DNA from: Brenneria bubanii
GTDB lineage: Bacteria; Pseudomonadota; Gammaproteobacteria; Enterobacterales; Enterobacteriaceae
Reading direction: 5' to 3'
Assembly: GCF_022378355.1 (NCBI RefSeq)
Contig: NZ_JAKMAJ010000001.1
Coordinates: 62,001 to 126,000, forward strand
DNA: 64,000 bases
Shown here: one piece after another, positions 1 through 64,000 of the stretch
Position numbering within the stretch: position 1 is the first letter of the stretch
How the letters are laid out: the number at the start of each line of letters is the position of its first letter
Made by a program: the position numbers and the translations under genes
The notes under the pieces: model-generated
What the model was told of the DNA's origin: nothing
Databases searched by the model: none
The model's input: the letters and a program-made list of their open reading frames with translations, nothing else

Positions 1-686
1 CTGTCATGCGTACCGGTGTCCAGCCAGGCAAATCCGCGCCCTAACTGCTCAACATTGAGCAAACCTTTTTCCAGGTACATTTCGTTCAACGTTGTGATCT
101 CAAGCTCGCCGCGAGCTGAAGGTTTGACTTGTTTAGCCATGTCGACGATCTGATCGTCATAAAAGTAAAGGCCGGTTACCGCCCAGTTGGACTTAGGCTT
201 CAGCGGTTTTTCTTCCAGAGAGATGGCCCGATTATTTTCATCGAACTCAACGACGCCAAAGCGTTCAGCATCCACTACCTGATAGCCAAATACGGTAGCC
301 CCTTTTGTTCGCGCCGACGCCGCTTCCAGCTTTTGGCCGAAGCTCTGACCAAAATAAATATTGTCACCCAGTACCAGAGCACAACGATCGCCGTTGATGA
401 ATTCTTCACCCAGGATAAATGCCTGAGCCAGACCATCGGGACTGGGTTGCACGGTATAGCTGAATTGAACGCCGAAACGGCTGCCGTCGCCCAAAAGGCG
501 TTTAAACGAAGGCATATCCTCAGGCGTAGAGATAATCAGGATCTCCTTGATGCCGGCCAGCATCAAAACGGAGATCGGGTAATACACCATCGGTTTATCA
601 TAAATGGGCAATAGCTGCTTAGATACGCCGCGAGTAATGGGATGCAAACGTGTTCCTGAACCACCGGCTAATACAATACCTTTCAT
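1..686 (-). CDS. rfbA: Glucose-1-phosphate thymidylyltransferase (partial, C-terminus outside window)
   Basis: Makes dTDP-glucose from dTTP and glucose-1-phosphate, the first step of dTDP-rhamnose and related dTDP-sugar synthesis in the cytoplasm. The reverse strand reads from an ATG at 684-686 and begins [16 protein letters not shown], which is the nucleotide-binding signature of the family, followed by [12 protein letters not shown] and [10 protein letters not shown], the metal/nucleotide-binding Asp region. About 228 codons are visible of a family length near 290. The gene runs off the left edge, so its end cannot be judged. It lies 17 nt after rfbB in the same direction and is the last visible gene of the exopolysaccharide operon. 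The family call is firm; which final sugar it feeds is not visible. Confidence 0.95.
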
Positions 687-703
687 ATTTTTATATCTCC
701 TAG

Positions 704-1768
704 TTAACGCGTTAGCCCCAAACGTTCACCCGCATACGAGCCATCCTGGACACGGCGCCACCACTGCTCGTTAGCCAAATACCATTCAACCGTTTTACGG
801 ATTCCGCTTTCAAATGTTTCCTGCGGCTTCCAACCTAACTCCCGATCAATTTTCGCCGCGTCAATGGCATAACGCATATCGTGACCAGGACGATCGGTAA
901 CGTAAGTAATCAGATCTTCATACTTATCGATACCTGAGTGGTGATTCGGCACCATTTCATCCAACAGACGGCAAATGGTTTGCACCACTTCGATATTTTT
1001 ACGTTCGTTGTGTCCGCCAATATTATAGGTTTCCCCGACTACGCCTTCGGTGACCACTTTGTACAAAGCACGCGCGTGATCTTCCACATACAGCCAATCA
1101 CGGATCTGGGCGCCATCGCCATACACCGGCAGCGATTTCCCTTCCAATGCATTAAGGATGATCAACGGAATCAATTTTTCAGGGAAGTGGTAAGGACCAT
1201 AGTTGTTTGAACAATTGGTCACAATGGTTGGCAAACCATAGGTGCGCAACCAGGCACGTACCAGATGATCGCTGGATGCCTTGGATGCGGAATAAGGACT
1301 GCTGGGGGAATAAGGGGTGGCTTCAGTAAATAAGTCGTCTGTGCCATGAAGATCGCCATACACTTCATCGGTCGAAATATGGTGGAAGCGAAACGCTTTT
1401 TTAGCATCCTCATCCAGGGTATTCCAGTACTGGCGCGTAGCTTCCAATAGCGTATAGGTACCAACGATGTTGGTTTCAATAAATGCTGCCGGACCATCAA
1501 TAGAGCGATCAACATGGCTTTCAGCCGCCAGATGCATTACCGCGTCCGGTTTAAAAGCACTAAAAACTCGCTCCAACGCTTTACGATCGCAGATATTTAC
1601 CTGTTCGAATCTAAAACGAGCATTATCTGCAATCGGTTTTAATGATTCAAGATTGCCGGCATAGGTCAGACTATCAACAATCAGAACTTCATCCGCCGTA
1701 TCATTAATAATATGACGAGCAACCGCAGAACCAATAAATCCGGCGCCGCCGGTAACAATAATTTTCAT
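704..1768 (-). CDS. rfbB: dTDP-glucose 4,6-dehydratase
   Basis: Converts dTDP-glucose to dTDP-4-keto-6-deoxyglucose with bound NAD, the second step towards dTDP-rhamnose. The 354-residue protein is full length. It shows the Rossmann motif [10 protein letters not shown] at the N-terminus, the catalytic STDEVYGD stretch (Asp-Glu pair) and the YSASK Tyr/Lys catalytic motif near residue 160. It sits between wbaP and rfbA. Here the order is rfbB then rfbA within a polysaccharide operon, which suggests the polymer contains a deoxy sugar such as rhamnose. rfbC and rfbD are not visible and would have to lie beyond the left edge or elsewhere. Confidence 0.96.
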
Positions 1769-1795
1769 ATAACCCTCAACGTTCTCTTATTGTCT

Positions 1796-3229
1796 TTAAT
1801 ACGCGCCATCTCTTTTTAGAACCACATTGATAGTTTTAAAAAGAATTGCAATGTCATTCCACAAAGACCAATTTTTCACGTACCAGGCATCGAAATAAAC
1901 ACGGGTATCGTAATCAACATCATTTCTGCCACTAACCTGCCAAAGTCCGGTCATTCCGGGCTTTGCCATAAGATAATAGTCAACATCACCGGCATAACGT
2001 TCCAGCTCAGCCTCAATAATAGGGCGAGGACCAACCAGGCTCATCTCACCTTTCAACACATTAAAAAGCTGTGGTAATTCATCCATGCTGGTTTTACGAA
2101 TAAATTTTCCTACCCGGGTAATACGCGGATCATTTTTTAATTTAAAATCTTTATCCCATTCTGCTCGGGCTTCAGCATCGCTTGCCAATAATTGATCCAG
2201 CACTTCTTGTGAGTTCATTACCATCGAGCGGAACTTCAGGCATTTAAACTTTTTGCCGTCACGGCCCACGCGTTCATGACCATAGATAGCATTACCACCA
2301 TCCTTGGAGACCAAATAGGCAAGAACCGCCAACAAAGGGGAAAGCAAAATCACGATGCCCGCCGCGCCAACGATGTCGAAGGTTCTTTTCAATATGCGGG
2401 AGGTTCTTTTCGCCAGATTATTACTGACACGTAATATCATGACTTCATGGCTGAAAATAAACGACATATCTGTACCGTACAAGGGTACGCCACGGAGTGT
2501 CGGGATGACTGAAACCGAACGGCAGTGATGCTTCGCCAGCGTTTTCAACCATTCATCGCGCAAAGCGTGCTCGTCGAATTCCAACGCCACAATAAACTGG
2601 GTTGAATCAGGATCACACTGTTGCCAAAGCTGATCTTCTTCGCAAATCACCGGGATTCCCAACAACTGGCTTTCGCACTGCTTGTTGCTGGAGAAAAAAC
2701 CGCTAATGGTAAACCCTAAAACTTCTTCACTTTGCAATGCCACATAGGCATCACGGGCATTTTTACCTGTACCAATGATGATGGTCTGCTTTTGCCATAA
2801 ACCGAGCCTATTCAGAAACCTCTTGACTAAAGCCCGGCCGAGTGGAACGAGAATGATCGCCAGCATCCAGGTTATGACCCAGATATAACGAGAAAAATGC
2901 CATTTTGAAAAAGCCACAAGTGCCAGATCGAAAACAGAAAAGATAACCAGGGTCCTGATGACTTCCTTTAGTTCAAACCAGAATGGCTTTCGATAAGTAT
3001 AATGCCGTAACCTTACCCAAAACCAACCAACGCACAGCAAGGATAAGGTAAAATGGGAGATAAAACGCGCAGGGAGTTCAGACTCTGGAATAAAGGTGGA
3101 AAGATTATAATGTAGCGCACTCACTAACCATAAAGTTAATAGTAACGACAAATTAAAAAACAAAAAATCTGATAATGACAACAGAAATTTCACAGCATTA
3201 TTATTTATCGAATTCTTAAATGCATGCAT
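1796..3229 (-). CDS. wbaP: Undecaprenyl-phosphate galactose phosphotransferase, WbaP type
   Basis: Starts a polysaccharide repeat unit by moving a hexose-1-phosphate (galactose in the characterised WbaP; glucose in WcaJ relatives) from UDP-sugar to undecaprenyl phosphate at the inner membrane. The 477-residue length fits full-length WbaP. Several hydrophobic segments lie in the first 150 residues, then a CoA-binding-like middle domain, another membrane segment near residue 285, and the C-terminal bacterial sugar transferase domain with [25 protein letters not shown] and [12 protein letters not shown]. It lies 19 nt after the glycosyltransferase gene. The sugar specificity (galactose or glucose) is inferred from family resemblance only. 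The 5' part is more AT-rich than the backbone genes, as is common in polysaccharide loci. Confidence 0.9.
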
Positions 3230-3248
3230 GACTGCACCCCAAATTATA

Positions 3249-4160
3249 TTAATTATTATGCCAATAACCTTTATGCATACTTAACTTTCGAACCAATGAT
3301 CTAGGTAATATTTTATATTTCTGTCCAAGTTTATAACCTGTTATTTTGAAAAAGTTATTAATACAGGCTAACGGAATCCAAAACGGTGAATTTTTTAGAA
3401 GAAAATTCAGCTCTGAAAAAATAAATTTTTTTCCTTCACCGCCTGCCCCACCAAAATTTTCTCTTATCCAGGACTCATCATAATGGAAAACGCCAATATC
3501 AAAATATCGTTTAAACTCTTCCCATGCAGAATAGTTATGTGAATGCTTGACGCTAGCTTCAGCAACGTAGGCGGTTTTATAACCAGCTAAAACGGCCTTG
3601 GCTGCAAAGTACATATCCTCGCCCAGAATCGTATTGGACGGGAAGCCACCTAACTCTCTAAATACATCAGTACGATATGCAGAGAATGAGTTAGACGAAA
3701 AGACCGTCTTGATGCCATACTCTTTTTTATCCTCGATTCCTAATACGTGACTTTTTATACCGTAGTTAAAATGACGGGCATGCTTTGCTAGTGGATTGGC
3801 ATCATCATGAGGCAGTTGCCGGCCATAGGCAACGGCTACTTTGGGATCATTGAAAGCTGCTAAAATAGATTCGATGGAACCGGACTCGGGAATTGCATCT
3901 TGAGTGAAAAATATGGTTATATCCGCGTCAGCCGAATGTTCAATGCCCAGATTTCTGGTTGCGCCATGGTTAAACTCCGTCTTATTTATTTTCAGCACCT
4001 GAAAACCAGACTCTCCCGCTATTTTGCAGGTATCATCACTGCTGGATGAATCAATTACCAGTACGGAGTCGAAATCGTTGGACTGTTTTTTAATGGCGGC
4101 ACAAACTTTCCGCCATAATTCACCGCCATTATAGCTAGGGATAACCACTCTAACTTTCAT
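3249..4160 (-). CDS. Family 2 glycosyltransferase, rhamnosyltransferase-like
   Basis: Probably adds one sugar to the lipid-linked repeat unit on the cytoplasmic face. The 303-residue protein has a GT-A fold start (RVVIPSYNGGELWRKV), an acidic nucleotide-sugar motif around FFTQDAIP near residue 90, and GEDMYFAAKAVLAGYKTAYV near residue 180, the GED motif of many rhamnosyltransferases. It has no clear membrane anchor. It lies between wzc and wbaP in the operon and is clearly more AT-rich than wzc or rfbB, consistent with horizontal exchange of polysaccharide genes. The presence of rfbB and rfbA makes a rhamnose donor plausible, but donor and acceptor are not shown by the sequence. Confidence 0.8.
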   Translation of the reverse strand: MKVRVVIPSYNGGELWRKVCAAIKKQSNDFDSVLVIDSSSSDDTCKIAGESGFQVLKINKTEFNHGATRNLGIEHSADADITIFFTQDAIPESGSIESILAAFNDPKVAVAYGRQLPHDDANPLAKHARHFNYGIKSHVLGIEDKKEYGIKTVFSSNSFSAYRTDVFRELGGFPSNTILGEDMYFAAKAVLAGYKTAYVAEASVKHSHNYSAWEEFKRYFDIGVFHYDESWIRENFGGAGGEGKKFIFSELNFLLKNSPFWIPLACINNFFKITGYKLGQKYKILPRSLVRKLSMHKGYWHNN

Positions 4161-4457
4161 TATATTTCCCCGTTAAAAAATAATAAATAAAGTCCATATT
4201 AAAATCCATTTGATATTACTTAGTGGTTTTATCTGAGGTGATATATTTTATGAGTAACGTAAATAAAAAACACATTCAAACTCGAACTAACGGAAGATAC
4301 AATCAGGTTAACTCTAAACTCCATATCATTAATTACAGTAATAATACATCAGCCATCGGCAATTAACTTTTTATTTTATTACTAAGCTCAAGGCTCACCG
4401 TCTATTAGGCGAGCCTTGAAGAACAGATCCACAGGCAAAATACAAACAACAGATAAG
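4161..4457. other. AT-rich gap between wzc and the glycosyltransferase gene
   Basis: No coding sequence is supported here. The stretch is very AT-rich. It contains one strong inverted repeat near its wzc end (4389-4418, listed separately). The downstream sugar genes are probably transcribed by readthrough from the wecA promoter with the help of the JUMPStart element. Confidence 0.5.
4389..4418 (-). terminator. Hairpin after wzc, possible partial terminator or processing site
   Basis: An 11-bp inverted repeat (CAAGGCTCACC at 4389-4399 against GGCGAGCCTTG at 4408-4418, one mismatch, 8-nt loop) lies about 40 nt after the wzc stop. No U-tract follows on the minus strand, so it is not a classic intrinsic terminator. 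It may reduce readthrough or protect the 3' end of the wecA-wza-wzb-wzc message, giving unequal expression of the export genes and the sugar transferase genes. Confidence 0.4.
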
Positions 4458-6626
4458 TTATTTTTTATACTCATAGGTATAGTAATCATAATTACCATAA
4501 CCATAATAACTTGCGGCCCGCTTCACGATAGCATTAAGAATCACACCCTTGATCTCAGCGCCATTCTGCTCAAAACGACGAATACTGACCTCAATCTCTT
4601 TTAAGGTATTCATCTCAAAACGCGCCACCAGCAATGAGGTGCCAGAATGACGGCTGATAATGGCGGCATCGGTTACCGCCAGAATAGGTGGGGTATCCAG
4701 CAGCACGATATCATAATGTTGAGAAGCCCAATCAATAAAGTCAGAAAAATGGCTATGCATTAATAACTCAGAGGGGTTTGGCGGAATCTGCCCTCTGGGG
4801 ATAAAGTCCATATTCTCTACGGATGTCTTTCTTATCGCCTTTTCCGCAACGGTTTGTCCTGATAGCACATCAGATAAACCATTGGTGCTATCTGTACCCA
4901 TTAGCTCATGGGCATAACCTTTACGCATATCGCAGTCAACAATCAGTACTTTTTTTCCTGATTGGGCAATCACCGCCCCCAGGTTGGCGCTGACGAAGGT
5001 TTTACCAATGGCCGGGCTGGCGCCGGAAATCATCAGCACGTTATTTTTCGCTTCCATCATGGCGAAATGCAGGCTGGTGCGCAGACTTCTGATTGCTTCA
5101 ATCGCCAGGTCGGTTGGATTGCCGGTCGCCAGCAGTTCATTCGATCGTGTATTGACTTTTTTACCTTTATTACGAGTAAAAAGTTCCCGGTCTTTTTTCT
5201 GCTGCCATTCGGAAAGCGGTACGCTGGCATAAACGTTGATCCCCAGTTCTTCCAATTGTTCCGGACTTTCAATACCTTTATGCAGCATAGTTTTAACAAT
5301 GACGAATGCAGTAGAGAGCATGCCGCCCAGGATCAAGCTTATCAACACAACCAACGTTTTCTTGGGCTTAACCGGTTTTAACTGAGTCGCAGCGGGATCA
5401 ATAATACGCACATTCCCTACTACACTGGCTTTATTAATACTCAGCTCCTGCTGCTTATTCAGCAACTGCATATATACTTCTTGCCCGGACTGCACATCAC
5501 GGGTTAAACGCAAAATTTCCTGCTGAGTTTTAGGCATACTGCTAACACGCTTATTTAGCTTATCCCGCTCCTGCTCCAGCGTTTTGCGCTTTTCCAGCAA
5601 GGCACGATAGGCCGGGTGTTCTTTGGTATAGAGTTTGGATATTTCCGCTTCTTTAAAGGTCGACTCATTCAACTGCGTTTCAACCGAAACCATAGTATCC
5701 AGCACCGACTTAGCTTCCAGTGAGAGGTCTACCGACTCATTTTGCTGGCGATACTGATTCAGTACGTTTTCCGCCTCATTCAGCGAATTACGCACAGCAG
5801 GTAATTGCTCTTTAAGAAACTCCAGGCTTTTAGCCGCTTCTTCCGATTTGCGTTCAACATTTTGCTGTAAATAATTCTGGCTAATACTGTTTAGAATTTT
5901 GTTTATATTAACAGGATCTTCGCCTTCCAGACTCAACTGCAAAACCCCCGTGTCTTTACCGGTATCTACAACGGTAAAACCATCCAGCAAATTATTAATT
6001 GCAGTTAATTCATTAAGCTTATTTAAACGAAAAACAGTACCTTCCGGTGCGGCAATATCACTTACCAATAGCGTCAGGCCATTATTACTTTCTAGCTTCC
6101 CTACACTGCCGGTAAAATTAACAATATCACCCGCTTTAATCTGATAACTGGTTGAGCTTAACACCCTAAGTTCAATCTTTTCATCCTGCCAGGAATTAGG
6201 AACTTCCAGACGAGAAACAGCAATGTCTCCTGGTTGTTCATTTAAAATCCTGGCTAGCCCTTTGCCAAAAACCGGAAAATATTGTTGCTGTACTACCGTA
6301 TCCAAAGAGAGATCGCGGATAGTTTTACCCATCACCATCCGCGATTTTATCAATTCAATTTCCGTATCCGATTTCGGTTTGGCATCCGGCAGCATACTGG
6401 AAATATCGCTTAATAACTTATTGCCCGCATTTTGCTCTACCTGAATAAGTGCATCTGCCCGATAAATTGGCGTCGCCAATGTGGCATATAAAATACCGAT
6501 AATAGCAAATACGGCAGTCACGCCAATAATCAACCATCTGTTATCCAGCAACGTGCCTAACAAACGCCCTAAATCAATTTCATCTGACGTTGTTTCAGAT
6601 GCTTTTACTGAAATTTTCTCTGCCAT
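4458..6626 (-). CDS. wzc: Polysaccharide co-polymerase / autophosphorylating tyrosine kinase
   Basis: Inner-membrane BY-kinase that controls chain length and export of group 1 capsule or exopolysaccharide and contacts Wza. The 722 residues match the family. A first membrane segment lies near residues 30-50, then a long periplasmic coiled-coil Wzz-like domain. A second membrane segment lies near residue 425, and the cytoplasmic kinase domain carries Walker A' (SGASPAIGKTF), Walker A (VLIVDCDMRKG) and Walker B (IVLLDTPP). The C-terminal tail is a tyrosine cluster (YYGYGNYDYYTYEYKK), the autophosphorylation region. It follows wzb by 18 nt, and Wzb is its phosphatase. Confidence 0.97.
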   Translation of the reverse strand: MAEKISVKASETTSDEIDLGRLLGTLLDNRWLIIGVTAVFAIIGILYATLATPIYRADALIQVEQNAGNKLLSDISSMLPDAKPKSDTEIELIKSRMVMGKTIRDLSLDTVVQQQYFPVFGKGLARILNEQPGDIAVSRLEVPNSWQDEKIELRVLSSTSYQIKAGDIVNFTGSVGKLESNNGLTLLVSDIAAPEGTVFRLNKLNELTAINNLLDGFTVVDTGKDTGVLQLSLEGEDPVNINKILNSISQNYLQQNVERKSEEAAKSLEFLKEQLPAVRNSLNEAENVLNQYRQQNESVDLSLEAKSVLDTMVSVETQLNESTFKEAEISKLYTKEHPAYRALLEKRKTLEQERDKLNKRVSSMPKTQQEILRLTRDVQSGQEVYMQLLNKQQELSINKASVVGNVRIIDPAATQLKPVKPKKTLVVLISLILGGMLSTAFVIVKTMLHKGIESPEQLEELGINVYASVPLSEWQQKKDRELFTRNKGKKVNTRSNELLATGNPTDLAIEAIRSLRTSLHFAMMEAKNNVLMISGASPAIGKTFVSANLGAVIAQSGKKVLIVDCDMRKGYAHELMGTDSTNGLSDVLSGQTVAEKAIRKTSVENMDFIPRGQIPPNPSELLMHSHFSDFIDWASQHYDIVLLDTPPILAVTDAAIISRHSGTSLLVARFEMNTLKEIEVSIRRFEQNGAEIKGVILNAIVKRAASYYGYGNYDYYTYEYKK

Positions 6627-6644
6627 GGGTTTCCCTGACTTGTT

Positions 6645-7079
6645 TTAACGGCTTAATGCTTGCACCCATTTCTGGGCCGACTGCTCAAGTTGTGAATAGA
6701 CGAATTCAAAGGCTTCGCGGCTTTTGCGGTAGGGATCGGCGATTTCCTGCTGGTTAAGCCAGTGGCCAAACAGCATGGTTTTCCCTCTCACTTCCGGCGC
6801 AATGTGCCCCACCGCATCAATATGGCCTTTTTCCATCACCAGGATCAGGTCATATTGGCGGCACAGTGAGGAAGTGAGCTGCTGCGCACTATGGCCTTCA
6901 AGCGACAATCCATAATGCGTTGCCACGTCCATTGCCATGGCGTCGGCGGGCTTGCCCACCAGAGCGCCTAATCCGGCAGAAGCTATCTGTTTAGCAGGCA
7001 GTGCCCGTTTTAACAGCCGTTCTCCGGTCGGAGAACGACAAATATTACCTACGCAAACCACTAAAATAGAATCAAACAT
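6645..7079 (-). CDS. wzb: Low-molecular-weight protein tyrosine phosphatase
   Basis: Cytoplasmic phosphatase that removes phosphate from the Wzc tyrosine tail, which is needed for cycling of polymer export. The 144-residue protein has the N-terminal P-loop CVGNICRSP (CX5R, catalytic Cys and Arg) at residues 9-17 and the C-terminal ADPYR general-acid loop. It begins 8 nt after the wza stop and lies just before wzc, the invariant wza-wzb-wzc order. Confidence 0.97.
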   Translation of the reverse strand: MFDSILVVCVGNICRSPTGERLLKRALPAKQIASAGLGALVGKPADAMAMDVATHYGLSLEGHSAQQLTSSLCRQYDLILVMEKGHIDAVGHIAPEVRGKTMLFGHWLNQQEIADPYRKSREAFEFVYSQLEQSAQKWVQALSR

Positions 7080-7087
7080 CGTTATCT

Positions 7088-8224
7088 CTATGGCCAGTTA
7101 CGCACGCGCAATGAGCCTTCAGTCAAGTCGTTAAAGCCGGATATAGTGGGTACCAGTTGGCTGATAACCCGATTCCAACGAACAACTGGCGCCGTTGTGA
7201 CATAGACGATATCGTAAGGCTGAAGCTGGAACTCGGTGCCCATCACCATCGCGGTGGCATCCTGGGCATTAAGCTGGTAGATATTGGCCAGCTTAGGCCC
7301 TTGAGTTCCTCTTAGCGAACGGATGACAAAAACACCGGTGGCATCGGAATAAGTCTGGTCGATACCTTCGGCATTCCCCAGCGCCTCGGTGAGCGTCATA
7401 CCGCTGCGATCCATTTTAAGGGTACTTTGCTTCTTCACTTCGCCCATCACGAACACCTTCAGGTCATCGTTGCGGGGAATATAGAGGATATCGCCGGGGT
7501 ATAGCAGTCGGTTCTGCGACAGATCGCCATTTTGCATTAGCGCCTGCAGGGAAATACGCTGCTCTTTGCCATCATGGGTTAACACCACGTTGCGCCAGTC
7601 GGCATTTTCGGTCAGACCGCCCGCCTTGTTGACCGCATCCAATACCGTCAACGGCACGTTGGTGATCGCCTGCTGCCCGGAGGTAGCCACTTCGCCCGAA
7701 ACATAGGCTTTCTGCGAACGGAACGCGGCGATACTGACGTCAACCTGCGGCGATTCAATATAGGTCGCCAGGCGTCCCATAATCTGGTCGCGCACCTCGG
7801 TTACCGTTTTACCAGCGACTTTTACCTTACCAATATAAGGGTAGAAAATGGTGCCGTCGGAATGTACCCAGTTGCCGGTATCCGCCGCGGTACGATACGT
7901 TCCTGCCGGCGTGGTGAGCTCCGGGTGGTCCCAAACGGTAACCATGATAACGTCGCCGACTCCAATACGGTATTCATAACCTTGCAGCTCACGATCCAGC
8001 TCTGGATTATTCTGCGCCACCAGTGGCTTAGAACGCATTTTCTCTACCAGATAAGGCGTCATTGGGTAAATATTAACCAATTTGTTAATATCAAAATCAG
8101 CATCCTGCTGTTCAATGACTTCTTTACCGCTGCTGGAAAGATGGCTGCCGGGAACGATGGTGCAACCACTAAGCAGAACGGTTGACACCAACAACGGTAA
8201 CAATTTTAACTTGTGTTTTATCAT
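7088..8224 (-). CDS. wza: Outer-membrane polysaccharide export lipoprotein
   Basis: Octameric outer-membrane channel for capsule or exopolysaccharide. The 378-residue protein starts with a lipoprotein signal peptide ending in LLSGC (Cys21 is the lipidation site). It then has the polysaccharide-export domain ([19 protein letters not shown]) and two SLBB-type domains ([25 protein letters not shown]). The C-terminus ([16 protein letters not shown]) matches the amphipathic helix that forms the membrane pore. It lies 124 nt after wecA and 8 nt before wzb. Confidence 0.97.
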
Positions 8225-8348
8225 CCTGTGTATGCCATCGCTCTTGATTGAAAATTGCGCAAATCCCTACAAAACGATCGATTATTATAGAGAATATTTA
8301 TTCAAACGAAACCTTTGTCTGACGTACAAAAAGCAGGTAATTTGCTTC

Positions 8349-9431
8349 TTAACGCCGTTGAGCCATGCGGTTCATCAATGTATCCTGCCGGCCATGGTTG
8401 GTCCGTCTAAACCACATCATCACCCGCCATACTTGAGGGGTTGACCAGAAATAACCGACAAAAGCCACAAGAAATACGCTCAACATCATAGACTCAGATG
8501 CGCCATTGCGCTCGCTAATGATGCCGATTGCGGCAAATAAAATCGCCATGCCGACAATGATACTCAGCGCCAGGCGCGGCGCTAACCCTGAGCGCACCAA
8601 AATATGATGAATATGCTCGCGGTCGGATTTAAACGGACTATAGCCTCTGCGGATTCGGCGAATCATCACGGTTACCATATCCATCAGCGGGATAGCGATA
8701 AGCCATAACGCAGTTACCGGATGCATAACCGCATTTTCCCCTTGCGTAGCCAGCATAAGCAGCCAGATAACCGTAAAACCAATCAGCGTACTGCCCGCAT
8801 CGCCCATAAATACCTTAAATTTATCTCCCCAGGGAATACCCAGGTTCAACGATAGATAAGGCAAGGTTGCCGCCAGCATGCACAGGCTCCACTGAGACAG
8901 CTCACGCTGTTCGCCGAGATAAAACACAACGGCAAGCGCGCCAAAGGTAACACAGGAAAGCGCCCCCAGTAAGCCATCAATACCATCAACCATATTGAAA
9001 GCATTGATGGCTCCCCATACGGCAAGCAACGTGATGAGATAACCCCATACGCCTAAAAGAATTTCATAGCCGAACAGCACATTGCCCAGCGAGGATAAAT
9101 ACAGACCGGCATACATCATCACGATGGCAACCAGCGCCTGTAAGGCGATACGAGGTAATACGGGAAGATCAAAGCGGTCGTCCAATACGCCGACAATCAG
9201 CAGCGCGCTGGCACAAGCCATATAGAGGGGAAAATCAGGAAGCCATTCAGGTTGGAGCGCATATAAAGTCCATAACGCCAGGTAAATAGAAACCCCACCA
9301 ACTAAAGGGATATTGCCGTGATGTTGTTTCCTGCTATTGGGCTTATCTACTAGCCCAATCGCCATTGCCGCCTTTCTCGCGAAAGGCAGGACAATGAATG
9401 CACTGATAAACACGATGGTTAATTCTTGCAT
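8349..9431 (-). CDS. wecA: WecA-type polyprenyl-phosphate N-acetylglucosaminyl-1-phosphate transferase
   Basis: Polytopic inner-membrane enzyme that transfers GlcNAc-1-phosphate (or a related HexNAc-1-phosphate) from UDP-sugar to undecaprenyl phosphate. The 360-residue protein shows the family landmarks: GVLDDRFD near residue 80, FNMVDGIDGLLG near residue 150, VFMGDAGSTLIGF near residue 210, and the REHIHH loop near residue 270, on about ten membrane segments. It is the first gene of the exopolysaccharide operon, with the JUMPStart leader 42 nt upstream. In E. coli the housekeeping wecA heads the enterobacterial common antigen cluster instead, so this may be a second copy. It shares the operon with wbaP, a second kind of initiating transferase. 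Confidence 0.88.
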   Translation of the reverse strand: MQELTIVFISAFIVLPFARKAAMAIGLVDKPNSRKQHHGNIPLVGGVSIYLALWTLYALQPEWLPDFPLYMACASALLIVGVLDDRFDLPVLPRIALQALVAIVMMYAGLYLSSLGNVLFGYEILLGVWGYLITLLAVWGAINAFNMVDGIDGLLGALSCVTFGALAVVFYLGEQRELSQWSLCMLAATLPYLSLNLGIPWGDKFKVFMGDAGSTLIGFTVIWLLMLATQGENAVMHPVTALWLIAIPLMDMVTVMIRRIRRGYSPFKSDREHIHHILVRSGLAPRLALSIIVGMAILFAAIGIISERNGASESMMLSVFLVAFVGYFWSTPQVWRVMMWFRRTNHGRQDTLMNRMAQRR

Positions 9432-9472
9432 TTTTTCATCATCATCAACCGTTATAAGTATGTAGCATCAGA

Positions 9473-9510
9473 CACGCTACCGCCCTTGGCTTATAGCTAC
9501 CAATGCACTC
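9473..9510 (-). promoter_or_regulatory. JUMPStart element with ops site (RfaH recruitment)
   Basis: Reading the minus strand, the segment contains GGTAGCTATAAGCC followed by GGGCGGTAGCGTG. The 12 bases at 9473-9484 are the ops core GGCGGTAGCGTG. This is the conserved leader of RfaH-dependent capsule, LPS and exopolysaccharide operons. The ops element pauses RNA polymerase and loads RfaH, which suppresses termination over long operons. It is correctly oriented and ends 42 nt before wecA, so it should act on the whole wecA-to-rfbA transcript. Confidence 0.93.
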
Positions 9511-9796
9511 TAAAAGACGGAGACCAGGGTAAGAATTCAAACTTTGGCGCCGTTAACCACACGTTTTGTGTGGGGGTGTTTTATTTTTATTTACTGGGAG
9601 CATTTTGGTGACAAAAATGCGGCTAAACCACCTGTCTTTTGGTTAAAAAAGACGATCCCAGTTGCAAACTGAATTTTGCGTCCTAATAGTATTGACTACT
9701 AATTGCAGAGCACAAGGAGAAGATGTTCCAAGCGGTTCTTTTCAGAAAAAGACTACCAGCCTCCCCTCACTACTCCACTTCTATTAGAATAAAAAA

Positions 9797-9818
9797 CCGA
9801 CTTCAGGCATAAAGTCGG
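9797..9818. terminator. Bidirectional terminator-like hairpin in the exopolysaccharide leader
   Basis: Stem CCGACTT (9797-9803) and AAGTCGG (9812-9818) with an 8-nt loop. Six A precede it and CACGTTTTT follows. On the minus strand the stem is followed directly by TTTTTTATT, a good intrinsic terminator. If the main exopolysaccharide promoter lies upstream of it, this would be an attenuator in the leader. Alternatively it ends a short plus-strand transcript. Confidence 0.55.
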
Positions 9819-9992
9819 CACGTTTTTATAGAGATTTACTATTAATGTTGTTGTATGTGTTGAAAAAACACCACGATAATGGCGACGTATTCTATTCACC
9901 GAAGGAAGACACTTCAAACGTTATGCGACCGAGACATAGCGATATGCCTCCAAAAGGCATCTGCCTGCTTTTTTTTTAAACAAGCGCTGAGT

Positions 9993-10008
9993 TAATGCGT
10001 TAGCATTA
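9993..10008. promoter_or_regulatory. Palindrome, possible operator
   Basis: A perfect inverted repeat TAATGC-GTTA-GCATTA lies about 145 bp upstream of yegH and 560 bp upstream of wecA. The spacing suits a dimeric regulator site. No regulator can be assigned from the sequence. Confidence 0.25.
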
Positions 10009-10154
10009 CGCTCTGAACAGCGTCAGTGTACCTTTGACCAGAACACCACAACTTTGATTAGTCACAATAAAATACCCCTTACAAGTTCTGGTTCATCTGC
10101 GTTTGCCCTGATACGCTACTAGGCGTGGTACTCAATAAAGGTGAAATAATCGGT

Positions 10155-11741
10155 ATGGAGTGGATCGTTGATCCAACAATATGGGCCGGTCTGGCAACGC
10201 TGGTGGTGCTGGAACTGGTACTGGGAATTGATAATCTTGTTTTCATTGCCATTCTGGCTGAGAAGCTGCCTAAAGAAAAAAGAGATAAAGCGCGAGTTGT
10301 TGGTTTATTACTGGCGCTGGTAATGCGCCTGATTTTGTTGTCTTCCATCTCCTGGCTTGTCTCCCTGACGACGCCCCTTTTCACGCTGCTCGGGCATGCA
10401 TTCAGCTCACGAGATGTCATTATGCTGATTGGCGGGATATTCCTGCTGTTCAAGGCAACGATGGAACTTAACGAGCGCCTGGAAGGTAAGGATCAGGAAC
10501 AGCAGGCTCAGCGTAAAGGCGCTCGTTTCTGGCCGGTCGTCGCGCAAATTGTCGTTCTGGATGCCATTTTCTCACTTGATTCCGTCATCACCGCAGTCGG
10601 CATGACGGAACATCTGTTAGTGATGATGTCCGCGGTAACCATCGCCATCTTCCTGATGTTATTAGCCAGCAAGCCACTGACCCGATTCGTCAGCGCGCAT
10701 CCGACAATCGTTATTCTGTGCCTCAGCTTCCTGCTGATGATTGGCTTCAGTCTGGTGGCGGACGCCTTTGGCTACCATATTCCCAAAGGTTATCTCTATG
10801 CCGCTATTGGATTCTCGGTTCTGATCGAGATGTTCAATCAGGTATCGATGTTTAACCGCCGACGCTTTCTCTCATCTTCCGTTCCCTTGCGTCAGCGCAC
10901 GGCTGAAGTTGTACTGCGCATCCTGCGAGGCGAGCATGAAGAGGCGGAGCTGGATAATCAGAACTCGTCGATGATTGCGGATAATGCCCACGCCGGACAG
11001 GAGGTTTTCAACGTGCAGGAGCGCCGCATGATCGAGCGGGTGCTCGGCATGTCGCAACGCACCATCAGTAGCATCATGACATCTCGTCATGATATCGATC
11101 CGGTTGAGCTTTCAGCTTCACAAGAAGAACTGGCGCAGATATTAAAGAGTAATCAGCATACGCGCATGGTGATCATTGATAGCCAGAAGTCGGATGAAAT
11201 ACTCGGCGTCGTCAGCGTCACCGACCTATTACAGCGGCAGTTGGACCATGATCCCTTCGATCTGCGAACGCTGATCCGTCAGCCCTTGATATTCCCGGAA
11301 CAACTCTCTCTGCTGCTGGCGCTTGAGCAATTCAGAGAAGCGCGCACTCACTTCGCGTTTGTGGTTGATGAGTTTGGTTCAGTGGAAGGCATCGTGACGC
11401 TAAGCGATGTGATGGAAACCATCGCCGGCAATCTGCCCTTAGCCGGTGAAGACGTGGATGCCCGTCATGACATTCAGCAGAATACCGACGGCAGTTGGAC
11501 GGCAAACGGCTATCTTCCGTTGGAAGATCTGACCATGTACGTTCCCATCAAGCTGGATGAAAAGCGCGAATACTATACGCTGGCAGGATTGCTGATGGAA
11601 CATTCGCAGCGGATCCCGGAGGCCGGAGATACGCTATCTCTCGATGGTTATACCTTCACAATTTTAACCGTGGAAAGCCATCGCATCGTGAAGGTGCTGA
11701 TCAGGCAAAATATCGATCCGCAGTCTGACTTCGAGGTTTGA
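10155..11741 (+). CDS. yegH: TerC-family membrane protein with CBS and CorC domains
   Basis: Membrane protein of unknown physiological role; TerC relatives are linked to metal-ion export. The TerC domain (about residues 1-230, membrane segments, [16 protein letters not shown] and [17 protein letters not shown] with conserved Asp residues) is followed by a CBS pair (about 290-430, [20 protein letters not shown]) and a C-terminal CorC/HlyC domain. I chose the ATG at 10155 ([10 protein letters not shown]), which matches the E. coli YegH start, over a GTG 30 nt upstream. The 528-residue length agrees. It stands divergent to the polysaccharide operon, as yegH does next to wza in E. coli. Confidence 0.93.
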
Positions 11742-11906
11742 TCCGATGGCCGGCGGGCTGAGACTGTCAAAACCAATGTTGCCGGCATCGGCAGCATTGG
11801 CATCAAGTTCGAGAATGACCTGATATTTTTCCGCCGATCAGCCAGTCCGCCGCGCCGGATTCTTGCTTGCGGGAACGGCGAAGAGCCGACGCCGCCCCAT
11901 TGCCCC

Positions 11907-13001
11907 CTACTCCCCGGCTTTAGGTAGCCGCGACTGTGAGTTCGCATCAAACAATTGCATGCGCGCGGTATCAATACTGATCCACACCCGCTCACCCGGT
12001 TTGGCGCCCGATCTGACCATGCTGTAGATACTCATGCGTTCATCACCGAAAGTACCGTGAATCAATTCGCTCAGACCAGTCGGCTCAATTAGCGTGACGT
12101 CCAGAGGGACGGCGTCAGGGGCGTCCTGAGTGGTGAGTACAATCGCTTCCGGGCGTACGCCATAAATGACCGACCGCCCGCTCTGCAGTCCGCTGATGGC
12201 GGGGTCGACAGGCAAAGCATGCTGCGCATCGATACGCACCACCGGGTTGATGTCGCCCAGCTCCAGCGTACCGCTGATAAAATTCATCGCCGGCGCGCCA
12301 ATAAAGCTGGCGACGAATTTATTGGCCGGCGTATCGTACAGTTCCAGCGGCGTACCAACCTGTTGAATAACGCCGTGATTGAGCACCACGATACGATCCG
12401 CCAGCGTCATGGCTTCAACCTGATCGTGAGTCACGTAGACAATCGTGTTGCCCATCCGCTGATGCAGACTTTTAATTTCAATCCGCATTTGACCACGCAG
12501 CTGCGCATCAAGATTCGACAACGGCTCATCAAACAAAAACACCTGAGGTTCGCGCACAATCGCCCGCCCCATGGCGACCCGCTGACGCTGCCCGCCGGAA
12601 AGCTCTTTCGGCCGCCGCTGTAACAGCGCCGTCAGTCCGAGGATATCCGCGGCTTTACTCACCGCGGCATCAATCTCGGCCTTTGGCCGCTTTTGTACTT
12701 CAAGACTGAACCCCATATTGCGCGCAACGGTCATATGCGGATATAGCGCATAGCTCTGGAACACCATTGAGATATCGCGATCTTTTGGCGCCACCTGGTT
12801 CATCAGCCGATTGCCGATATGAATATCTCCCCCGGACGCCAGCTCCAGCCCGGCGATGGTGCGTAATAAAGTCGATTTGCCACAGCCGGACGGCCCGACC
12901 AACACCACAAATTCGCCATCTTTGATGGTTAAATTAATGTGCCGCAGCACTTCTACATTTTCATAACGTTTTTGAAGATTGGAAATGGTAATCTGAGCCA
13001 T
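11907..13001 (-). CDS. Carbohydrate ABC transporter ATP-binding protein (MalK/UgpC family)
   Basis: Energises the two permeases encoded just upstream in the operon. The 364-residue protein shows Walker A GPSGCGKST, signature LSGGQRQRVAMGRAIV, Walker B VFLFDEPLSNLD and the switch His in VYVTHDQVEAM. A C-terminal TOBE/OB regulatory domain (about 240-360) is typical of MalK/UgpC proteins. It lies 4 nt after the second permease gene and is the last gene of the cluster. The family call is sure; the sugar is unknown. Confidence 0.93.
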   Translation of the reverse strand: MAQITISNLQKRYENVEVLRHINLTIKDGEFVVLVGPSGCGKSTLLRTIAGLELASGGDIHIGNRLMNQVAPKDRDISMVFQSYALYPHMTVARNMGFSLEVQKRPKAEIDAAVSKAADILGLTALLQRRPKELSGGQRQRVAMGRAIVREPQVFLFDEPLSNLDAQLRGQMRIEIKSLHQRMGNTIVYVTHDQVEAMTLADRIVVLNHGVIQQVGTPLELYDTPANKFVASFIGAPAMNFISGTLELGDINPVVRIDAQHALPVDPAISGLQSGRSVIYGVRPEAIVLTTQDAPDAVPLDVTLIEPTGLSELIHGTFGDERMSIYSMVRSGAKPGERVWISIDTARMQLFDANSQSRLPKAGE

Positions 13002-13005
13002 AAAA

Positions 13006-13833
13006 TTATCCTTTTACCGCGCCAGCCGTCAGCCCTTGAACCAGGTAACGCTGAATAAACGCAAAAAACAGACAGGCCGGAATCAACGCCAATACCGCGG
13101 CCGCCATCATATCGCCCCAGGAAACCGCAAACTTGGACACGAAGCTGAGCAGCCCGACCGGGAAGGTCATCACCTCATTTTTGTTAATCAGCATCAGTGA
13201 AAACAATAATTCGCTCCATGCCGCCGTAAATACAAAGCCCAGCGTGGCGGCCATGCCCGGCAGCGTAAGCGGAATAATCACTTTACGTAACGCCGTAAAC
13301 CGGCTGCATCCCTCCAGCATGGCGGACTCCTCCAAATCTTTCGGGATACTGTCGAAAAACGACTGCATCAGGAATGTGGCAAATGGCACGTTAAAGGCGG
13401 TGTAAATCAGTATCAGCCCAAGCAGACTGTTGGTCAGACCGAGCGGCGCCATCACTTTGTAGATTGGCGCCAGTATCATCACCAGCGGAAACATCTGAGT
13501 GAACAGCAGCAATGCCGCCATCACGGTTTTGCCGCGAAAGCTGAATCGGGAAAAGGCAAAACCGGCCCCCGCCGCAATCACCGTGGAAAGCAGCGCGGTA
13601 CCGAACGACACTACCAGGCTATTGGTAAAATAGATCGGAAACTGGCTTTCGGTAAAAACCCGAAAAAAATGACTCAGCGTCAGTTCGCTGGGCCACATCC
13701 GTACGCCCTCGCTGTACAGTAATGTGTCAGGCGTAATGGAAATTTTGATTAACCAATAAATTGGAAACAAGGAAAACAACAGGTAACACAGGATCCCCAG
13801 CCGGTGTCCTCCCTTGCGCAATAGTGCATTCAT
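13006..13833 (-). CDS. Carbohydrate ABC transporter permease, MalG type
   Basis: Inner-membrane subunit of a CUT1 sugar importer. The 275-residue protein has six hydrophobic segments and the cytoplasmic EAA loop EESAMLEGCSRFTALRKVII, which docks on the ATPase. The MalG-like N-terminus (ILCYLLFSLFPIYWLIKIS) and the length near 275 separate it from the MalF-like partner. It lies between the other permease (10 nt upstream) and the ATPase. Confidence 0.93.
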   Translation of the reverse strand: MNALLRKGGHRLGILCYLLFSLFPIYWLIKISITPDTLLYSEGVRMWPSELTLSHFFRVFTESQFPIYFTNSLVVSFGTALLSTVIAAGAGFAFSRFSFRGKTVMAALLLFTQMFPLVMILAPIYKVMAPLGLTNSLLGLILIYTAFNVPFATFLMQSFFDSIPKDLEESAMLEGCSRFTALRKVIIPLTLPGMAATLGFVFTAAWSELLFSLMLINKNEVMTFPVGLLSFVSKFAVSWGDMMAAAVLALIPACLFFAFIQRYLVQGLTAGAVKG

Positions 13834-13843
13834 TGTTACCCCC

Positions 13844-14764
13844 TTATTTCAATAACTGATGGCGAATGCGCAACAACACCAACGCATATAACGTCATCAG
13901 GACCAGCAGAAATACGGCGATCGCCGAGGCATAGCCGAAATCAAGCTTGCGGTAAGCCGTGGTGAAGATGAAGCTGGATAAAATCGATGTTGAATTCGCC
14001 GGACCGCCATCGGTCATTACCACGATCAGATCGGCAAAGTTGGCAATCCAGATGGTTCTCAGCATCACGGTTATGGCGATCATCGGCGCCAGAAAAGGCA
14101 GCGTCACCTTGCAAAACTGTTGCCAGCCGGTCGCGCCATCCATGGCCGCCGCTTCATACAAATCTTTTGGAATCGACTGTAACGCGGCCAATAAGGTAAT
14201 GGCGAAAAACGGGATGCCGAACCAGACATTTGCCAATACCGGACCGAACAGCGCCAGTTGCGGATCGGACAGTATATTGTAGGGTTCAGAAATAACGTGC
14301 AGCGCCGCCAGCCAGTGAGGCAAAACCCCGATCACCGGATTTAACAGCCATGCCCAGGTCAGCCCCGAAAGGAAAGCGGGTACCGCCCACGGCAGGAACA
14401 CCAAAGCCTGCACCCAGCGGCGCCCGGTAAACTCGCGATTCAACAACAGCGCCAATCCCAGCCCCAGCGTGAATTGCAGAATCAGAGAGGTCAGCGTCCA
14501 GTTGACCGTATGGCGCAATGCGGCGTAAAAGCGCCGATCGTCGAACATGGTGCGGAAATTATCCAGCCCCACCCAACCGCTATCGAAAGGGTTGAGCAAC
14601 TGAATATTCTGAAAAGCATAAGAAATGCCAATGGCCATTGGCACAAAGATAAATAATCCAATCAGTACCATGGTCGGACTGAGATAAAGCCAGGGTTCCA
14701 GCAGCGCCCTCAAGCGACAAAAGCGTGGCGCGGCAGTCTTGTCCGGCAGTGCGGTATCCAACAT
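13844..14764 (-). CDS. Carbohydrate ABC transporter permease, MalF/UgpA type
   Basis: Partner membrane subunit of the same CUT1 importer. The 306-residue protein has a cytoplasmic N-terminus, six hydrophobic segments (first at about 33-53, SPTMVLIGLFIFVPMAIGI) and the EAA loop YEAAAMDGATGWQQFCKVTL. It starts 66 nt after the binding-protein gene and is followed after 10 nt by the MalG-type permease. Confidence 0.93.
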   Translation of the reverse strand: MLDTALPDKTAAPRFCRLRALLEPWLYLSPTMVLIGLFIFVPMAIGISYAFQNIQLLNPFDSGWVGLDNFRTMFDDRRFYAALRHTVNWTLTSLILQFTLGLGLALLLNREFTGRRWVQALVFLPWAVPAFLSGLTWAWLLNPVIGVLPHWLAALHVISEPYNILSDPQLALFGPVLANVWFGIPFFAITLLAALQSIPKDLYEAAAMDGATGWQQFCKVTLPFLAPMIAITVMLRTIWIANFADLIVVMTDGGPANSTSILSSFIFTTAYRKLDFGYASAIAVFLLVLMTLYALVLLRIRHQLLK

Positions 14765-14830
14765 TATGGCGCGTCTCCATCAAAGCGAATCGGGTTCTCC
14801 GACTGCAGTAGCCGGAGAATGTGCGGCGGT

Positions 14831-16114
14831 TTACTTCTGCGTTGCCAGCCAGGATTTCTGTTCTTTGGTCAGATACTTGGCCCAATCCTTCACCATACTT
14901 TCGGTATCGTTCTGATCCAGCAAGGTTTCCTGTGAAGTGTCTTTGACAATCACCGAGTTGAAATAGCCCCAGCCTTTCAGATGCGTCGGCATCGTCAACG
15001 GGATGTAATCAGGGCTGTTCAGCTCAGCAAACCAGCCGGAAAACTGTGGCGAGTGATAATAGGGATCCTGTTCCGCGCCCTTATAAATAGGCAACGTCCC
15101 AACGAATTTCGACCAGGTAAGGTTGTTTTCTTTATTACTGATAAACGAAATCAAGTCCCATGCCTGGTCCTGATTGTTGCTTTTTTTGAACATCGACCAG
15201 CCGGTGTAGCCGATGGTGGGATAGGCTTTGCCGCTTGGCCCCAACGGCATTGGCGCAACGGAAAAGCTGTCCGCATCCATACTGTTCTTGATCGCGATAA
15301 GCGCGTCGGGATCCTGATCCAGCATGGCGCATTTTCCTGAATAGAAACCGGATACGATTTCATTAAAGCCCCAGTTAACGCTGTCTCTCGGCGCATAACC
15401 GTTTTTGTACATATCAACCAGGAATTGCGCCCCTTTTATCGCTCCCGGTTGAGTCAGGGTGCTGTTGCCGTCTGAGTCAAAGAGCGCGGGCGAGCCGTTC
15501 ATCGCGGTCATGAACATCAGCCAGGCATTGGTGCCGCCGACGCCGCCGCGCATACAGTAGCCGCTGACGCCGTTACCCAACGCGGTAATTTTCTTCGCAT
15601 AGGCCATAAACTCGTCCATGGTTTTTGGCGCGTCGCTCAACCCAGCCTGCTGAAACAGCTTTTTGTTCCAGAACATGGCGCGCAGATAAAAGCCGTAAGG
15701 CACCATGGTCGCGTTACCGCCGGCCGCGCGCGCCATCATCAACGTTTTATCGGTCAAATCCGCCGTGTTGCTCCAGCTTTTCAGCCGAGGCTCAAGATCG
15801 GCAAGCATGCCATTACTGGCATATAACCCTTGCCAGGTATCCGGCATTTCCACCACATCCGGGTATTGTCCGCTCTGGATCATCGTGCCGAGTTTTTCAA
15901 ATGCCTGCCCCCACGGCAGGGATATCACATCGATATCAACATCCGGATGTTGAGCTTTGTAATCCGTTAATATTTTTTGCAGCAATTCGGTACGCGCCGG
16001 ACTGGTGATCACCTCCACCAGCGTCAGCTTGGTCGCGGCGAAAGCGGCGCAGGAAAACAGGCTGACGCCGAGGGTCAGCGTTTTGAGCAAGGTGTGACGT
16101 TTAGGATGTCGCAT
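14831..16114 (-). CDS. Carbohydrate ABC transporter periplasmic binding protein
   Basis: Captures the substrate in the periplasm for the CUT1 permeases. I chose the ATG at 16112-16114 (MRHPKRHTLLKTLTLG) because it gives a clean signal peptide with cleavage after AAFA, over an upstream ATG that would add 11 residues. The mature protein (about 400 residues of 427) has the extracellular solute-binding family 1 layout with PYGFYLRAMFWNKKLFQQAG and GYTGWSMFKKS. It lies 198 nt after the PLP-enzyme gene, separated from it by an ERIC-like palindrome. The ligand cannot be read from the sequence. Confidence 0.93.
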   Translation of the reverse strand: MRHPKRHTLLKTLTLGVSLFSCAAFAATKLTLVEVITSPARTELLQKILTDYKAQHPDVDIDVISLPWGQAFEKLGTMIQSGQYPDVVEMPDTWQGLYASNGMLADLEPRLKSWSNTADLTDKTLMMARAAGGNATMVPYGFYLRAMFWNKKLFQQAGLSDAPKTMDEFMAYAKKITALGNGVSGYCMRGGVGGTNAWLMFMTAMNGSPALFDSDGNSTLTQPGAIKGAQFLVDMYKNGYAPRDSVNWGFNEIVSGFYSGKCAMLDQDPDALIAIKNSMDADSFSVAPMPLGPSGKAYPTIGYTGWSMFKKSNNQDQAWDLISFISNKENNLTWSKFVGTLPIYKGAEQDPYYHSPQFSGWFAELNSPDYIPLTMPTHLKGWGYFNSVIVKDTSQETLLDQNDTESMVKDWAKYLTKEQKSWLATQK

Positions 16115-16148
16115 AATAGGGATTCTCCACGTAGCTATACCTGCCAAA

Positions 16149-16262
16149 CTTCAAGCTGCAGGGGCGTTGGCTGTCTTATTCGCCCCATCCGTGGCTTGCC
16201 GATAAAAAGGCCAATGCCGCGCATTGTTCAAAAAAGACCACGCTTTTCCTGCAGCTTGAGTG
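16149..16262. repeat. ERIC-like palindromic intergenic element (degenerate)
   Basis: About 114 bp bounded by inverted ends: CTTCAAGCTGCAGG (16149-16162) against CCTGCAGCTTGAG (16248-16260), with 12 bases pairing. The preceding TATACC and the inner GGCGTTGGCTG and GGCTTGCCG resemble the arms of ERIC-type elements of enterobacteria. The usual centre (AGTCACTTA...TAAGCT) is absent. It lies between the PLP-enzyme and binding-protein genes and would form a long hairpin in the shared transcript, possibly setting unequal expression. Confidence 0.55.
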
Positions 16263-16312
16263 GGTTAGGAATTAAGATCGCCGCACAACAACGGTCGTGG
16301 GTTCGCGCCTAT

Positions 16313-17494
16313 TCAGGCGCTGGCGCTTTCAATCGCGTTTTTCAGGTCACGCCACAGATCATCTATATCTTCCAGACCGATCGAGATGCGGATAACGCGC
16401 GGCGATACGCCAAAATCAATGGCGGAGTTAAACTCGCCGGACTGATTCAGTACGGAAATTGCCGGCATCACCAGGCTTTCAAAGCCGCCCCAGCTAACGC
16501 CCATGCGGAACAGCGTCAATGCGTTGCAAAAAGCGGGAATATCCACTTCCTCGCCAAGCTCAAAAGAGAACAATCCGCTATAGCCGCTCAGCGTTGAGGT
16601 CGGTAATGGATTGAGACCGGGGTGATTCACTCGGGTAACGCGCGCATAGCTCTCCAGACGGCGAGCCAACGCCAGCGCGCTGCTGTGATGCTGGCGCATG
16701 CGCAGCGGCAACGTCCGCAAACCGCGCAGCAGCAACCAGGCTTCATTGGCGGACAGCTTGCCGCCGAGGAATGGACTAACGGCGCGGGTAATGGCGCCGA
16801 TGCGTTCTTTACTGGAGATAACCAAACCGGCCACCACATCACTGTGCCCGCTGATGTATTTTGACGCGGAGTGGATGACCAGATCGATGCCCACCGATAA
16901 CGGCTTTTGAAAAACAGGCGATGCCCAACTGTTATCAATCATGGTCACTACGCCATATTTTTTCGCCAGCCTGGCGATGGCCGGCAAATTTTGTTCCCCC
17001 ATGACCCAGCTATTCGGACTTTCAAGATACAGCAGTCTGGCGCCCTGCATCGCCTGCTCCAACGCTTCCAGCGAACCGCCGTCGACAAACTGCGATTCAA
17101 TATGGAAGCGGTGGCAGAAGCCGCGCAAGAATCGATAGGTATCGGGATAAACATGGTTGATACACACCACTTTATCGCCCGGACCGACGACGCTGAGGAT
17201 GGCATTACTGATCGCGGCCATGCCGCTGCTGAATGCCTGACAGGCTTCCCCCCCTTCCAGTTCGGCGACTTTTTTCTGCAACTCCACCACCGTCGGGTTA
17301 TCGACGCGGGAATAGAGGGCATGATCGCTATCGCCGCGAAAACGGGCAATCATGCTGTCATAATCAGTGAAGCTAAATAAAGATGACTGATAAATCGGCG
17401 GGGAGATGGCGCCCTGGTCGTGATGCCCATCGTGGACTAAACGGGTGCTTTCACTGAGTTCATCCGGTAAGGGTTGCTCTTTATTTTGCCGCAT
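16313..17494 (-). CDS. Cys/Met-metabolism PLP-dependent enzyme (cystathionine lyase/synthase-like)
   Basis: Fold type I PLP enzyme of the cystathionine beta-lyase / gamma-synthase family, cytoplasmic, probably acting on a sulfur amino acid or its derivative. The 393-residue protein has the PLP-lysine motif HSASKYISGHSD near residue 210, the phosphate-binding SSGMAAISNAI near residue 90, and LDSPNS-like YLESPNSW. The C-terminus RISIGLEDIDDLWRDL is typical of the family. Its start overlaps the regulator gene stop by 14 nt, so the two are co-transcribed. The exact reaction (lyase, synthase or a new one) is not decided. Its coupling to a sugar importer is unusual. Confidence 0.85.
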   Translation of the reverse strand: MRQNKEQPLPDELSESTRLVHDGHHDQGAISPPIYQSSLFSFTDYDSMIARFRGDSDHALYSRVDNPTVVELQKKVAELEGGEACQAFSSGMAAISNAILSVVGPGDKVVCINHVYPDTYRFLRGFCHRFHIESQFVDGGSLEALEQAMQGARLLYLESPNSWVMGEQNLPAIARLAKKYGVVTMIDNSWASPVFQKPLSVGIDLVIHSASKYISGHSDVVAGLVISSKERIGAITRAVSPFLGGKLSANEAWLLLRGLRTLPLRMRQHHSSALALARRLESYARVTRVNHPGLNPLPTSTLSGYSGLFSFELGEEVDIPAFCNALTLFRMGVSWGGFESLVMPAISVLNQSGEFNSAIDFGVSPRVIRISIGLEDIDDLWRDLKNAIESASA

Positions 17495-18206
17495 TGATTA
17501 CTTCCTTCATATCATGTTCGGTAATGTTAAGAATTTCATTATTTAATCGGCGCGCCGTCTCGGGTTCACGGCGGGCGATAGCTTCAAATAGGGTGCGATG
17601 CAGCGGGAAAGAGTCACTAAACAGCGCCTGTTCAGGCGGTGATTCAAAGAAGGCGTGCAGCAGGTCATAAATGCCCGCCACCATCTGTAATAACAGCGGA
17701 TTGCCTGCCGCACGGTAGATGGACGAATGGAACTCCCAGTCTTCCGCCCCGGCCGAACCGACATCCAGATGCACCTTTTCCATCACATCGAGTTTTTGTT
17801 CGATAAACCGTAAATCGCTTTCCGTGGCGCGAACCGCGGCCAGCGCCGAGGCTTCGCATTCAATGATCCGACGAACCTCCAGCGCATGCAGCATCGTCTC
17901 GGAGTCATTTTTAAAACGCAGGGACAAAAAGCTGTCATTCGCCGTAATTTCCGATTGCAGAAATGTTCCGCTGCCTTTTTTGCGTACAATGATGCCCAGC
18001 GCTTCCCAGCGTTTCAGCGCCTCACGAACGGTATTACGACTGACGGCCAACCCTTCCGCCAATATGCGCTCCGGCGGTAACTTCTCTCCGACGCCGATGC
18101 CAGACTGCGCGACATAACGGGTCAGGGCGTCCAGCACCAGCGTATCGCTCTGCTGTCGCGCGATCGGATGCAGTAAACTCAAATCGTTGTGCATTCCTAC
18201 CCTCAA
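17481..18206 (-). CDS. FadR-type (GntR/FCD) transcriptional regulator
   Basis: Likely controls this transporter/PLP-enzyme operon in response to its substrate. The 241-residue protein has an N-terminal winged helix (about 25-95, LPPERILAEGLAVSRNTVRE and KKGSGTFLQ) and a C-terminal FCD ligand domain with DWEFHSSIYRAAGN and FPLHRTLFEAI, including the His residues that bind metal in this class. It is the first gene of the cluster, with a 14-nt overlap into the PLP-enzyme gene. A second ATG 12 nt downstream (18194) is an alternative start. Confidence 0.9.
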   Translation of the reverse strand: MRVGMHNDLSLLHPIARQQSDTLVLDALTRYVAQSGIGVGEKLPPERILAEGLAVSRNTVREALKRWEALGIIVRKKGSGTFLQSEITANDSFLSLRFKNDSETMLHALEVRRIIECEASALAAVRATESDLRFIEQKLDVMEKVHLDVGSAGAEDWEFHSSIYRAAGNPLLLQMVAGIYDLLHAFFESPPEQALFSDSFPLHRTLFEAIARREPETARRLNNEILNITEHDMKEVINAAK

Positions 18207-18639
18207 ATGGACACTTTAAATTGGTCCAACAACTCAACCTATTGTTCAAAAAAGCAATATTTTTGCCAACTTTATAACAAATTGATTTATATATAATTTT
18301 TATTATTCTGGATTATCAGGAGAGATCTTCAGCGTGCAGAAACAACGCCTGTTGTGCAAAGAATGCGCCCTGCTGACGCAAACATGGCAAGGGAATGCCG
18401 CATCGGACGGCATTGCTGGCACAGATCGATTTCAAAAAATGTGGTAATCAATGGACGACGCAGTGGAAGGAAAAACATGATGAAGAAGACCCCATACCCG
18501 CGCCCGGCGAATCGCCGACTAGTGGGGGCGCAAAGGCATGGACTAAAAGACCGGACAAACAATCGCCGTGCCGGCTCATCGGCAAGCCGCGCGGTGAACT
18601 GAGGATGAGGCTAACTGAAAAAATCGGTGAAACAGCGAC
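18207..18639. other. Non-coding stretch upstream of the FadR-type regulator
   Basis: A 433-bp gap between the regulator and asmA. The first 100 bases next to the regulator are very AT-rich, including ATTGATTTATATATAATTTT around 18280-18299, and probably hold the operon promoter. The rest (about 18330-18639) has short open frames on both strands that resemble no family I know. It may be decayed coding sequence left by the insertion of the cluster between yegH and asmA. Confidence 0.5.
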
Positions 18640-20469
18640 TTACAGCCGGTTAAGCAACTGTTTCAGATCCTTGCCTTTCTGGCTTTGATTATTTTTATCG
18701 GCCCACTCGTTTAAGCGCCTTTTCATTTCGTCCTGTAAACGCTTACGCAACAGTTGCTCGACCTGTAGCTGATAGCTCAGCTTATCCCACGGACCGTATA
18801 TGCGTAATGGAATGGCCGTATTTTGCAATATCTTGATTAATTGTTCATCGCCGTGCCAGCCCTGAAGCACCCTCACGCCCAAATTGCTGTCACAGGTTCT
18901 GGCTAAAAGATCCAGTTGTCCGTTTCCGGTCAGCGACAAAAACTCAGAGCTGCCGTTGAGATCGCTTATCCGCAGTTTTCCCGCATTCAGTTGCACATTG
19001 CCGGTCAATAACCGCACTTCGGTATAGCGCTCATAGCGATCCATTCCCTGAACGCTGCTGTTGCCACGCGCCACCGCCATTTGCACCATCTGATGAATAT
19101 TCAATCCCTGTAAACGCAGATCGGTGACTTTCACGGCCGCCTTCCCTTGCCACTGTCGGGTAATGGCGGGAAGCGTCAACGAATTACCGCTAAATTGGCC
19201 GTTCATCGAGAATTTACCGCTCAAGGTTTCAGGCAAAGCAAAAACGGTCGTCAGCGAGGCGATATCCATATTATCAACCTCGGGCTGAAGCATGATGGCG
19301 GGAGAAGCCTTGGCATCCATTTTACCCGGCAGAGAAAAGCGCCCCTCGCCCAGCTTGCCGCTCAGGGTCGCGACATTCAGCACGCCCTGCTGATTGGTCG
19401 CCTGAAGAACAAACTGCCTGATATCAAGACTGCGATAGACCAACGCATCCGCCTGCAGGGAAAAACGCGCGGAAAAACCCGCTAGACCGCCATCACTGTC
19501 TTTTTGCTGTTCGGAGGAGATAACCGGCTTACCCGCTTTACCAGGCACGGAGGGGGAGCCTTTCTGAGCAGCAACGCGGGAGCCAAGCAAGGCATCCAGA
19601 TCGATTTTGTCAGATTTCAGATCCAGCACATAGTCGGGAATATCGCCGAGCGTCGCGCTGCCGCTGCCGGTCAGCTGGCTTTCGTTGGCGCTCAGCGCCA
19701 GTTGGCTCAATGTGATTTTTTCAGGCTGACGCTGATAGCTGGCCTGCAGGCTGCCCTTGCCGGAAATCCCGCCGCCCGGAATATCCGCGCCCTGAAGTTG
19801 ATATTCCAGTTTTTCGATATTCGCATTTACCTGCTGCGGGAAATGCGCCATGTCCATATTCGCCGCCAGAGAAAACAGGATATCTCGCTGATCGCGATTG
19901 ATACGACTGGACAGCTCAATATGCACCTGTCGATTACCATCCTGCGCCATCAATAAGTCAATATCGCGAACGTTTATCTCTTCATCATCACTGCGCTGCA
20001 GAATCAGCAGGCTGTCAGCAATCCTCAGTTTATCAATATCCAGTTGCCAACCCCGCCCCTCCGCGGGAGTCGACCCTGACGGCGGAGCGATGGGCGCATT
20101 ACTGGATGGCTTAACCTCGCTGTCCGGCGTCAATCGAATGACCGCGCCTTTAAGCATGACCTGTTTAACCACCAGTTTATGAGAGAGAAGCGGCCAGAGC
20201 TTAACGTCCAGACGCATGTTTTCCGCACTGACCACCGGCGCGTCCGCCCCCGGCGCGCTCAGCGCCATGCCGCCGGATAAAATGCTGAGCTGCGGCCAGA
20301 CATGCCAGCGCAGATCGCCATCCAGACGTAGCTGATAACCGCTACGCGCCTCGACCTGCTTGACCATGTAAGCGCGAAAATCATTGGGATTAACCAGCAT
20401 TACCAGCGCCGTCATTCCTGCCACCAATACAACAAGCAGAATCGCCAGCGTTGTCAGAAATCTTCTCAT
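18640..20469 (-). CDS. asmA: AsmA-family outer-membrane assembly/lipid transport protein
   Basis: Inner-membrane-anchored periplasmic protein of the AsmA-like family, linked in E. coli to outer-membrane biogenesis and now placed among bridge-like lipid-transfer proteins. The 609-residue protein has one N-terminal membrane anchor (FLTTLAILLVVLVAGMTALV). The AsmA domain repeats follow, and the conserved C-terminal part runs RTCDSNLGVRVLQGWHGDEQ to IPLRIYGPWDKLSYQLQVEQ. Its length is near the 617 of E. coli AsmA. It lies just downstream of dcd, as in E. coli. Confidence 0.94.
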   Translation of the reverse strand: MRRFLTTLAILLVVLVAGMTALVMLVNPNDFRAYMVKQVEARSGYQLRLDGDLRWHVWPQLSILSGGMALSAPGADAPVVSAENMRLDVKLWPLLSHKLVVKQVMLKGAVIRLTPDSEVKPSSNAPIAPPSGSTPAEGRGWQLDIDKLRIADSLLILQRSDDEEINVRDIDLLMAQDGNRQVHIELSSRINRDQRDILFSLAANMDMAHFPQQVNANIEKLEYQLQGADIPGGGISGKGSLQASYQRQPEKITLSQLALSANESQLTGSGSATLGDIPDYVLDLKSDKIDLDALLGSRVAAQKGSPSVPGKAGKPVISSEQQKDSDGGLAGFSARFSLQADALVYRSLDIRQFVLQATNQQGVLNVATLSGKLGEGRFSLPGKMDAKASPAIMLQPEVDNMDIASLTTVFALPETLSGKFSMNGQFSGNSLTLPAITRQWQGKAAVKVTDLRLQGLNIHQMVQMAVARGNSSVQGMDRYERYTEVRLLTGNVQLNAGKLRISDLNGSSEFLSLTGNGQLDLLARTCDSNLGVRVLQGWHGDEQLIKILQNTAIPLRIYGPWDKLSYQLQVEQLLRKRLQDEMKRRLNEWADKNNQSQKGKDLKQLLNRL

Positions 20470-20513
20470 GCCATCCTCATTGTCATTCGCTTCTCACCGC
20501 TAATTATGGGCAG

Positions 20514-21095
20514 TTAGTCTTTATCGATGCGGCTCGCCACTGCGCCTTGCTGATCTCTATATTTTGCATCCTGACGACGGTTATAAGGCCGCGCGGCCGG
20601 ACCTGACAGCGGTTCAAAACTCAACGCGCCGATCATCATCCCGGGACGCAGCGCCAAAGGCAACTTACCTGAATTATAGAACTCCAGCACGATTCTTCCT
20701 TGCCAACCGGGATCGATGCGATGCGCGGTAACGTGCACCATCAGACCTAAACGCGCCAGAGAAGAGCGCCCGTCAAGCCAGCCGACCAGATTATCCGGCA
20801 ATGTGACCGACTCCAGCGTGACCGCCAACGCCAGTTCGCCCGGATGCAGAAAGAAGGCTTCGCCCTCCGGCAGATTTATCTCATCACTCATCACGCGATC
20901 CAACGCCGCGCTGACTTCATCCTTCGGGCCGCTTAAATCAATAAAAGCGGCGGTGTGCCCTCTGAATACCCGAAATTGGTTGCCTAAGCGGACATCAACG
21001 GTCGCGCCATTAATTCTTTCTGTCGGCGGGCGCGGTGTAATCAGTAATTTGCCATCGTCCATCCAGGCTTCAATATCACGGTCACACAATCTCAT
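20514..21095 (-). CDS. dcd: dCTP deaminase
   Basis: Deaminates dCTP to dUTP, the main source of dUMP for thymidylate synthesis in enterobacteria. With the ATG at 21093-21095 the protein begins [17 protein letters not shown] and has 193 residues, the E. coli length; an ATG 12 nt upstream is less likely. [20 protein letters not shown] with [17 protein letters not shown] marks the trimeric dCTP deaminase/dUTPase fold and its active-site region. It lies 40 nt after udk. Confidence 0.96.
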
Positions 21096-21135
21096 TTTTT
21101 TCTCCACTCAAATACCAGGCAGGATAGCCAAAGGA

Positions 21136-21777
21136 TTATTCGAAAAACTGGCTTATTTTGGCTTTCAGAATGTCAATCGCAATACGGTTTTTCCCACCGC
21201 GCGGCACGATAATATCGGCGTATTGTTTTGAGGGTTCGATAAATTGCATAAACATTGGACGCACCGTTTTCTGATACTGCGCCATCACGGAATCCATTGA
21301 ACGGCCGCGTTCGTTGACATCCCGACGCATACGGCGCATCAGGCAAATATCCAGCGGCGTGTCGACAAAAATGGAAAAATGCATCTCATCGCGCAAACGG
21401 GCTTCCGTCAGTAGCAGGATTCCCTCCAGAATAATCACCTTCTTCGGCTCAAGGTGTATCGTTTCCTGCTTACGCGTATGCTCAACGTAGCTGTATAAAG
21501 GAAGTTCTATCGCCTGACCCGCTTTCAGCATTTTCAAATGCGTCAGCAGCAGGCTGTGATCCATGGCGCTGGGATGATCATAGTTGGTCTTGACCCGCTC
21601 TTCCATCGTCAGATGACTTTGATCTTTGTAGTAACTATCTTCAGGTATCACACCAATATGCTGGTCACCGACCTGGTCACGCAATTCTCGGTACAACGTG
21701 CTGGAAATAAGACTTTTACCGGAAGCTGACGCTCCCGCTATCCCGATGATGACACACTGGTGAGACTTATCAGTCAT
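21136..21777 (-). CDS. udk: Uridine/cytidine kinase
   Basis: Phosphorylates uridine and cytidine to UMP and CMP in pyrimidine salvage. I chose the ATG at 21775-21777 ([15 protein letters not shown]), giving 213 residues as in E. coli; a longer frame would add 22 non-conserved residues. The P-loop is [20 protein letters not shown] and NYDHPSAMD are the substrate and catalytic Asp region. It leads the udk-dcd-asmA set on the minus strand. Confidence 0.96.
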
Positions 21778-21918
21778 GGTATTAAAGACCTGATTAACAT
21801 AAAAAAGAGAGGGGATGCACCAACAGGTGCGATGACGCGGCAATTATAGGGAGTTAGCGCTGTTCACGCCAGCGTTTCCACCACCATGCGGGCGCAAGCG
21901 CTCGAAGGAGAAACATTC

Positions 21919-21977
21919 TGCCGCGGGTTCGCGTCCGCGCGGGAGGCGGGGGGGAAAACGGGCGCGGACGCGCGGCA
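21919..21977. repeat. GC-rich long inverted repeat between mrp and udk
   Basis: CGCGTCCGCGC (21930-21940) pairs perfectly with GCGCGGACGCG (21962-21972), and TGCCGCG (21919-21925) pairs with CGCGGCA (21971-21977) around it. The loop is G-rich. It could be a REP-like or transcript-stabilising structure between the mrp terminator hairpin and udk. Confidence 0.4.
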
Positions 21978-22023
21978 TCATCCGTCTGGGCGAGCCAGCG
22001 GGAAGCGCGGCAACGGCAAGGGC

Positions 22024-22065
22024 GGATAAAGCCTTCCCCGACGACCGCCGCGGGAAGGCTTTATC
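22024..22065 (-). terminator. Hairpin terminator after mrp
   Basis: GATAAAGCCTTCCC and GGGAAGGCTTTATC form a 14-bp stem with a 13-nt GC-rich loop, starting about 10 nt after the mrp stop. The stem itself carries AAAG on one side and CTTT on the other, as in terminators whose U-tract lies within the stem end. Confidence 0.6.
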
Positions 22066-22074
22066 ATCCTTCAG

Positions 22075-23184
22075 CTAAAGCGCTCGAAAGGAAATTTCCG
22101 TCGGGATAACTTCACCTTGCCAATAAAGCTGCGCGGCGACCTGACCGGCCAACTCGCGGTATAGCGACGTGAACTCGCTTTCTGGATGGCTGACTACCGT
22201 CGGTTCGCCGCGATCCAAATCTTCCCGCAACGAAATATGCAGCGGCAACTGTCCCAGCAACGCGCAATGGTATTTTTCCGCCAGTTTTTGCGCCCCGCCG
22301 GTACCGAAAATCGGTTCCAGATGACCGCAGTTGCTGCAAATATGGACGCTCATGTTTTCCACGATGCCCAATACCGGCACGCTGACTTTCTCAAACATGG
22401 CGATCCCTTTCATGGCATCCATCAGCGCAATATCCTGCGGCGTGGTCACCACCACCGCGCCGGTGACAGGAATATTCTGCGCCAGCGTCAGTTGGATATC
22501 GCCGGTTCCCGGCGGCATATCCAGCACCAGATAATCCAGATCCGGCCAGAGGGTATCCTGCAGCAGTTGCAATAACGCCTTGCTCGCCATCGGACCGCGC
22601 CACACCATCGCGTTATCGTCGGTGACCAGATAACCAATCGAATTGGTGGCCAGCCCGTGAGCCACGATCGGCGCCATGTGCTGGCCGTCTGGTGAAGTCG
22701 GGCGTTCGCTTGCGGTCCCCAGCATGGTAGGAATCGAGGGGCCGTAAATATCGGCGTCCAGAATACCGACGTTGGCGCCTTCCGCCGCCAGCGCCAGCGC
22801 CATATTTACCGCAGTGCTGGATTTGCCGACCCCTCCTTTACCGGAGCTGACCGCGATAATATTCTTAACCCCGTTGATGCCGGCCTGATCGTTCACCCGG
22901 CGTAATGTGGCGATATTTTGCGTCATGCGCCACTCCACCGCTTTTGCGCCTGACAGGCGCAGCAGTTCATCGCTTACCGTCTCTTTTAAGGCCGCCATAC
23001 CGCTCAGCCAGGCAAACGGCATGACTAATTCAATATGCAGCACGTCATCCAGCAAGGCGCAGTGATGCAGCGCGTTCAACGTCGTCAGGTTATTTTTCAG
23101 TGTCGGGTGCTGAAAAGTCGAGAGAACCCCGGCCACCATGGCATGCAATGCCTCTGGACGCTGTTCGGGGAATTTAGCATTCAT
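22075..23184 (-). CDS. apbC: Iron-sulfur cluster carrier, Mrp/ApbC
   Basis: P-loop ATPase that binds and delivers Fe-S clusters in the cytoplasm. The 369-residue protein has a short N-terminal MIP18-like domain, then the deviant Walker A SSGKGGVGKSSTAVN near residue 115, DADIYGPSIPTM, and the cluster-ligating CSNC pair near residue 285. It is divergent from metG across about 250 bp, the same arrangement as in E. coli. Confidence 0.95.
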   Translation of the reverse strand: MNAKFPEQRPEALHAMVAGVLSTFQHPTLKNNLTTLNALHHCALLDDVLHIELVMPFAWLSGMAALKETVSDELLRLSGAKAVEWRMTQNIATLRRVNDQAGINGVKNIIAVSSGKGGVGKSSTAVNMALALAAEGANVGILDADIYGPSIPTMLGTASERPTSPDGQHMAPIVAHGLATNSIGYLVTDDNAMVWRGPMASKALLQLLQDTLWPDLDYLVLDMPPGTGDIQLTLAQNIPVTGAVVVTTPQDIALMDAMKGIAMFEKVSVPVLGIVENMSVHICSNCGHLEPIFGTGGAQKLAEKYHCALLGQLPLHISLREDLDRGEPTVVSHPESEFTSLYRELAGQVAAQLYWQGEVIPTEISFRAL

Positions 23185-23441
23185 TCCGGCTCCTTAAAAT
23201 TTTCATTATTTAACCGTAAATCGGTTATAGCATATCAGATGGTGAAGGCGACTTACGCCACGCGCCGTAAAAATTAAATCGTCGCATCGCGCCAGTTCTG
23301 CCTAAAACGTCGCCATTGAGACTGAATCATCCGGCCCGCTCAGCTGCCGCGGACAGCTTTAGGCAAGGCAGCGGTTTACGCAGTAAGGCGCTATCGGTTA
23401 ACATCAATGACCCTCAATCACCAAAAGAAAGCAAGTTCCTC

Positions 23442-25469
23442 ATGACTCAAGTCGCAAAGAAAATATTGGTAACGTGCGCGTTGCCTTACGCTAATGGTTC
23501 GATCCACCTCGGTCATATGCTTGAACACATTCAGGCGGATATCTGGGTTCGTTACCAGCGAATGCGCGGCAACCAGGTTTACTTTATCTGTGCAGACGAT
23601 GCCCACGGCACGCCGATCATGCTGAAAGCTCAGCAGATGGGAATTGCGCCCGAGCAAATGATTGCGGCGATGAGTCAGGAACATCAGCAGGATTTCGCTG
23701 GCTTCAACATCAGCTATGACAATTATCACTCTACGCACAGCGAAGAAAACCGTGAACTGTCGGCCCTGATTTATACCCGGCTCAAAGAGGACGGTTTTAT
23801 TAAAAACCGCACTATCTCTCAGCTTTACGATCCGGAAAAAGGCATGTTCCTGCCGGACCGCTTTGTGAAAGGCACCTGTCCGAAATGCAAGGCGCCCGAT
23901 CAGTATGGCGATAACTGCGAAGTTTGCGGCGCGACCTATAGTCCGACCGATCTGATCGATCCCAAGTCAGCCGTTTCGGGCGCCACGCCGGTGATGCGCG
24001 AATCAGAGCACTTCTTTTTCGATTTGCCGGCATTCAGCGACATGCTGCAAGCCTGGACCCGTTCGGGCGCGCTGCAAGAACAGGTCGCCAATAAGATGCA
24101 GGAATGGTTCGATGCCGGTCTGCAACAGTGGGATATTTCCCGTGATGCGCCCTATTTCGGTTTTGAAGTGCCGGATGCGCCGGGTAAATATTTCTATGTC
24201 TGGCTGGATGCGCCGATCGGCTACATGGGATCATTCAAAAACCTGTGCGACAAGCAAGGCGATCTCAGCTTCGACGAATTCTGGCGGAAAGACTCCGCCG
24301 CCGATCTGTACCATTTCATCGGTAAAGACATCGTGTACTTCCACAGCCTGTTCTGGCCGGCCATGCTGGAAGGCAGCAACTTCCGTAAGCCGACCAACCT
24401 GTTTGTACACGGTTACGTGACGGTCAACGGCGCAAAAATGTCGAAATCACGCGGTACCTTCATCAAGGCCGGAACCTATCTGCAACATCTGGATGCCGAC
24501 TGTCTGCGTTACTATTACGCGGCGAAACTCTCTTCGCGCATTGATGATATCGACCTCAATCTGGAAGATTTTGTCCAGCGCGTGAATACCGACATCGTTA
24601 ACAAGCTGGTCAATCTGGCCTCCCGGAATGCCGGTTTTATCAGCAAGCGTTTCGCGGGCAAATTGGCCGACAAACTGGCTGATGAAGCGCTGTATAAAAC
24701 CTTTACCGATGCGGCGCAAAGCATCGCTGAAGCATACAGCAACCGTGAATCAGGCAAAGCAATCCGCGAAATCATGGCGCTGGCCGATTTGGCCAACCGT
24801 TACGTGGATGAGCAAGCGCCGTGGGTGGTGGCGAAAGAGGAAGGCCGCGACGCCGACCTGCAGGCCATCTGCTCGATGGGCATCAATCTGTTCCGGGTTC
24901 TGATGACCTATCTGAAACCGGTGCTGCCGTCCCTGTCGCAACGCGCCGAAGTATTCCTGAATCAGGAACTCAGTTGGGACGAAATCGCCACGCCGTTAGT
25001 TAATCATCAGCTGAACGCGTTCAAAGCCCTCTTCAACCGCATCGATCTGGACAAGGTTAACGCCATGGTGAATGCCTCCAAAGAGGATATGGCGGCCGCC
25101 AAAGCCGCAACCGGTCCGCTGGCGGATAATCCCGTTCAGGAGACCATCAAGTTCGACGATTTTGATAAGGTAGATATGCGCATCGCCCTGATCAAACAGG
25201 CTGAACTGGTCGACGGTTCCGATAAGCTTCTGCGCCTGACGCTGGATTTGGGCGGAGAAACCCGTCAGGTGTTCTCCGGTATCCGCAGCGCCTATCCGGA
25301 TCCGTCCGAGCTGGAGGGCCGTCTGACGGTGATGGTTGCCAATCTGGCGCCGCGTAAAATGCGTTTTGGCGTATCGGAAGGCATGGTCATGGCTGCCGGC
25401 CCGGGCGGAAAAGAGATTTTCCTGCTTAGCCCGGACAGCGGCGCACAGCCCGGTATGCAGGTGAAATAA
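23442..25469 (+). CDS. metG: Methionyl-tRNA synthetase
   Basis: Charges initiator and elongator tRNA-Met. I chose the ATG at 23442 ([19 protein letters not shown]), giving 675 residues; the upstream open frame is not conserved-looking. Class I signatures HLGH and KMSKS are present, with a zinc knuckle [18 protein letters not shown] near residue 145 and a C-terminal tRNA-binding EMAP-II-like domain (about 570-675, [12 protein letters not shown]) that dimerises the enzyme. A strong terminator follows at 25549-25574. Confidence 0.97.
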
Positions 25470-25502
25470 TCAAACTCGCCGTCCGCCCCGCCGCGGGCGG
25501 CG

Positions 25503-25529
25503 GACAAAAACACGCCCGGTGTTTTTGTC
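25503..25529. repeat. AT-rich hairpin after metG
   Basis: GACAAAAACAC and GTGTTTTTGTC form a perfect 11-bp stem with a 5-nt loop, symmetrical with T-rich arms. It lies between the metG stop and the stronger terminator at 25549-25574 and may add to termination or 3' protection. Confidence 0.45.
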
Positions 25530-25548
25530 GCAGCCTCACATCAAACTC

Positions 25549-25574
25549 AGGCAGAACCATTGTTCTGCCTTTTT
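25549..25574 (+). terminator. Intrinsic terminator of metG
   Basis: AGGCAGAAC (25549-25557) and GTTCTGCCT (25562-25570) form a 9-bp stem with a 4-nt loop, followed by TTTT, 80 nt downstream of the metG stop. Confidence 0.85.
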
Positions 25575-25746
25575 AACGTCTTTTTTTAACATTTCGATTT
25601 TCAACATCTTTCGTCATTTGCCATTCAGTGTTACCAGATACAACCATGAAGCAACACAAATTCAACCAATCGTTATATAAACAGTGATATAACGCACAAA
25701 AATCCGGTTCTCAAACCCAGAAGAAAAGCCCTTAAATACTTAATTT

Positions 25747-25760
25747 TTGATTTGGCGCAA
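25747..25760. promoter_or_regulatory. Candidate FNR site upstream of fdnG
   Basis: TTGATTTGGCGCAA matches 8 of the 10 defined bases of the FNR consensus TTGAT-N4-ATCAA. A possible -10 TTAAAT lies at 25781-25786, which places the site close to the class II position near -41. Anaerobic FNR control of fdnGHI is known in E. coli; here it is inferred from the match only. Confidence 0.35.
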
Positions 25761-25827
25761 AACCCACAATTTGAGTGTTGTTAAATTGCCTGCAACAAAA
25801 ATGATACATAATAATATAGGGAAACTA

Positions 25828-28800
25828 ATGCAACTCAATCGAAGAGGTTTCTTTAAAGTTTGCGCGGGAGGCATGGCGGGGACCACGCTCGCGATGTTGG
25901 GTTTTGCCCCAACGGAAGCAATGGCAGCGGTACGGCAATACAAACTGCTGCGGGCCAAAGAAACGCGTAATAACTGTACCTACTGTTCCGTCGGCTGCGG
26001 CGTACTGATGTACAGTCTGGGCGATGGCGCCAAAAACGCCAAACCGTCTGTTTTTCATATCGAAGGCGATGCCGACCATCCGGTCAGCCGCGGTTCTTTA
26101 TGTCCCAAAGGCGCAGGCCTGGTGGACTATATTCACAGCAAAAACCGCCTTCTTTATCCGGAATATCGCGCGCCGGGGTCAGACAAATGGCAACGTATCA
26201 GTTGGCAAGACGCCATCGATCGCATCGCGCGGCTGATGAAAGCGGATCGCGACGCCAATTTCCAGCGCGTCAATGCCAAAGGCGATACCGTTAACCGCTG
26301 GACGACCACCGGGATGCTGTGTTCATCCGCCGCCAGCAACGAAACCGGGCTCCTCGACCAGAAATTCACCCGCTCGCTGGGCATGGTCGCCATCGACTGT
26401 CAGGCTCGTCTGTGCCACGGCCCGACCGTTGCCGCTCTGGCGCCGACCTTCGGACGCGGCGCCATGACCAATAACTGGGTCGATATCAAAAACGCCAATG
26501 TGATTATCGTCATGGGCGGCAACCCGGCCGAGGCGCATCCGGTTGGTTTTAAATGGGCGATCGAAGCCAAAACGCACAATGACGCGAAACTGATTGTCGT
26601 CGATCCGCGTTTTAACCGTTCCGCCTCCGTCGCCGACCTTTACGCCCCTATCCGTGCCGGCTCGGATGCCGCATTTCTGCTTGGTATCGTTAACTACCTG
26701 ATTGTTAATGATAAAATTCATCACGACTACGTCACATCTTACACCAATGCCAGCCTGATTGTGCGCGATGACTTCAGTTTTGATGAAGGCCTGTTCAGCG
26801 GTTACAACAAAGAGAGCCGTCAGTACGACAAATCCAGTTGGCAATACGAGCTGGACGCCATGGGCTTCGCCAAACGTGACAAGACGCTGTCCCACCCTCG
26901 CTGCGTGTGGAATCTGCTGAAAAAACACGTTGAGCGCTATACCCCGGAAATGGTGACGTCGTTATGCGGAACCCCGGCCAAAGCCTATGAGGAAATCTGC
27001 CGTTCGCTGGCCGAAACCTGCGCGCCGGACAAAACCACCACCTTCATGTATGCGCTGGGCTGGACCCACCACACCAACGGCGCGCAGATTATCCGGGCCG
27101 CGGCTATCATCCAGCTATTGCTGGGGAATATCGGTATGGTTGGCGGCGGCATCAACGCCCTGCGCGGCCACTCCAATATTCAGGGGTATACCGACCTGGG
27201 CCTGTTGAGCACCAACCTGCCGGGCTACATGCCGCTGCCGTCGGAAAAGCAAACCGATCTGAAAACCTATCTGGGACAAATCACGCCGGCGGCGCTATTG
27301 CCCGATCAGGTCAACTACTGGAAAAATACGCCAAAATTCTTTATCAGCATGATGAAGAGTTTCTTCGGCGAGAACGCGCAGGCCAGCAATAACTGGGGCT
27401 ATGACTGGTTGCCGAAATGGGATCGCAGTTACGACATCATCGCGCAAACCGAACTGATGATGGAAGGCAAAATCAACGGCTATATCGTCCAGGGTTTCAA
27501 CCCCGTCGCCGCGTTCGCCAATAAAAACAAAGCCAGCGAAGCCCTGTCGAAACTGAAATTTTTGGTGACTATCGACCCCCTGGCCACGGAAACCTCTACG
27601 TTCTGGCAGAACCATGGCGAATTCAACGACGTCGACACCTCGTCGATTCAAACTGAAGTATTCCGTCTGCCCGCATCCTGCTTTGCCGAAGAGGACGGTT
27701 CGATTGCCAACTCCGGCCGCTGGCTGCAATGGCACTGGGCTGCGGCGCAGCCGCCGGGAGAAGCGCTGCACGACGCTAAAATTCTCGGCAGGCTGATGAT
27801 GCGGCTGCGTGAACTTTATCAGGAAGAAGGCGGCGCCTATCCCGATCCGTTGATGAACATCAACTGGAACTATCAGGATCCGGAAGACCCGACGCCAGAA
27901 GAGATTGCCCGCGAGGCCAACGGGACTGCGCTGGCCGATATCTATGACGACGCCGGCAAGCTGGTGCTGAAAAAAGGTCAGCAAATCGCCGATTTTTCCC
28001 AGTTGCGCGATGACGGCACCACCGCCAGTTTCTGCTGGATTTATGCCGGCTGCTGGACCGAAGCCGGCAACCAGATGGACCGACGCGATAATGCCGATGC
28101 CGGCATGGGCTGTACGCCAAACTGGTCATGGGCATGGCCGCAAAACCGCCGCATTCTTTACAACCGCGCCTCCGCCGACCTGCAGGGCAAACCCTGGGAT
28201 AAGCGACGCAAACTGATGGAGTGGAACGGACAGAAATGGAGCGGCATTGATATTCCCGACTTCGCCAGCACCGTTCCGCCGGGGAAAGATACCGGGCCCT
28301 TTATCATGCAGCCGGAAGGTCTCGCCAGACTGTTTTCGATGGACAAACTGGTGGATGGCCCGTTCCCGGAACACTACGAGCCGATGGAAACGCCGCTAGG
28401 CACCAATCCGCTGCATCCCGCCGTGGTTTCAAACCCGGCGGCGCGTCTGTTCGCCAGCGATGCGAAGACCATGGGCTCGGCGAAAGACTTCCCTTACGTC
28501 GCGACGACCTATTCCATTACCGAGTTGTTCCGCCACTGGACCAAACACGCGCGGCTCAATGCGATAGTACAACCGGAGCAGTTCATTGAAATCGGTGAAA
28601 GTCTGGCGCAAAGCAAAGGCATTAAAGCGGGCGATGAAGTCAGGATTTCCTGCCAGCGCGGCTACATCAAAGCCAAAGCGGTGGTCACCAAACGCATTAA
28701 AACGCTGAACATTGCCGGCCAATCCGTTGAAACCGTTGGTATTCCTTGCCACTGGGGCTTTGAAGGCGCAACCCGTAAAGGCTTCCTGGCTAACACGCTC

Positions 28801-28875
28801 ACCCCCAGCGTCGGTGACGCTAACTCCCAAACGCCTGAATATAAAGCGTTTCTGGTTAATATAGAGAAGGTGTAA
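25828..28875 (+). CDS. fdnG: Formate dehydrogenase-N alpha subunit, cysteine variant
   Basis: Catalytic molybdenum (bis-MGD) subunit oxidising formate in the periplasm. I chose the ATG at 25828 (MQLNRRGFFKVCAGG): it follows an AGGGAAACTA ribosome site and gives 1015 residues, the E. coli FdnG length. A twin-arginine signal (NRRGFFKV) ends near AMA at residue 33. The [4Fe-4S] ligands are CTYCSVGCGVLMY with SLCPKGAG. Codon 196 is TGC (RLCHGPT), where E. coli FdnG/FdoG use TGA for selenocysteine, so this enzyme is a Cys form read by normal decoding. It is followed after 12 nt by fdnH and then fdnI. Confidence 0.95.
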   Translation: MQLNRRGFFKVCAGGMAGTTLAMLGFAPTEAMAAVRQYKLLRAKETRNNCTYCSVGCGVLMYSLGDGAKNAKPSVFHIEGDADHPVSRGSLCPKGAGLVDYIHSKNRLLYPEYRAPGSDKWQRISWQDAIDRIARLMKADRDANFQRVNAKGDTVNRWTTTGMLCSSAASNETGLLDQKFTRSLGMVAIDCQARLCHGPTVAALAPTFGRGAMTNNWVDIKNANVIIVMGGNPAEAHPVGFKWAIEAKTHNDAKLIVVDPRFNRSASVADLYAPIRAGSDAAFLLGIVNYLIVNDKIHHDYVTSYTNASLIVRDDFSFDEGLFSGYNKESRQYDKSSWQYELDAMGFAKRDKTLSHPRCVWNLLKKHVERYTPEMVTSLCGTPAKAYEEICRSLAETCAPDKTTTFMYALGWTHHTNGAQIIRAAAIIQLLLGNIGMVGGGINALRGHSNIQGYTDLGLLSTNLPGYMPLPSEKQTDLKTYLGQITPAALLPDQVNYWKNTPKFFISMMKSFFGENAQASNNWGYDWLPKWDRSYDIIAQTELMMEGKINGYIVQGFNPVAAFANKNKASEALSKLKFLVTIDPLATETSTFWQNHGEFNDVDTSSIQTEVFRLPASCFAEEDGSIANSGRWLQWHWAAAQPPGEALHDAKILGRLMMRLRELYQEEGGAYPDPLMNINWNYQDPEDPTPEEIAREANGTALADIYDDAGKLVLKKGQQIADFSQLRDDGTTASFCWIYAGCWTEAGNQMDRRDNADAGMGCTPNWSWAWPQNRRILYNRASADLQGKPWDKRRKLMEWNGQKWSGIDIPDFASTVPPGKDTGPFIMQPEGLARLFSMDKLVDGPFPEHYEPMETPLGTNPLHPAVVSNPAARLFASDAKTMGSAKDFPYVATTYSITELFRHWTKHARLNAIVQPEQFIEIGESLAQSKGIKAGDEVRISCQRGYIKAKAVVTKRIKTLNIAGQSVETVGIPCHWGFEGATRKGFLANTLTPSVGDANSQTPEYKAFLVNIEKV

Positions 28876-28887
28876 AGGTAGCCAACT

Positions 28888-29781
28888 ATGTCCATGCAAT
28901 CTCAAGATATTATTAAACGTTCGGCCACCAACGCTTTCACACCGCCGCCGCATGCGCGTGACGATAAAAGCGAAGTGGCGAAACTGATCGACGTGACCAC
29001 CTGCATCGGCTGTAAAGCCTGCCAGGTGGCCTGTTCAGAGTGGAACGATCTTCGCGATGAAGTCGGCCATAATGTCGGCGTGTATGATAACCCCGCCGAT
29101 CTGAGCGCCAAATCCTGGACGCTGATGCGCTTTTCCGAAGTGGAGGAAAATGACCGTCTGGAGTGGCTGATCCGCAAAGACGGCTGTATGCACTGTAGCG
29201 AACCGGGTTGCCTGAAGGCCTGTCCGTCGGCCGGCGCCATCATTCAGTACGCCAACGGCATCGTCGATTTCCAATCCGAGCAGTGCATCGGCTGCGGTTA
29301 CTGTATCGCCGGCTGCCCGTTCAACATTCCGCGGCTAAATAAAGAAGATAACCGCGTGTATAAATGTACGCTGTGCGTCGATCGCGTCAGCGTCGGCCAG
29401 GAACCGGCCTGCGTGAAAACCTGTCCGACCGGGGCGATTCATTTCGGCACCAAAGAAGAAATGAAAATCGTCGCCGAGGAACGGCTGGTCGACCTGAAAA
29501 AACGCGGCTACCAGCATGCCGGCCTTTACGATCCGCAAGGCGTTGGCGGTACGCACGTCATGTATGTTCTGCATCATGCCGACAGACCCTCTCTGTACCA
29601 CAATCTTCCCGATAACCCGCAGATCTCCACGCCGGTCAATCTATGGAAAGGCATTCTGAAGCCCTTATCGGCGCTCGGATTCGTCATGACGTTTGCCGGA
29701 TTGATCTTCCACTACGTTGGCATCGGCCCGAATACGGAAGAAATTGAGCACGAGAATGAGGGAGAGGACGAACATGAGTAA
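28888..29781 (+). CDS. fdnH: Formate dehydrogenase-N beta (iron-sulfur) subunit
   Basis: Carries electrons from FdnG to the cytochrome b subunit. The 297-residue protein has four ferredoxin-type clusters, including [35 protein letters not shown] and CTLC...CVKTCPTGA. One C-terminal membrane helix lies near residues 250-275 ([20 protein letters not shown]), which anchors the periplasmic domain. Its stop overlaps the fdnI start by 8 nt, so translation is probably coupled. Confidence 0.97.
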
Positions 29782-30409
29782 ACAGAAAATGATTTTGCGT
29801 ACCAAATTTATCGATCGCATCTGCCACTGGATAGTGGTGATCAGCTTTTTTCTGGTCGCATTATCCGGCATAGCGCTGTTTTTCCCGACCTTGCAGTGGC
29901 TGACTCAGACCTTTGGTACGCCGCAGATGGGGCGCATTATGCATCCCTTTTTCGGCATACTGATCGTTATCTGCCTGGTTCCGATGTTCATCCGTTTTGT
30001 CGGCCACAACATCCCCAAGCTGAACGATATTCCCTGGTTTCTCAATATCATTGAGGTATTGAAGGGCAACGAACACGAAGTGGCGGACGTGGGCAAATAT
30101 AATCCCGGCCAGAAAATGATGTTCTGGAGCATCATGGGGTTAACCCTGGTTCTGCTGGTTACCGGCGTCATTATGTGGCGCCCGTATTTCGCTCACTTTT
30201 TCCCCATTGATGTGGTGCGTTACGCCATCCTGATTCATGCGGCGGCGGCTATCGTGCTGATCCATGCCATTCTGATTCATATGTATATGGCATTTTGGGT
30301 CAAAGGGTCGATTAAAGGCATGATCGAGGGAAAAGTTTCCGAGCGGTGGGCTAAGAAGCATCACCCTCGCTGGGCGCGTAGTCTGAAAAAAGAAGAGCCA
30401 AAAAAGTAA
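29774..30409 (+). CDS. fdnI: Formate dehydrogenase-N gamma subunit (cytochrome b556)
   Basis: Inner-membrane dihaem cytochrome that passes electrons to menaquinone. I chose the ATG at 29774 ([19 protein letters not shown]), which matches E. coli FdnI. The 211-residue protein has four membrane segments and haem-ligand histidines in RICHW, MHPFFG and [17 protein letters not shown]. No fdhE gene follows, so the operon is of the fdn type. A terminator lies at 30496-30519. Confidence 0.96.
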
Positions 30410-30743
30410 TTCCCGGCCATGATGCCCCTGCCGGCCGCTCCTTGTCTGAGGAAGGCCGCGCGGGGGCTGATCGCCAAGTACGACATCAACTGCAGATGCC
30501 CCGCCAGCGGGCATTTTTTGTGACGGGCGTTGCGCCGCCGGCCGCCATACAAACCAAAAGTTATAACTTGCTCCCAAAAGTCATAATCTGTCCCATTCCG
30601 CAGCCATCGCTTAGCGGTTATGATGCGCTATCGCTTATAAATAGCCATCCAGATAGCCATAAGGCCAATGGATTTATACAAAAACAATAAGACTGTCGCA
30701 CCTCACCAATACAACAAGTTGCCGACATACCATGGAGCTGATA
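30410..30743. other. Gap between fdnI and the binding-protein gene
   Basis: The first 110 bases hold the fdn terminator (30496-30519). The rest is non-coding and probably contains the promoter of the binding-protein/LVIVD pair; I see no clear operator. Confidence 0.45.
30496..30519 (+). terminator. Intrinsic terminator of fdnGHI
   Basis: ATGCCCCGC (30496-30504) pairs with GCGGGCAT (30507-30514) with one bulged base and is followed by six T, about 90 nt after the fdnI stop. Confidence 0.8.
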
Positions 30744-31820
30744 ATGAAAAAACTTACCCCTGCGCTGATAGCGTTAAGCCTGGCGACGGCGCTACCGGCC
30801 TTCGCCGCCGAAACCGCTGCCATTGCGCCGGTTCCAACAGCTCTGGCTCAGCATAACGGCCCTGTTCGTATCGCGGTTATACGCAATCTGGGCTCTGATG
30901 ACAACACCACCCAGTTTATTTCCGGCGTGATAGAGGAGAGCAAGAAACTGGGCTTCAAAGTCAGCACTTTTTTGAGTAACGGCGATGACGCCCGCTTCCA
31001 GGATTTCGTCAATCAGGCCATCAGCCAGAAATATGACGGTATCATTCTGTCCCAGGGCCGCGACCCCTACTCTACCGATCTGATTAAGCGCATAGTCGAC
31101 AGCGGCATTGCGGTGTCTGTTTTTGATACCGCCGTCAACGGCGAGATTCCGGGCGTTACCGTCACGCAGCAGGATGACGCCTCCCTGACCCATGAGTCAT
31201 TCGGTCAGTTGGTTAACGACTTCAACGGCAAGGCAAACATCATCAAACTGTGGGTGGCCGGCTTCCCGCCCATGGAGCGCAGGCAGGCGGCCTACCAGCA
31301 AATCCTGAAGGCCAATCCCGGCATCAAGGAGCTGGAATCCATCGGCGCCGTCTCTTCCGATGTTCAGGGCGACACGGCCAATAAAGTCGGCGCCGTGCTG
31401 GCGAAATATCCGAAAGGCAAAATTGATGCGATTTGGGGTTCGTGGGACGCCTTCACTCAGGGCGCCTATAAGGCGCTGAAAGAAAACGGCCGTTCCGAAA
31501 TAAAAATCTACAGCATTGATATCTCCAATCAGGATCTGCAGCTGATGCGTGAAGCCGGCAGCCCGTGGAAAGTCAGCGTCGCGGTCGATCCTAAGCTGAT
31601 TGGCAAGGTCAACCTGCGTCTGGTGGCCAACAAGATTGCCGGCGAGCCGACGCCCGCCACTTATGAGTTCAAAGCGGCGGCCATTCCTCAGGCGCTGTTA
31701 GCCAGCCAACCGGGTCCGGTAAACGTTGCCGGACTGGCTAAAATCATTCCCGGCTGGGGTCACACCGACGATTTCATCGCCCCCTGGTTTGCGACACTGC
31801 AAGCCAAACAGGCTAAATAA
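30744..31820 (+). CDS. Periplasmic sugar-type (RbsB-like) binding protein
   Basis: Exported ligand-binding protein of the Peripla_BP_4 class. I chose the ATG at 30744 (MKKLTPALIALSLATALPAF), 10 nt after GGAG, giving a standard signal peptide cleaved after AFA and 358 residues in all. Two-lobed fold markers are IAVIRNLGSDDNTTQF at the N-terminus, YDGIILSQGRDPYSTDLIKR in lobe 1 and AIWGSWDAFTQGAYKALKEN in lobe 2. It is followed 13 nt later by the LVIVD-repeat gene. No ABC ATPase or permease gene is adjacent. The ligand is unknown. It could borrow a transporter or act as a sensor. Confidence 0.85.
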   Translation: MKKLTPALIALSLATALPAFAAETAAIAPVPTALAQHNGPVRIAVIRNLGSDDNTTQFISGVIEESKKLGFKVSTFLSNGDDARFQDFVNQAISQKYDGIILSQGRDPYSTDLIKRIVDSGIAVSVFDTAVNGEIPGVTVTQQDDASLTHESFGQLVNDFNGKANIIKLWVAGFPPMERRQAAYQQILKANPGIKELESIGAVSSDVQGDTANKVGAVLAKYPKGKIDAIWGSWDAFTQGAYKALKENGRSEIKIYSIDISNQDLQLMREAGSPWKVSVAVDPKLIGKVNLRLVANKIAGEPTPATYEFKAAAIPQALLASQPGPVNVAGLAKIIPGWGHTDDFIAPWFATLQAKQAK

Positions 31821-31833
31821 GTGGAGACAAAAG

Positions 31834-33084
31834 ATGGTATCTAGTCTTCTGCCTACGCCGGAATACAGCCGCAACATGCGGCTGATCGGGCATAGCGACC
31901 AAGGCGGCAGGCCCGATGGCGTGCAGGTCATGGTTCACCGGGGCTATGCCTACATCGGGCATATGGTTTCACAGGGCGTATCCATTGTGGATGTGCGCGA
32001 TGCCAAACATCCCAAACCCGCCGGATTCATTGCCGCCCCGCCCGGCACCTGGAACATCCATCTCCAGACGCATGACGATCTGCTGCTGGTGGTCAACGCC
32101 CGCGATCTGTTCGCCGACGCCAGCTTTGCAGAAGAAAAAATTTACTATACCCGTTCAGTGGCTGAAACGGTCGGCACCAGCGCTCAGGGCAAAGGCTGGC
32201 GCGCCGGATTACGTATCTTTGACATTTCCACACCAGATAAGCCGCGCGAAATCAGCTTTTTATCGCTGGACGGCATCGGCATTCACCGTATCTGGTATGT
32301 CGGCGGCCGCTGGGCCTATGTTTCAGCGCTGCTCGACGGCTACAGCGACTATATTTTCCTGACCATCGATCTGGCCGATCCCAAACGTCCGGAAGTGGCC
32401 GGCCGCTACTGGCTGCCCGGTATGCACACGGCAGGCGGCGAGACGCCCGATTGGCCGGAAGGGAAACGCTATGCGTTGCATCATGCCATTATCAGCGGCG
32501 ATACCGCCTATGGCAGTTGGCGTGACGGCGGATTAACGCTGCTGGACGTTAGCGATCGCGCCGCGCCAAAACTGATCAGCCACCGCAACTGGAGTCCCCC
32601 ATTCGGCGGCGGGACGCACACCGCCCTTCCCCTGCCCGATCGCGACCTGCTAATCGTGCTGGATGAGGCCGTGCTGGATAATCAGGAGGATGGCGAGAAG
32701 CTTATCTGGGTCTTCGATATCCGCGAACCGAGCAATCCGATCGGTATTGCGACCTTTCCGCAACCGGCCGAAACCGACTACGTGAAAAAGGGCGCGCACT
32801 TTGGCCCGCATAACCTGCACGAAAACCGTCCGGGAAGTTTTATCAGCTCGACGCTGATTTTCGCCACCTACCAAAACGCCGGCGTCAGGGCTTACGATAT
32901 CAGTAACCCCTATCAGCCGAAGGAAACCGGCGCGCTGGTGCCCGCCGCGCCGCGGCGAATGGTAGATAAACGTCCCGGCCGGCCAAGAGTAATTCAATCC
33001 TGCGATGTGTTTGTCGATGCCGAAGGCATCGTCTACAGCACAGATTACAACGCCGGTTTATCAATCATTGAATATCGCGGCTGA
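31834..33084 (+). CDS. LVIVD-repeat beta-propeller protein of unknown function
   Basis: A 416-residue protein starting at the ATG 31834 after a GTGGAG ribosome site. It has repeated blades such as GVSIVDVRDAKHPKPAGF, GLRIFDISTPDKPREI, IFLTIDLADPKRPEVAG, GLTLLDVSDRAAPKLIS and GVRAYDISNPYQPKETG. It is rich in conserved-looking His (NIHLQTHDD, GIHRIWY, YALHHA, FGPHNLHENR), which recalls metal-binding propellers such as selenium-binding protein/methanethiol oxidase. It has no signal peptide, so it should be cytoplasmic, while its operon partner is periplasmic. The function is unknown; a metal-dependent enzyme is a guess. Confidence 0.8.
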   Translation: MVSSLLPTPEYSRNMRLIGHSDQGGRPDGVQVMVHRGYAYIGHMVSQGVSIVDVRDAKHPKPAGFIAAPPGTWNIHLQTHDDLLLVVNARDLFADASFAEEKIYYTRSVAETVGTSAQGKGWRAGLRIFDISTPDKPREISFLSLDGIGIHRIWYVGGRWAYVSALLDGYSDYIFLTIDLADPKRPEVAGRYWLPGMHTAGGETPDWPEGKRYALHHAIISGDTAYGSWRDGGLTLLDVSDRAAPKLISHRNWSPPFGGGTHTALPLPDRDLLIVLDEAVLDNQEDGEKLIWVFDIREPSNPIGIATFPQPAETDYVKKGAHFGPHNLHENRPGSFISSTLIFATYQNAGVRAYDISNPYQPKETGALVPAAPRRMVDKRPGRPRVIQSCDVFVDAEGIVYSTDYNAGLSIIEYRG

Positions 33085-33155
33085 TAAACCGCTTCAGATG
33101 GCGTTTTGTCAACACCGGCGATGACGAGCTCATTCCGCCGATACAGGATTTGAGC

Positions 33156-34154
33156 CTAATTCTGCGCCAGCACGCACACCCACATGGCGCCTTTCCCGAC
33201 GGGATAACGCGCCAGCGGCTGTAACGCGCCGTCTGAACCGTTAATGCGATACACCTCGATATGCTGCGATTTCTGTCCGGTCGCGATCAGGAAATGGCCG
33301 CTATGGTCAATATTGAAACCGCGCGGCTGCATTTCCGTCGGCTGATGCCCCGTCAACGACAAGGCGCCGCCATCCTCAGAGACCTGGAAAATACTCAGCA
33401 GGCTGGAGGTACGCTCGCTGATATAAAGGAAACGACCGTCCGGCGTGATGTGGATATCCGCCGCCCAGCGCGTATCGGTAAACCCGGCAGGCATCGCATC
33501 CAGCGTCTGCACTCTCTGTAGCTTGCCGTCCGGCGTGTTGAGCCGGTAAACATCCACCGAGCTATTCAGCTCATTCACGCAATAAGCAAAATGCTTGTTG
33601 GGATGAAAAACCATATGGCGAGGCCCCGCGCCGGCGGCGGTAGTCAATTCGGACTGATGGTGCGCGCTCAGCTCTCCCGAAGAGCTAAGGTCATACAAAC
33701 GGATACGATCCTCTTTCAGGCAGGGCGCCCAGACGACGCTGTCGGTAGGATCGATATTGGTGGAGTGGCAACCCTCCAGCCCGTCCATCTGCTGAATTGA
33801 CTCACCGGCAATGCCGTTTTCGCCAAGCGGAATAACATTGACGCTGGCGCCGCTATAGGAAGCGCTGAACAGGAAACGTCCCTGACGATCGGTAGACAGA
33901 TGCGTAGGGCTACCGGGTAAAGATGCCGAACCGGTTTCCGTCAATACACCTTTATCGTCAATACGATAGCTGATAACGCGAAAATCGGGACGAACGCCGA
34001 CAAACAAATGGCGTTTATCTGGTGCAATCACCATGGGCTGTACCTGCCCGGGCATATCGACAACCTGCAATAACGTCAGATCGCCCTGCGCGCCCAGCTG
34101 CCATACATGAATCTGCTGACTTTCCGGACTGGCGACATAAACCACTTGCTGCAT
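33156..34154 (-). CDS. pgl: 6-phosphogluconolactonase (YbhE type)
   Basis: Hydrolyses 6-phosphogluconolactone in the oxidative pentose phosphate pathway. The 332-residue protein is a seven-bladed propeller of the YbhE type ([77 protein letters not shown]), with length 331 in E. coli. It stands divergent from ybhA, as in E. coli. Confidence 0.95.
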
Positions 34155-34305
34155 CGTGCTCTCCTTAATTCATGCGGATTTTACTTCTCAGGCGCGTCTT
34201 CAACAGCGGGAGAAGCCTTGGCGTCTCCGTATTTTGCGACGCCTGAAATACGGTGTAACATCATCGGTCAACTCTTCTATTCTACAGCCACTTTACGAGA
34301 CTACT

Positions 34306-35127
34306 ATGGCCTATCGTGTAATTGCGCTCGATCTCGACGGAACGCTCCTGAATCAACAGAAAAAAATTTTGCCGGAATCGCTCGCCGCATTAGCGCTGGC
34401 TCGCCGGCAAGGCGTCAAGGTGGTCATCGTTACCGGCCGTCACCATTCAGCCATCCATCCGTTTTATCAGGCGCTAGAACTGGATACCCCGGCCATTTGC
34501 TGTAACGGCACTTATCTCTATGATTATCAGGCGGGCCGGGCGTCTGATGCCAATCCCATGTCGGCAGAACAAGCGAAAAAGGTACTGAAGCTCCTGCAAC
34601 GATTTGACATTCATGGATTGATGTATGCAGATGACGCCATGTATTACCAGTATCCGACCGGGCATGTTGTCCGCGCTCAAGCCTGGGCTTCCTCTCTGCC
34701 GGAATCGCAACGCCCGTCGTTCAGACAGGTTGACGATCTGGCGCGCCAGGCGGATTCATCGCTTTCTATCTGGAAATTCGCCACGCATCACGCAAATGTT
34801 GCTACCTTGAATGATTTCGCCGGCATCGTAGAGCAAGAGCTCGGCCTGGCCTGCGAATGGTCGTGGCTGGATCAGGTCGACATCGCGCAAACGGGCAACA
34901 GCAAAGGGAAACTGTTACGCAAATGGGTTGAATCTCAGGGGCTCGACATGAGCGAGGTGATTGCCTTTGGCGACAACTTTAACGACCTCAGCATGCTGGA
35001 AAACTCAGGTCTGGGCGTGGCGATGGGCAACAGCGCCGATGAGGTCAAAGCGCATGCCGATCTGGTTATCGGCAGCAACGAAGAACCCGTAATCGCGGAA
35101 GTGATCCAAGCCAGAGTCTTGGGATAA
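34306..35127 (+). CDS. ybhA: HAD-superfamily phosphatase YbhA (pyridoxal phosphate phosphatase)
   Basis: Cof-type HAD phosphatase; the E. coli protein dephosphorylates pyridoxal phosphate and sugar phosphates. I chose the ATG at 34306 (MAYRVIALDLDGTLLN), giving 273 residues; an upstream in-frame ATG at 34156 would add 50 unlikely residues. Motif I is DLDGT, motif II TGR, and motifs III/IV are GNSKGKLLRKW and FGDNFNDLSML. It is convergent with modC, as in E. coli. Confidence 0.94.
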   Translation: MAYRVIALDLDGTLLNQQKKILPESLAALALARRQGVKVVIVTGRHHSAIHPFYQALELDTPAICCNGTYLYDYQAGRASDANPMSAEQAKKVLKLLQRFDIHGLMYADDAMYYQYPTGHVVRAQAWASSLPESQRPSFRQVDDLARQADSSLSIWKFATHHANVATLNDFAGIVEQELGLACEWSWLDQVDIAQTGNSKGKLLRKWVESQGLDMSEVIAFGDNFNDLSMLENSGLGVAMGNSADEVKAHADLVIGSNEEPVIAEVIQARVLG

Positions 35128-35179
35128 ACGCCTTGCAAGGTCAGCGACAAGCTTGCCGCCATCCCTGAGCATGTTGCCG

Positions 35180-36238
35180 TCAGGCGGTAATCGACACGCT
35201 TTTTATCTGTGCGTAAAGCGGCATATTCGGGCGCAGCGACAGTTCATCGCGCGCCCATGGCGTGATGCGCGCCCAAAGCGTTTGCTCGCCGACCACAAGC
35301 TTGACTTCAACCTGGTCTTCAACATCGATGCACTCTACCACTCTGGCCGGCAGAATATTGCGAATGCTGCTCCCCGTTGACAGATGCAGCGCCAGCGATA
35401 CATCGGCGGCATTAATACGGATACGCAACAGAGTATTAATAGGCGCGTCAACGCGTCCCACCCACAGGTGGCGATCGCCCAGCGACAGCGCCGTCATGGC
35501 GTAGCGATGATGGTGTTCAAGAACGCGCACATTCAATATGCTGCTCTGCTCTTCCCGCGGCAGCCAGGGGCGTAACGCGCTGCTGGCCCAGACGTCCTCC
35601 AGCAGACCTTGTGCTTTGACCTTCCCCTGATCCAATACCAGCACGCGGTCCGCCAGCCGCAGGATCTCCTCCATACTGTGACTCACGTACAGAATGGGAA
35701 TGTTCACTTCTTTTGCCAATCGTTCCAGGTAAGGCAGTAGTTCGCGTTTTCTGGGTAAATCGAGAGAGGCGAGCGGCTCATCCATCAACAGCAAATCGGG
35801 AGCGGTCAATAACGCGCGACCAATCGCCACGCGCTGCTTTTCACCGCCCGATAACGTCAGCGGATAGCGGTTCAATAGATGCTCAATGCCCAACAGCCCG
35901 ACGATGTCCGCGAACTGCGCCGCCATCTTCGCCCGCATGCCATAGCGTAAATTACCGCGTACGCGGTAATGGGGAAATAAGCGCGCGTCCTGAAAGACAT
36001 AGCCGATACGTCGCTTTTCCGGCGGAAGAAAAACCGCTTTTTGGGTATCAACCAACACGCGTTCATTAAGCACGATACGCCCCGCTTTCGGCCGGGTTAA
36101 TCCAACAATGGCATTGATTAATGACGTTTTTCCCGCGCCGGAAACGCCAAAAACGGCGGTAATGCCGCTGGCGGGCAAATCCTCTTTGACGCGGAGATGC
36201 AGGTCGCCCAGCTGTTGGTCAAAATCGAGTCGCAGCAT
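35180..36238 (-). CDS. modC: Molybdate ABC transporter ATP-binding protein
   Basis: ATPase of the high-affinity molybdate importer. The 352-residue protein has Walker [10 protein letters not shown], signature [16 protein letters not shown], Walker [13 protein letters not shown], and a C-terminal Mop (molybdopterin-binding-like) domain of about 70 residues. It overlaps the modB stop by one base. Confidence 0.97.
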
Positions 36239-36924
36239 TATCCCCCCAACCGTTTACGGCTCCAGTTCGTCAGCCATTCGGAAAGCAGGAGCGAAACCAG
36301 CGAAAGCGCGATGGCGATCACGCACAGCCTGGCGGCGTCAGCTTCCGCGCCGGGTGTTTCAATCAGCGTATACATCGCCAGCGGAATAGTTCTGGTTTCG
36401 CCGGGAATATTGGAAACAAAGGTGATGGTGGCGCCGAATTCGCCCAAGGAACGGGCAAAAGCCAATACCGTGCCGACCACTATACCAGGCAAGGAAAGCG
36501 GCAAGGTAATGGTAAAAAATACGCGCCAGGCCGACGCGCCCAAGGTTCGAGCTGCCTGTTCGAGGCGAGTATCCACGGCCTCCAAAGACAGACGAATCGC
36601 TCTGACCATCAGCGGAAAAGCGACGATAGCAGACGCCAGGGCAGCGCCGCGCCAGCTAAAGCTAAAGCTGAAACCAAACCAGTCATACAGCCAGGCGCCG
36701 ATAATCCCTCGCCGCCCCATACCAATCAGCAGCAGGTAGCCAATTACCACCGGCGGCAACACCAGCGGTAAATGAATGATGCTATCAAGCAGCGATTTAC
36801 CCGGAAAGCGAAAGCGCACCAAAATCCACGCCATCAGGATGCCCAATGGCAGGCTGCACACTACCGCGGCAACGGAAACCTTGAGGCTGAGTTCAACGGC
36901 CTGCCATTCATAGTCACTTAGCAT
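36238..36924 (-). CDS. modB: Molybdate ABC transporter permease
   Basis: Membrane channel of the molybdate importer. The 228-residue protein has five hydrophobic segments and the EAA loop [20 protein letters not shown]. It starts 19 nt after the modA stop and overlaps the modC start by one base. Confidence 0.97.
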
Positions 36925-36943
36925 CGACAGTCACTTGGCATCA

Positions 36944-37720
36944 TTATCCGCGCGGAGTAAACCCGAAGCGTTTAAAGACTTCCGCTGCCGCAGGCGTTTT
37001 CAGGTAATCATAGAAACCGGTCACCGTGGCGTTGTTATGATCTTTCACAATCGCCATCGGATACTCCACCGGCTTATGGCTGCTGGCGGGGAATATGCCG
37101 ACGACCTTGACTTTATCGCTGGCAACGGCATCAGAACCATACACGATACCCAGCGGCGCCTCCTCACGTTCAACCAACGCCATGGCCGCGCGCACATTAT
37201 TCGCCCGCGCCATCAGAGGCGACAGCGCATCCCAGGCTTTCAGATTTTGTAATGCCTCTTTGGCATAAATACCGGCAGGAACGTGATCCGGATCGCCAAC
37301 GGCCAGTCGGCCACCGCTTAGCAGACTTTTCCAATCGGTTTTATCATCGATAGCCACGTCTTTAGCGGCGCTGGTTTTCGGCGCGATCACGACCAGCTCA
37401 TTACCCAACAAGGTATAGCGGGTCGCGACGTCCATCAGTTTTTTTTCCTGAGCGTAATCCATCCATTGCTGATCGGCGGAAATAAACATGTCGGCAGGCG
37501 CGCCCTGCTCGATCTGACGAGCCAGCGTCGACGATGACGCATAGGATGCGACGATCGTAACATTTTTCTCTTTCTGATATTGCGTAGCGATTTCTTGTAA
37601 TGCGTTGGTCAGTGATGCGGCTGCAAACACGGTAACTTTCTCTTCCGCCGCCATCGCCGGCAGCGCGACGCCCAGGCTGAACGCCAGCGCGGTAAACCAT
37701 TTTATCCATTGCTTTTTCAT
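36944..37720 (-). CDS. modA: Periplasmic molybdate-binding protein
   Basis: Captures molybdate in the periplasm. The 258-residue protein has a signal peptide (WFTALAFSLGVALPAMAAE) and the ModA ligand segments VFAAASLTNALQEI and SYASSSTLARQIEQGAPADM. It is the first gene of modABC, with a ModE-type operator just upstream (37740-37765). The molybdate serves enzymes such as the FdnG protein of this window. Confidence 0.97.
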   Translation of the reverse strand: MKKQWIKWFTALAFSLGVALPAMAAEEKVTVFAAASLTNALQEIATQYQKEKNVTIVASYASSSTLARQIEQGAPADMFISADQQWMDYAQEKKLMDVATRYTLLGNELVVIAPKTSAAKDVAIDDKTDWKSLLSGGRLAVGDPDHVPAGIYAKEALQNLKAWDALSPLMARANNVRAAMALVEREEAPLGIVYGSDAVASDKVKVVGIFPASSHKPVEYPMAIVKDHNNATVTGFYDYLKTPAAAEVFKRFGFTPRG

Positions 37721-37739
37721 TCCCGTCTCCCAATAACCC

Positions 37740-37765
37740 TCGTTGTATTCTCGATAATATAACGA
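37740..37765. promoter_or_regulatory. ModE operator upstream of modA
   Basis: TCGTTGTATT-CTCGAT-AATATAACGA is an imperfect palindrome (TCGTTATATT on the other strand against AATACAACGA), matching the known ModE site with arms of the TATAACG type and a 6-bp centre. It ends 20 nt from the modA start, so molybdate-loaded ModE should repress modABC from here. Confidence 0.85.
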
Positions 37766-37863
37766 AAATCAAAGCAGAGTCATACGGTTTTCAAAAAGCG
37801 GGATCGCAAGCGGGAAAGGGGACGTCCGGCGGGTGCCGGACATCGAAATCTTGAGGAAATCAA

Positions 37864-38016
37864 TTAATGCTGTTTGCTCGCTTCGGTATCAGAATGACCA
37901 ATCTTGGAAAGGACGTTAAATACTTCGCCCAAACCATATATCGCGCCCAAAATAATCGCCATCATTACCGGCACCATAGCTACTGCAAATAGCAGGCTTG
38001 TTAATAACTCCAACAT
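37864..38016 (-). CDS. acrZ: AcrZ, small accessory protein of the AcrAB-TolC pump
   Basis: A 50-residue single-helix membrane protein beginning [16 protein letters not shown] and containing [20 protein letters not shown]. It closely resembles the 49-residue E. coli AcrZ, which binds AcrB and changes substrate preference of the multidrug pump. It sits between modA and modE on the same strand as modA, exactly the E. coli position. It is easy to miss because of its size. Confidence 0.93.
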
Positions 38017-38231
38017 GCTTACCTCACTTATCGCAACGCTTGCCGTTGCGTGGGCCGCTTACTCGGTTAATTTCTTTACCGTAAGCTATCATAGTCATTA
38101 TAACGAACCAACATTGTAGCTTAATAAGAAGAAATAGTGCTGCCATTTGTGCGATTTGCCCCTGATGATAAAAATGGCGACAATACAAATTATTAAAACC
38201 AAATTTCACTCACCTCCGGTGGACCCGAGCC

Positions 38232-39023
38232 ATGCAAGCTGAAATTCTCCTCACCCTCAAACTGCAGCAACGCTTATTCGCCGACCCGCGACGTATCGAA
38301 TTACTGAAACAAATCCGCCATACCGGTTCCATCAGTCAGGGCGCCAAACTGGCGAACATCAGTTATAAAAGCGCATGGGATGCGATTAACGAGATGAATC
38401 AGCTGGCGGAGCAGACATTGGTTGAACGCATGACTGGCGGGAAAGGCGGCGGCGGCGCCCAGTTGACGCGCTATGGCGAAAGACTGATTCAGCTTTACGA
38501 CCTGCTCGCGCAAATTCAGCAAAAAGCGTTTGATGTATTGCAGGATGACAGCTTGCCGCTCGACAGTCTGCTGGCGGCCATTGCGCGCTTTTCACTGCAA
38601 ACCAGCGCCAGAAATCAATTTTTTGGTACGGTGCTCGCACGCGGCAATCAGCAGGTGCAACAGCATCTGGACATTTTACTCGCGGATGGCAAAACCTCGA
38701 TGAGCGCGTTGATTACTCAGCAAAGCGCCGAACGTTTACATCTCGCGCCGGGCAAAGAAGTTCTGGCGCTGATCAAGGCTCCGTGGGTTAATTTATGTGT
38801 GGGAGCGCCGCCGGACGCAGGAGCGGATAACATCCTTAATGGGCACATCAAGAGCATTCAGCCCGGGGCTGAAAATAGCGAAGTTCTGGTTACGCTGCCC
38901 GGCGGGGAAACGCTCTGCGCAACGGTCGCTAATTCCGTCGTCGCCCAGCAGCAGCTCAAGCCCGATCAGGCGGTCTGCGCTTATTTTAATGCCGACAAGG
39001 TCATCATCGCGACGCTCTGCTAA
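38232..39023 (+). CDS. modE: Molybdate-responsive transcriptional regulator
   Basis: Repressor of modABC and activator of molybdoenzyme genes when molybdate is bound. The 263-residue protein has a LysR-like winged helix (about 20-90, GSISQGAKLANISYKSAWDA) and tandem C-terminal Mop domains (about 125-260, MSALITQQSAERL and GHIKSIQPGAENSEVLV). It is divergent from acrZ and modA and is followed by modF. Confidence 0.97.
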   Translation: MQAEILLTLKLQQRLFADPRRIELLKQIRHTGSISQGAKLANISYKSAWDAINEMNQLAEQTLVERMTGGKGGGGAQLTRYGERLIQLYDLLAQIQQKAFDVLQDDSLPLDSLLAAIARFSLQTSARNQFFGTVLARGNQQVQQHLDILLADGKTSMSALITQQSAERLHLAPGKEVLALIKAPWVNLCVGAPPDAGADNILNGHIKSIQPGAENSEVLVTLPGGETLCATVANSVVAQQQLKPDQAVCAYFNADKVIIATLC

Positions 39024-39085
39024 ATACGTCCCTCAGACTATACCGTTGGTTCTAATTTTACACCCGCCCCAGGAAGGTAGAAAAA

Positions 39086-40567
39086 ATGTCGTTGTTGAAA
39101 ATATCGCAAGGGTTATTCCGGTTAAGCGACACCCGCGTGCTGCGTCTGGATGAACTCAGGATCGACAAGCATCAGTGCTGGGCATTCGTCGGCGCAAACG
39201 GCAGTGGAAAATCCGCGCTGGCGCGCGCCCTGACCGGAGAGTTACCGTTGTTGGGCGGAGAACGCCAGTGCGACTTCCGACACATAACCCGCTTATCCTT
39301 TGAACAACTGCAACAGTTGGTTGCCGCGGAATGGCAGCGTAATAATACCGATATGCTAAGTAGCGGTGAGGACGATACGGGCCGCACCACGGCGGAAGTG
39401 ATTCAGAACGAGATAACGGATCCTATGCGTTGCCGCCAGTTGGCGGCGCTGTTCGGCATCGATCATCTGTTGGCGCGCCGGTTTAAATATCTCTCCACGG
39501 GCGAAACGCGCAAAACCATGCTGTGTCAGGCATTAATGCCTCAACCGGACCTGCTTATTCTCGATGAACCCTTTGACGGATTGGACGTCGCCTCACGCCG
39601 ACAACTCGCCGCGCATCTGCCTGAACTGGCCAGCCGGGGCTATACGTTAGTACTGATCTTGAACCGCTTTGACGATATTCCTGATTTTATCCATCGCGTG
39701 GGCATTCTGGCCGACTGTACGCTGGCCCGCATCGGGGAACGGGAAACGCTTCTGAAGGAAGCGCTTATTGCTCAATTGGCCCACAGTGAACAGCTATCCG
39801 CAAGCGCCCTTCCCGAGCCGGAAGATGCGAAACTGCATACCCGACTTCCCGCTGATCAACCTCTTATTACGCTGCGGAATGGGATCGTGCAATATAACGA
39901 TCGTCCGATACTGCACGGATTAAACTGGGAAGTATTGCCCCATCAACACTGGCAGATAGTCGGCCCGAATGGCGCGGGGAAATCCACGCTGTTAAGTTTG
40001 ATCACCGGGGATCACCCGCAGGGTTACAGTAACGATCTCACCCTGTTTGGTCGTCGACGCGGCAGCGGCGAGACCATCTGGGATATCAAGCGACATATCG
40101 GTTACGTCAGCAGCAGCCTTCATCTTGACTATCGCGTCAGCGTCAGCGTACGGAACGTAATTCTTTCCGGTTTTTTTGACTCGATCGGCATCTATCAGGC
40201 GGTATCCGATCGCCAGCGCCAGCTCACCAATCAGTGGCTGACCCTGCTGGGTCTGAGTGGCCCGGTGGCGGACAGCCCATTTCAATCATTGTCCTGGGGG
40301 CAACAGCGATTGACGCTGATCGCCAGAGCATTAGTTAAACATCCTGCATTGCTGATCCTTGATGAACCCTTGCAGGGGCTCGATCCGCTGAACCGACAGT
40401 TAGTCCGCCGCTGGCTGGATATTCTGATTGGCGAAGGCGATACGCAGTTGCTGTTCGTCTCCCATCATGCGGAAGACGCGCCACAGTGTATTACGCATCG
40501 CCTGACGTTTGTCGCCCGCGACGATACATACGATTACCAAACTGAAGCCATCTCCCGGGCCATATAA
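39086..40567 (+). CDS. modF: Double ABC ATPase ModF
   Basis: Soluble protein with two ABC domains, linked to molybdenum metabolism by its place in the mod locus; the precise role is not settled. The 493-residue protein has Walker A GANGSGKSAL in the first half and GPNGAGKSTLL in the second. Walker B motifs are LLILDEPFDGLDV and LLILDEPLQGLDP. It is 62 nt after modE, in the same direction. Confidence 0.95.
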   Translation: MSLLKISQGLFRLSDTRVLRLDELRIDKHQCWAFVGANGSGKSALARALTGELPLLGGERQCDFRHITRLSFEQLQQLVAAEWQRNNTDMLSSGEDDTGRTTAEVIQNEITDPMRCRQLAALFGIDHLLARRFKYLSTGETRKTMLCQALMPQPDLLILDEPFDGLDVASRRQLAAHLPELASRGYTLVLILNRFDDIPDFIHRVGILADCTLARIGERETLLKEALIAQLAHSEQLSASALPEPEDAKLHTRLPADQPLITLRNGIVQYNDRPILHGLNWEVLPHQHWQIVGPNGAGKSTLLSLITGDHPQGYSNDLTLFGRRRGSGETIWDIKRHIGYVSSSLHLDYRVSVSVRNVILSGFFDSIGIYQAVSDRQRQLTNQWLTLLGLSGPVADSPFQSLSWGQQRLTLIARALVKHPALLILDEPLQGLDPLNRQLVRRWLDILIGEGDTQLLFVSHHAEDAPQCITHRLTFVARDDTYDYQTEAISRAI

Positions 40568-40881
40568 AAATCGCCGGCGGCGGGCAGCGCCCCGGTCATC
40601 AAAATGAACAGCTAATTCATCAGGATTCTGATTGATCTTTTAACGGCAAATCAGAATCCTATGCGCGTCTCCCTATTTAAGGCGCGGCAGGCGGGTGTGA
40701 TAACGCTACCACTGCCAACGTTGCATAGTTAAAACGGCGTTTATTTGCGCACGCTCCGGCGTTGAATCGCTGTTTTTACGTTACAGAATTATCAAATGAC
40801 CGGCGCTATTTTTGGTTACGGATCACCTTTCTCAACCACAGGCCGTGTTATTTTTTTATAAATTTTCAAGCAGAGGTCATT
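40568..40881. other. Gap between modF and galE
   Basis: A 314-bp gap. It holds a perfect 12-bp inverted repeat at 40622-40660 and otherwise only possible galE promoter sequence. I found no clear GalR/GalS operator. Confidence 0.5.
40622..40660. repeat. Perfect 12-bp inverted repeat after modF
   Basis: AGGATTCTGATT (40622-40633) and AATCAGAATCCT (40649-40660) pair fully, with a 15-nt loop. No U-run follows on either strand. It may be a 3'-end hairpin of modF or a protein site before galE. Confidence 0.5.
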
Positions 40882-41898
40882 ATGAACGTTTTAGTTACTG
40901 GTGGAAGCGGTTACATAGGAAGCCATACCTGTGTACAGTTGCTGGCCGCCGGGCATCAGCCCATCATTCTCGACAATTTATGTAACAGTAAAGCCAGCGT
41001 GGTTAAAACCATCACGCGACTGACAGGCAAAGCGCCGACGTTTTATCAGGGTGACGTACGTGACGACGCATTGCTTGATGACATTTTCTCCCGTCATGCC
41101 ATCGATTCAGTGATCCATTTTGCCGGCTTAAAAGCGGTGGGCGAATCGGTTCAGAAACCGATCGCGTATTACGACAGCAACGTCTACGGTACGCTGGTAT
41201 TGGTTGAAGCCATGAAAAAAGCCGGCGTCAAGAACCTGATTTTCAGCTCATCCGCCACCGTTTACGGCGATCAGCCGCGAATTCCGTACCAGGAAAGCTT
41301 TCCGACCGGTCATCCCGCCAGTCCTTATGGCCGCAGCAAACTGATGGTCGAACAAATTTTACAGGATCTGCAGCACGCCGAACCCGACTGGAGCATCACT
41401 TTGCTGCGTTACTTCAATCCGGTCGGCGCGCACCCCTCTGGCGAAATGGGTGAAGATCCGCAGGGTATTCCCAACAATCTGATGCCTTATATCGCTCAGG
41501 TTGCCGTTGGCCGCCGTGAATCATTGGCTATTTTCGGTAATGACTACCCGACGGAAGACGGGACCGGCGTGCGTGATTATATTCACGTTGTCGATCTGGC
41601 CGATGGCCATGTCGCCGCGATGGATACCCTGCAAAATCGTGCCGGCGTGCACATTTATAATCTGGGCGCTGGCGTGGGCTACAGTGTTTTGCAGGTGGTT
41701 GAAGCATTCAGTCAGGCATGCGGCAAGCCCGTAGCCTATCACTTCGCGCCACGCCGTCAGGGCGATTTGGCCGCCTATTGGGCCGATGCGGAAAAAGCCG
41801 CCGCCGACCTGAACTGGCGCGTAAAACGCTCGCTGCAAGAAATGGCTCAGGATACCTGGCTCTGGCAGTCTGCCCATCCGAACGGATATCCCGATTGA
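40882..41898 (+). CDS. galE: UDP-glucose 4-epimerase
   Basis: Interconverts UDP-glucose and UDP-galactose. I chose the ATG at 40882 (MNVLVTGGSGYIGSHT), preceded by AGAGG, giving 338 residues as in E. coli. The NAD motif is GGSGYIG; catalytic Ser/Tyr/Lys lie in IFSSSATVYG and YGRSKLMVE. It is followed 110 nt later by galM, without galT or galK. Here it probably supplies UDP-galactose for surface polysaccharides such as the WbaP-started polymer. Confidence 0.97.
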   Translation: MNVLVTGGSGYIGSHTCVQLLAAGHQPIILDNLCNSKASVVKTITRLTGKAPTFYQGDVRDDALLDDIFSRHAIDSVIHFAGLKAVGESVQKPIAYYDSNVYGTLVLVEAMKKAGVKNLIFSSSATVYGDQPRIPYQESFPTGHPASPYGRSKLMVEQILQDLQHAEPDWSITLLRYFNPVGAHPSGEMGEDPQGIPNNLMPYIAQVAVGRRESLAIFGNDYPTEDGTGVRDYIHVVDLADGHVAAMDTLQNRAGVHIYNLGAGVGYSVLQVVEAFSQACGKPVAYHFAPRRQGDLAAYWADAEKAAADLNWRVKRSLQEMAQDTWLWQSAHPNGYPD

Positions 41899-42008
41899 TC
41901 CGCCCGCGCCGTTTATCAACGTCAGGCTTGCGGATAAACGGCGATGCCGCGAGCCAAACCGCAGCCGGCCGTCATTTCAGTTTATGAAGGCATGCACAGG
42001 AGCAAATC

Positions 42009-43055
42009 ATGTTGAATGAAAAAACCGCCGCGCTGGCGCCGGACGGCCAGCCGTTTCAGTTAACCACATTGCAAAACCTGTCCGGCATGCGGGTGCGTCT
42101 GATGGATTGGGGCGCGACCTGGCTATCCTGCCTGCTTCCTGTTGCGGATAGCGACGCGCGCGAAGTGTTGCTGGGGTGCGCGTCGCCCGAACAATATCCT
42201 CAGCAGCAAGCCTATCTCGGCGCATCGATTGGCCGTTATGCCAATCGAATCGCCAATGCCACTCTCGGTCATGGGGATGAAATTATTCGTCTGGCCGCCA
42301 ATCAGGGAGAACACCAACTGCATGGCGGGCCTCAAGGCTTCCATAACCGACGCTGGCGGATCCTCAGTCAGGATGCGTCGCAGGTAACCTATCAGTTGCA
42401 CTCTGCGGATGGCGATCAGGGATTTCCCGGACAGCTCAGCGTGCAGGTATGTTATCGCCTGACCGAACAAAACGCGCTGGAAATCACATACCAGGCGGTC
42501 GCTGAAAAACCTTGCCCGGTATGCCTGACCAATCATGCCTATTTTAATCTTGATGGTCGTCAGACAGACGTTCGTAAACATCAGTTGCAACTGTTTGCCG
42601 ATAATTACCTGCCGGTAAACGGCGACGGTATTCCTGGCGATAGCCTCGCACAGGTAATGGAATCCGGCATGGATTTTCGCCAGCCTAAAACGCTGGCGAA
42701 AGACTTTCTGCGCGACCGGGATCAGATCGCCGTCGGCGGCTACGACCACGCTTACCTGTTGTCCCCTACCTGTGGTTCCGGCGAGAGTCCGGCGGCCAAT
42801 TTGTGGTCGTCCGACGAACGCGTATTAATGCGCGTATTTACCAACGCGCCCGCGCTACAGCTCTACAGCGGCAATTTTCTGGCCGGCACGCCATCGCGTG
42901 AGGGCGGCAGCTATGAAAATTATGCGGGTATCGCGCTGGAGAGCGAGTTTCTGCCGGACAGCCCTAATCATCCGGAGTGGCCGCAGCCAGACTGCTGGTT
43001 AAAACCGGGGAAAGTTTACCGCTCTGAGACGAGGTACCAGTTTTTTTCTCAATAA
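42009..43055 (+). CDS. galM: Aldose 1-epimerase (galactose mutarotase)
   Basis: Interconverts alpha and beta anomers of galactose and other aldoses. The 348-residue protein has the family landmarks NRIANATLG, LHGGPQGFHNRRW, the catalytic His in LTNHAYFNLDG, YDHAYLL, and the catalytic Glu in GIALESEFLPDSPN. It follows galE directly; in E. coli galT and galK lie between them. Confidence 0.95.
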   Translation: MLNEKTAALAPDGQPFQLTTLQNLSGMRVRLMDWGATWLSCLLPVADSDAREVLLGCASPEQYPQQQAYLGASIGRYANRIANATLGHGDEIIRLAANQGEHQLHGGPQGFHNRRWRILSQDASQVTYQLHSADGDQGFPGQLSVQVCYRLTEQNALEITYQAVAEKPCPVCLTNHAYFNLDGRQTDVRKHQLQLFADNYLPVNGDGIPGDSLAQVMESGMDFRQPKTLAKDFLRDRDQIAVGGYDHAYLLSPTCGSGESPAANLWSSDERVLMRVFTNAPALQLYSGNFLAGTPSREGGSYENYAGIALESEFLPDSPNHPEWPQPDCWLKPGKVYRSETRYQFFSQ

Positions 43056-43255
43056 CCGATAGCCGCGTTACCAACTCGGCATATCACCGGAGACGCCGCT
43101 TGGCCACCGCGCCAGCGGCGCGAAATAGCTTTCACTGGCGGGAGCCTGTAGTTTAAGATCCCCTACGCCGCCGATTTACAAATATCTTCAATTCCCTGCT
43201 TGCCCGCGTCTGTTTCCCGCGATTACACTGCCATGACCTTAGGCAAGGATATGTC

Positions 43256-43696
43256 ATGTCAGCATCCAGGTTATCGCCAACGTTTATCCATCACCTGCGC
43301 AACAAAGGCCGGTGGGGATGGTTATTAGCTTTATGCTGGCTATTTCTGAATGCTCAATTGGCTCTTGCCGGGCATCAATGCGATATGGCAATCAGCCACG
43401 TTTCGCCGTCCATGCAACATCAGGCGCATCTGCAACAGGCCGCCGCGCAGGCATCACACCCCGATGCGGTATCGAAGCATAAGGCGGAGCAAGCATCGCC
43501 GCTGTGCGAAAAACACTGCGTGCCGGATACCATCAAGCAGGACAGCTCGCCACCGCTCCTATTGGCTATCCCGGTCGACCATCAACTCGCGCTGGCCGCT
43601 CAGCCGCAAGAAGCGATTTGCGCCAGTCATGCCTGGTTTTCTCCTCCCGTCGCCGGTCCTCCGGCCGAAATCCGTTTCTGCCGTTTCATAGAATAG
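43256..43696 (+). CDS. Small exported His/Cys-containing protein of unknown function
   Basis: A 146-residue protein starting at ATG 43256 after an AAGG ribosome site. One hydrophobic segment (about residues 20-39, WGWLLALCWLFLNAQLALA) looks like a signal peptide or anchor. The rest is rich in His, with HQCDMAISHVS and CEKHCVPD, which suggests metal binding. I do not recognise the family with certainty. Its place just before cusF-cusC-cusB-cusA points to copper or silver resistance. The close spacing (74 nt to cusF) supports one operon. Confidence 0.6.
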   Translation: MSASRLSPTFIHHLRNKGRWGWLLALCWLFLNAQLALAGHQCDMAISHVSPSMQHQAHLQQAAAQASHPDAVSKHKAEQASPLCEKHCVPDTIKQDSSPPLLLAIPVDHQLALAAQPQEAICASHAWFSPPVAGPPAEIRFCRFIE

Positions 43697-43770
43697 CCCA
43701 ACGCTCAATAACCAGTCTGCGCCGATTGGCGTAATTATCTGTTATTTATTGTTTTTATGGAGCTATTGTT

Positions 43771-44115
43771 ATGAACGTCACCTCTATTGCGTTTATCGCC
43801 AGTCTATTCCTGTCTTCCCCTTTATGGGCCAATGCGCAGCAGCATCATGCGCCGACGATGGCCGACACGCCAAAAGCCGCGGAAAAGCGTTATCAAGCCA
43901 GCGGGATAATTAAACAATGGCATGCCCGCAGCGTCACCATTTCCCACTCGCCGGTGGCCGACCTTCATTGGCCGGCCATGACGATGGCATTCCAACTGCC
44001 AGACGCCTTTAGTGAAGATCTCAAACCGTTGCCGGTTAATACGCCCGTCGCGTTCAGTTTTGTGCAAAGCGACAGCGGCTATACCTTGACCAGCATTACG
44101 CCACGACAACAATAA
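43771..44115 (+). CDS. cusF: Periplasmic copper/silver chaperone CusF
   Basis: Hands Cu(I)/Ag(I) to the Cus efflux pump in the periplasm. The 114-residue protein has a signal peptide (IAFIASLFLSSPLWANAQ) and an OB-fold domain. The metal site is visible as ISHSPVADLHWPAMTMAF: a His, the Trp that caps the metal, and two Met. It lies 13 nt before cusC. In E. coli the order is cusC-F-B-A, so cusF has a different place here. Confidence 0.92.
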   Translation: MNVTSIAFIASLFLSSPLWANAQQHHAPTMADTPKAAEKRYQASGIIKQWHARSVTISHSPVADLHWPAMTMAFQLPDAFSEDLKPLPVNTPVAFSFVQSDSGYTLTSITPRQQ

Positions 44116-44128
44116 CAGAGGATCGAGC

Positions 44129-45385
44129 ATGAACATGTCCAAAAGCCCTTCTCTGGGGTGGATGGCGATGTTGCTGTGGCTGCCTGCCGTATCGTTTGCG
44201 GCAGATCTGGATCTGAGTCAGGCCTTGCAGGCGGCGGAACGCTATTCCGCAGAGCTGTCGGCCAATAACCATCAGATTCGCGCGCTGCAAAACATGGCCG
44301 ACTCCGCCACGCAACTCCCTGATCCACAACTTAAATTTGGTGTGGAAAACCTGCCGTTAGGCGGAAATAACGGCAGCCGGCTGACGCGCGAAGGAATGAC
44401 GATGCAACGCATCGGCATCATGCAAACCTATGTCAGCAGCAGCAAACGGGAAAACAAGGCGCAAACGTTTCGCGCGCAGGCCGACAGCCTGCGCAGCAAC
44501 CGTGAGGCTATCCGCGCCCGCCTGCAACGGGAAACCGCACAGGCATGGCTGACGCTGGCGCTATCGCAACGGACCCTGAAAGAGATAAAGCTGCTGGTTA
44601 GCGAAAGCCAGCGGCAAATCCCGCTGCAAAAGGCCGGCGTCGCCGCCGGCGCAGACGCCAGCAATGTACTGGATGCTCGTCTGACGCTGGCGGCAATGCA
44701 GGACAAACAGGCCGATGCCGAACGGGATGTTCAAATAGCGCAGGCCAAAATGGTTCAGCTTACCGGCATGGCGGACGTTCATATCCGCGGCGCACTTCCT
44801 CGCTTTGAACGCTTACCCGCCCCGCCCGACGAACTCAGCCAATCCATTCATCTGCATCCGGAAATGCAACTGGCGCGACGAGAATCCGAACTAGCCCAGG
44901 CTCGTTCTGCGCAATCCGCAGTGGCGTCCATCCCCGATGTCGGCGTCGAACTTTACTACGCCAAACGAGGAGACGACTACGACGATATGGCCGGTCTGAT
45001 GGTTACCGTCGATCTGCCGCTGTTCAAGTCCCGGCGTCAGGATAAAGACTACGCCGCCGACGTAGCCCGAACACAGGAGGCTCGCGACAACATCGCGCTA
45101 ACCGGCCGCGAGCATCAGGCGCAGCTTGATACGCTGATAGCGCAATATCAGGCCGCTCAGTCACGCTGGCGGCGTCAGACCCATGAAGTGCTGCCTCTCC
45201 GGCAGCAGCGGCTCAGCCTGATTCAGGCCCAATATCAGTCCGGCGGCAGCAGCCTTGCCGCCGTGTTGGAAGCCCGTCGTGCATTGCTGGAAAGCCGAAT
45301 TGACTCGCAAACTACCGCGCGCGAAATGGCGCAGCTTTGGGCAGCCATTCGTTATCTGACGCCACAGGGAACCCCACAGCAATGA
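44129..45385 (+). CDS. cusC: Outer-membrane channel of the Cus copper/silver efflux system
   Basis: TolC-like factor that completes the tripartite pump. The 418-residue protein has a signal peptide (MAMLLWLPAVSFAAD) and two OEP-type coiled-coil repeats, as in RALQNMADSATQLPDPQLKF and ALSQRTLKEIKLLVSESQRQ. It is related to CusC/CzcC but lacks a clear lipobox, so the symbol is by context. Its stop overlaps the cusB start (ATGA). Confidence 0.82.
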   Translation: MNMSKSPSLGWMAMLLWLPAVSFAADLDLSQALQAAERYSAELSANNHQIRALQNMADSATQLPDPQLKFGVENLPLGGNNGSRLTREGMTMQRIGIMQTYVSSSKRENKAQTFRAQADSLRSNREAIRARLQRETAQAWLTLALSQRTLKEIKLLVSESQRQIPLQKAGVAAGADASNVLDARLTLAAMQDKQADAERDVQIAQAKMVQLTGMADVHIRGALPRFERLPAPPDELSQSIHLHPEMQLARRESELAQARSAQSAVASIPDVGVELYYAKRGDDYDDMAGLMVTVDLPLFKSRRQDKDYAADVARTQEARDNIALTGREHQAQLDTLIAQYQAAQSRWRRQTHEVLPLRQQRLSLIQAQYQSGGSSLAAVLEARRALLESRIDSQTTAREMAQLWAAIRYLTPQGTPQQ

Positions 45386-46872
45386 ATAAACCACTCACAC
45401 TCGGCCTGCTGACGCTGTCGCTTGCCGGCGCTATCGGTATCGGGTATTTATGGGGCAGTCAGCCCCCGCGAACCGCGCCCCTACGCGCTCAAACGCCGGA
45501 CGAACGCCCGGTTCTCTACTGGTACGATCCCATGGTGCCGGATAAACGTTTCGATAAGCCGGGTAAATCACCGTTTATGGATATGCAGCTCATCCCCCGT
45601 TATGCCGATGATGCGCCGGAGGACGGCGGCGTAACCATCAGCGTTCGACAGCAGCAAAATCTGGGCGTCCGCACCACGCAGGCGAAAATGCGAACAACCG
45701 CGGCGCAAATCTCCGGCTATGGCCGCGTGACCCTTAACGAACGGGCGCTGCGAACCATCGTCGCGCCCAGCGGCGGTATTATCGAGCAGCTCAACGTGAA
45801 TGCAGTACAACAGCAGGTAAGGCAAGGCGATACGTTGGCGACGCTGTGGAACCCGGCCTGGAGCGCAGCGCAGCGGGAATATCTGGCGGTACGGCAATTG
45901 AACGACAGCGCGCTGACGCAGGCGGCGCGCCAGAGACTCGCGCTGCTGTTCATGCCCGAATCGGTGATTCATCGGGTGGAGCGTAGCGGGAAACCGCAGC
46001 CTCGAATGACGATTACCGCGCCGGAAGCGGGCTACGTGAATAAACTGGAAGTCCGGGCGGGAATGCAGTTAACGCCAGCGCAACCATTGTTCGAGCTGGC
46101 GAGCCTGGACCCTGTCTGGATCGAAATCGATTATCCGCAAGCGCAGGCGGCGCGGCTGAACGTTGGCGACCAGGTAGCTGCCGGCAACAATGCCTGGCCG
46201 GGAAAAACGTTCCACGGCGTCATCAGCGAACTATTGCCGGCGCTGGATGACGCCACCCAGACGCTGAAAGCGCGCGTGATACTCGACAATCCTCAGCAAC
46301 AGCTAAAACCCGGGATGTATCTGTCTGTACGGATTGACGACGCCAAACCGCAGCCGCGCCTGATGATCCCGCAACAGGCCTTGCTGATTAGCGGCAGCCA
46401 GAACCGGGTCTTGCTCAGCGACGGCGACGGCCACTTCGTTCCACGTAAAGTCACCGTTGGGATTGTCCACAACGACTGGGCCGAAATCACTGACGGCCTT
46501 AGCGAAGGCGATACTGTCGTCACCTCGGGTCAGTTCCTGATTGACTCAGAAGCCAACTTGCGCAGCTCGCTTTCTCAGTTTGGTGATGAAAAGCAGGAGA
46601 GCCCGCCCCGGACGTCGGATGAATATCCCGCCGGTTATCAAACAATCGGCGTAATAAAAGCCATCAACGGCGATCACATCACCATTGAGCATGATGCCGT
46701 TCCGGCGCTGAACTGGGCGCCGATGACCATGGACTTTAGGCTATCGCACGATGGTCCGCCGCAGGGTATTGGCATCGGCAGCAGAGTCCGTTTCCGTTTC
46801 CATATGGATGATCGCGGCGTTTATATTCAGGACATCGCCCCGCTTAATGCCGGACATGGAGGCCATCAATGA
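45382..46872 (+). CDS. cusB: Cus efflux periplasmic adaptor with fused CusF-like domain
   Basis: Membrane-fusion protein linking CusA and CusC. I chose the ATG at 45382 ([19 protein letters not shown]), giving 496 residues and a single N-terminal anchor. It has the CusB heavy-metal domain ([29 protein letters not shown]), barrel and hairpin domains. At about residues 415-490 there is a second CusF-like OB domain with [19 protein letters not shown]. coli CusB (407 residues) has no such domain. ATGA overlaps join it to cusC and cusA. Confidence 0.93.
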
Positions 46873-49800
46873 TTGCTTATGTTATTCGCTGGTCATTGAA
46901 AAACCGGCTGCTGGTCGTGCTGGCCGCCCTGCTGATGGCGGTCTGGGGGGTGATATCCTTGCAAAAATCGCCGCTGGATGCATTGCCCGATCTGTCAGAC
47001 GTTCAGGTGATTATTCGCGTCAGCTACCCCGGCAAAGCCCCGCAGGTGGTGGAAAATCAGGTTACGTATCCGCTCACCACCACCATGCTGTCGGTGCCGG
47101 GAGCGAAAACGGTGCGCGGCTTTTCCATGTTCGGCGACGCATACGTCTATATTCTGTTTGAGGACGGCACCGACCCTTACTGGGCGCGCTCGCGCGTGCT
47201 GGAATATCTCAGCCAGGCGCAATCCAGTCTGCCCGCAGAGGCAAAGACCGCTCTGGGACCGGATGCCACCGGCGTCGGCTGGATCTATGAGTATGCCCTT
47301 GTCGATCGTAGCGGCCGGCATAGTCTGGCCGATCTGCGGGGGATACAGGATTGGCTACTCAAATTTGAACTGAAGACCATCCCTAACGTCGCCGAGATTG
47401 CCAGCGTCGGCGGCATGGTGAAACAGTATCAGGTGGTGGTCGATCCGGAGAGAATGCGCGCGCAAAACATTACCCATCAGCAAATCATTAGCGCGATTCA
47501 GGCGGCGAATCAGGAGAGCGGCGGTTCGGTAGTGGAACTGGCTGAAACCGAATACATGATCCGCACCGCCGGCTATCTGAAAAATGTCCAGGATTTCAAT
47601 CAGGTCGTCATTACCTCGCGCAATGGCGTGCCGGTGCTGTTGGCGGATGTCGCTACCCTGCGCGAAGGTCCGGAGATACGCCGAGGCATCGCCGAACTGA
47701 ATGGCGAAGGCGAAGTCGCCGGCGGCATTATTGTCCTGCGCTATGGTAAAAATGCGCTGGAGACGCTGCATGCGGTCAAGGCTCGTCTACAGGAAATTCA
47801 GAAAAGCCTGCCTGAAGGCATAGAAATCATCCCCACCTACGATCGTTCTCAACTGATTGAGCAGGCGATTGAAACGCTGAGCCATAAATTGCTGGAAGAA
47901 TTTGCGGTGGTTACCGTTATCTGCGTGCTCTTCCTGTTTCATTTGCGTTCTGCGCTGGTGGCGATTATCAGCCTGCCGCTGGGAATTCTCGGCGCATTTA
48001 TCATCATGCGTTATCAGGGGGTGAACGCCAACATCATGTCGCTGGGCGGCATCGCGATAGCCATCGGCGCCATGGTGGATGCGGCTATCGTGATGATTGA
48101 AAATATGCATAAAGTGATTGAACAATGGCGACGTCACAATCCGGGCAGAGATCCGCAGGACAAAGAGTGGTGGCAACTTGCCGAACGCGCCGCCACCGAA
48201 GTCGGTCCGGCGCTATTTTGCAGCCTGCTGATTATTACGCTGTCATTTGTACCGGTTTTTTCCCTGGAAGCGCAGGAAGGTCGCATGTTTTCGCCGTTGG
48301 CCTTCACCAAAACCTATGCTATGGCGGTCGCCGCCGGCTTGGGGATCACGCTGGTTCCGGTCCTCATGGGCTATTTCGTGCGGGGGAAAATCCCTGACGA
48401 ACAGGCTAATCCACTGAATCGCTGGCTGATCGCCTTATACCACCCGGTGCTGCAACAGGTTCTCAACCACCCCAAAACCACGCTGTTGATCGCCGGCGGC
48501 CTACTGCTGCTTACGCTGTTCCCGCTCAGCCGTCTTGGTAGTGAATTTATGCCCCCGCTGAACGAGGGCGATCTGCTTTATATGCCGTCGACGCTGCCCG
48601 GTATCTCGGCGCGGGAAGCGACGCGGCTATTGCAGCAGACGGACCGGCTGATCAAAACCGTTCCCGAAGTTGCATCGGTTTTTGGTAAAGCCGGCAGAGC
48701 GGAAACCGCCACCGACCCGGCACCATTAACCATGCTGGAAAGCACTATTCGGCTAAAGCCACGCGAACAATGGCGGCCGGGAATGACGATGGACAAGCTG
48801 ATAGCCGAACTGGATAGCACCGTCAACATACCGGGGATCGCCAATGTTTGGGTGCCGCCGATCCGTAACCGCCTGGATATGCTGGCAACCGGTATCAAAA
48901 GTCCGGTGGGCATCAAGGTGAACGGAAATAACATACAGGATATTGAACGCATCGCCGCGCAAATCGAACAGGTAGTGAAAAAGGTGCCGGGCGTCACATC
49001 CGCGCTGGCGGAACGCCTGGCCGGCGGCCGCTATATCGATATTGCGATCAATCGACGGCAGGCCGCCCGTTACGGCGTATCGGTGAACGAGCTACAGTCT
49101 TTGGTATCGACGTTGATCGGCGGACAGAACATTGGCGAAACCATTGAAGGCCGTCAGCGCTACCCCATCAATATCCGCTACCCGCGTGAATTACGCGATT
49201 CTCTGGACAAATTACGGGATTTACCGATAGTCACCGCGGGCGGCGCTCGCGTCACGCTGGCCGATTTAGCCGATATCGGCGTCAGCGAAGGCCCGCCAAT
49301 GCTGAAAAGTGAAAACGGCCGCCTGTCCGACTGGATCTATGTGGACCTGCGCGGACGCGATTTGAAGTCAGCGGTAGAGGACATGCGGCAGGCGGTAGCC
49401 CGTCAGGTCACGCTGCCGGAAGGTATCTCGCTCAGTTGGTCAGGACAGTTTGAGTATCTGGAACGGGCAACGGAGAAAATGAAAATTGTCGTGCCCTTCA
49501 CGCTGCTGATTATCTTCATATTGCTCTACGTCACGTTTAATCGCATCAAAGACGCATTGCTCATCATGGCTACCCTGCCCTTTGCGTTGATCGGCGGCGT
49601 CTGGTTGCTCTACATTCTGGGCTATAATCTTTCGGTTGCCGGCGCGGTAGGCTTCATCGCGCTGGCCGGCGTTTCAGCCGAATTTGGCGTCATCATGTTG
49701 CTCTACCTCAATCATGCGGTGGAAAAACACCGTTTAGCAGGGCAACCGCTATCGCGGCCGCAGCTTATGGCCGCCATTCATGAAGGCGCGGTACTGCGCG

Positions 49801-49994
49801 TTCGGCCCAAAATGATGACCGTCGCGACAATCATGGCCGGTTTATTGCCGATCATGTGGGGCGGCGGCAGCGGTTCGGAGATTATGCAGCGTATCGCCGC
49901 GCCGATGATCGGGGGTATGGTCAGCGCGCCGCTGCTTTCCATGCTGGTCATCCCGGCGGTTTATCTGTTGTTGCACAAGAATGATTCGAATTAG
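46869..49994 (+). CDS. cusA: Copper/silver RND efflux pump, inner-membrane subunit
   Basis: Proton-driven trimeric exporter of Cu(I)/Ag(I) from periplasm and cytoplasm. The 1041-residue protein shows the RND layout (twelve membrane segments, two large periplasmic loops). The methionines that bind copper in CusA are present in the second loop: [16 protein letters not shown] and [12 protein letters not shown]. This favours copper/silver over cobalt/zinc (CzcA). It is the last gene of the cluster. Confidence 0.95.
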
Positions 49995-50050
49995 CTGAAT
50001 CGATAAAGCCAAGCGTGATTTTGAACAAATATAGCGCTGATAAATGGCAT

Positions 50051-50080
50051 CGGTTATCGACTATCGATTGCCGATAACCG
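50051..50080. promoter_or_regulatory. Inverted repeat overlapping the gpmA promoter
   Basis: CGGTTATCG (50051-50059) and CGATAACCG (50072-50080) are perfect 9-bp arms with a 12-bp centre. The right arm overlaps the proposed gpmA -35 box. This suits a repressor operator; no regulator is assigned. Confidence 0.5.
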
Positions 50081-50097
50081 TCCTCCGCCCCTATAAT
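50068..50097 (+). promoter_or_regulatory. Promoter of gpmA
   Basis: TTGCCG (-35, 50068-50073) and TATAAT (-10, 50092-50097) with an 18-bp spacer lie about 45 nt upstream of the gpmA ATG. The -10 is a perfect sigma-70 box. Confidence 0.7.
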
Positions 50098-50142
50098 GGA
50101 GCGAGTTATCACAGAAATCTTAGGATATGAAGGAGTTTAGCT

Positions 50143-50895
50143 ATGGCTGTAACTAAGCTGGTACTGGTAAGACACGGTGAAAGCCAGTGGAACAACGAAA
50201 ACCGCTTCACAGGCTGGTATGATGTTGATCTGTCCGACAAAGGTCGTTCAGAAGCAAAAGCTGCGGGTAAGTTACTTAAAGATGAAGGTTTTTCCTTTGA
50301 CTTCGCTTACACCTCTGTGCTGAAACGCGCTATTCATACGCTGTGGAATGTACTGGACGAGCTGGATCAAGCCTGGCTGCCAGTGGAAAAATGCTGGAAA
50401 CTGAATGAACGTCATTACGGCGCGCTTCAGGGTCTGAACAAAGCGGAAACCGCAGAAAAATACGGCGACGCTCAGGTTAAACAATGGCGTCGTGGCTTTG
50501 CCGTTACTCCGCCGGAACTGACTCGCGATGACGAACGTTTCCCTGGGCACGACCCGCGCTACGCCTCTTTGAGCGACAAAGAGCTTCCGCTGACTGAAAG
50601 CCTGGCGCTGACCATCGAACGCGTTGTGCCTTACTGGAATGAAACCATTCTGCCGCGCATTAAAAGCGGTGAACGCGTGATTATCGCCGCTCACGGCAAC
50701 TCTCTGCGTGCGCTGGTTAAATACCTGGACAATATGGGCGAAGACGAAATTCTTGAACTGAATATCCCAACCGGCGTGCCGTTGGTTTATGAGTTTGATG
50801 AAAACTTCAAACCCATCAAACACTACTATCTGGGTAATGCCGATGAAATCGCAGCGAAAGCCGCGGCAGTAGCAAACCAGGGTAAAGCCAAGTAA
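50143..50895 (+). CDS. gpmA: 2,3-bisphosphoglycerate-dependent phosphoglycerate mutase
   Basis: Interconverts 3- and 2-phosphoglycerate in glycolysis. The 250-residue protein has [12 protein letters not shown] (phospho-His), the substrate loop [15 protein letters not shown] and [21 protein letters not shown] ribosome site lies 7 nt before the ATG. It is convergent with aroG and shares a terminator with it. Confidence 0.98.
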
Positions 50896-50916
50896 TTTTG
50901 GTTTGACCGCATAAAA

Positions 50917-50945
50917 AAACCAGCCTCACGGCTGGTTTTTTTATT
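50917..50945. terminator. Bidirectional terminator between gpmA and aroG
   Basis: AAACCAGCC (50917-50925) and GGCTGGTTT (50930-50938) form a 9-bp stem with a TCAC loop, flanked by an A-run on the left and a T-run on the right. It can end both gpmA (plus) and aroG (minus) transcripts. Confidence 0.93.
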
Positions 50946-50961
50946 ACTTTTTTACAACAAC

Positions 50962-52017
50962 CTATTTGCCGCGGCGTTGGCGCACGGCCGTCGCCAACTG
51001 GCGCAACAGCACTTGCGTATCTTCCCAACCGATGCAGGCATCCGTCACGCTCTTGCCATAAACCAGCGGTTCACCGCTTTCCAGGTTTTGGTTACCTTCA
51101 ACCAACGCGCTTTCAACCATTACGCCCATAATGGCTTTTTCACCTTGGGCAATCTGACCGCTGACGTCTTCACAAACATCCATCTGCTTTTTGAACTGTT
51201 TGCTGCTGTTGGCATGACTGAAGTCAATCATTACCTGCGGCGACAGTCCGGCTTTTTCCAGACCCGTCTTGACCTCTTTAACATGTTCCGCACTGTAGTT
51301 CGGCGCCTTGCCGCCGCGCAGAATAATGTGACAATCATTATTGCCGCTGGTGTTAACGATAGCGGAATGCCCCCACTTGGTGACGGACAGGAAGCAATGC
51401 GGCGCGCTGGCGGCGTTAATCGCGTCGATAGCGACCTTAATGGTGCCGTCCGTACCGTTCTTAAAGCCGACCGGACAAGACAGCCCAGAGGCCAGCTCAC
51501 GATGTACCTGAGACTCCGTCGTGCGAGCGCCGATGGCGCCCCAGCTCATCAAGTCAGCCAGATACTGAGGCGTGATCATATCCAGAAACTCGCCCGCAGT
51601 AGGCAGACCGGTGTTATTGATATCCAGCAGCAGTTGGCGGGCAATACGCAATCCATCGTTAATCTGGTAGCTGTGATCCAGATGAGGATCGTTGATCAAG
51701 CCTTTCCAACCCACCGTGGTACGCGGCTTTTCAAAGTAAACACGCATCACTATTTCTAAATCGTCATGCAGTTCCTGCCGCAATTGCAGCAGACGGGCGG
51801 CATATTCCTTAGCCGCTTTAGGATCGTGAATAGAACAGGGGCCAATGATAACCAGCAGACGATCATCATTGTTATTAAGAATTTTATGAATGGCTGTACG
51901 CGTGAACGAGACAGTTTCCGCGGCACGGTCAGTGGCCGGGAATTTTTCCAACAGGGCAATTGGCGGTAAAAGTTCCTTGATTTCTTTAATTCTTAAATCA
52001 TCATTTTGGTAATTCAT
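50962..52017 (-). CDS. aroG: 3-deoxy-7-phosphoheptulonate synthase, phenylalanine-sensitive type
   Basis: First enzyme of the shikimate pathway, condensing phosphoenolpyruvate and erythrose-4-phosphate. The 351-residue protein carries the DAHP synthase landmarks VIIGPCSIHDPKAAKEYA, VYFEKPRTTVGWKGLINDPH, GARTTESQVHRELASGLSCP and VMIDFSHANSSKQFKKQ. The start MNYQNDDLRIKEIKELLPP and the length match AroG rather than AroF or AroH. It lies beside gpmA, as in E. coli. Confidence 0.96.
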   Translation of the reverse strand: MNYQNDDLRIKEIKELLPPIALLEKFPATDRAAETVSFTRTAIHKILNNNDDRLLVIIGPCSIHDPKAAKEYAARLLQLRQELHDDLEIVMRVYFEKPRTTVGWKGLINDPHLDHSYQINDGLRIARQLLLDINNTGLPTAGEFLDMITPQYLADLMSWGAIGARTTESQVHRELASGLSCPVGFKNGTDGTIKVAIDAINAASAPHCFLSVTKWGHSAIVNTSGNNDCHIILRGGKAPNYSAEHVKEVKTGLEKAGLSPQVMIDFSHANSSKQFKKQMDVCEDVSGQIAQGEKAIMGVMVESALVEGNQNLESGEPLVYGKSVTDACIGWEDTQVLLRQLATAVRQRRGK

Positions 52018-52364
52018 AATAATTCCATCGATTCCAGAACGGTATTTTTAACCTACATCCAACGCGCGCCACCCTTGAGCAAGATAGCTGATAGATTGAG
52101 AAACGGCGCTGCTCATATCGCAGATTGACCATTATATGCCAAGAAAACGACTTAATGGCGCTGAAATTGACCACCTTTACCTGATCAAATGCTTTTCACT
52201 TCGGATAAGCGACATTTTAACCATATCGAAAAATGCTTATACCTGAATTCTTCATTGCTCAAATCGCTTTGCGCTACGCGCGATATTGAAGATCACCAGA
52301 AAAATTTCGTACTGTCGACTACAGTACAAGAGGAAATTAATCGGTAAAGACTCAAACAGGAAAG
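52018..52364. other. Divergent promoter region between aroG and zitB
   Basis: A 347-bp gap with no gene. It should hold both promoters. The clear structure is an inverted repeat at 52309-52327 near zitB. I found no convincing TyrR box for aroG. Confidence 0.45.
52309..52327. promoter_or_regulatory. Inverted repeat upstream of zitB
   Basis: GTACTGT (52309-52315) and ACAGTAC (52321-52327) are perfect 7-bp arms with a 5-bp centre, 37 nt upstream of the zitB start. It could be an operator within the promoter; no regulator is assigned. Confidence 0.4.
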
Positions 52365-53285
52365 ATGATGACAGATTCCCTTCAGGCAGAATCCGGTAAC
52401 GGCAAACGGCTGTTGGCTGCATTTATTATTACCGCAACCTTTATGGTCGCAGAGGTTATTGGTGGATTGTATTCCGGTTCACTGGCGCTGCTTGCCGACG
52501 CCGGGCACATGCTGACCGATACCGCGGCGTTATTCGTGGCTTTATTAGCGGTACGTTTTGCACAGCGTAAACCCAATGCAGGCCATACGTTTGGCTACCT
52601 GCGTCTGACCACCCTGGCCGCATTTGTTAATGCGCTGGCGCTGCTTGCCATTACCGCATTGATCGTCTGGGAAGCCATCCAGCGTTTTTATGAGCCGCAA
52701 CCGGTGGCAAGTCTGCCGATGTTGATTATTGCCGTTGCCGGACTGATGGCGAATCTTGTCGCCTACTGGCTGCTGCATCAGGGCAGCGAAGAGAAGAATA
52801 TTAATGTTCGGGCCGCGGCGCTGCATGTACTGGGTGATTTGCTGGGGTCGGTTGGCGCGATTGCCGCCGCCCTGATTATCCTGTTTACCAACTGGACGCC
52901 GATCGATCCCATCCTATCCGTCGTGGTGTCCTGTCTGGTGTTGCGCAGCGCCTGGTCGTTGATGAAAGAGAGTATTCATGAGCTATTGGAAGGCACGCCA
53001 AGTCAGATAAGCATTGATGCGCTGAAAAAAGATCTGACCCTGAACATACCGGAGGTCAGGGATATCCATCATGTTCATCTATGGCAGGTCGGCGAAAAAC
53101 CATTAATGACGCTCCATGCCCAGATAGTCGCCCCCGATGATCATGATGCGCTGTTAAAACGCATTCAGGCTTATCTGCTGCAACATTACCAGATTAGCCA
53201 CGTCACTATTCAGATGGAATACCAGCAATGTGATGATGACCACTGCGGCATCAATCACACGGATGGTCATCCGCACACTCATTGA
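52365..53285 (+). CDS. zitB: Zinc transporter ZitB, cation diffusion facilitator
   Basis: Exports zinc across the inner membrane by proton antiport. The 306-residue protein has six membrane segments. The metal-site HxxxD motifs are visible in [16 protein letters not shown] and [15 protein letters not shown]. The cytoplasmic C-terminal domain ends in a His-rich tail ([17 protein letters not shown]). A second ATG 3 nt downstream is equally possible. Confidence 0.95.
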
Positions 53286-53349
53286 GTTTAAGCGCAAAAG
53301 CGAAAGGCTCCCGAAGCGGGAGCCTGCGCTGATAATAATGAACCGGGCT

Positions 53350-54075
53350 TTAGGCGTCGGCGGATAAGGGTTTGGCGTGGTTTTCCCGCGCGCTCTTGAT
53401 CCAGAGCCAGGAGCCATTCAGGGCAACGAGCGTCAGAATCGCGTATTCCACCGCCATCGCGTAAACGCCCTGATAGGCGAAGATCACAACGCTGATGACA
53501 TCAATGACCACCCACAACAACCAGTTTTCAACGTATTTTCGCGTCATCAGAATCATGGCGACAATCGACAGCACCATCATCGCGGAATCCCAGAATGGGA
53601 AGGCATCCGGCTGTAAATCCGGCATTTTTACGCCTAACCCAAGCGTTTGCATGCCCGAAACCGCGATACGCGTCAGAACCGCGAACACCGCATCGATATA
53701 AAGGCTCATCAATCCGATGGCGACAACGCACACGGCGGACCAACCGATTAATTTAGATAACGAAAGCCAGCGTATTTTCAGTTCCACTTCCTGTGAATCG
53801 GTCTTGCGCGTCCAGGCGTACCAACCGTAAATATTGGCGGCAAAAAAGAAAATTTGCAGCAGCAGACTGGCATAGAGCTGAATCTGGAAAAAAATCACGG
53901 CGAATAGCGTGACGTTAATCAAACCAAATAGGTAATTAATGTTTTTTTCCAAACTCGCCAACCAGATACAAAGTAACCCGAATAACGTGCCTATCGCCTC
54001 TATCCAGGAAAGATCGTATCCCCCCGCCCCTAAAGGAATATGAACCAAGATATTACTGGTACTGAAAAAATCCAT
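53350..54075 (-). CDS. pnuC: Nicotinamide riboside transporter
   Basis: Facilitates uptake of nicotinamide riboside, a NAD precursor. I chose the ATG at 54073-54075 (MDFFSTSNILVHIPLG), giving 241 residues as in E. coli PnuC; the longer frame is not conserved-looking. It has seven hydrophobic segments, and LSWIEAIGTLFGLLCIWLAS and NIYGWYAWTRK are typical of the family. It follows nadA by about 125 nt. Confidence 0.94.
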   Translation of the reverse strand: MDFFSTSNILVHIPLGAGGYDLSWIEAIGTLFGLLCIWLASLEKNINYLFGLINVTLFAVIFFQIQLYASLLLQIFFFAANIYGWYAWTRKTDSQEVELKIRWLSLSKLIGWSAVCVVAIGLMSLYIDAVFAVLTRIAVSGMQTLGLGVKMPDLQPDAFPFWDSAMMVLSIVAMILMTRKYVENWLLWVVIDVISVVIFAYQGVYAMAVEYAILTLVALNGSWLWIKSARENHAKPLSADA

Positions 54076-54200
54076 CTCATCATCCTGTGTTAATAATAAT
54101 GCGCGATTTATTGTTATCCCTTCATCGTTCAGCTCACCGATGTAACAATGTCCGGTTAGCTGAAATCTGTTGGGCATAATCAAACGGAAATTATGCTTTA

Positions 54201-55262
54201 TCAAGCATTTCCACGACCCCGTAATTTCAGTGTAGCGGCAAAATCCAGCATGCGATTCAGCGGAATCAATGCCGCATGCCGCAATGCGGCGTCCACCTGT
54301 ATTTCATGCGCATCGCCCCCATGTTCCAGGCCGTTGGCGATGGCTTGTAAGCCGTTCATCGCCATCCACGGGCAGTGCGCGCAGCTGCGGCAGGTCGCGC
54401 CTTCACCGGCGGTCGGCGCTTCCAGCAGGGTCTTATCAGGGCAGGCTTGCTGCATCTTGTAAAAGATACCGCGATCGGTCGCCACGATTATCTCCCGCTG
54501 CGGCAACCGCTTGGCCGCCTGAATCATCTGGCTGGTGGAGCCGACGACGTCGGCCATATCAACCACGCTCTGCGGTGATTCCGGATGAACCAGAATAGCA
54601 GCTTCGGGATACAGGGCTTTCATACGTATCAGAGCCTGAGTTTTAAACTCATCATGCACAATGCAGGCGCCCTGCCAACACAACACATCAGCGCCGGTCC
54701 GCTTTTGTACATAGCTGCCCAGATGACGATCGGGCGCCCAGATAATCTTTTTACCCTGGTCATCGAGATGCTCGATCAACTCAACCGCAATACTGGACGT
54801 TACCACCCAATCGGCGCGTGCTTTTACCGCTGCCGAGGTATTGGCATAGACCACGACGACGCGATCGGGGTGCGCATCGCAAAAACGGCTGAAATCCTCT
54901 GCCGGGCAACCAAGATCGAGCGAGCACTCCGCGTCAAGCGTTGGCATCAGCACGGTTTTCTCTGGGCTGAGGATCTTTGCCGTTTCCCCCATGAAACGAA
55001 CACCTGCGACTAATAGCGTTGATGCGGGATGCGTACTGCCAAATCGCGCCATCTCAAGAGAGTCAGCGACACAGCCGCCGGTTTCCTCGGCCAGGGATTG
55101 AATTTCCGGATCGGTGTAGTAATGTGCCACCATTACGGCATTTCGCTGCTGTAACAAAGACTTTATCCTACGGCGATAATGTTGTCTGGCTTTCGCCGAT
55201 AGTGGCTTCGGCTTCGCCGGAAAAGGATAAATCGTTTCATTGCTATCAAGAAAGATGCTCAT
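54201..55262 (-). CDS. nadA: Quinolinate synthase A
   Basis: [4Fe-4S] enzyme that condenses iminoaspartate with dihydroxyacetone phosphate to quinolinate in NAD synthesis. The 353-residue protein has the three cluster Cys regions: [23 protein letters not shown] and [16 protein letters not shown] NadR-type operator lies 67 nt upstream, and pnuC follows. Confidence 0.96.
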
Positions 55263-55328
55263 TATCAGTGTCCATGACGACGACTCCTGCTATCTGAAAC
55301 AACGAAAGTCGCACGTTCTAAGCTACGA

Positions 55329-55346
55329 TGTTTTTTATCCTAAACA
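55329..55346. promoter_or_regulatory. NadR operator of nadA-pnuC
   Basis: TGTTTT-TTATCC-TAAACA matches the NadR site TGTTTA-N6-TAAACA with one mismatch. It lies 67 nt upstream of nadA and implies NAD-dependent repression of nadA and pnuC. Confidence 0.85.
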
Positions 55347-55354
55347 AAATACCG

Positions 55355-55382
55355 AAAAAAAAGCGTAAAGTCGCTTTTTTTT
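55355..55382. terminator. A/T-flanked hairpin upstream of nadA
   Basis: Eight A, GCG, a 6-nt loop, CGC and eight T form a symmetrical 11-bp hairpin. It can terminate transcripts in both directions and most likely ends minus-strand transcripts from the DUF554 gene before the nadA promoter. Confidence 0.55.
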
Positions 55383-55556
55383 ATCTAAAAACCAGATTTT
55401 GTTTAATAAACCAAAAACAGCAGCATAATGCGGGTGAATACCGCCTTGAGATAAAGCGAGTAAGCGTTTACATCGACAGAAGCGAACTGACGGTAGGCAA
55501 TATCAAACAGGGGGAGGGGCTGGACCATAATACTTCTCATCGCTCAGCTAGCGTCA

Positions 55557-56273
55557 TTAACTGAAAAATCGATGCCAGTACAATGAAATGGGAATAATAA
55601 AAAACAGCGCGGGCAGGAAGTTTACAACGGCGAAGAGCTTAATCTGCGCGATTCGTAATCCAACCGCAATCATAATCAGTCCCCCGCAGGCGGAAAAGTC
55701 GCCTAACGTGACGACCGTCATAAACGGCATGATCAGCTTGGCGGAAAAAAACAGCAGCGTCTGAATAATAAACTGGGGGATAGCGATCGACATCACCGCA
55801 ACACCAAGCGTAATAGAGAAAATCAAGGCAGTGAAAATATCCAGCGCAGACTTGATAATCAGTAGCTGATAGTCACCACTCAAACCTTCGGTCAGCGCCC
55901 CGACAACGCCGGTTCCACTAGCGCAAAACAATACAATCAGCGCCGTAAAATTTTGTGTATAAACATCCTGCGGCAGACAATGTTCGGGAGTGGGCAATAC
56001 GCGGCTAAGCGCTTGCTGGATCAGCATGCCGGCTCGTTGAACGCCGTATTCCATACGACACAACTCACCGACGGCGACGCCAATGATAATCGCCAATGCC
56101 ACCGCTGGCAGTTGCTGGACTTTAACCACCAACGTGATGCCCATGGCAATAGACACCATGGCAAATGCCGGAGGCAAGCCGTCTTGCAACCGCTGAGGGA
56201 TAAATCGCCGCAGCGCGATACCAAGCCCGCCGCCGATAAGGATGGCGGCACCGTTAATCAAAGGACCAATCAT
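55557..56273 (-). CDS. DUF554 family membrane protein (YqgA-like)
   Basis: Polytopic inner-membrane protein of unknown function. The 238-residue protein has seven or so hydrophobic segments. It begins MIGPLINGAAILIGGGLGIA and contains VLFCASGTGVVGALTEGLSG, both typical of DUF554 (YqgA/YdfK-like) proteins. It lies between the tRNA-Lys repeat tail and nadA, a place where E. coli has no such gene. It is presumably transcribed from a promoter between 56274 and 56410. Confidence 0.85.
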   Translation of the reverse strand: MIGPLINGAAILIGGGLGIALRRFIPQRLQDGLPPAFAMVSIAMGITLVVKVQQLPAVALAIIIGVAVGELCRMEYGVQRAGMLIQQALSRVLPTPEHCLPQDVYTQNFTALIVLFCASGTGVVGALTEGLSGDYQLLIIKSALDIFTALIFSITLGVAVMSIAIPQFIIQTLLFFSAKLIMPFMTVVTLGDFSACGGLIMIAVGLRIAQIKLFAVVNFLPALFFIIPISLYWHRFFS

Positions 56274-56410
56274 GACATTTCCTAACCACTGCTATGCCTA
56301 CGACCATAGAGTACTCCATCAGCGCTCGGCGATGCTACAGTCAGCGGCAAGAGCCTGAAGCCCCTAATATACAGTAAACCCTCAGGTAACGGAAAATACG
56401 CCTCACCTTC

Positions 56411-57017
56411 TCGCTCGGCTCGAACCTGAACGCAGCTTCTCACCCGCACGACATGCGCTACATAAAAATCAGGTGATTTATTTCGACAGAATGGACGAGT
56501 AAAGTAATGGTTGGTCGTGCGGGATGACTCGGCCTTCGGCCTCACCCTTCGGGTCAACGCTGACGCGTTGCTGTCTCGCTTCGCTCGGCTCGAACCTGAA
56601 CGCAGCTTCTTACCCGCAAGACATGCGCTACATGAAAATCAGGTGATTTATTTCGACAGAATGGACGATTAGAGTAATGGTGGGTCGTGCGGGATGACTC
56701 GGCCTCCGGCCTCACCCTTCGGGTCAACGCTGACGCGTTGCTGTCTCGCTTCGCTCGGCTCGAACCTGAACGCAGCTTCTCACCCGCACGACATGCGCTA
56801 CATGAAAATCAGGTGATTTATTTCGACAGAATGGACGATTAGAGTAATGGTGGGTCGTGCGGGATGACTCGGCCTCCGGCCTCACCCTTCGGGTCAACGC
56901 TGACGCGTTGCTGTCTCGCTTCGCTCGGCTCGAACCTGAACGCAGCTTCTCACCCGCACGACATGCGCTACATGAAAATCAGGTGATTTATTTCGACAGA
57001 ATGGACGATTAGAGTAA
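56411..57017 (-). repeat. 170-bp tandem repeats carrying tRNA-Lys 3' ends (rtT-like)
   Basis: Units repeat at an exact 170-bp period: the marker TCGCTCGGCTCGAACCTGAA begins at 56411, 56581, 56751 and 56921, about 3.6 copies. Each unit contains the last 18 nt of the adjacent tRNA-Lys gene including CCA: copies at 56508-56525 (one mismatch), 56678-56695 and 56848-56865, identical to 57018-57035 of the real tRNA. On the minus strand the array is directly downstream of the tRNA. Inside each unit short hairpins (GACCC-GAA-GGGT, GGCC-GGA-GGCC) are visible. The unit length is not a multiple of three, so no repeated peptide is encoded. The architecture resembles the rtT repeats after E. coli tyrT. 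Confidence 0.9.
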
Positions 57018-57093
57018 TGGTGGGTCGTGCGGGATTCGAACCTGCGACCAATTGATTAAAAGTCAACTGCTCTACCAACTGAGCTAACGACCC
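57018..57093 (-). tRNA. tRNA-Lys (anticodon UUU), first copy
   Basis: 76 nt with encoded CCA. Minus strand reads GGGTCGTTAGCTCAGTTGG, anticodon loop ACTTTTAATC, T-arm GCAGGTTCGAATCCTGC and acceptor CACGACCCACCA. It continues directly into the 170-bp repeat array. Confidence 0.97.
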
Positions 57094-57145
57094 GCAATGC
57101 GGAGGTACTGCTGATGAATCTGATGCTAACACTTAATTCTGAAAT

Positions 57146-57221
57146 TGGTGGGTCGTGCGGGATTCGAACCTGCGACCAATTGATTAAAAGTCAACTGCTC
57201 TACCAACTGAGCTAACGACCC
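57146..57221 (-). tRNA. tRNA-Lys (anticodon UUU), second copy
   Basis: 76 nt, identical in sequence to the copy at 57018-57093. It lies upstream of it on the minus strand with a 52-nt spacer, so both are probably cut from one transcript. E. coli has a larger lysT/valT cluster at this place; no valine tRNA is seen here. Confidence 0.97.
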
Positions 57222-57271
57222 AAATTTCATGCTGCTTTAGCGTTTCGTTCTTGCCTTGGCAACGGCGGCAT

Positions 57272-57299
57272 ATATTACTAATTTAAATTTTCAGCGCAA
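57272..57299 (-). promoter_or_regulatory. Candidate promoter of the tRNA-Lys pair
   Basis: On the minus strand TTGCGC (57294-57299) and TAATAT (57272-57277) are separated by 16 bp and followed by a GC-rich start region (GCCGCCG), as in stringently controlled stable-RNA promoters. It lies about 50 nt upstream of the tRNA at 57146-57221. Confidence 0.5.
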
Positions 57300-57342
57300 C
57301 CTATTTTCCATAAAAATGGCCCAACTGCTTATTCTTCAAACG

Positions 57343-57387
57343 TTCAGGCACAAAAATCGCTCATAATGAGCAACTTTTGTGCCTGAA
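57343..57387 (-). terminator. Terminator hairpin after cpoB
   Basis: Outer stem TTCAGGCACAAAA / TTTTGTGCCTGAA (13 bp, perfect) encloses GCTCAT-A-ATGAGC. On the minus strand the inner stem is followed by GATTTTTG. It starts 10 nt after the cpoB stop and should end the tol-pal transcript before the tRNA genes. Confidence 0.75.
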
Positions 57388-57396
57388 GAAAAACGA

Positions 57397-58167
57397 TCAG
57401 GATGCGGACAGGCGTTTTTGCGCCAGCTTGGCGCTTTCGGTATTGGGATACATTTTTACGACCTGCTGGTAAACGGCTTTGGCTTTATCTGCCTGACCTT
57501 TTTCCTGCATAATCACCCCGACCTTGAGCAAGGCTTCCGCACTTTTAGGCGATTTAGGATAATTTTTTACTACATTGGCAAAGTAGTAGGCAGCATCATC
57601 TTTCTTACCCTTGTTGTAATTCAACTGCCCAAGCCAGTAATTAGCATTGGGTTGATAGGTTGAATCCGGATATTTCTTGATGAAGGCCTGAAATGCGCTG
57701 ATAGCCTGATCGTACTGTTTTTTTTCCAGTACCAGGGCAGCAGCTTCATTGTAATCAGTATTCGCATCACCGGAGCTAACCGGCGCAGCACTGCTATTTG
57801 CCGCCGGATTATCGCCAGCCGCATCTGGCGCCGGAGCGGCGGCAGATGAAGATGAAGAGCTCAATCCATCAATTTGCTGATAGATCTGTTTTTGTCGTTC
57901 AACAACCTGATTCAACTGATACTGGCTTTCCTGAATCTGACCGCGCAGGTTATCAATATCACGCTGAGTATCGGAGAGCTGTTGCTGAAGTTGGGTTAAA
58001 ACCTGACTGTGAGCGTTAGAAATGCGCTCCAGTTGAGTGACTCGATCTTCTACCGAGCCCGAGCCGACATTACTGATTGGCGCTGCCAGGGCAGTAGCGG
58101 CCCAGGGGGCCGCTACGCCAACCAGTAACGACAGACCCAATAAACGATGTCTGAAGTTACTGCTCAT
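57397..58167 (-). CDS. cpoB: Cell division coordinator CpoB (YbgF)
   Basis: Periplasmic protein that links peptidoglycan synthesis with Tol-Pal constriction. The 256-residue protein has a signal peptide (LLGLSLLVGVAAPWAATALA), a trimerising coiled coil (about 40-105, QLERISNAHSQVLTQLQQQL) and three TPR-like repeats in the C-terminal half (YNEAAALVLEKKQYDQAISA and onward). It follows pal by 9 nt, closing the tol-pal operon. Confidence 0.96.
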   Translation of the reverse strand: MSSNFRHRLLGLSLLVGVAAPWAATALAAPISNVGSGSVEDRVTQLERISNAHSQVLTQLQQQLSDTQRDIDNLRGQIQESQYQLNQVVERQKQIYQQIDGLSSSSSSAAAPAPDAAGDNPAANSSAAPVSSGDANTDYNEAAALVLEKKQYDQAISAFQAFIKKYPDSTYQPNANYWLGQLNYNKGKKDDAAYYFANVVKNYPKSPKSAEALLKVGVIMQEKGQADKAKAVYQQVVKMYPNTESAKLAQKRLSAS

Positions 58168-58176
58168 GCGATTCTC

Positions 58177-58686
58177 TTAATAGACCAGAACGGCACGACG
58201 GTTTTTGGCATATGCCGCTTCGTCATGACCCAGAACGGCCGGTTTTTCTTTACCGTAAGATACGATAGAGATTTGATCAGAAGAAACGCCTTTACCCTGC
58301 AGATACATTTGTACCGCATTGGCACGACGTTCACCCAGAGCGATGTTGTATTCCGGTGTACCACGTTCATCCGCGTGACCTTCGATAGTCACTTTGTATG
58401 ACGGGTTACTACGCAAGAATGCAGCGTGGGCATCCAGCATTTGCGCGAAATCAGAGCGAACATCGTACTTATCCAGATCAAAGTAAACGATGTTGTTGCG
58501 CTGTAATTCTTGCATTTGCAAACGCGCCTGCTCAGAAGAAGACGCGCTGCCATTTTCATAGCCACTGCCGTTGGCGGCACCGATGGAAGATTGGTCGCTA
58601 CCGGCATTTTTGTTAGAGCTACATGCGGCCACTGCCAGTACCGGCAGAGCCAACATCAGGCCTTTCAGCACTTTATTGAATTGCAT
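58177..58686 (-). CDS. pal: Peptidoglycan-associated lipoprotein
   Basis: Outer-membrane lipoprotein that binds peptidoglycan and TolB/TolA. The 169-residue protein has a lipobox (LAVAAC) and the OmpA-like domain with [13 protein letters not shown], the peptidoglycan motif [20 protein letters not shown], and RRAVLVY at the end. Confidence 0.98.
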
Positions 58687-58727
58687 CTCTTTGTGTCCTT
58701 AAAATAGTTTATTGTACATATCTGCAC

Positions 58728-60020
58728 TTATAGATACGGCGACCAGGCAGGAAATTTAACCTGTCCATCAGTGGCCGGAAGACGCGCTTTGAAACGCCCA
58801 TCAGTCGAAACTATCTGTAACACGGAACCCAGCCCTTGTTTAGAGCTATAGATAACCATGGTGCCATTAGGTGCGATACTTGGCGTTTCGTCCAGGAACG
58901 TGTCCGTTAATACTTGCACGGCCCCCGTTACCAGATCCTGTTTGGCAATATGCTGAACTCCGCTGTTAGAGCTCACCATTACCAGAAATTTTCCGTCGGC
59001 GCTCACTTCAGAATCCTGATTTTGGGCACCTTCCCAAGTCAGACGTTGAGGTGAACCACCGTTTACATTGGTCTTGTAAACCTGCGGACGTCCAGCCTGA
59101 TCCGAAGTATAGGCCAAGCTCTGGCTGTCCGGGAACCAGCTAGGCTCGGTGTTGTTGCTGCGTCCGTCCGTTACCTGACTGATTTGTCCGGAACCCAGAT
59201 TCATGACGTACAGATTCAGGCTGCCGCTCTTGGACAGGGCGAAAGCCAGTTTGCTGCCGTCCGGCGAAAATGCCGGCGCGCCATTGTGACGTGGAAATGC
59301 CGCCACCTGTCTGATCGCGCCATTCGCCAGCGTTTGGACAACCAGCGCGGAGCGACCGCTTTCGAACGTTACATAGGCCAGCTTGCTGCCATCAGGCGAC
59401 CAGGACGGCGACATCAAGGGTTCAGGAGAGCGGTGGACAACGAACTGGTTATAGCCATCATAATCCGATACACGCAGCTCATAAGGGAACTGGCCGCCGT
59501 TGGTTTGCACCACATAGGCGATACGCGTGCGGAACGCGCCCTTAATGCCGCTCAGTTTTTCAAAGACTTCATCGCTGGCGGTATGCGCCGCATAGCGCAA
59601 CCACTGCTTGGTGACTTTAAACTGATTTTGCGCTAATACGCTTCCCGGATTACCGGACGTATCAACCAACTGATAAGAGATCACGTAGCTGCCATCGGCG
59701 CTGGGTTGTACCTGGCCGACGACGACCGCATCAATCCCCAGAGCGGTCCATGCTGCCGGCGTCACTTCTGACGCCGTCGCCGGTTGCTGAGGCATACGGC
59801 TGGCGTCAATGGGACTGAACTTGCCGCTGTTACGTAAGTCAGCGCCGACAATACCGCCGATATCTTCGGGCGCAGCGCCTGAGCCCGCCCATTTGAAAGG
59901 GACAACGCCAATGGGACGCGCCGAGTCTACCCCTTGGGTAATCTCTATCCGCACTTCGGCGTGCGCTACCGCGACCCACAGCATTAAAAAGCTTAATGCG
60001 ACTTTAAGTACCTGCTTCAT
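58728..60020 (-). CDS. tolB: Tol-Pal system protein TolB
   Basis: Periplasmic partner of Pal and TolA. The 430-residue protein has a signal peptide ([17 protein letters not shown]), an N-terminal alpha/beta domain and a six-bladed propeller with repeated blades ([40 protein letters not shown]). It precedes pal by 41 nt. A 261-bp gap with an ERIC element separates it from tolA. Confidence 0.97.
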
Positions 60021-60058
60021 TTAATCTCCCTTATCCAGACGCAACGCCTGCGATAAAT

Positions 60059-60183
60059 ATATGCTTCATCTTTCAAACGGCAGGTGCGGCGGCGGCCTTC
60101 ATTCACGCTCAGTCACTTGATGTAAGCTTGTGAGGGCCCATTCGACCGCCGTCTTCCCGCACTTCGAAATTTATTGGCTATAG
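60059..60183. repeat. ERIC element between tolA and tolB
   Basis: About 125 bp of imperfect palindrome. The centre CTCAGTCACTTGATGTAAGC matches the core of enterobacterial repetitive intergenic consensus, flanked by GGCAGGTGCGGC and GACCGCCGTCTTCC arms and the outer TTTCAAA/TTCGAAA and TATA ends. It lies in the tolA-tolB gap and is transcribed within the operon on the minus strand. Confidence 0.75.
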
Positions 60184-60281
60184 CAGAATTTTAACAAAAA
60201 CAAACCAATGTCAACAAAACACCATAACCAGGTTTGTTTACCATAGTAATAATCTTAAACCCATCTCGGTAAACGTCCCGG

Positions 60282-61481
60282 TTATTGCGGTTTAAAGTCT
60301 ATTGGCGCATTTTTGAATGCCTCATAGACATCTGAACTTGGCGGTTTCGGCATTCTCGCCTGTTTGGCCGCCGAAATCGCGGCCTGACACAAGGCAGGAT
60401 CGCCGCCTTCGGCCGTCACGTCGATCAGCAAACCATCCGGAGCAAGCTTGATTCGCAATGTGCAGGTACGCCCCTTATAAAGCTGCCAGTCATAAAATTT
60501 ACTCTGGATAGCGGCCTGAACCTGACTGCCATAGCTATTCAATGCCGCGCCGGACGCGCCGCTGCGTTTATTGTTCCCAGCGCCAGCGGGCGCACCGCCG
60601 CCTGATTTCGGCGCATTCTTGGATGATGCCAGTCCGCCCAGCAAATCATCCACGTCGTTTTCCTGTTTCGCGGCTTCCGCGGCGGCTTTTTTCTTATCAT
60701 CCGCCGCTTTTTTAGCGGCGGCCGCGGCCTCGGCCTTCTTCGCTGCTTCAGCGGCAGCCTTTTGTTTTGCCGCTTCCGCCGCCGCCTTTTGCTTCGCCGC
60801 CTCTGCCGTCGCAGCCGCTTTCTGTTTGGCTAATTCTGCTGCCTTGGCGGCTTCGGCTTTGGCGGCCTCTTCCGCTTTCTGCTTGGCGGCTTCCGCGGCG
60901 GCCTTGGCTTCATCTTCCGCTTTTTTCTTAGCCGCCGCGGCGACGGCAGCCTGCCGTTGAATTTCCTCTTCAGCTTTTTTCCTGGCCTCAGCCGCGGCTT
61001 TCGCCTGCTGCTCCGCCTCGGCTTTTGCTTTAGCAGCCGCCGCTTCAGCCTGCTTTTGCTGATCTTTGGCCTGTTGAGCGGCGTCTTCAGCCTGCTTGCG
61101 CTGCTGCTCTTGCGCCAGCGCCTGCTGCTTGGCTTCTTCTTGCGCCTGCAGCCGCTCTTTTTCCAGCTCTTTCAGTCGCTGTTGCTCCGCAGCCTGCTTC
61201 TGCTGTAGCTCTTCTGCCTGCTGCTCCGCCTGTTTCTTACGTAACTGCTCGGCGCGCTGGGCGTCGCTTTGCTGCTGCTGCTGGCGGTTATATTGCTCGA
61301 CGACGGCACTAGGATCGACCATAACGGCATCAATTGACGAGCCGCCTCCTCCGCCTCCGCTGGCATCCATCGTTTGACTAAACGAACTCCAGATCAGCAA
61401 AGCAATCAGTATCACATGCAGACCAGCCGAAATAATGATGGCGAGTTTCAGCTTGTCGTTTTGTTCGGTTGCCTTTAGCAC
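60282..61481 (-). CDS. tolA: Tol-Pal system protein TolA
   Basis: Inner-membrane protein whose helical arm spans the periplasm to TolB/Pal. The 399-residue protein has one membrane helix (LAIIISAGLHVILIALLIW, residues about 13-31). A Gly-rich hinge follows, then a long Ala/Lys/Glu-rich helix (about 65-275) with KKAAAEAAK-like repeats. The C-terminal domain III has the conserved TCTLRIKLAPDGLLIDVTAE and CQAAISAAKQARMPKPP. The repeat region varies in length between species; E. coli TolA has 421 residues. Confidence 0.97.
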   Translation of the reverse strand: MLKATEQNDKLKLAIIISAGLHVILIALLIWSSFSQTMDASGGGGGGSSIDAVMVDPSAVVEQYNRQQQQQSDAQRAEQLRKKQAEQQAEELQQKQAAEQQRLKELEKERLQAQEEAKQQALAQEQQRKQAEDAAQQAKDQQKQAEAAAAKAKAEAEQQAKAAAEARKKAEEEIQRQAAVAAAAKKKAEDEAKAAAEAAKQKAEEAAKAEAAKAAELAKQKAAATAEAAKQKAAAEAAKQKAAAEAAKKAEAAAAAKKAADDKKKAAAEAAKQENDVDDLLGGLASSKNAPKSGGGAPAGAGNNKRSGASGAALNSYGSQVQAAIQSKFYDWQLYKGRTCTLRIKLAPDGLLIDVTAEGGDPALCQAAISAAKQARMPKPPSSDVYEAFKNAPIDFKPQ

Positions 61482-61537
61482 AATCGTTTTCCAAAAACAG
61501 TATTGCCAGAAATATGCCCGACGCTCATCGCGCTGAT

Positions 61538-61963
61538 TTAGATCGGTTGCGTCATCAGCCCGACGGATTTAACCCCGGCCTGATGCAACAGGTTCAGTGC
61601 TTTAATGATTTCATCATAAGGAACATCTTTCGCGCCGCCAATCAAAAATACCGCTTTAGGGTTTTCGGACAGGCGAGTCCGAGCTTCAGCCACAATCTGT
61701 TCCGCCGGCAACTGCTCCATCCGGTTTTGTTCAATAACCAGGCTATATTGCCCAACGCCGGACACCTCAACGATCACCGGAGGATTATCATTACTGGAAA
61801 CCGTTTTCGAATCCGTTGCATCCGGCAAATCGACCTCAACGCTCTGCGTAATAATCGGTGCGGTAGCCATAAAGATCAGCAACAGAACCAACAGTACATC
61901 CAGCAGCGGAACAATGTTGATCTCGGATTTCAGTTCACGACGGCCTCTACGTACTCGAGCCAT
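61538..61963 (-). CDS. tolR: Tol-Pal system protein TolR
   Basis: Stator component that works with TolQ to energise TolA by proton flow. The 141-residue protein has one membrane helix with the essential Asp in NIVPLLDVLLVLLLIFMATA (residue 23), and a periplasmic domain. It lies 12 nt after tolQ and 56 nt before tolA. Confidence 0.97.
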   Translation of the reverse strand: MARVRRGRRELKSEINIVPLLDVLLVLLLIFMATAPIITQSVEVDLPDATDSKTVSSNDNPPVIVEVSGVGQYSLVIEQNRMEQLPAEQIVAEARTRLSENPKAVFLIGGAKDVPYDEIIKALNLLHQAGVKSVGLMTQPI

Positions 61964-61975
61964 GATCCCCCCTGA

Positions 61976-63063
<1,088 letters not shown>

Positions 63064-63146
63064 TCTACATCCCGGCAATGCTATAAACATCGCTACTATA
63101 CGCAAGAGAAATGAGGTTGGGAATGGATTGCAACAGCGGAGAGAAA

Positions 63147-63174
63147 ATAATTATGGGTTGCCGGCAACCCATAA
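63147..63174 (-). terminator. Terminator after ybgE
   Basis: TTATGGGTTGCC and GGCAACCCATAA form a perfect 24-bp palindrome at 63151-63174. On the minus strand TTATTTT follows. It starts 23 nt after the ybgE stop and separates the cyd operon from ybgC. Confidence 0.8.
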
Positions 63175-63196
63175 CCAAATGGAATAGAGAGTGGGG

Positions 63197-63490
63197 TTAA
63201 TGAAAAAAATGATAGAGTCCGAGCGCCAGGATCGCCAGGGCGGGCAGCGGACTGAAAAAAGCTCGCCAGCGCAGCCGCCGAGGGCGGAATCCGACGCCGT
63301 GAACGACGCCCGCGCAAACGGCCCAGATCAGCAACAATCCCTGCCAAACCGCCAGTTCGCTGGTCCTTGCCGCAAAACGGGTGGGGTCCCAGAAAACACA
63401 GCCTGCCGCCGCAAGCGCCATGACAAGGGAAAGAGCCCTAAGCGGGCTCTTGTCCATCAAACGATACAGCTTATCGACCAAATCACTCAT
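63197..63490 (-). CDS. ybgE: Cyd operon protein YbgE
   Basis: Small membrane protein co-encoded with cytochrome bd oxidase; its function is not firmly known. The 97-residue protein has three hydrophobic segments (ALSLVMALAAAGCVFW, WQGLLLIWAVCAGVVHGVGF, ALAILALGLYHFFH). Its start overlaps the cydX stop. Confidence 0.93.
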   Translation of the reverse strand: MSDLVDKLYRLMDKSPLRALSLVMALAAAGCVFWDPTRFAARTSELAVWQGLLLIWAVCAGVVHGVGFRPRRLRWRAFFSPLPALAILALGLYHFFH

Positions 63491-63603
63491 TGAGTTTTAT
63501 CTTCGGTCGTTTTGCTTGATTCGCTCTGCTCAAGCGCCAGGGCAGTAATAATCCCCAGTGAACAAGCAAGAAGCGTTCCGAGTATCCAGGCAAAATACCA
63601 CAT
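63487..63603 (-). CDS. cydX: Cytochrome bd oxidase small subunit CydX
   Basis: A 38-residue single-helix protein (MWYFAWILGTLLACSLGIIT) that stabilises cytochrome bd-I. E. coli CydX has 37 residues and the same MWYFAWILGT start. It lies 17 nt after cydB, and its TGA overlaps the ybgE ATG. It is too short for many gene finders. Confidence 0.94.
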   Translation of the reverse strand: MWYFAWILGTLLACSLGIITALALEQSESSKTTEDKTQ

Positions 63604-63620
63604 AAAATTAAGCTCCTTAC

Positions 63621-64000
63621 TTAGTACATCGAGTGAGTGTTTTGCTCAATCTGTTCTTTGGTGATCCGTCCGAACATTTTGTAGTAACACCACGCGGTAT
63701 AAGACAGCACGATTGGGACGAAGATAATGGCGACAACCGTCATCACTTTCAACGTCAGCAAGCTAGAAGTAGCATCCCACATGGTCAGACTGACATTCGG
63801 CATGGTGACTGACGGCATGATGAAGGGGAACATCGCCACTCCCGCAGTCAAAATCACGCAAGCGATAGTCAGAGAGGAGAACAGAAACGCCATCGCGCCT
63901 TTCTCCATCCGAGCCATGATGATAGTCAACACCGGTAGCGCCACGCCTAACAGCGGGATTGCCCACAATGCTGGGTGATTGTTGAAGTTAATCAGCCAGG
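63621..64000 (-). CDS. cydB: Cytochrome bd ubiquinol oxidase subunit II (partial, N-terminus outside window)
   Basis: C-terminal 126 or so codons of the membrane subunit of the high-affinity terminal oxidase. Visible segments include LINFNNHPALWAIPLLGVAL, AMFPFIMPS, LTMWDATSSLLTLKVMTVVA and the end SYTAWCYYKMFGRITKEQIE. The gene enters from the right edge, and its start is not in the window. It is followed by cydX and ybgE in the usual order. Confidence 0.96.
   Translation of the reverse strand, partial: WLINFNNHPALWAIPLLGVALPVLTIIMARMEKGAMAFLFSSLTIACVILTAGVAMFPFIMPSVTMPNVSLTMWDATSSLLTLKVMTVVAIIFVPIVLSYTAWCYYKMFGRITKEQIEQNTHSMY

Follow-up and report, generated by a model that had tools for sequence, protein, structure and literature searches.

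An RtT repeat array behind the lysT tRNA genes of Brenneria bubanii and its possible descent from a small dispersed element

The window, by which we mean the whole stretch of 64,000 nucleotides that was analysed (Brenneria bubanii, contig NZ_JAKMAJ010000001.1, positions 62,001 to 126,000), carries on its minus strand two tRNA-Lys(TTT) genes, which lie downstream of cpoB at the site of the E. coli lysT operon. They are followed by a tandem array, and downstream of the array is a DUF554 gene (55557-56273). The features, from upstream to downstream, are:

57146-57221, minus strand: tRNA-Lys(TTT) gene 1 of the lysT operon, with an A51.C63 mismatch in the T-stem (ARAGORN; Rfam tRNA, 73.9 bits)
57018-57093, minus strand: tRNA-Lys(TTT) gene 2, identical to gene 1; the repeated 18-mer first occurs as its 3' end (ARAGORN)
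56848-57017, minus strand: RtT unit 1, 170 nt, from the spacer to the tail CCA (RF00391 at 56848-56973, 111.7 bits)
56953-56962, minus strand: unit 1 arm (GTCGTGCGGG), with 10/10 positions complementary to the tail
56866-56951, minus strand: hairpin core of unit 1 (core-only model R1, 87.2 bits)
56848-56865, minus strand: 18-nt tail of unit 1, with CCA
56678-56847, minus strand: RtT unit 2, identical to unit 1 (RF00391 at 56678-56803, 111.7 bits); its arm lies 170 nt downstream of the arm of unit 1
56696-56781, minus strand: hairpin core of unit 2 (core-only model R1, 87.2 bits)
56678-56695, minus strand: 18-nt tail of unit 2, with CCA
56508-56677, minus strand: RtT unit 3, with 4 changes, 1 in the arm and 1 in the tail (RF00391 at 56508-56633, 102.2 bits); its arm lies 340 nt downstream of the arm of unit 1
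56526-56611, minus strand: hairpin core of unit 3 (core-only model R1, 85.1 bits)
56508-56525, minus strand: 18-nt tail of unit 3, with CCA
56377-56507, minus strand: fourth unit, an internally deleted remnant in which the tail is absent (core model R1 at 56377-56441, 32.9 bits)

The original prediction had described an array of 170-bp spacing with 18-nt copies of the tRNA-Lys 3' end and a mismatch only in the last copy, and this was confirmed by Tandem Repeats Finder (56411-57035: period 170, 3.7 copies, 98% matches, 0% indels, score 1201) and ARAGORN. The near-identity of neighbouring units was also borne out, with no difference between units 1 and 2 over 170 nt. In each full unit a core of small hairpins is flanked by an arm on one side and a copy of the upstream tRNA end on the other, and these two are complementary to one another. 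The arm sits approximately 90 nt upstream of the tail and pairs with 10 nt of it, forming a closing helix (10/10 complementary in units 1 and 2, 9/10 in unit 3) which is also present in the cmscan alignment. The tail of the full units (ATCCCGCACGACCCACCA) is the last 18 nt of tRNA-Lys, with one mismatch in unit 3, and the 3' end of the tRNA itself belongs to the series of near-identical repeat ends. Letters of a GA motif can be read beside the closing helix, namely UGAG and CGAG in units 1 and 2 and UAAG in unit 3, this being a likeness of letters only. Elsewhere on the minus strand of the window, Rfam placed a CpoB/ybgF thermometer at 58138-58276 (138 bits) and a JUMPstart element at 9473-9510 (58.5 bits).

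All three full units matched the Rfam RtT model RF00391 above its cut-off of 45 bits and over model positions 1-130 of 130, and the fourth copy scored 21.9 bits, below the cut-off. What follows the lysT tRNA operon is an RtT array, in itself an ordinary member of an old family that is poorly understood. The term "rtT-like" used in the prediction was therefore right, and the likeness to E. coli rtT goes beyond analogy to homology, given the RF00391 scores and a K-12 tyrT array which has the same parts: an arm (GGGGAAGGAU-GAG), GGTTCGA, hairpins and a tail (ATCCTTCCCCCACCACCA). The annotated K-12 rttR, 171 nt in length, runs from 7 nt past the tyrV CCA to the CCA of the first tail.

Across the order, a search with strict filters in which the best few candidates were scored per genome found RtT matches (E 0.001) in at least 85 of 394 genomes and matches over the cut-off in at least 65 of the 394; within the genus, 8 of 10 Brenneria genomes had matches. 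Among the matches listed we tabulated 184, originating from the genus genomes, from 39 genomes of the order which were mostly picked for prior matches and from 4 further rows. A usable upstream tRNA was available for 176 of these: Lys (n = 67), Tyr (n = 41), Pro (n = 39), Ser (n = 23) and Arg (n = 6). The other 8 were left out of the counts (3 without sequence, 3 without a tRNA in the stretch and 2 with a cut or distant tRNA). Cores clustered by tRNA class, with 7 changes on the core tree vs 62.5 in shuffles, on a tree of 120 distinct cores and 68 columns in which 26 of the 176 units gave no core and 71 of 117 inner branches were unresolved. In E. coli, near RtT matches were present in 4680 of 5426 genomes, at 1 to 9 per positive genome (median 2), and 18 of these places were on plasmids. 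Passages of PMC4986893 cite an effect of E. coli RtT on the stringent response, and two S. Paratyphi A strains are reported in PMC2658671 to differ in a 175-bp rtT VNTR. An E. coli mutant without RtT and one of the tRNA-Tyr genes is viable (PMC12584984). At one tRNA-Ser locus (L150, G267:C1:1698800-1702500) we observed at least 8 core matches at a spacing of approximately 173 bp, with a T-run hairpin in each unit.

The ends of the units follow the host tRNA closely. In 129 of the 176 units the last 18 nt equalled the upstream tRNA end at 18/18 positions, and 18 more matched at 17/18, compared with a best match of 15 for tails vs other tRNA classes. The 29 units which matched at ≤ 16 positions include several in which the arm-pairable part is retained and the rest is lost. 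Tails also vary with the host tRNA alleles between genomes, for example CCTTCTCC, CCTTCCCCCG and CCTTCCCCCA for Tyr and CACGCCCC for Lys. The arms were compared using an anchor placed solely on the GG..UGAG-like motif, which could be found in 164 of the 176 units (123 distinct; 12 without an anchor). Six host-specific arm positions formed 582 standard pairs with their own tRNA end, vs a mean of 441 and a maximum of 487 in 2000 shuffles (0/2000 reached the observed value), figures which are inflated by kinship as the shuffles leave relatedness in. Within classes, arms matched tRNA alleles for Ser (0/2000) and Lys (0/2000) and weakly for Tyr (54/2000), and there was no such match for Pro (806/2000) or Arg (2000/2000).

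A GGTTCGA-like stretch, corresponding to the 5' half of the tRNA T-arm, was found before the core in 151 of the 176 units, so that stretch, core and tail together can be read as a T-arm which has the core in its loop (TTCGA^ATCC). In two units (in G126 and G198) the tRNA likeness 5' of TTCGA extends over 25-26 letters. Units starting TAGCTCAGTTGG were considered as possible insertions of the core into whole tRNA-Lys genes, and this was rejected: the model had run across an intact tRNA into a short unit. Separately, a copy in B. alni resembles a chimera of tRNA and RtT.

We also searched for the core on its own, using a model (R1) of 28 cores from which arms and tails had been removed. Besides the tRNA-linked units, core copies were found away from tRNAs in the stretches inspected. 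These include head-to-tail arrays of a 73-bp element on two contigs of the window genome (C18 and C6) and in G394, G399 and G402, as well as six copies in the 23S-5S spacers of G398 (at L133 and L134 Rfam confirmed the rRNA genes). The window genome also has a core element in a 23S-5S spacer (L240, G000:C45:1-700), at an insertion point unlike those in G398 and G399. The 73-mer had 32 matches in the window genome and was matched in at least 18 of 79 genomes of the family, in a search in which the best few candidates were scored per genome. This dispersed repeat of approximately 73 bp is homologous to the RtT core. When four dispersed copies were aligned with Brenneria RtT cores, they did so in the same orientation and above every one of 300 shuffles each; the core of the window array itself (starting GCCGAGCG) is a more distant form.

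Filled and empty sites with clean junctions, four vs five and from different species, could be compared. Between GAGA-like and ACCTGCG letters there are 70 and 72 bases in the RtT left arms of L075 and L044, and 0 in L038 and L039. Between ACAGA and ATTTGCC there are 73 bases in L133 and L200, and 0 in L240, L242 and L243. The ends CAAAA...GA(G/A)TA are seen again, together with the target GA^A, in 30 RtT units which read TTCGA^CAA. From these sequences we infer that an RtT unit may be a core insertion in a tRNA T-loop.

Several further copies are worthy of description. At eleven loci (L229-L239) in G398 and G395, a 74-bp core sits in a larger dispersed repeat with near-identical surroundings; two flank types occur among these loci, and eight G398 copies have CCAGTG...CACTGG-like flanks. 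By eye, three tandem cores were seen beside a tRNA-Phe in L145 (G324:C2:779500-782500), inverted to it and bordered by a repeated tRNA-Phe 3' end, and L149 has one such inverted core with a tRNA-Phe at another locus. A Y1 transposase was considered as the mover and rejected: PF01797 gave 0 matches in the window genome, a draft of 533 contigs, with controls positive in 5 of 14 genomes.

The lysT locus was compared in ten Brenneria genomes, and in the window species it has 3.7 units. In G395 the two tRNAs are separated by one unit of another type, and after the second tRNA a window-type arm is joined to a core of the dispersed type. G402 has one unit after each tRNA. In G394 there is a chimeric copy, and a unit lying between the tRNAs is followed by integrase-like pieces. 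G398 has one unit and G400 a remnant. No unit was seen behind the last tRNA-Lys in the inspected stretches of G396, G397, G399 and G401. One third of the tRNA-Lys species data consists of a remnant or an absence at the lysT locus, which counts against the explanation preferred below. The prediction had called for a search of related genomes for the unit beside lysine tRNA genes, and units with the same type of core were found beside lysine tRNAs in further Brenneria genomes as well as in Pectobacterium and Yersinia. It had also named random copy number and decayed units in close relatives as evidence that would count against it, and this was seen in part, as the number, type and presence of units do vary over the ten Brenneria genomes and two have remnants. 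B. alni and G402 carry the window unit type as well, at a second lysine locus where Val-Val-Val-Lys tRNAs precede cysA. The window genome has this locus (L067) with no Rfam RtT match there, suggesting that the type moved between the two lysine loci or was lost at one.

Both lysT genes of the window have the T-stem GCAGG/CCCGC with its unusual A51.C63 mismatch, and all three tails read CCCGC as well. CCTGC is read instead in the genome's third TTT gene (C19) and in the 17 lysT copies found among the other nine Brenneria genomes. The arm here has a G opposite the CCCGC tail, and the same arm faces a U in B. alni and G402. The simplest reading of these alleles is that conversion took place between the tails and the tRNA genes; alternatively, CCCGC may have been acquired by transfer from a Yersinia-like donor, and the Yersinia tRNA-Lys(TTT) genes which we examined do carry this allele. 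Should conversion from the array have changed both tRNA-Lys genes, a repeat would be altering an essential gene family.

Two explanations of how the array came to lie at this locus bear on these comparisons. The prediction held that it arose independently at a lysine tRNA, and within this genome the RF00391 model does match at the lysT locus only. Against this, the three units are homologous to RF00391, close relatives of the same core type lie beside lysine tRNAs in other genera, the cores sort by tRNA class, and a weak RtT remnant follows the genome's own tRNA-Tyr (C3:26283-26392, 26.7 bits), so that an independent origin is almost certainly wrong. The prediction also raised repeated integration and excision, in which the tails would be att-like copies of the tRNA end left behind by islands. 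Eighteen nucleotides is the size of a tRNA attachment site, and there is circumstantial support from other Brenneria: in three of the ten genomes (G396, G397 and G399), Pfam phage-integrase domains come directly after the last tRNA-Lys, and broken look-alikes, judged by eye, lie near lysT in two more (G401 and G394). However, nothing of the kind was found beside the array here, where the adjoining frame, which was scanned, is DUF554 and not an integrase. The core, arm and fold are conserved over genera and tRNA classes, unlike scars, and units occur between tRNAs inside operons. We consider it very improbable that the units are integration scars. It can be noted separately that the 3' side of lysT appears as an integration hot spot in Brenneria (L191, L196 and L194, with pieces in L193 and L198).

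As regards transcription, no intrinsic terminator was found between tRNA-Lys and the array at the lysT locus here. In 127 distinct tRNA-unit spacers, a strict terminator preceded the unit in 0/26 cases for Tyr, 13/55 for Lys, 24/25 for Pro, 12/16 for Ser and 0/5 for Arg, vs a shuffle expectation of ≤ 0.05 per class, and in the examples inspected the terminator started 5-11 nt after the CCA. Co-transcription with the tRNA is therefore plausible here but not general. Many relatives behind a terminator retain arm and tail. A few loci had led us to expect that arm pairing would be lost behind terminators, which was rejected, as 55 units with a lenient terminator did not differ from 74 without (p = 0.21). 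The arms contained no excess of G.U (33 G.U vs 35 A.C), giving no support for selection on RNA, and the fold energy of the unit was no better than that of shuffles (z = -0.91). In hairpins with one mismatch, G.T exceeded A.C weakly (13 vs 4, p = 0.049).

These results also bear on what the units do. The E. coli tyrT repeats have been regarded as (Rho-dependent) terminators of their tRNA operon, and the same role for RtT units in general would fit with the lack of an intrinsic terminator before the array here and before the 26 Tyr units. Most Pro and Ser units, however, already have an intrinsic terminator before them, and some operons of other genomes contain units with co-oriented tRNAs on either side, indicating that RtT units are not simply terminators and do not always form the trailer of a tRNA; we judge the terminator role to be improbable. 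A stronger rival, which we still think unlikely, is that RtT is a DNA-level element which is retained as a palindromic repeat, with hairpin-templated replication errors sharpening its inverted repeats so that arm and tail become complementary with no RNA function. Arm and tail matching which is no weaker behind terminators, the frequency of these terminators before Pro and Ser units, the arms without a G.U excess and the core copies away from tRNAs all favour this. On the other side stand the weak preponderance of G.T in hairpins and the possibility that terminators leak, in which case units behind them may still be transcribed. Passages of PMC4986893 also describe RtT RNAs in E. coli and, on Northern blots, in Actinobacillus, and the tandem GA motif of RtT is reported as covarying in passages of PMC7657543. 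For the lysT locus of this genome, RNA release remains the likely reading of the sequence.

We therefore prefer a single explanation in which an RtT array 3' of lysT, release of RNAs, homogenisation of tails and tRNA, and descent from the dispersed core are combined, and we regard this combination as probable. The tRNA transcript would run on into the array, with nothing visible to stop it here, and each unit would fold into a closed multibranched RNA by pairing of arm and tail. Enzymes of tRNA 3' end maturation would trim each tail, yielding RNAs of approximately 163-170 nt. As the tRNA end is itself one of the repeats, recombination or slippage may keep the tails and the tRNA alike, which would explain why CCCGC is common to both tRNA-Lys genes and the three tails. 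The core would descend from a small dispersed element inserted at GA^A, which on landing in a T-loop (TTCGA^ATCC) would give an RtT unit.

More broadly, a small mobile palindromic element may insert at GA^A in the operons of stable RNAs (T-loops and 23S-5S spacers) and elsewhere, and RtT could be the form that it takes on landing at a tRNA. Its arms would be tailored to the 3' end of the host tRNA, so that each of at least five tRNA classes has host-specific arrays, and it could drag the T-stem along by conversion. For this general proposal we see the chances as even. The relatives make it possible to test the purpose of RtT, the reason for the copied tRNA tails and the upkeep of identity between tail and tRNA. 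A dispersed core with filled and empty sites offers a possible origin for RtT, and the loci behind terminators argue against co-transcription with the tRNA as its general explanation. Already known are the likeness of rtT to BIME attenuators, reported in passages of PMC2965389, and the origin of RtT from many tRNA operons, stated in passages of PMC4986893. In the portions of the open-licence literature that were searched, we found no account of the host-matched arms, the split between classes with and without terminators or the empty sites.

Of the known systems, the E. coli tyrT array and rttR share the most with the array described here: tandem units after a tRNA, copies of the tRNA 3' end with CCA, core hairpins, GGTTCGA and an arm complementary to the tail. 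They differ in tRNA (lysine here, tyrosine there) and in period (170 here, 178 there), and here the arm and tail are the tRNA-Lys versions and both tRNA genes have the T-stem mismatch common to the tails. 3'ETS-leuZ of E. coli is an sRNA sponge released downstream of a tRNA, and it resembles the RNAs proposed here in originating 3' of the tRNA within its transcript; to our knowledge, it has neither a tRNA-end copy nor tandem units. REP/BIME and REPIN sequences are likewise small dispersed palindromic repeats, but the array here is bound to tRNA ends and no Y1 (REP-associated) transposase was found in this genome. ERIC and YPAL, which are MITE-like elements of enterobacteria named among such elements in passages of PMC3733652, are short and non-coding and have filled and empty sites. 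The 73-bp core, with its three or four hairpins and its GA^A site, shares these properties and is set beside ERIC and YPAL by description and not by sequence.
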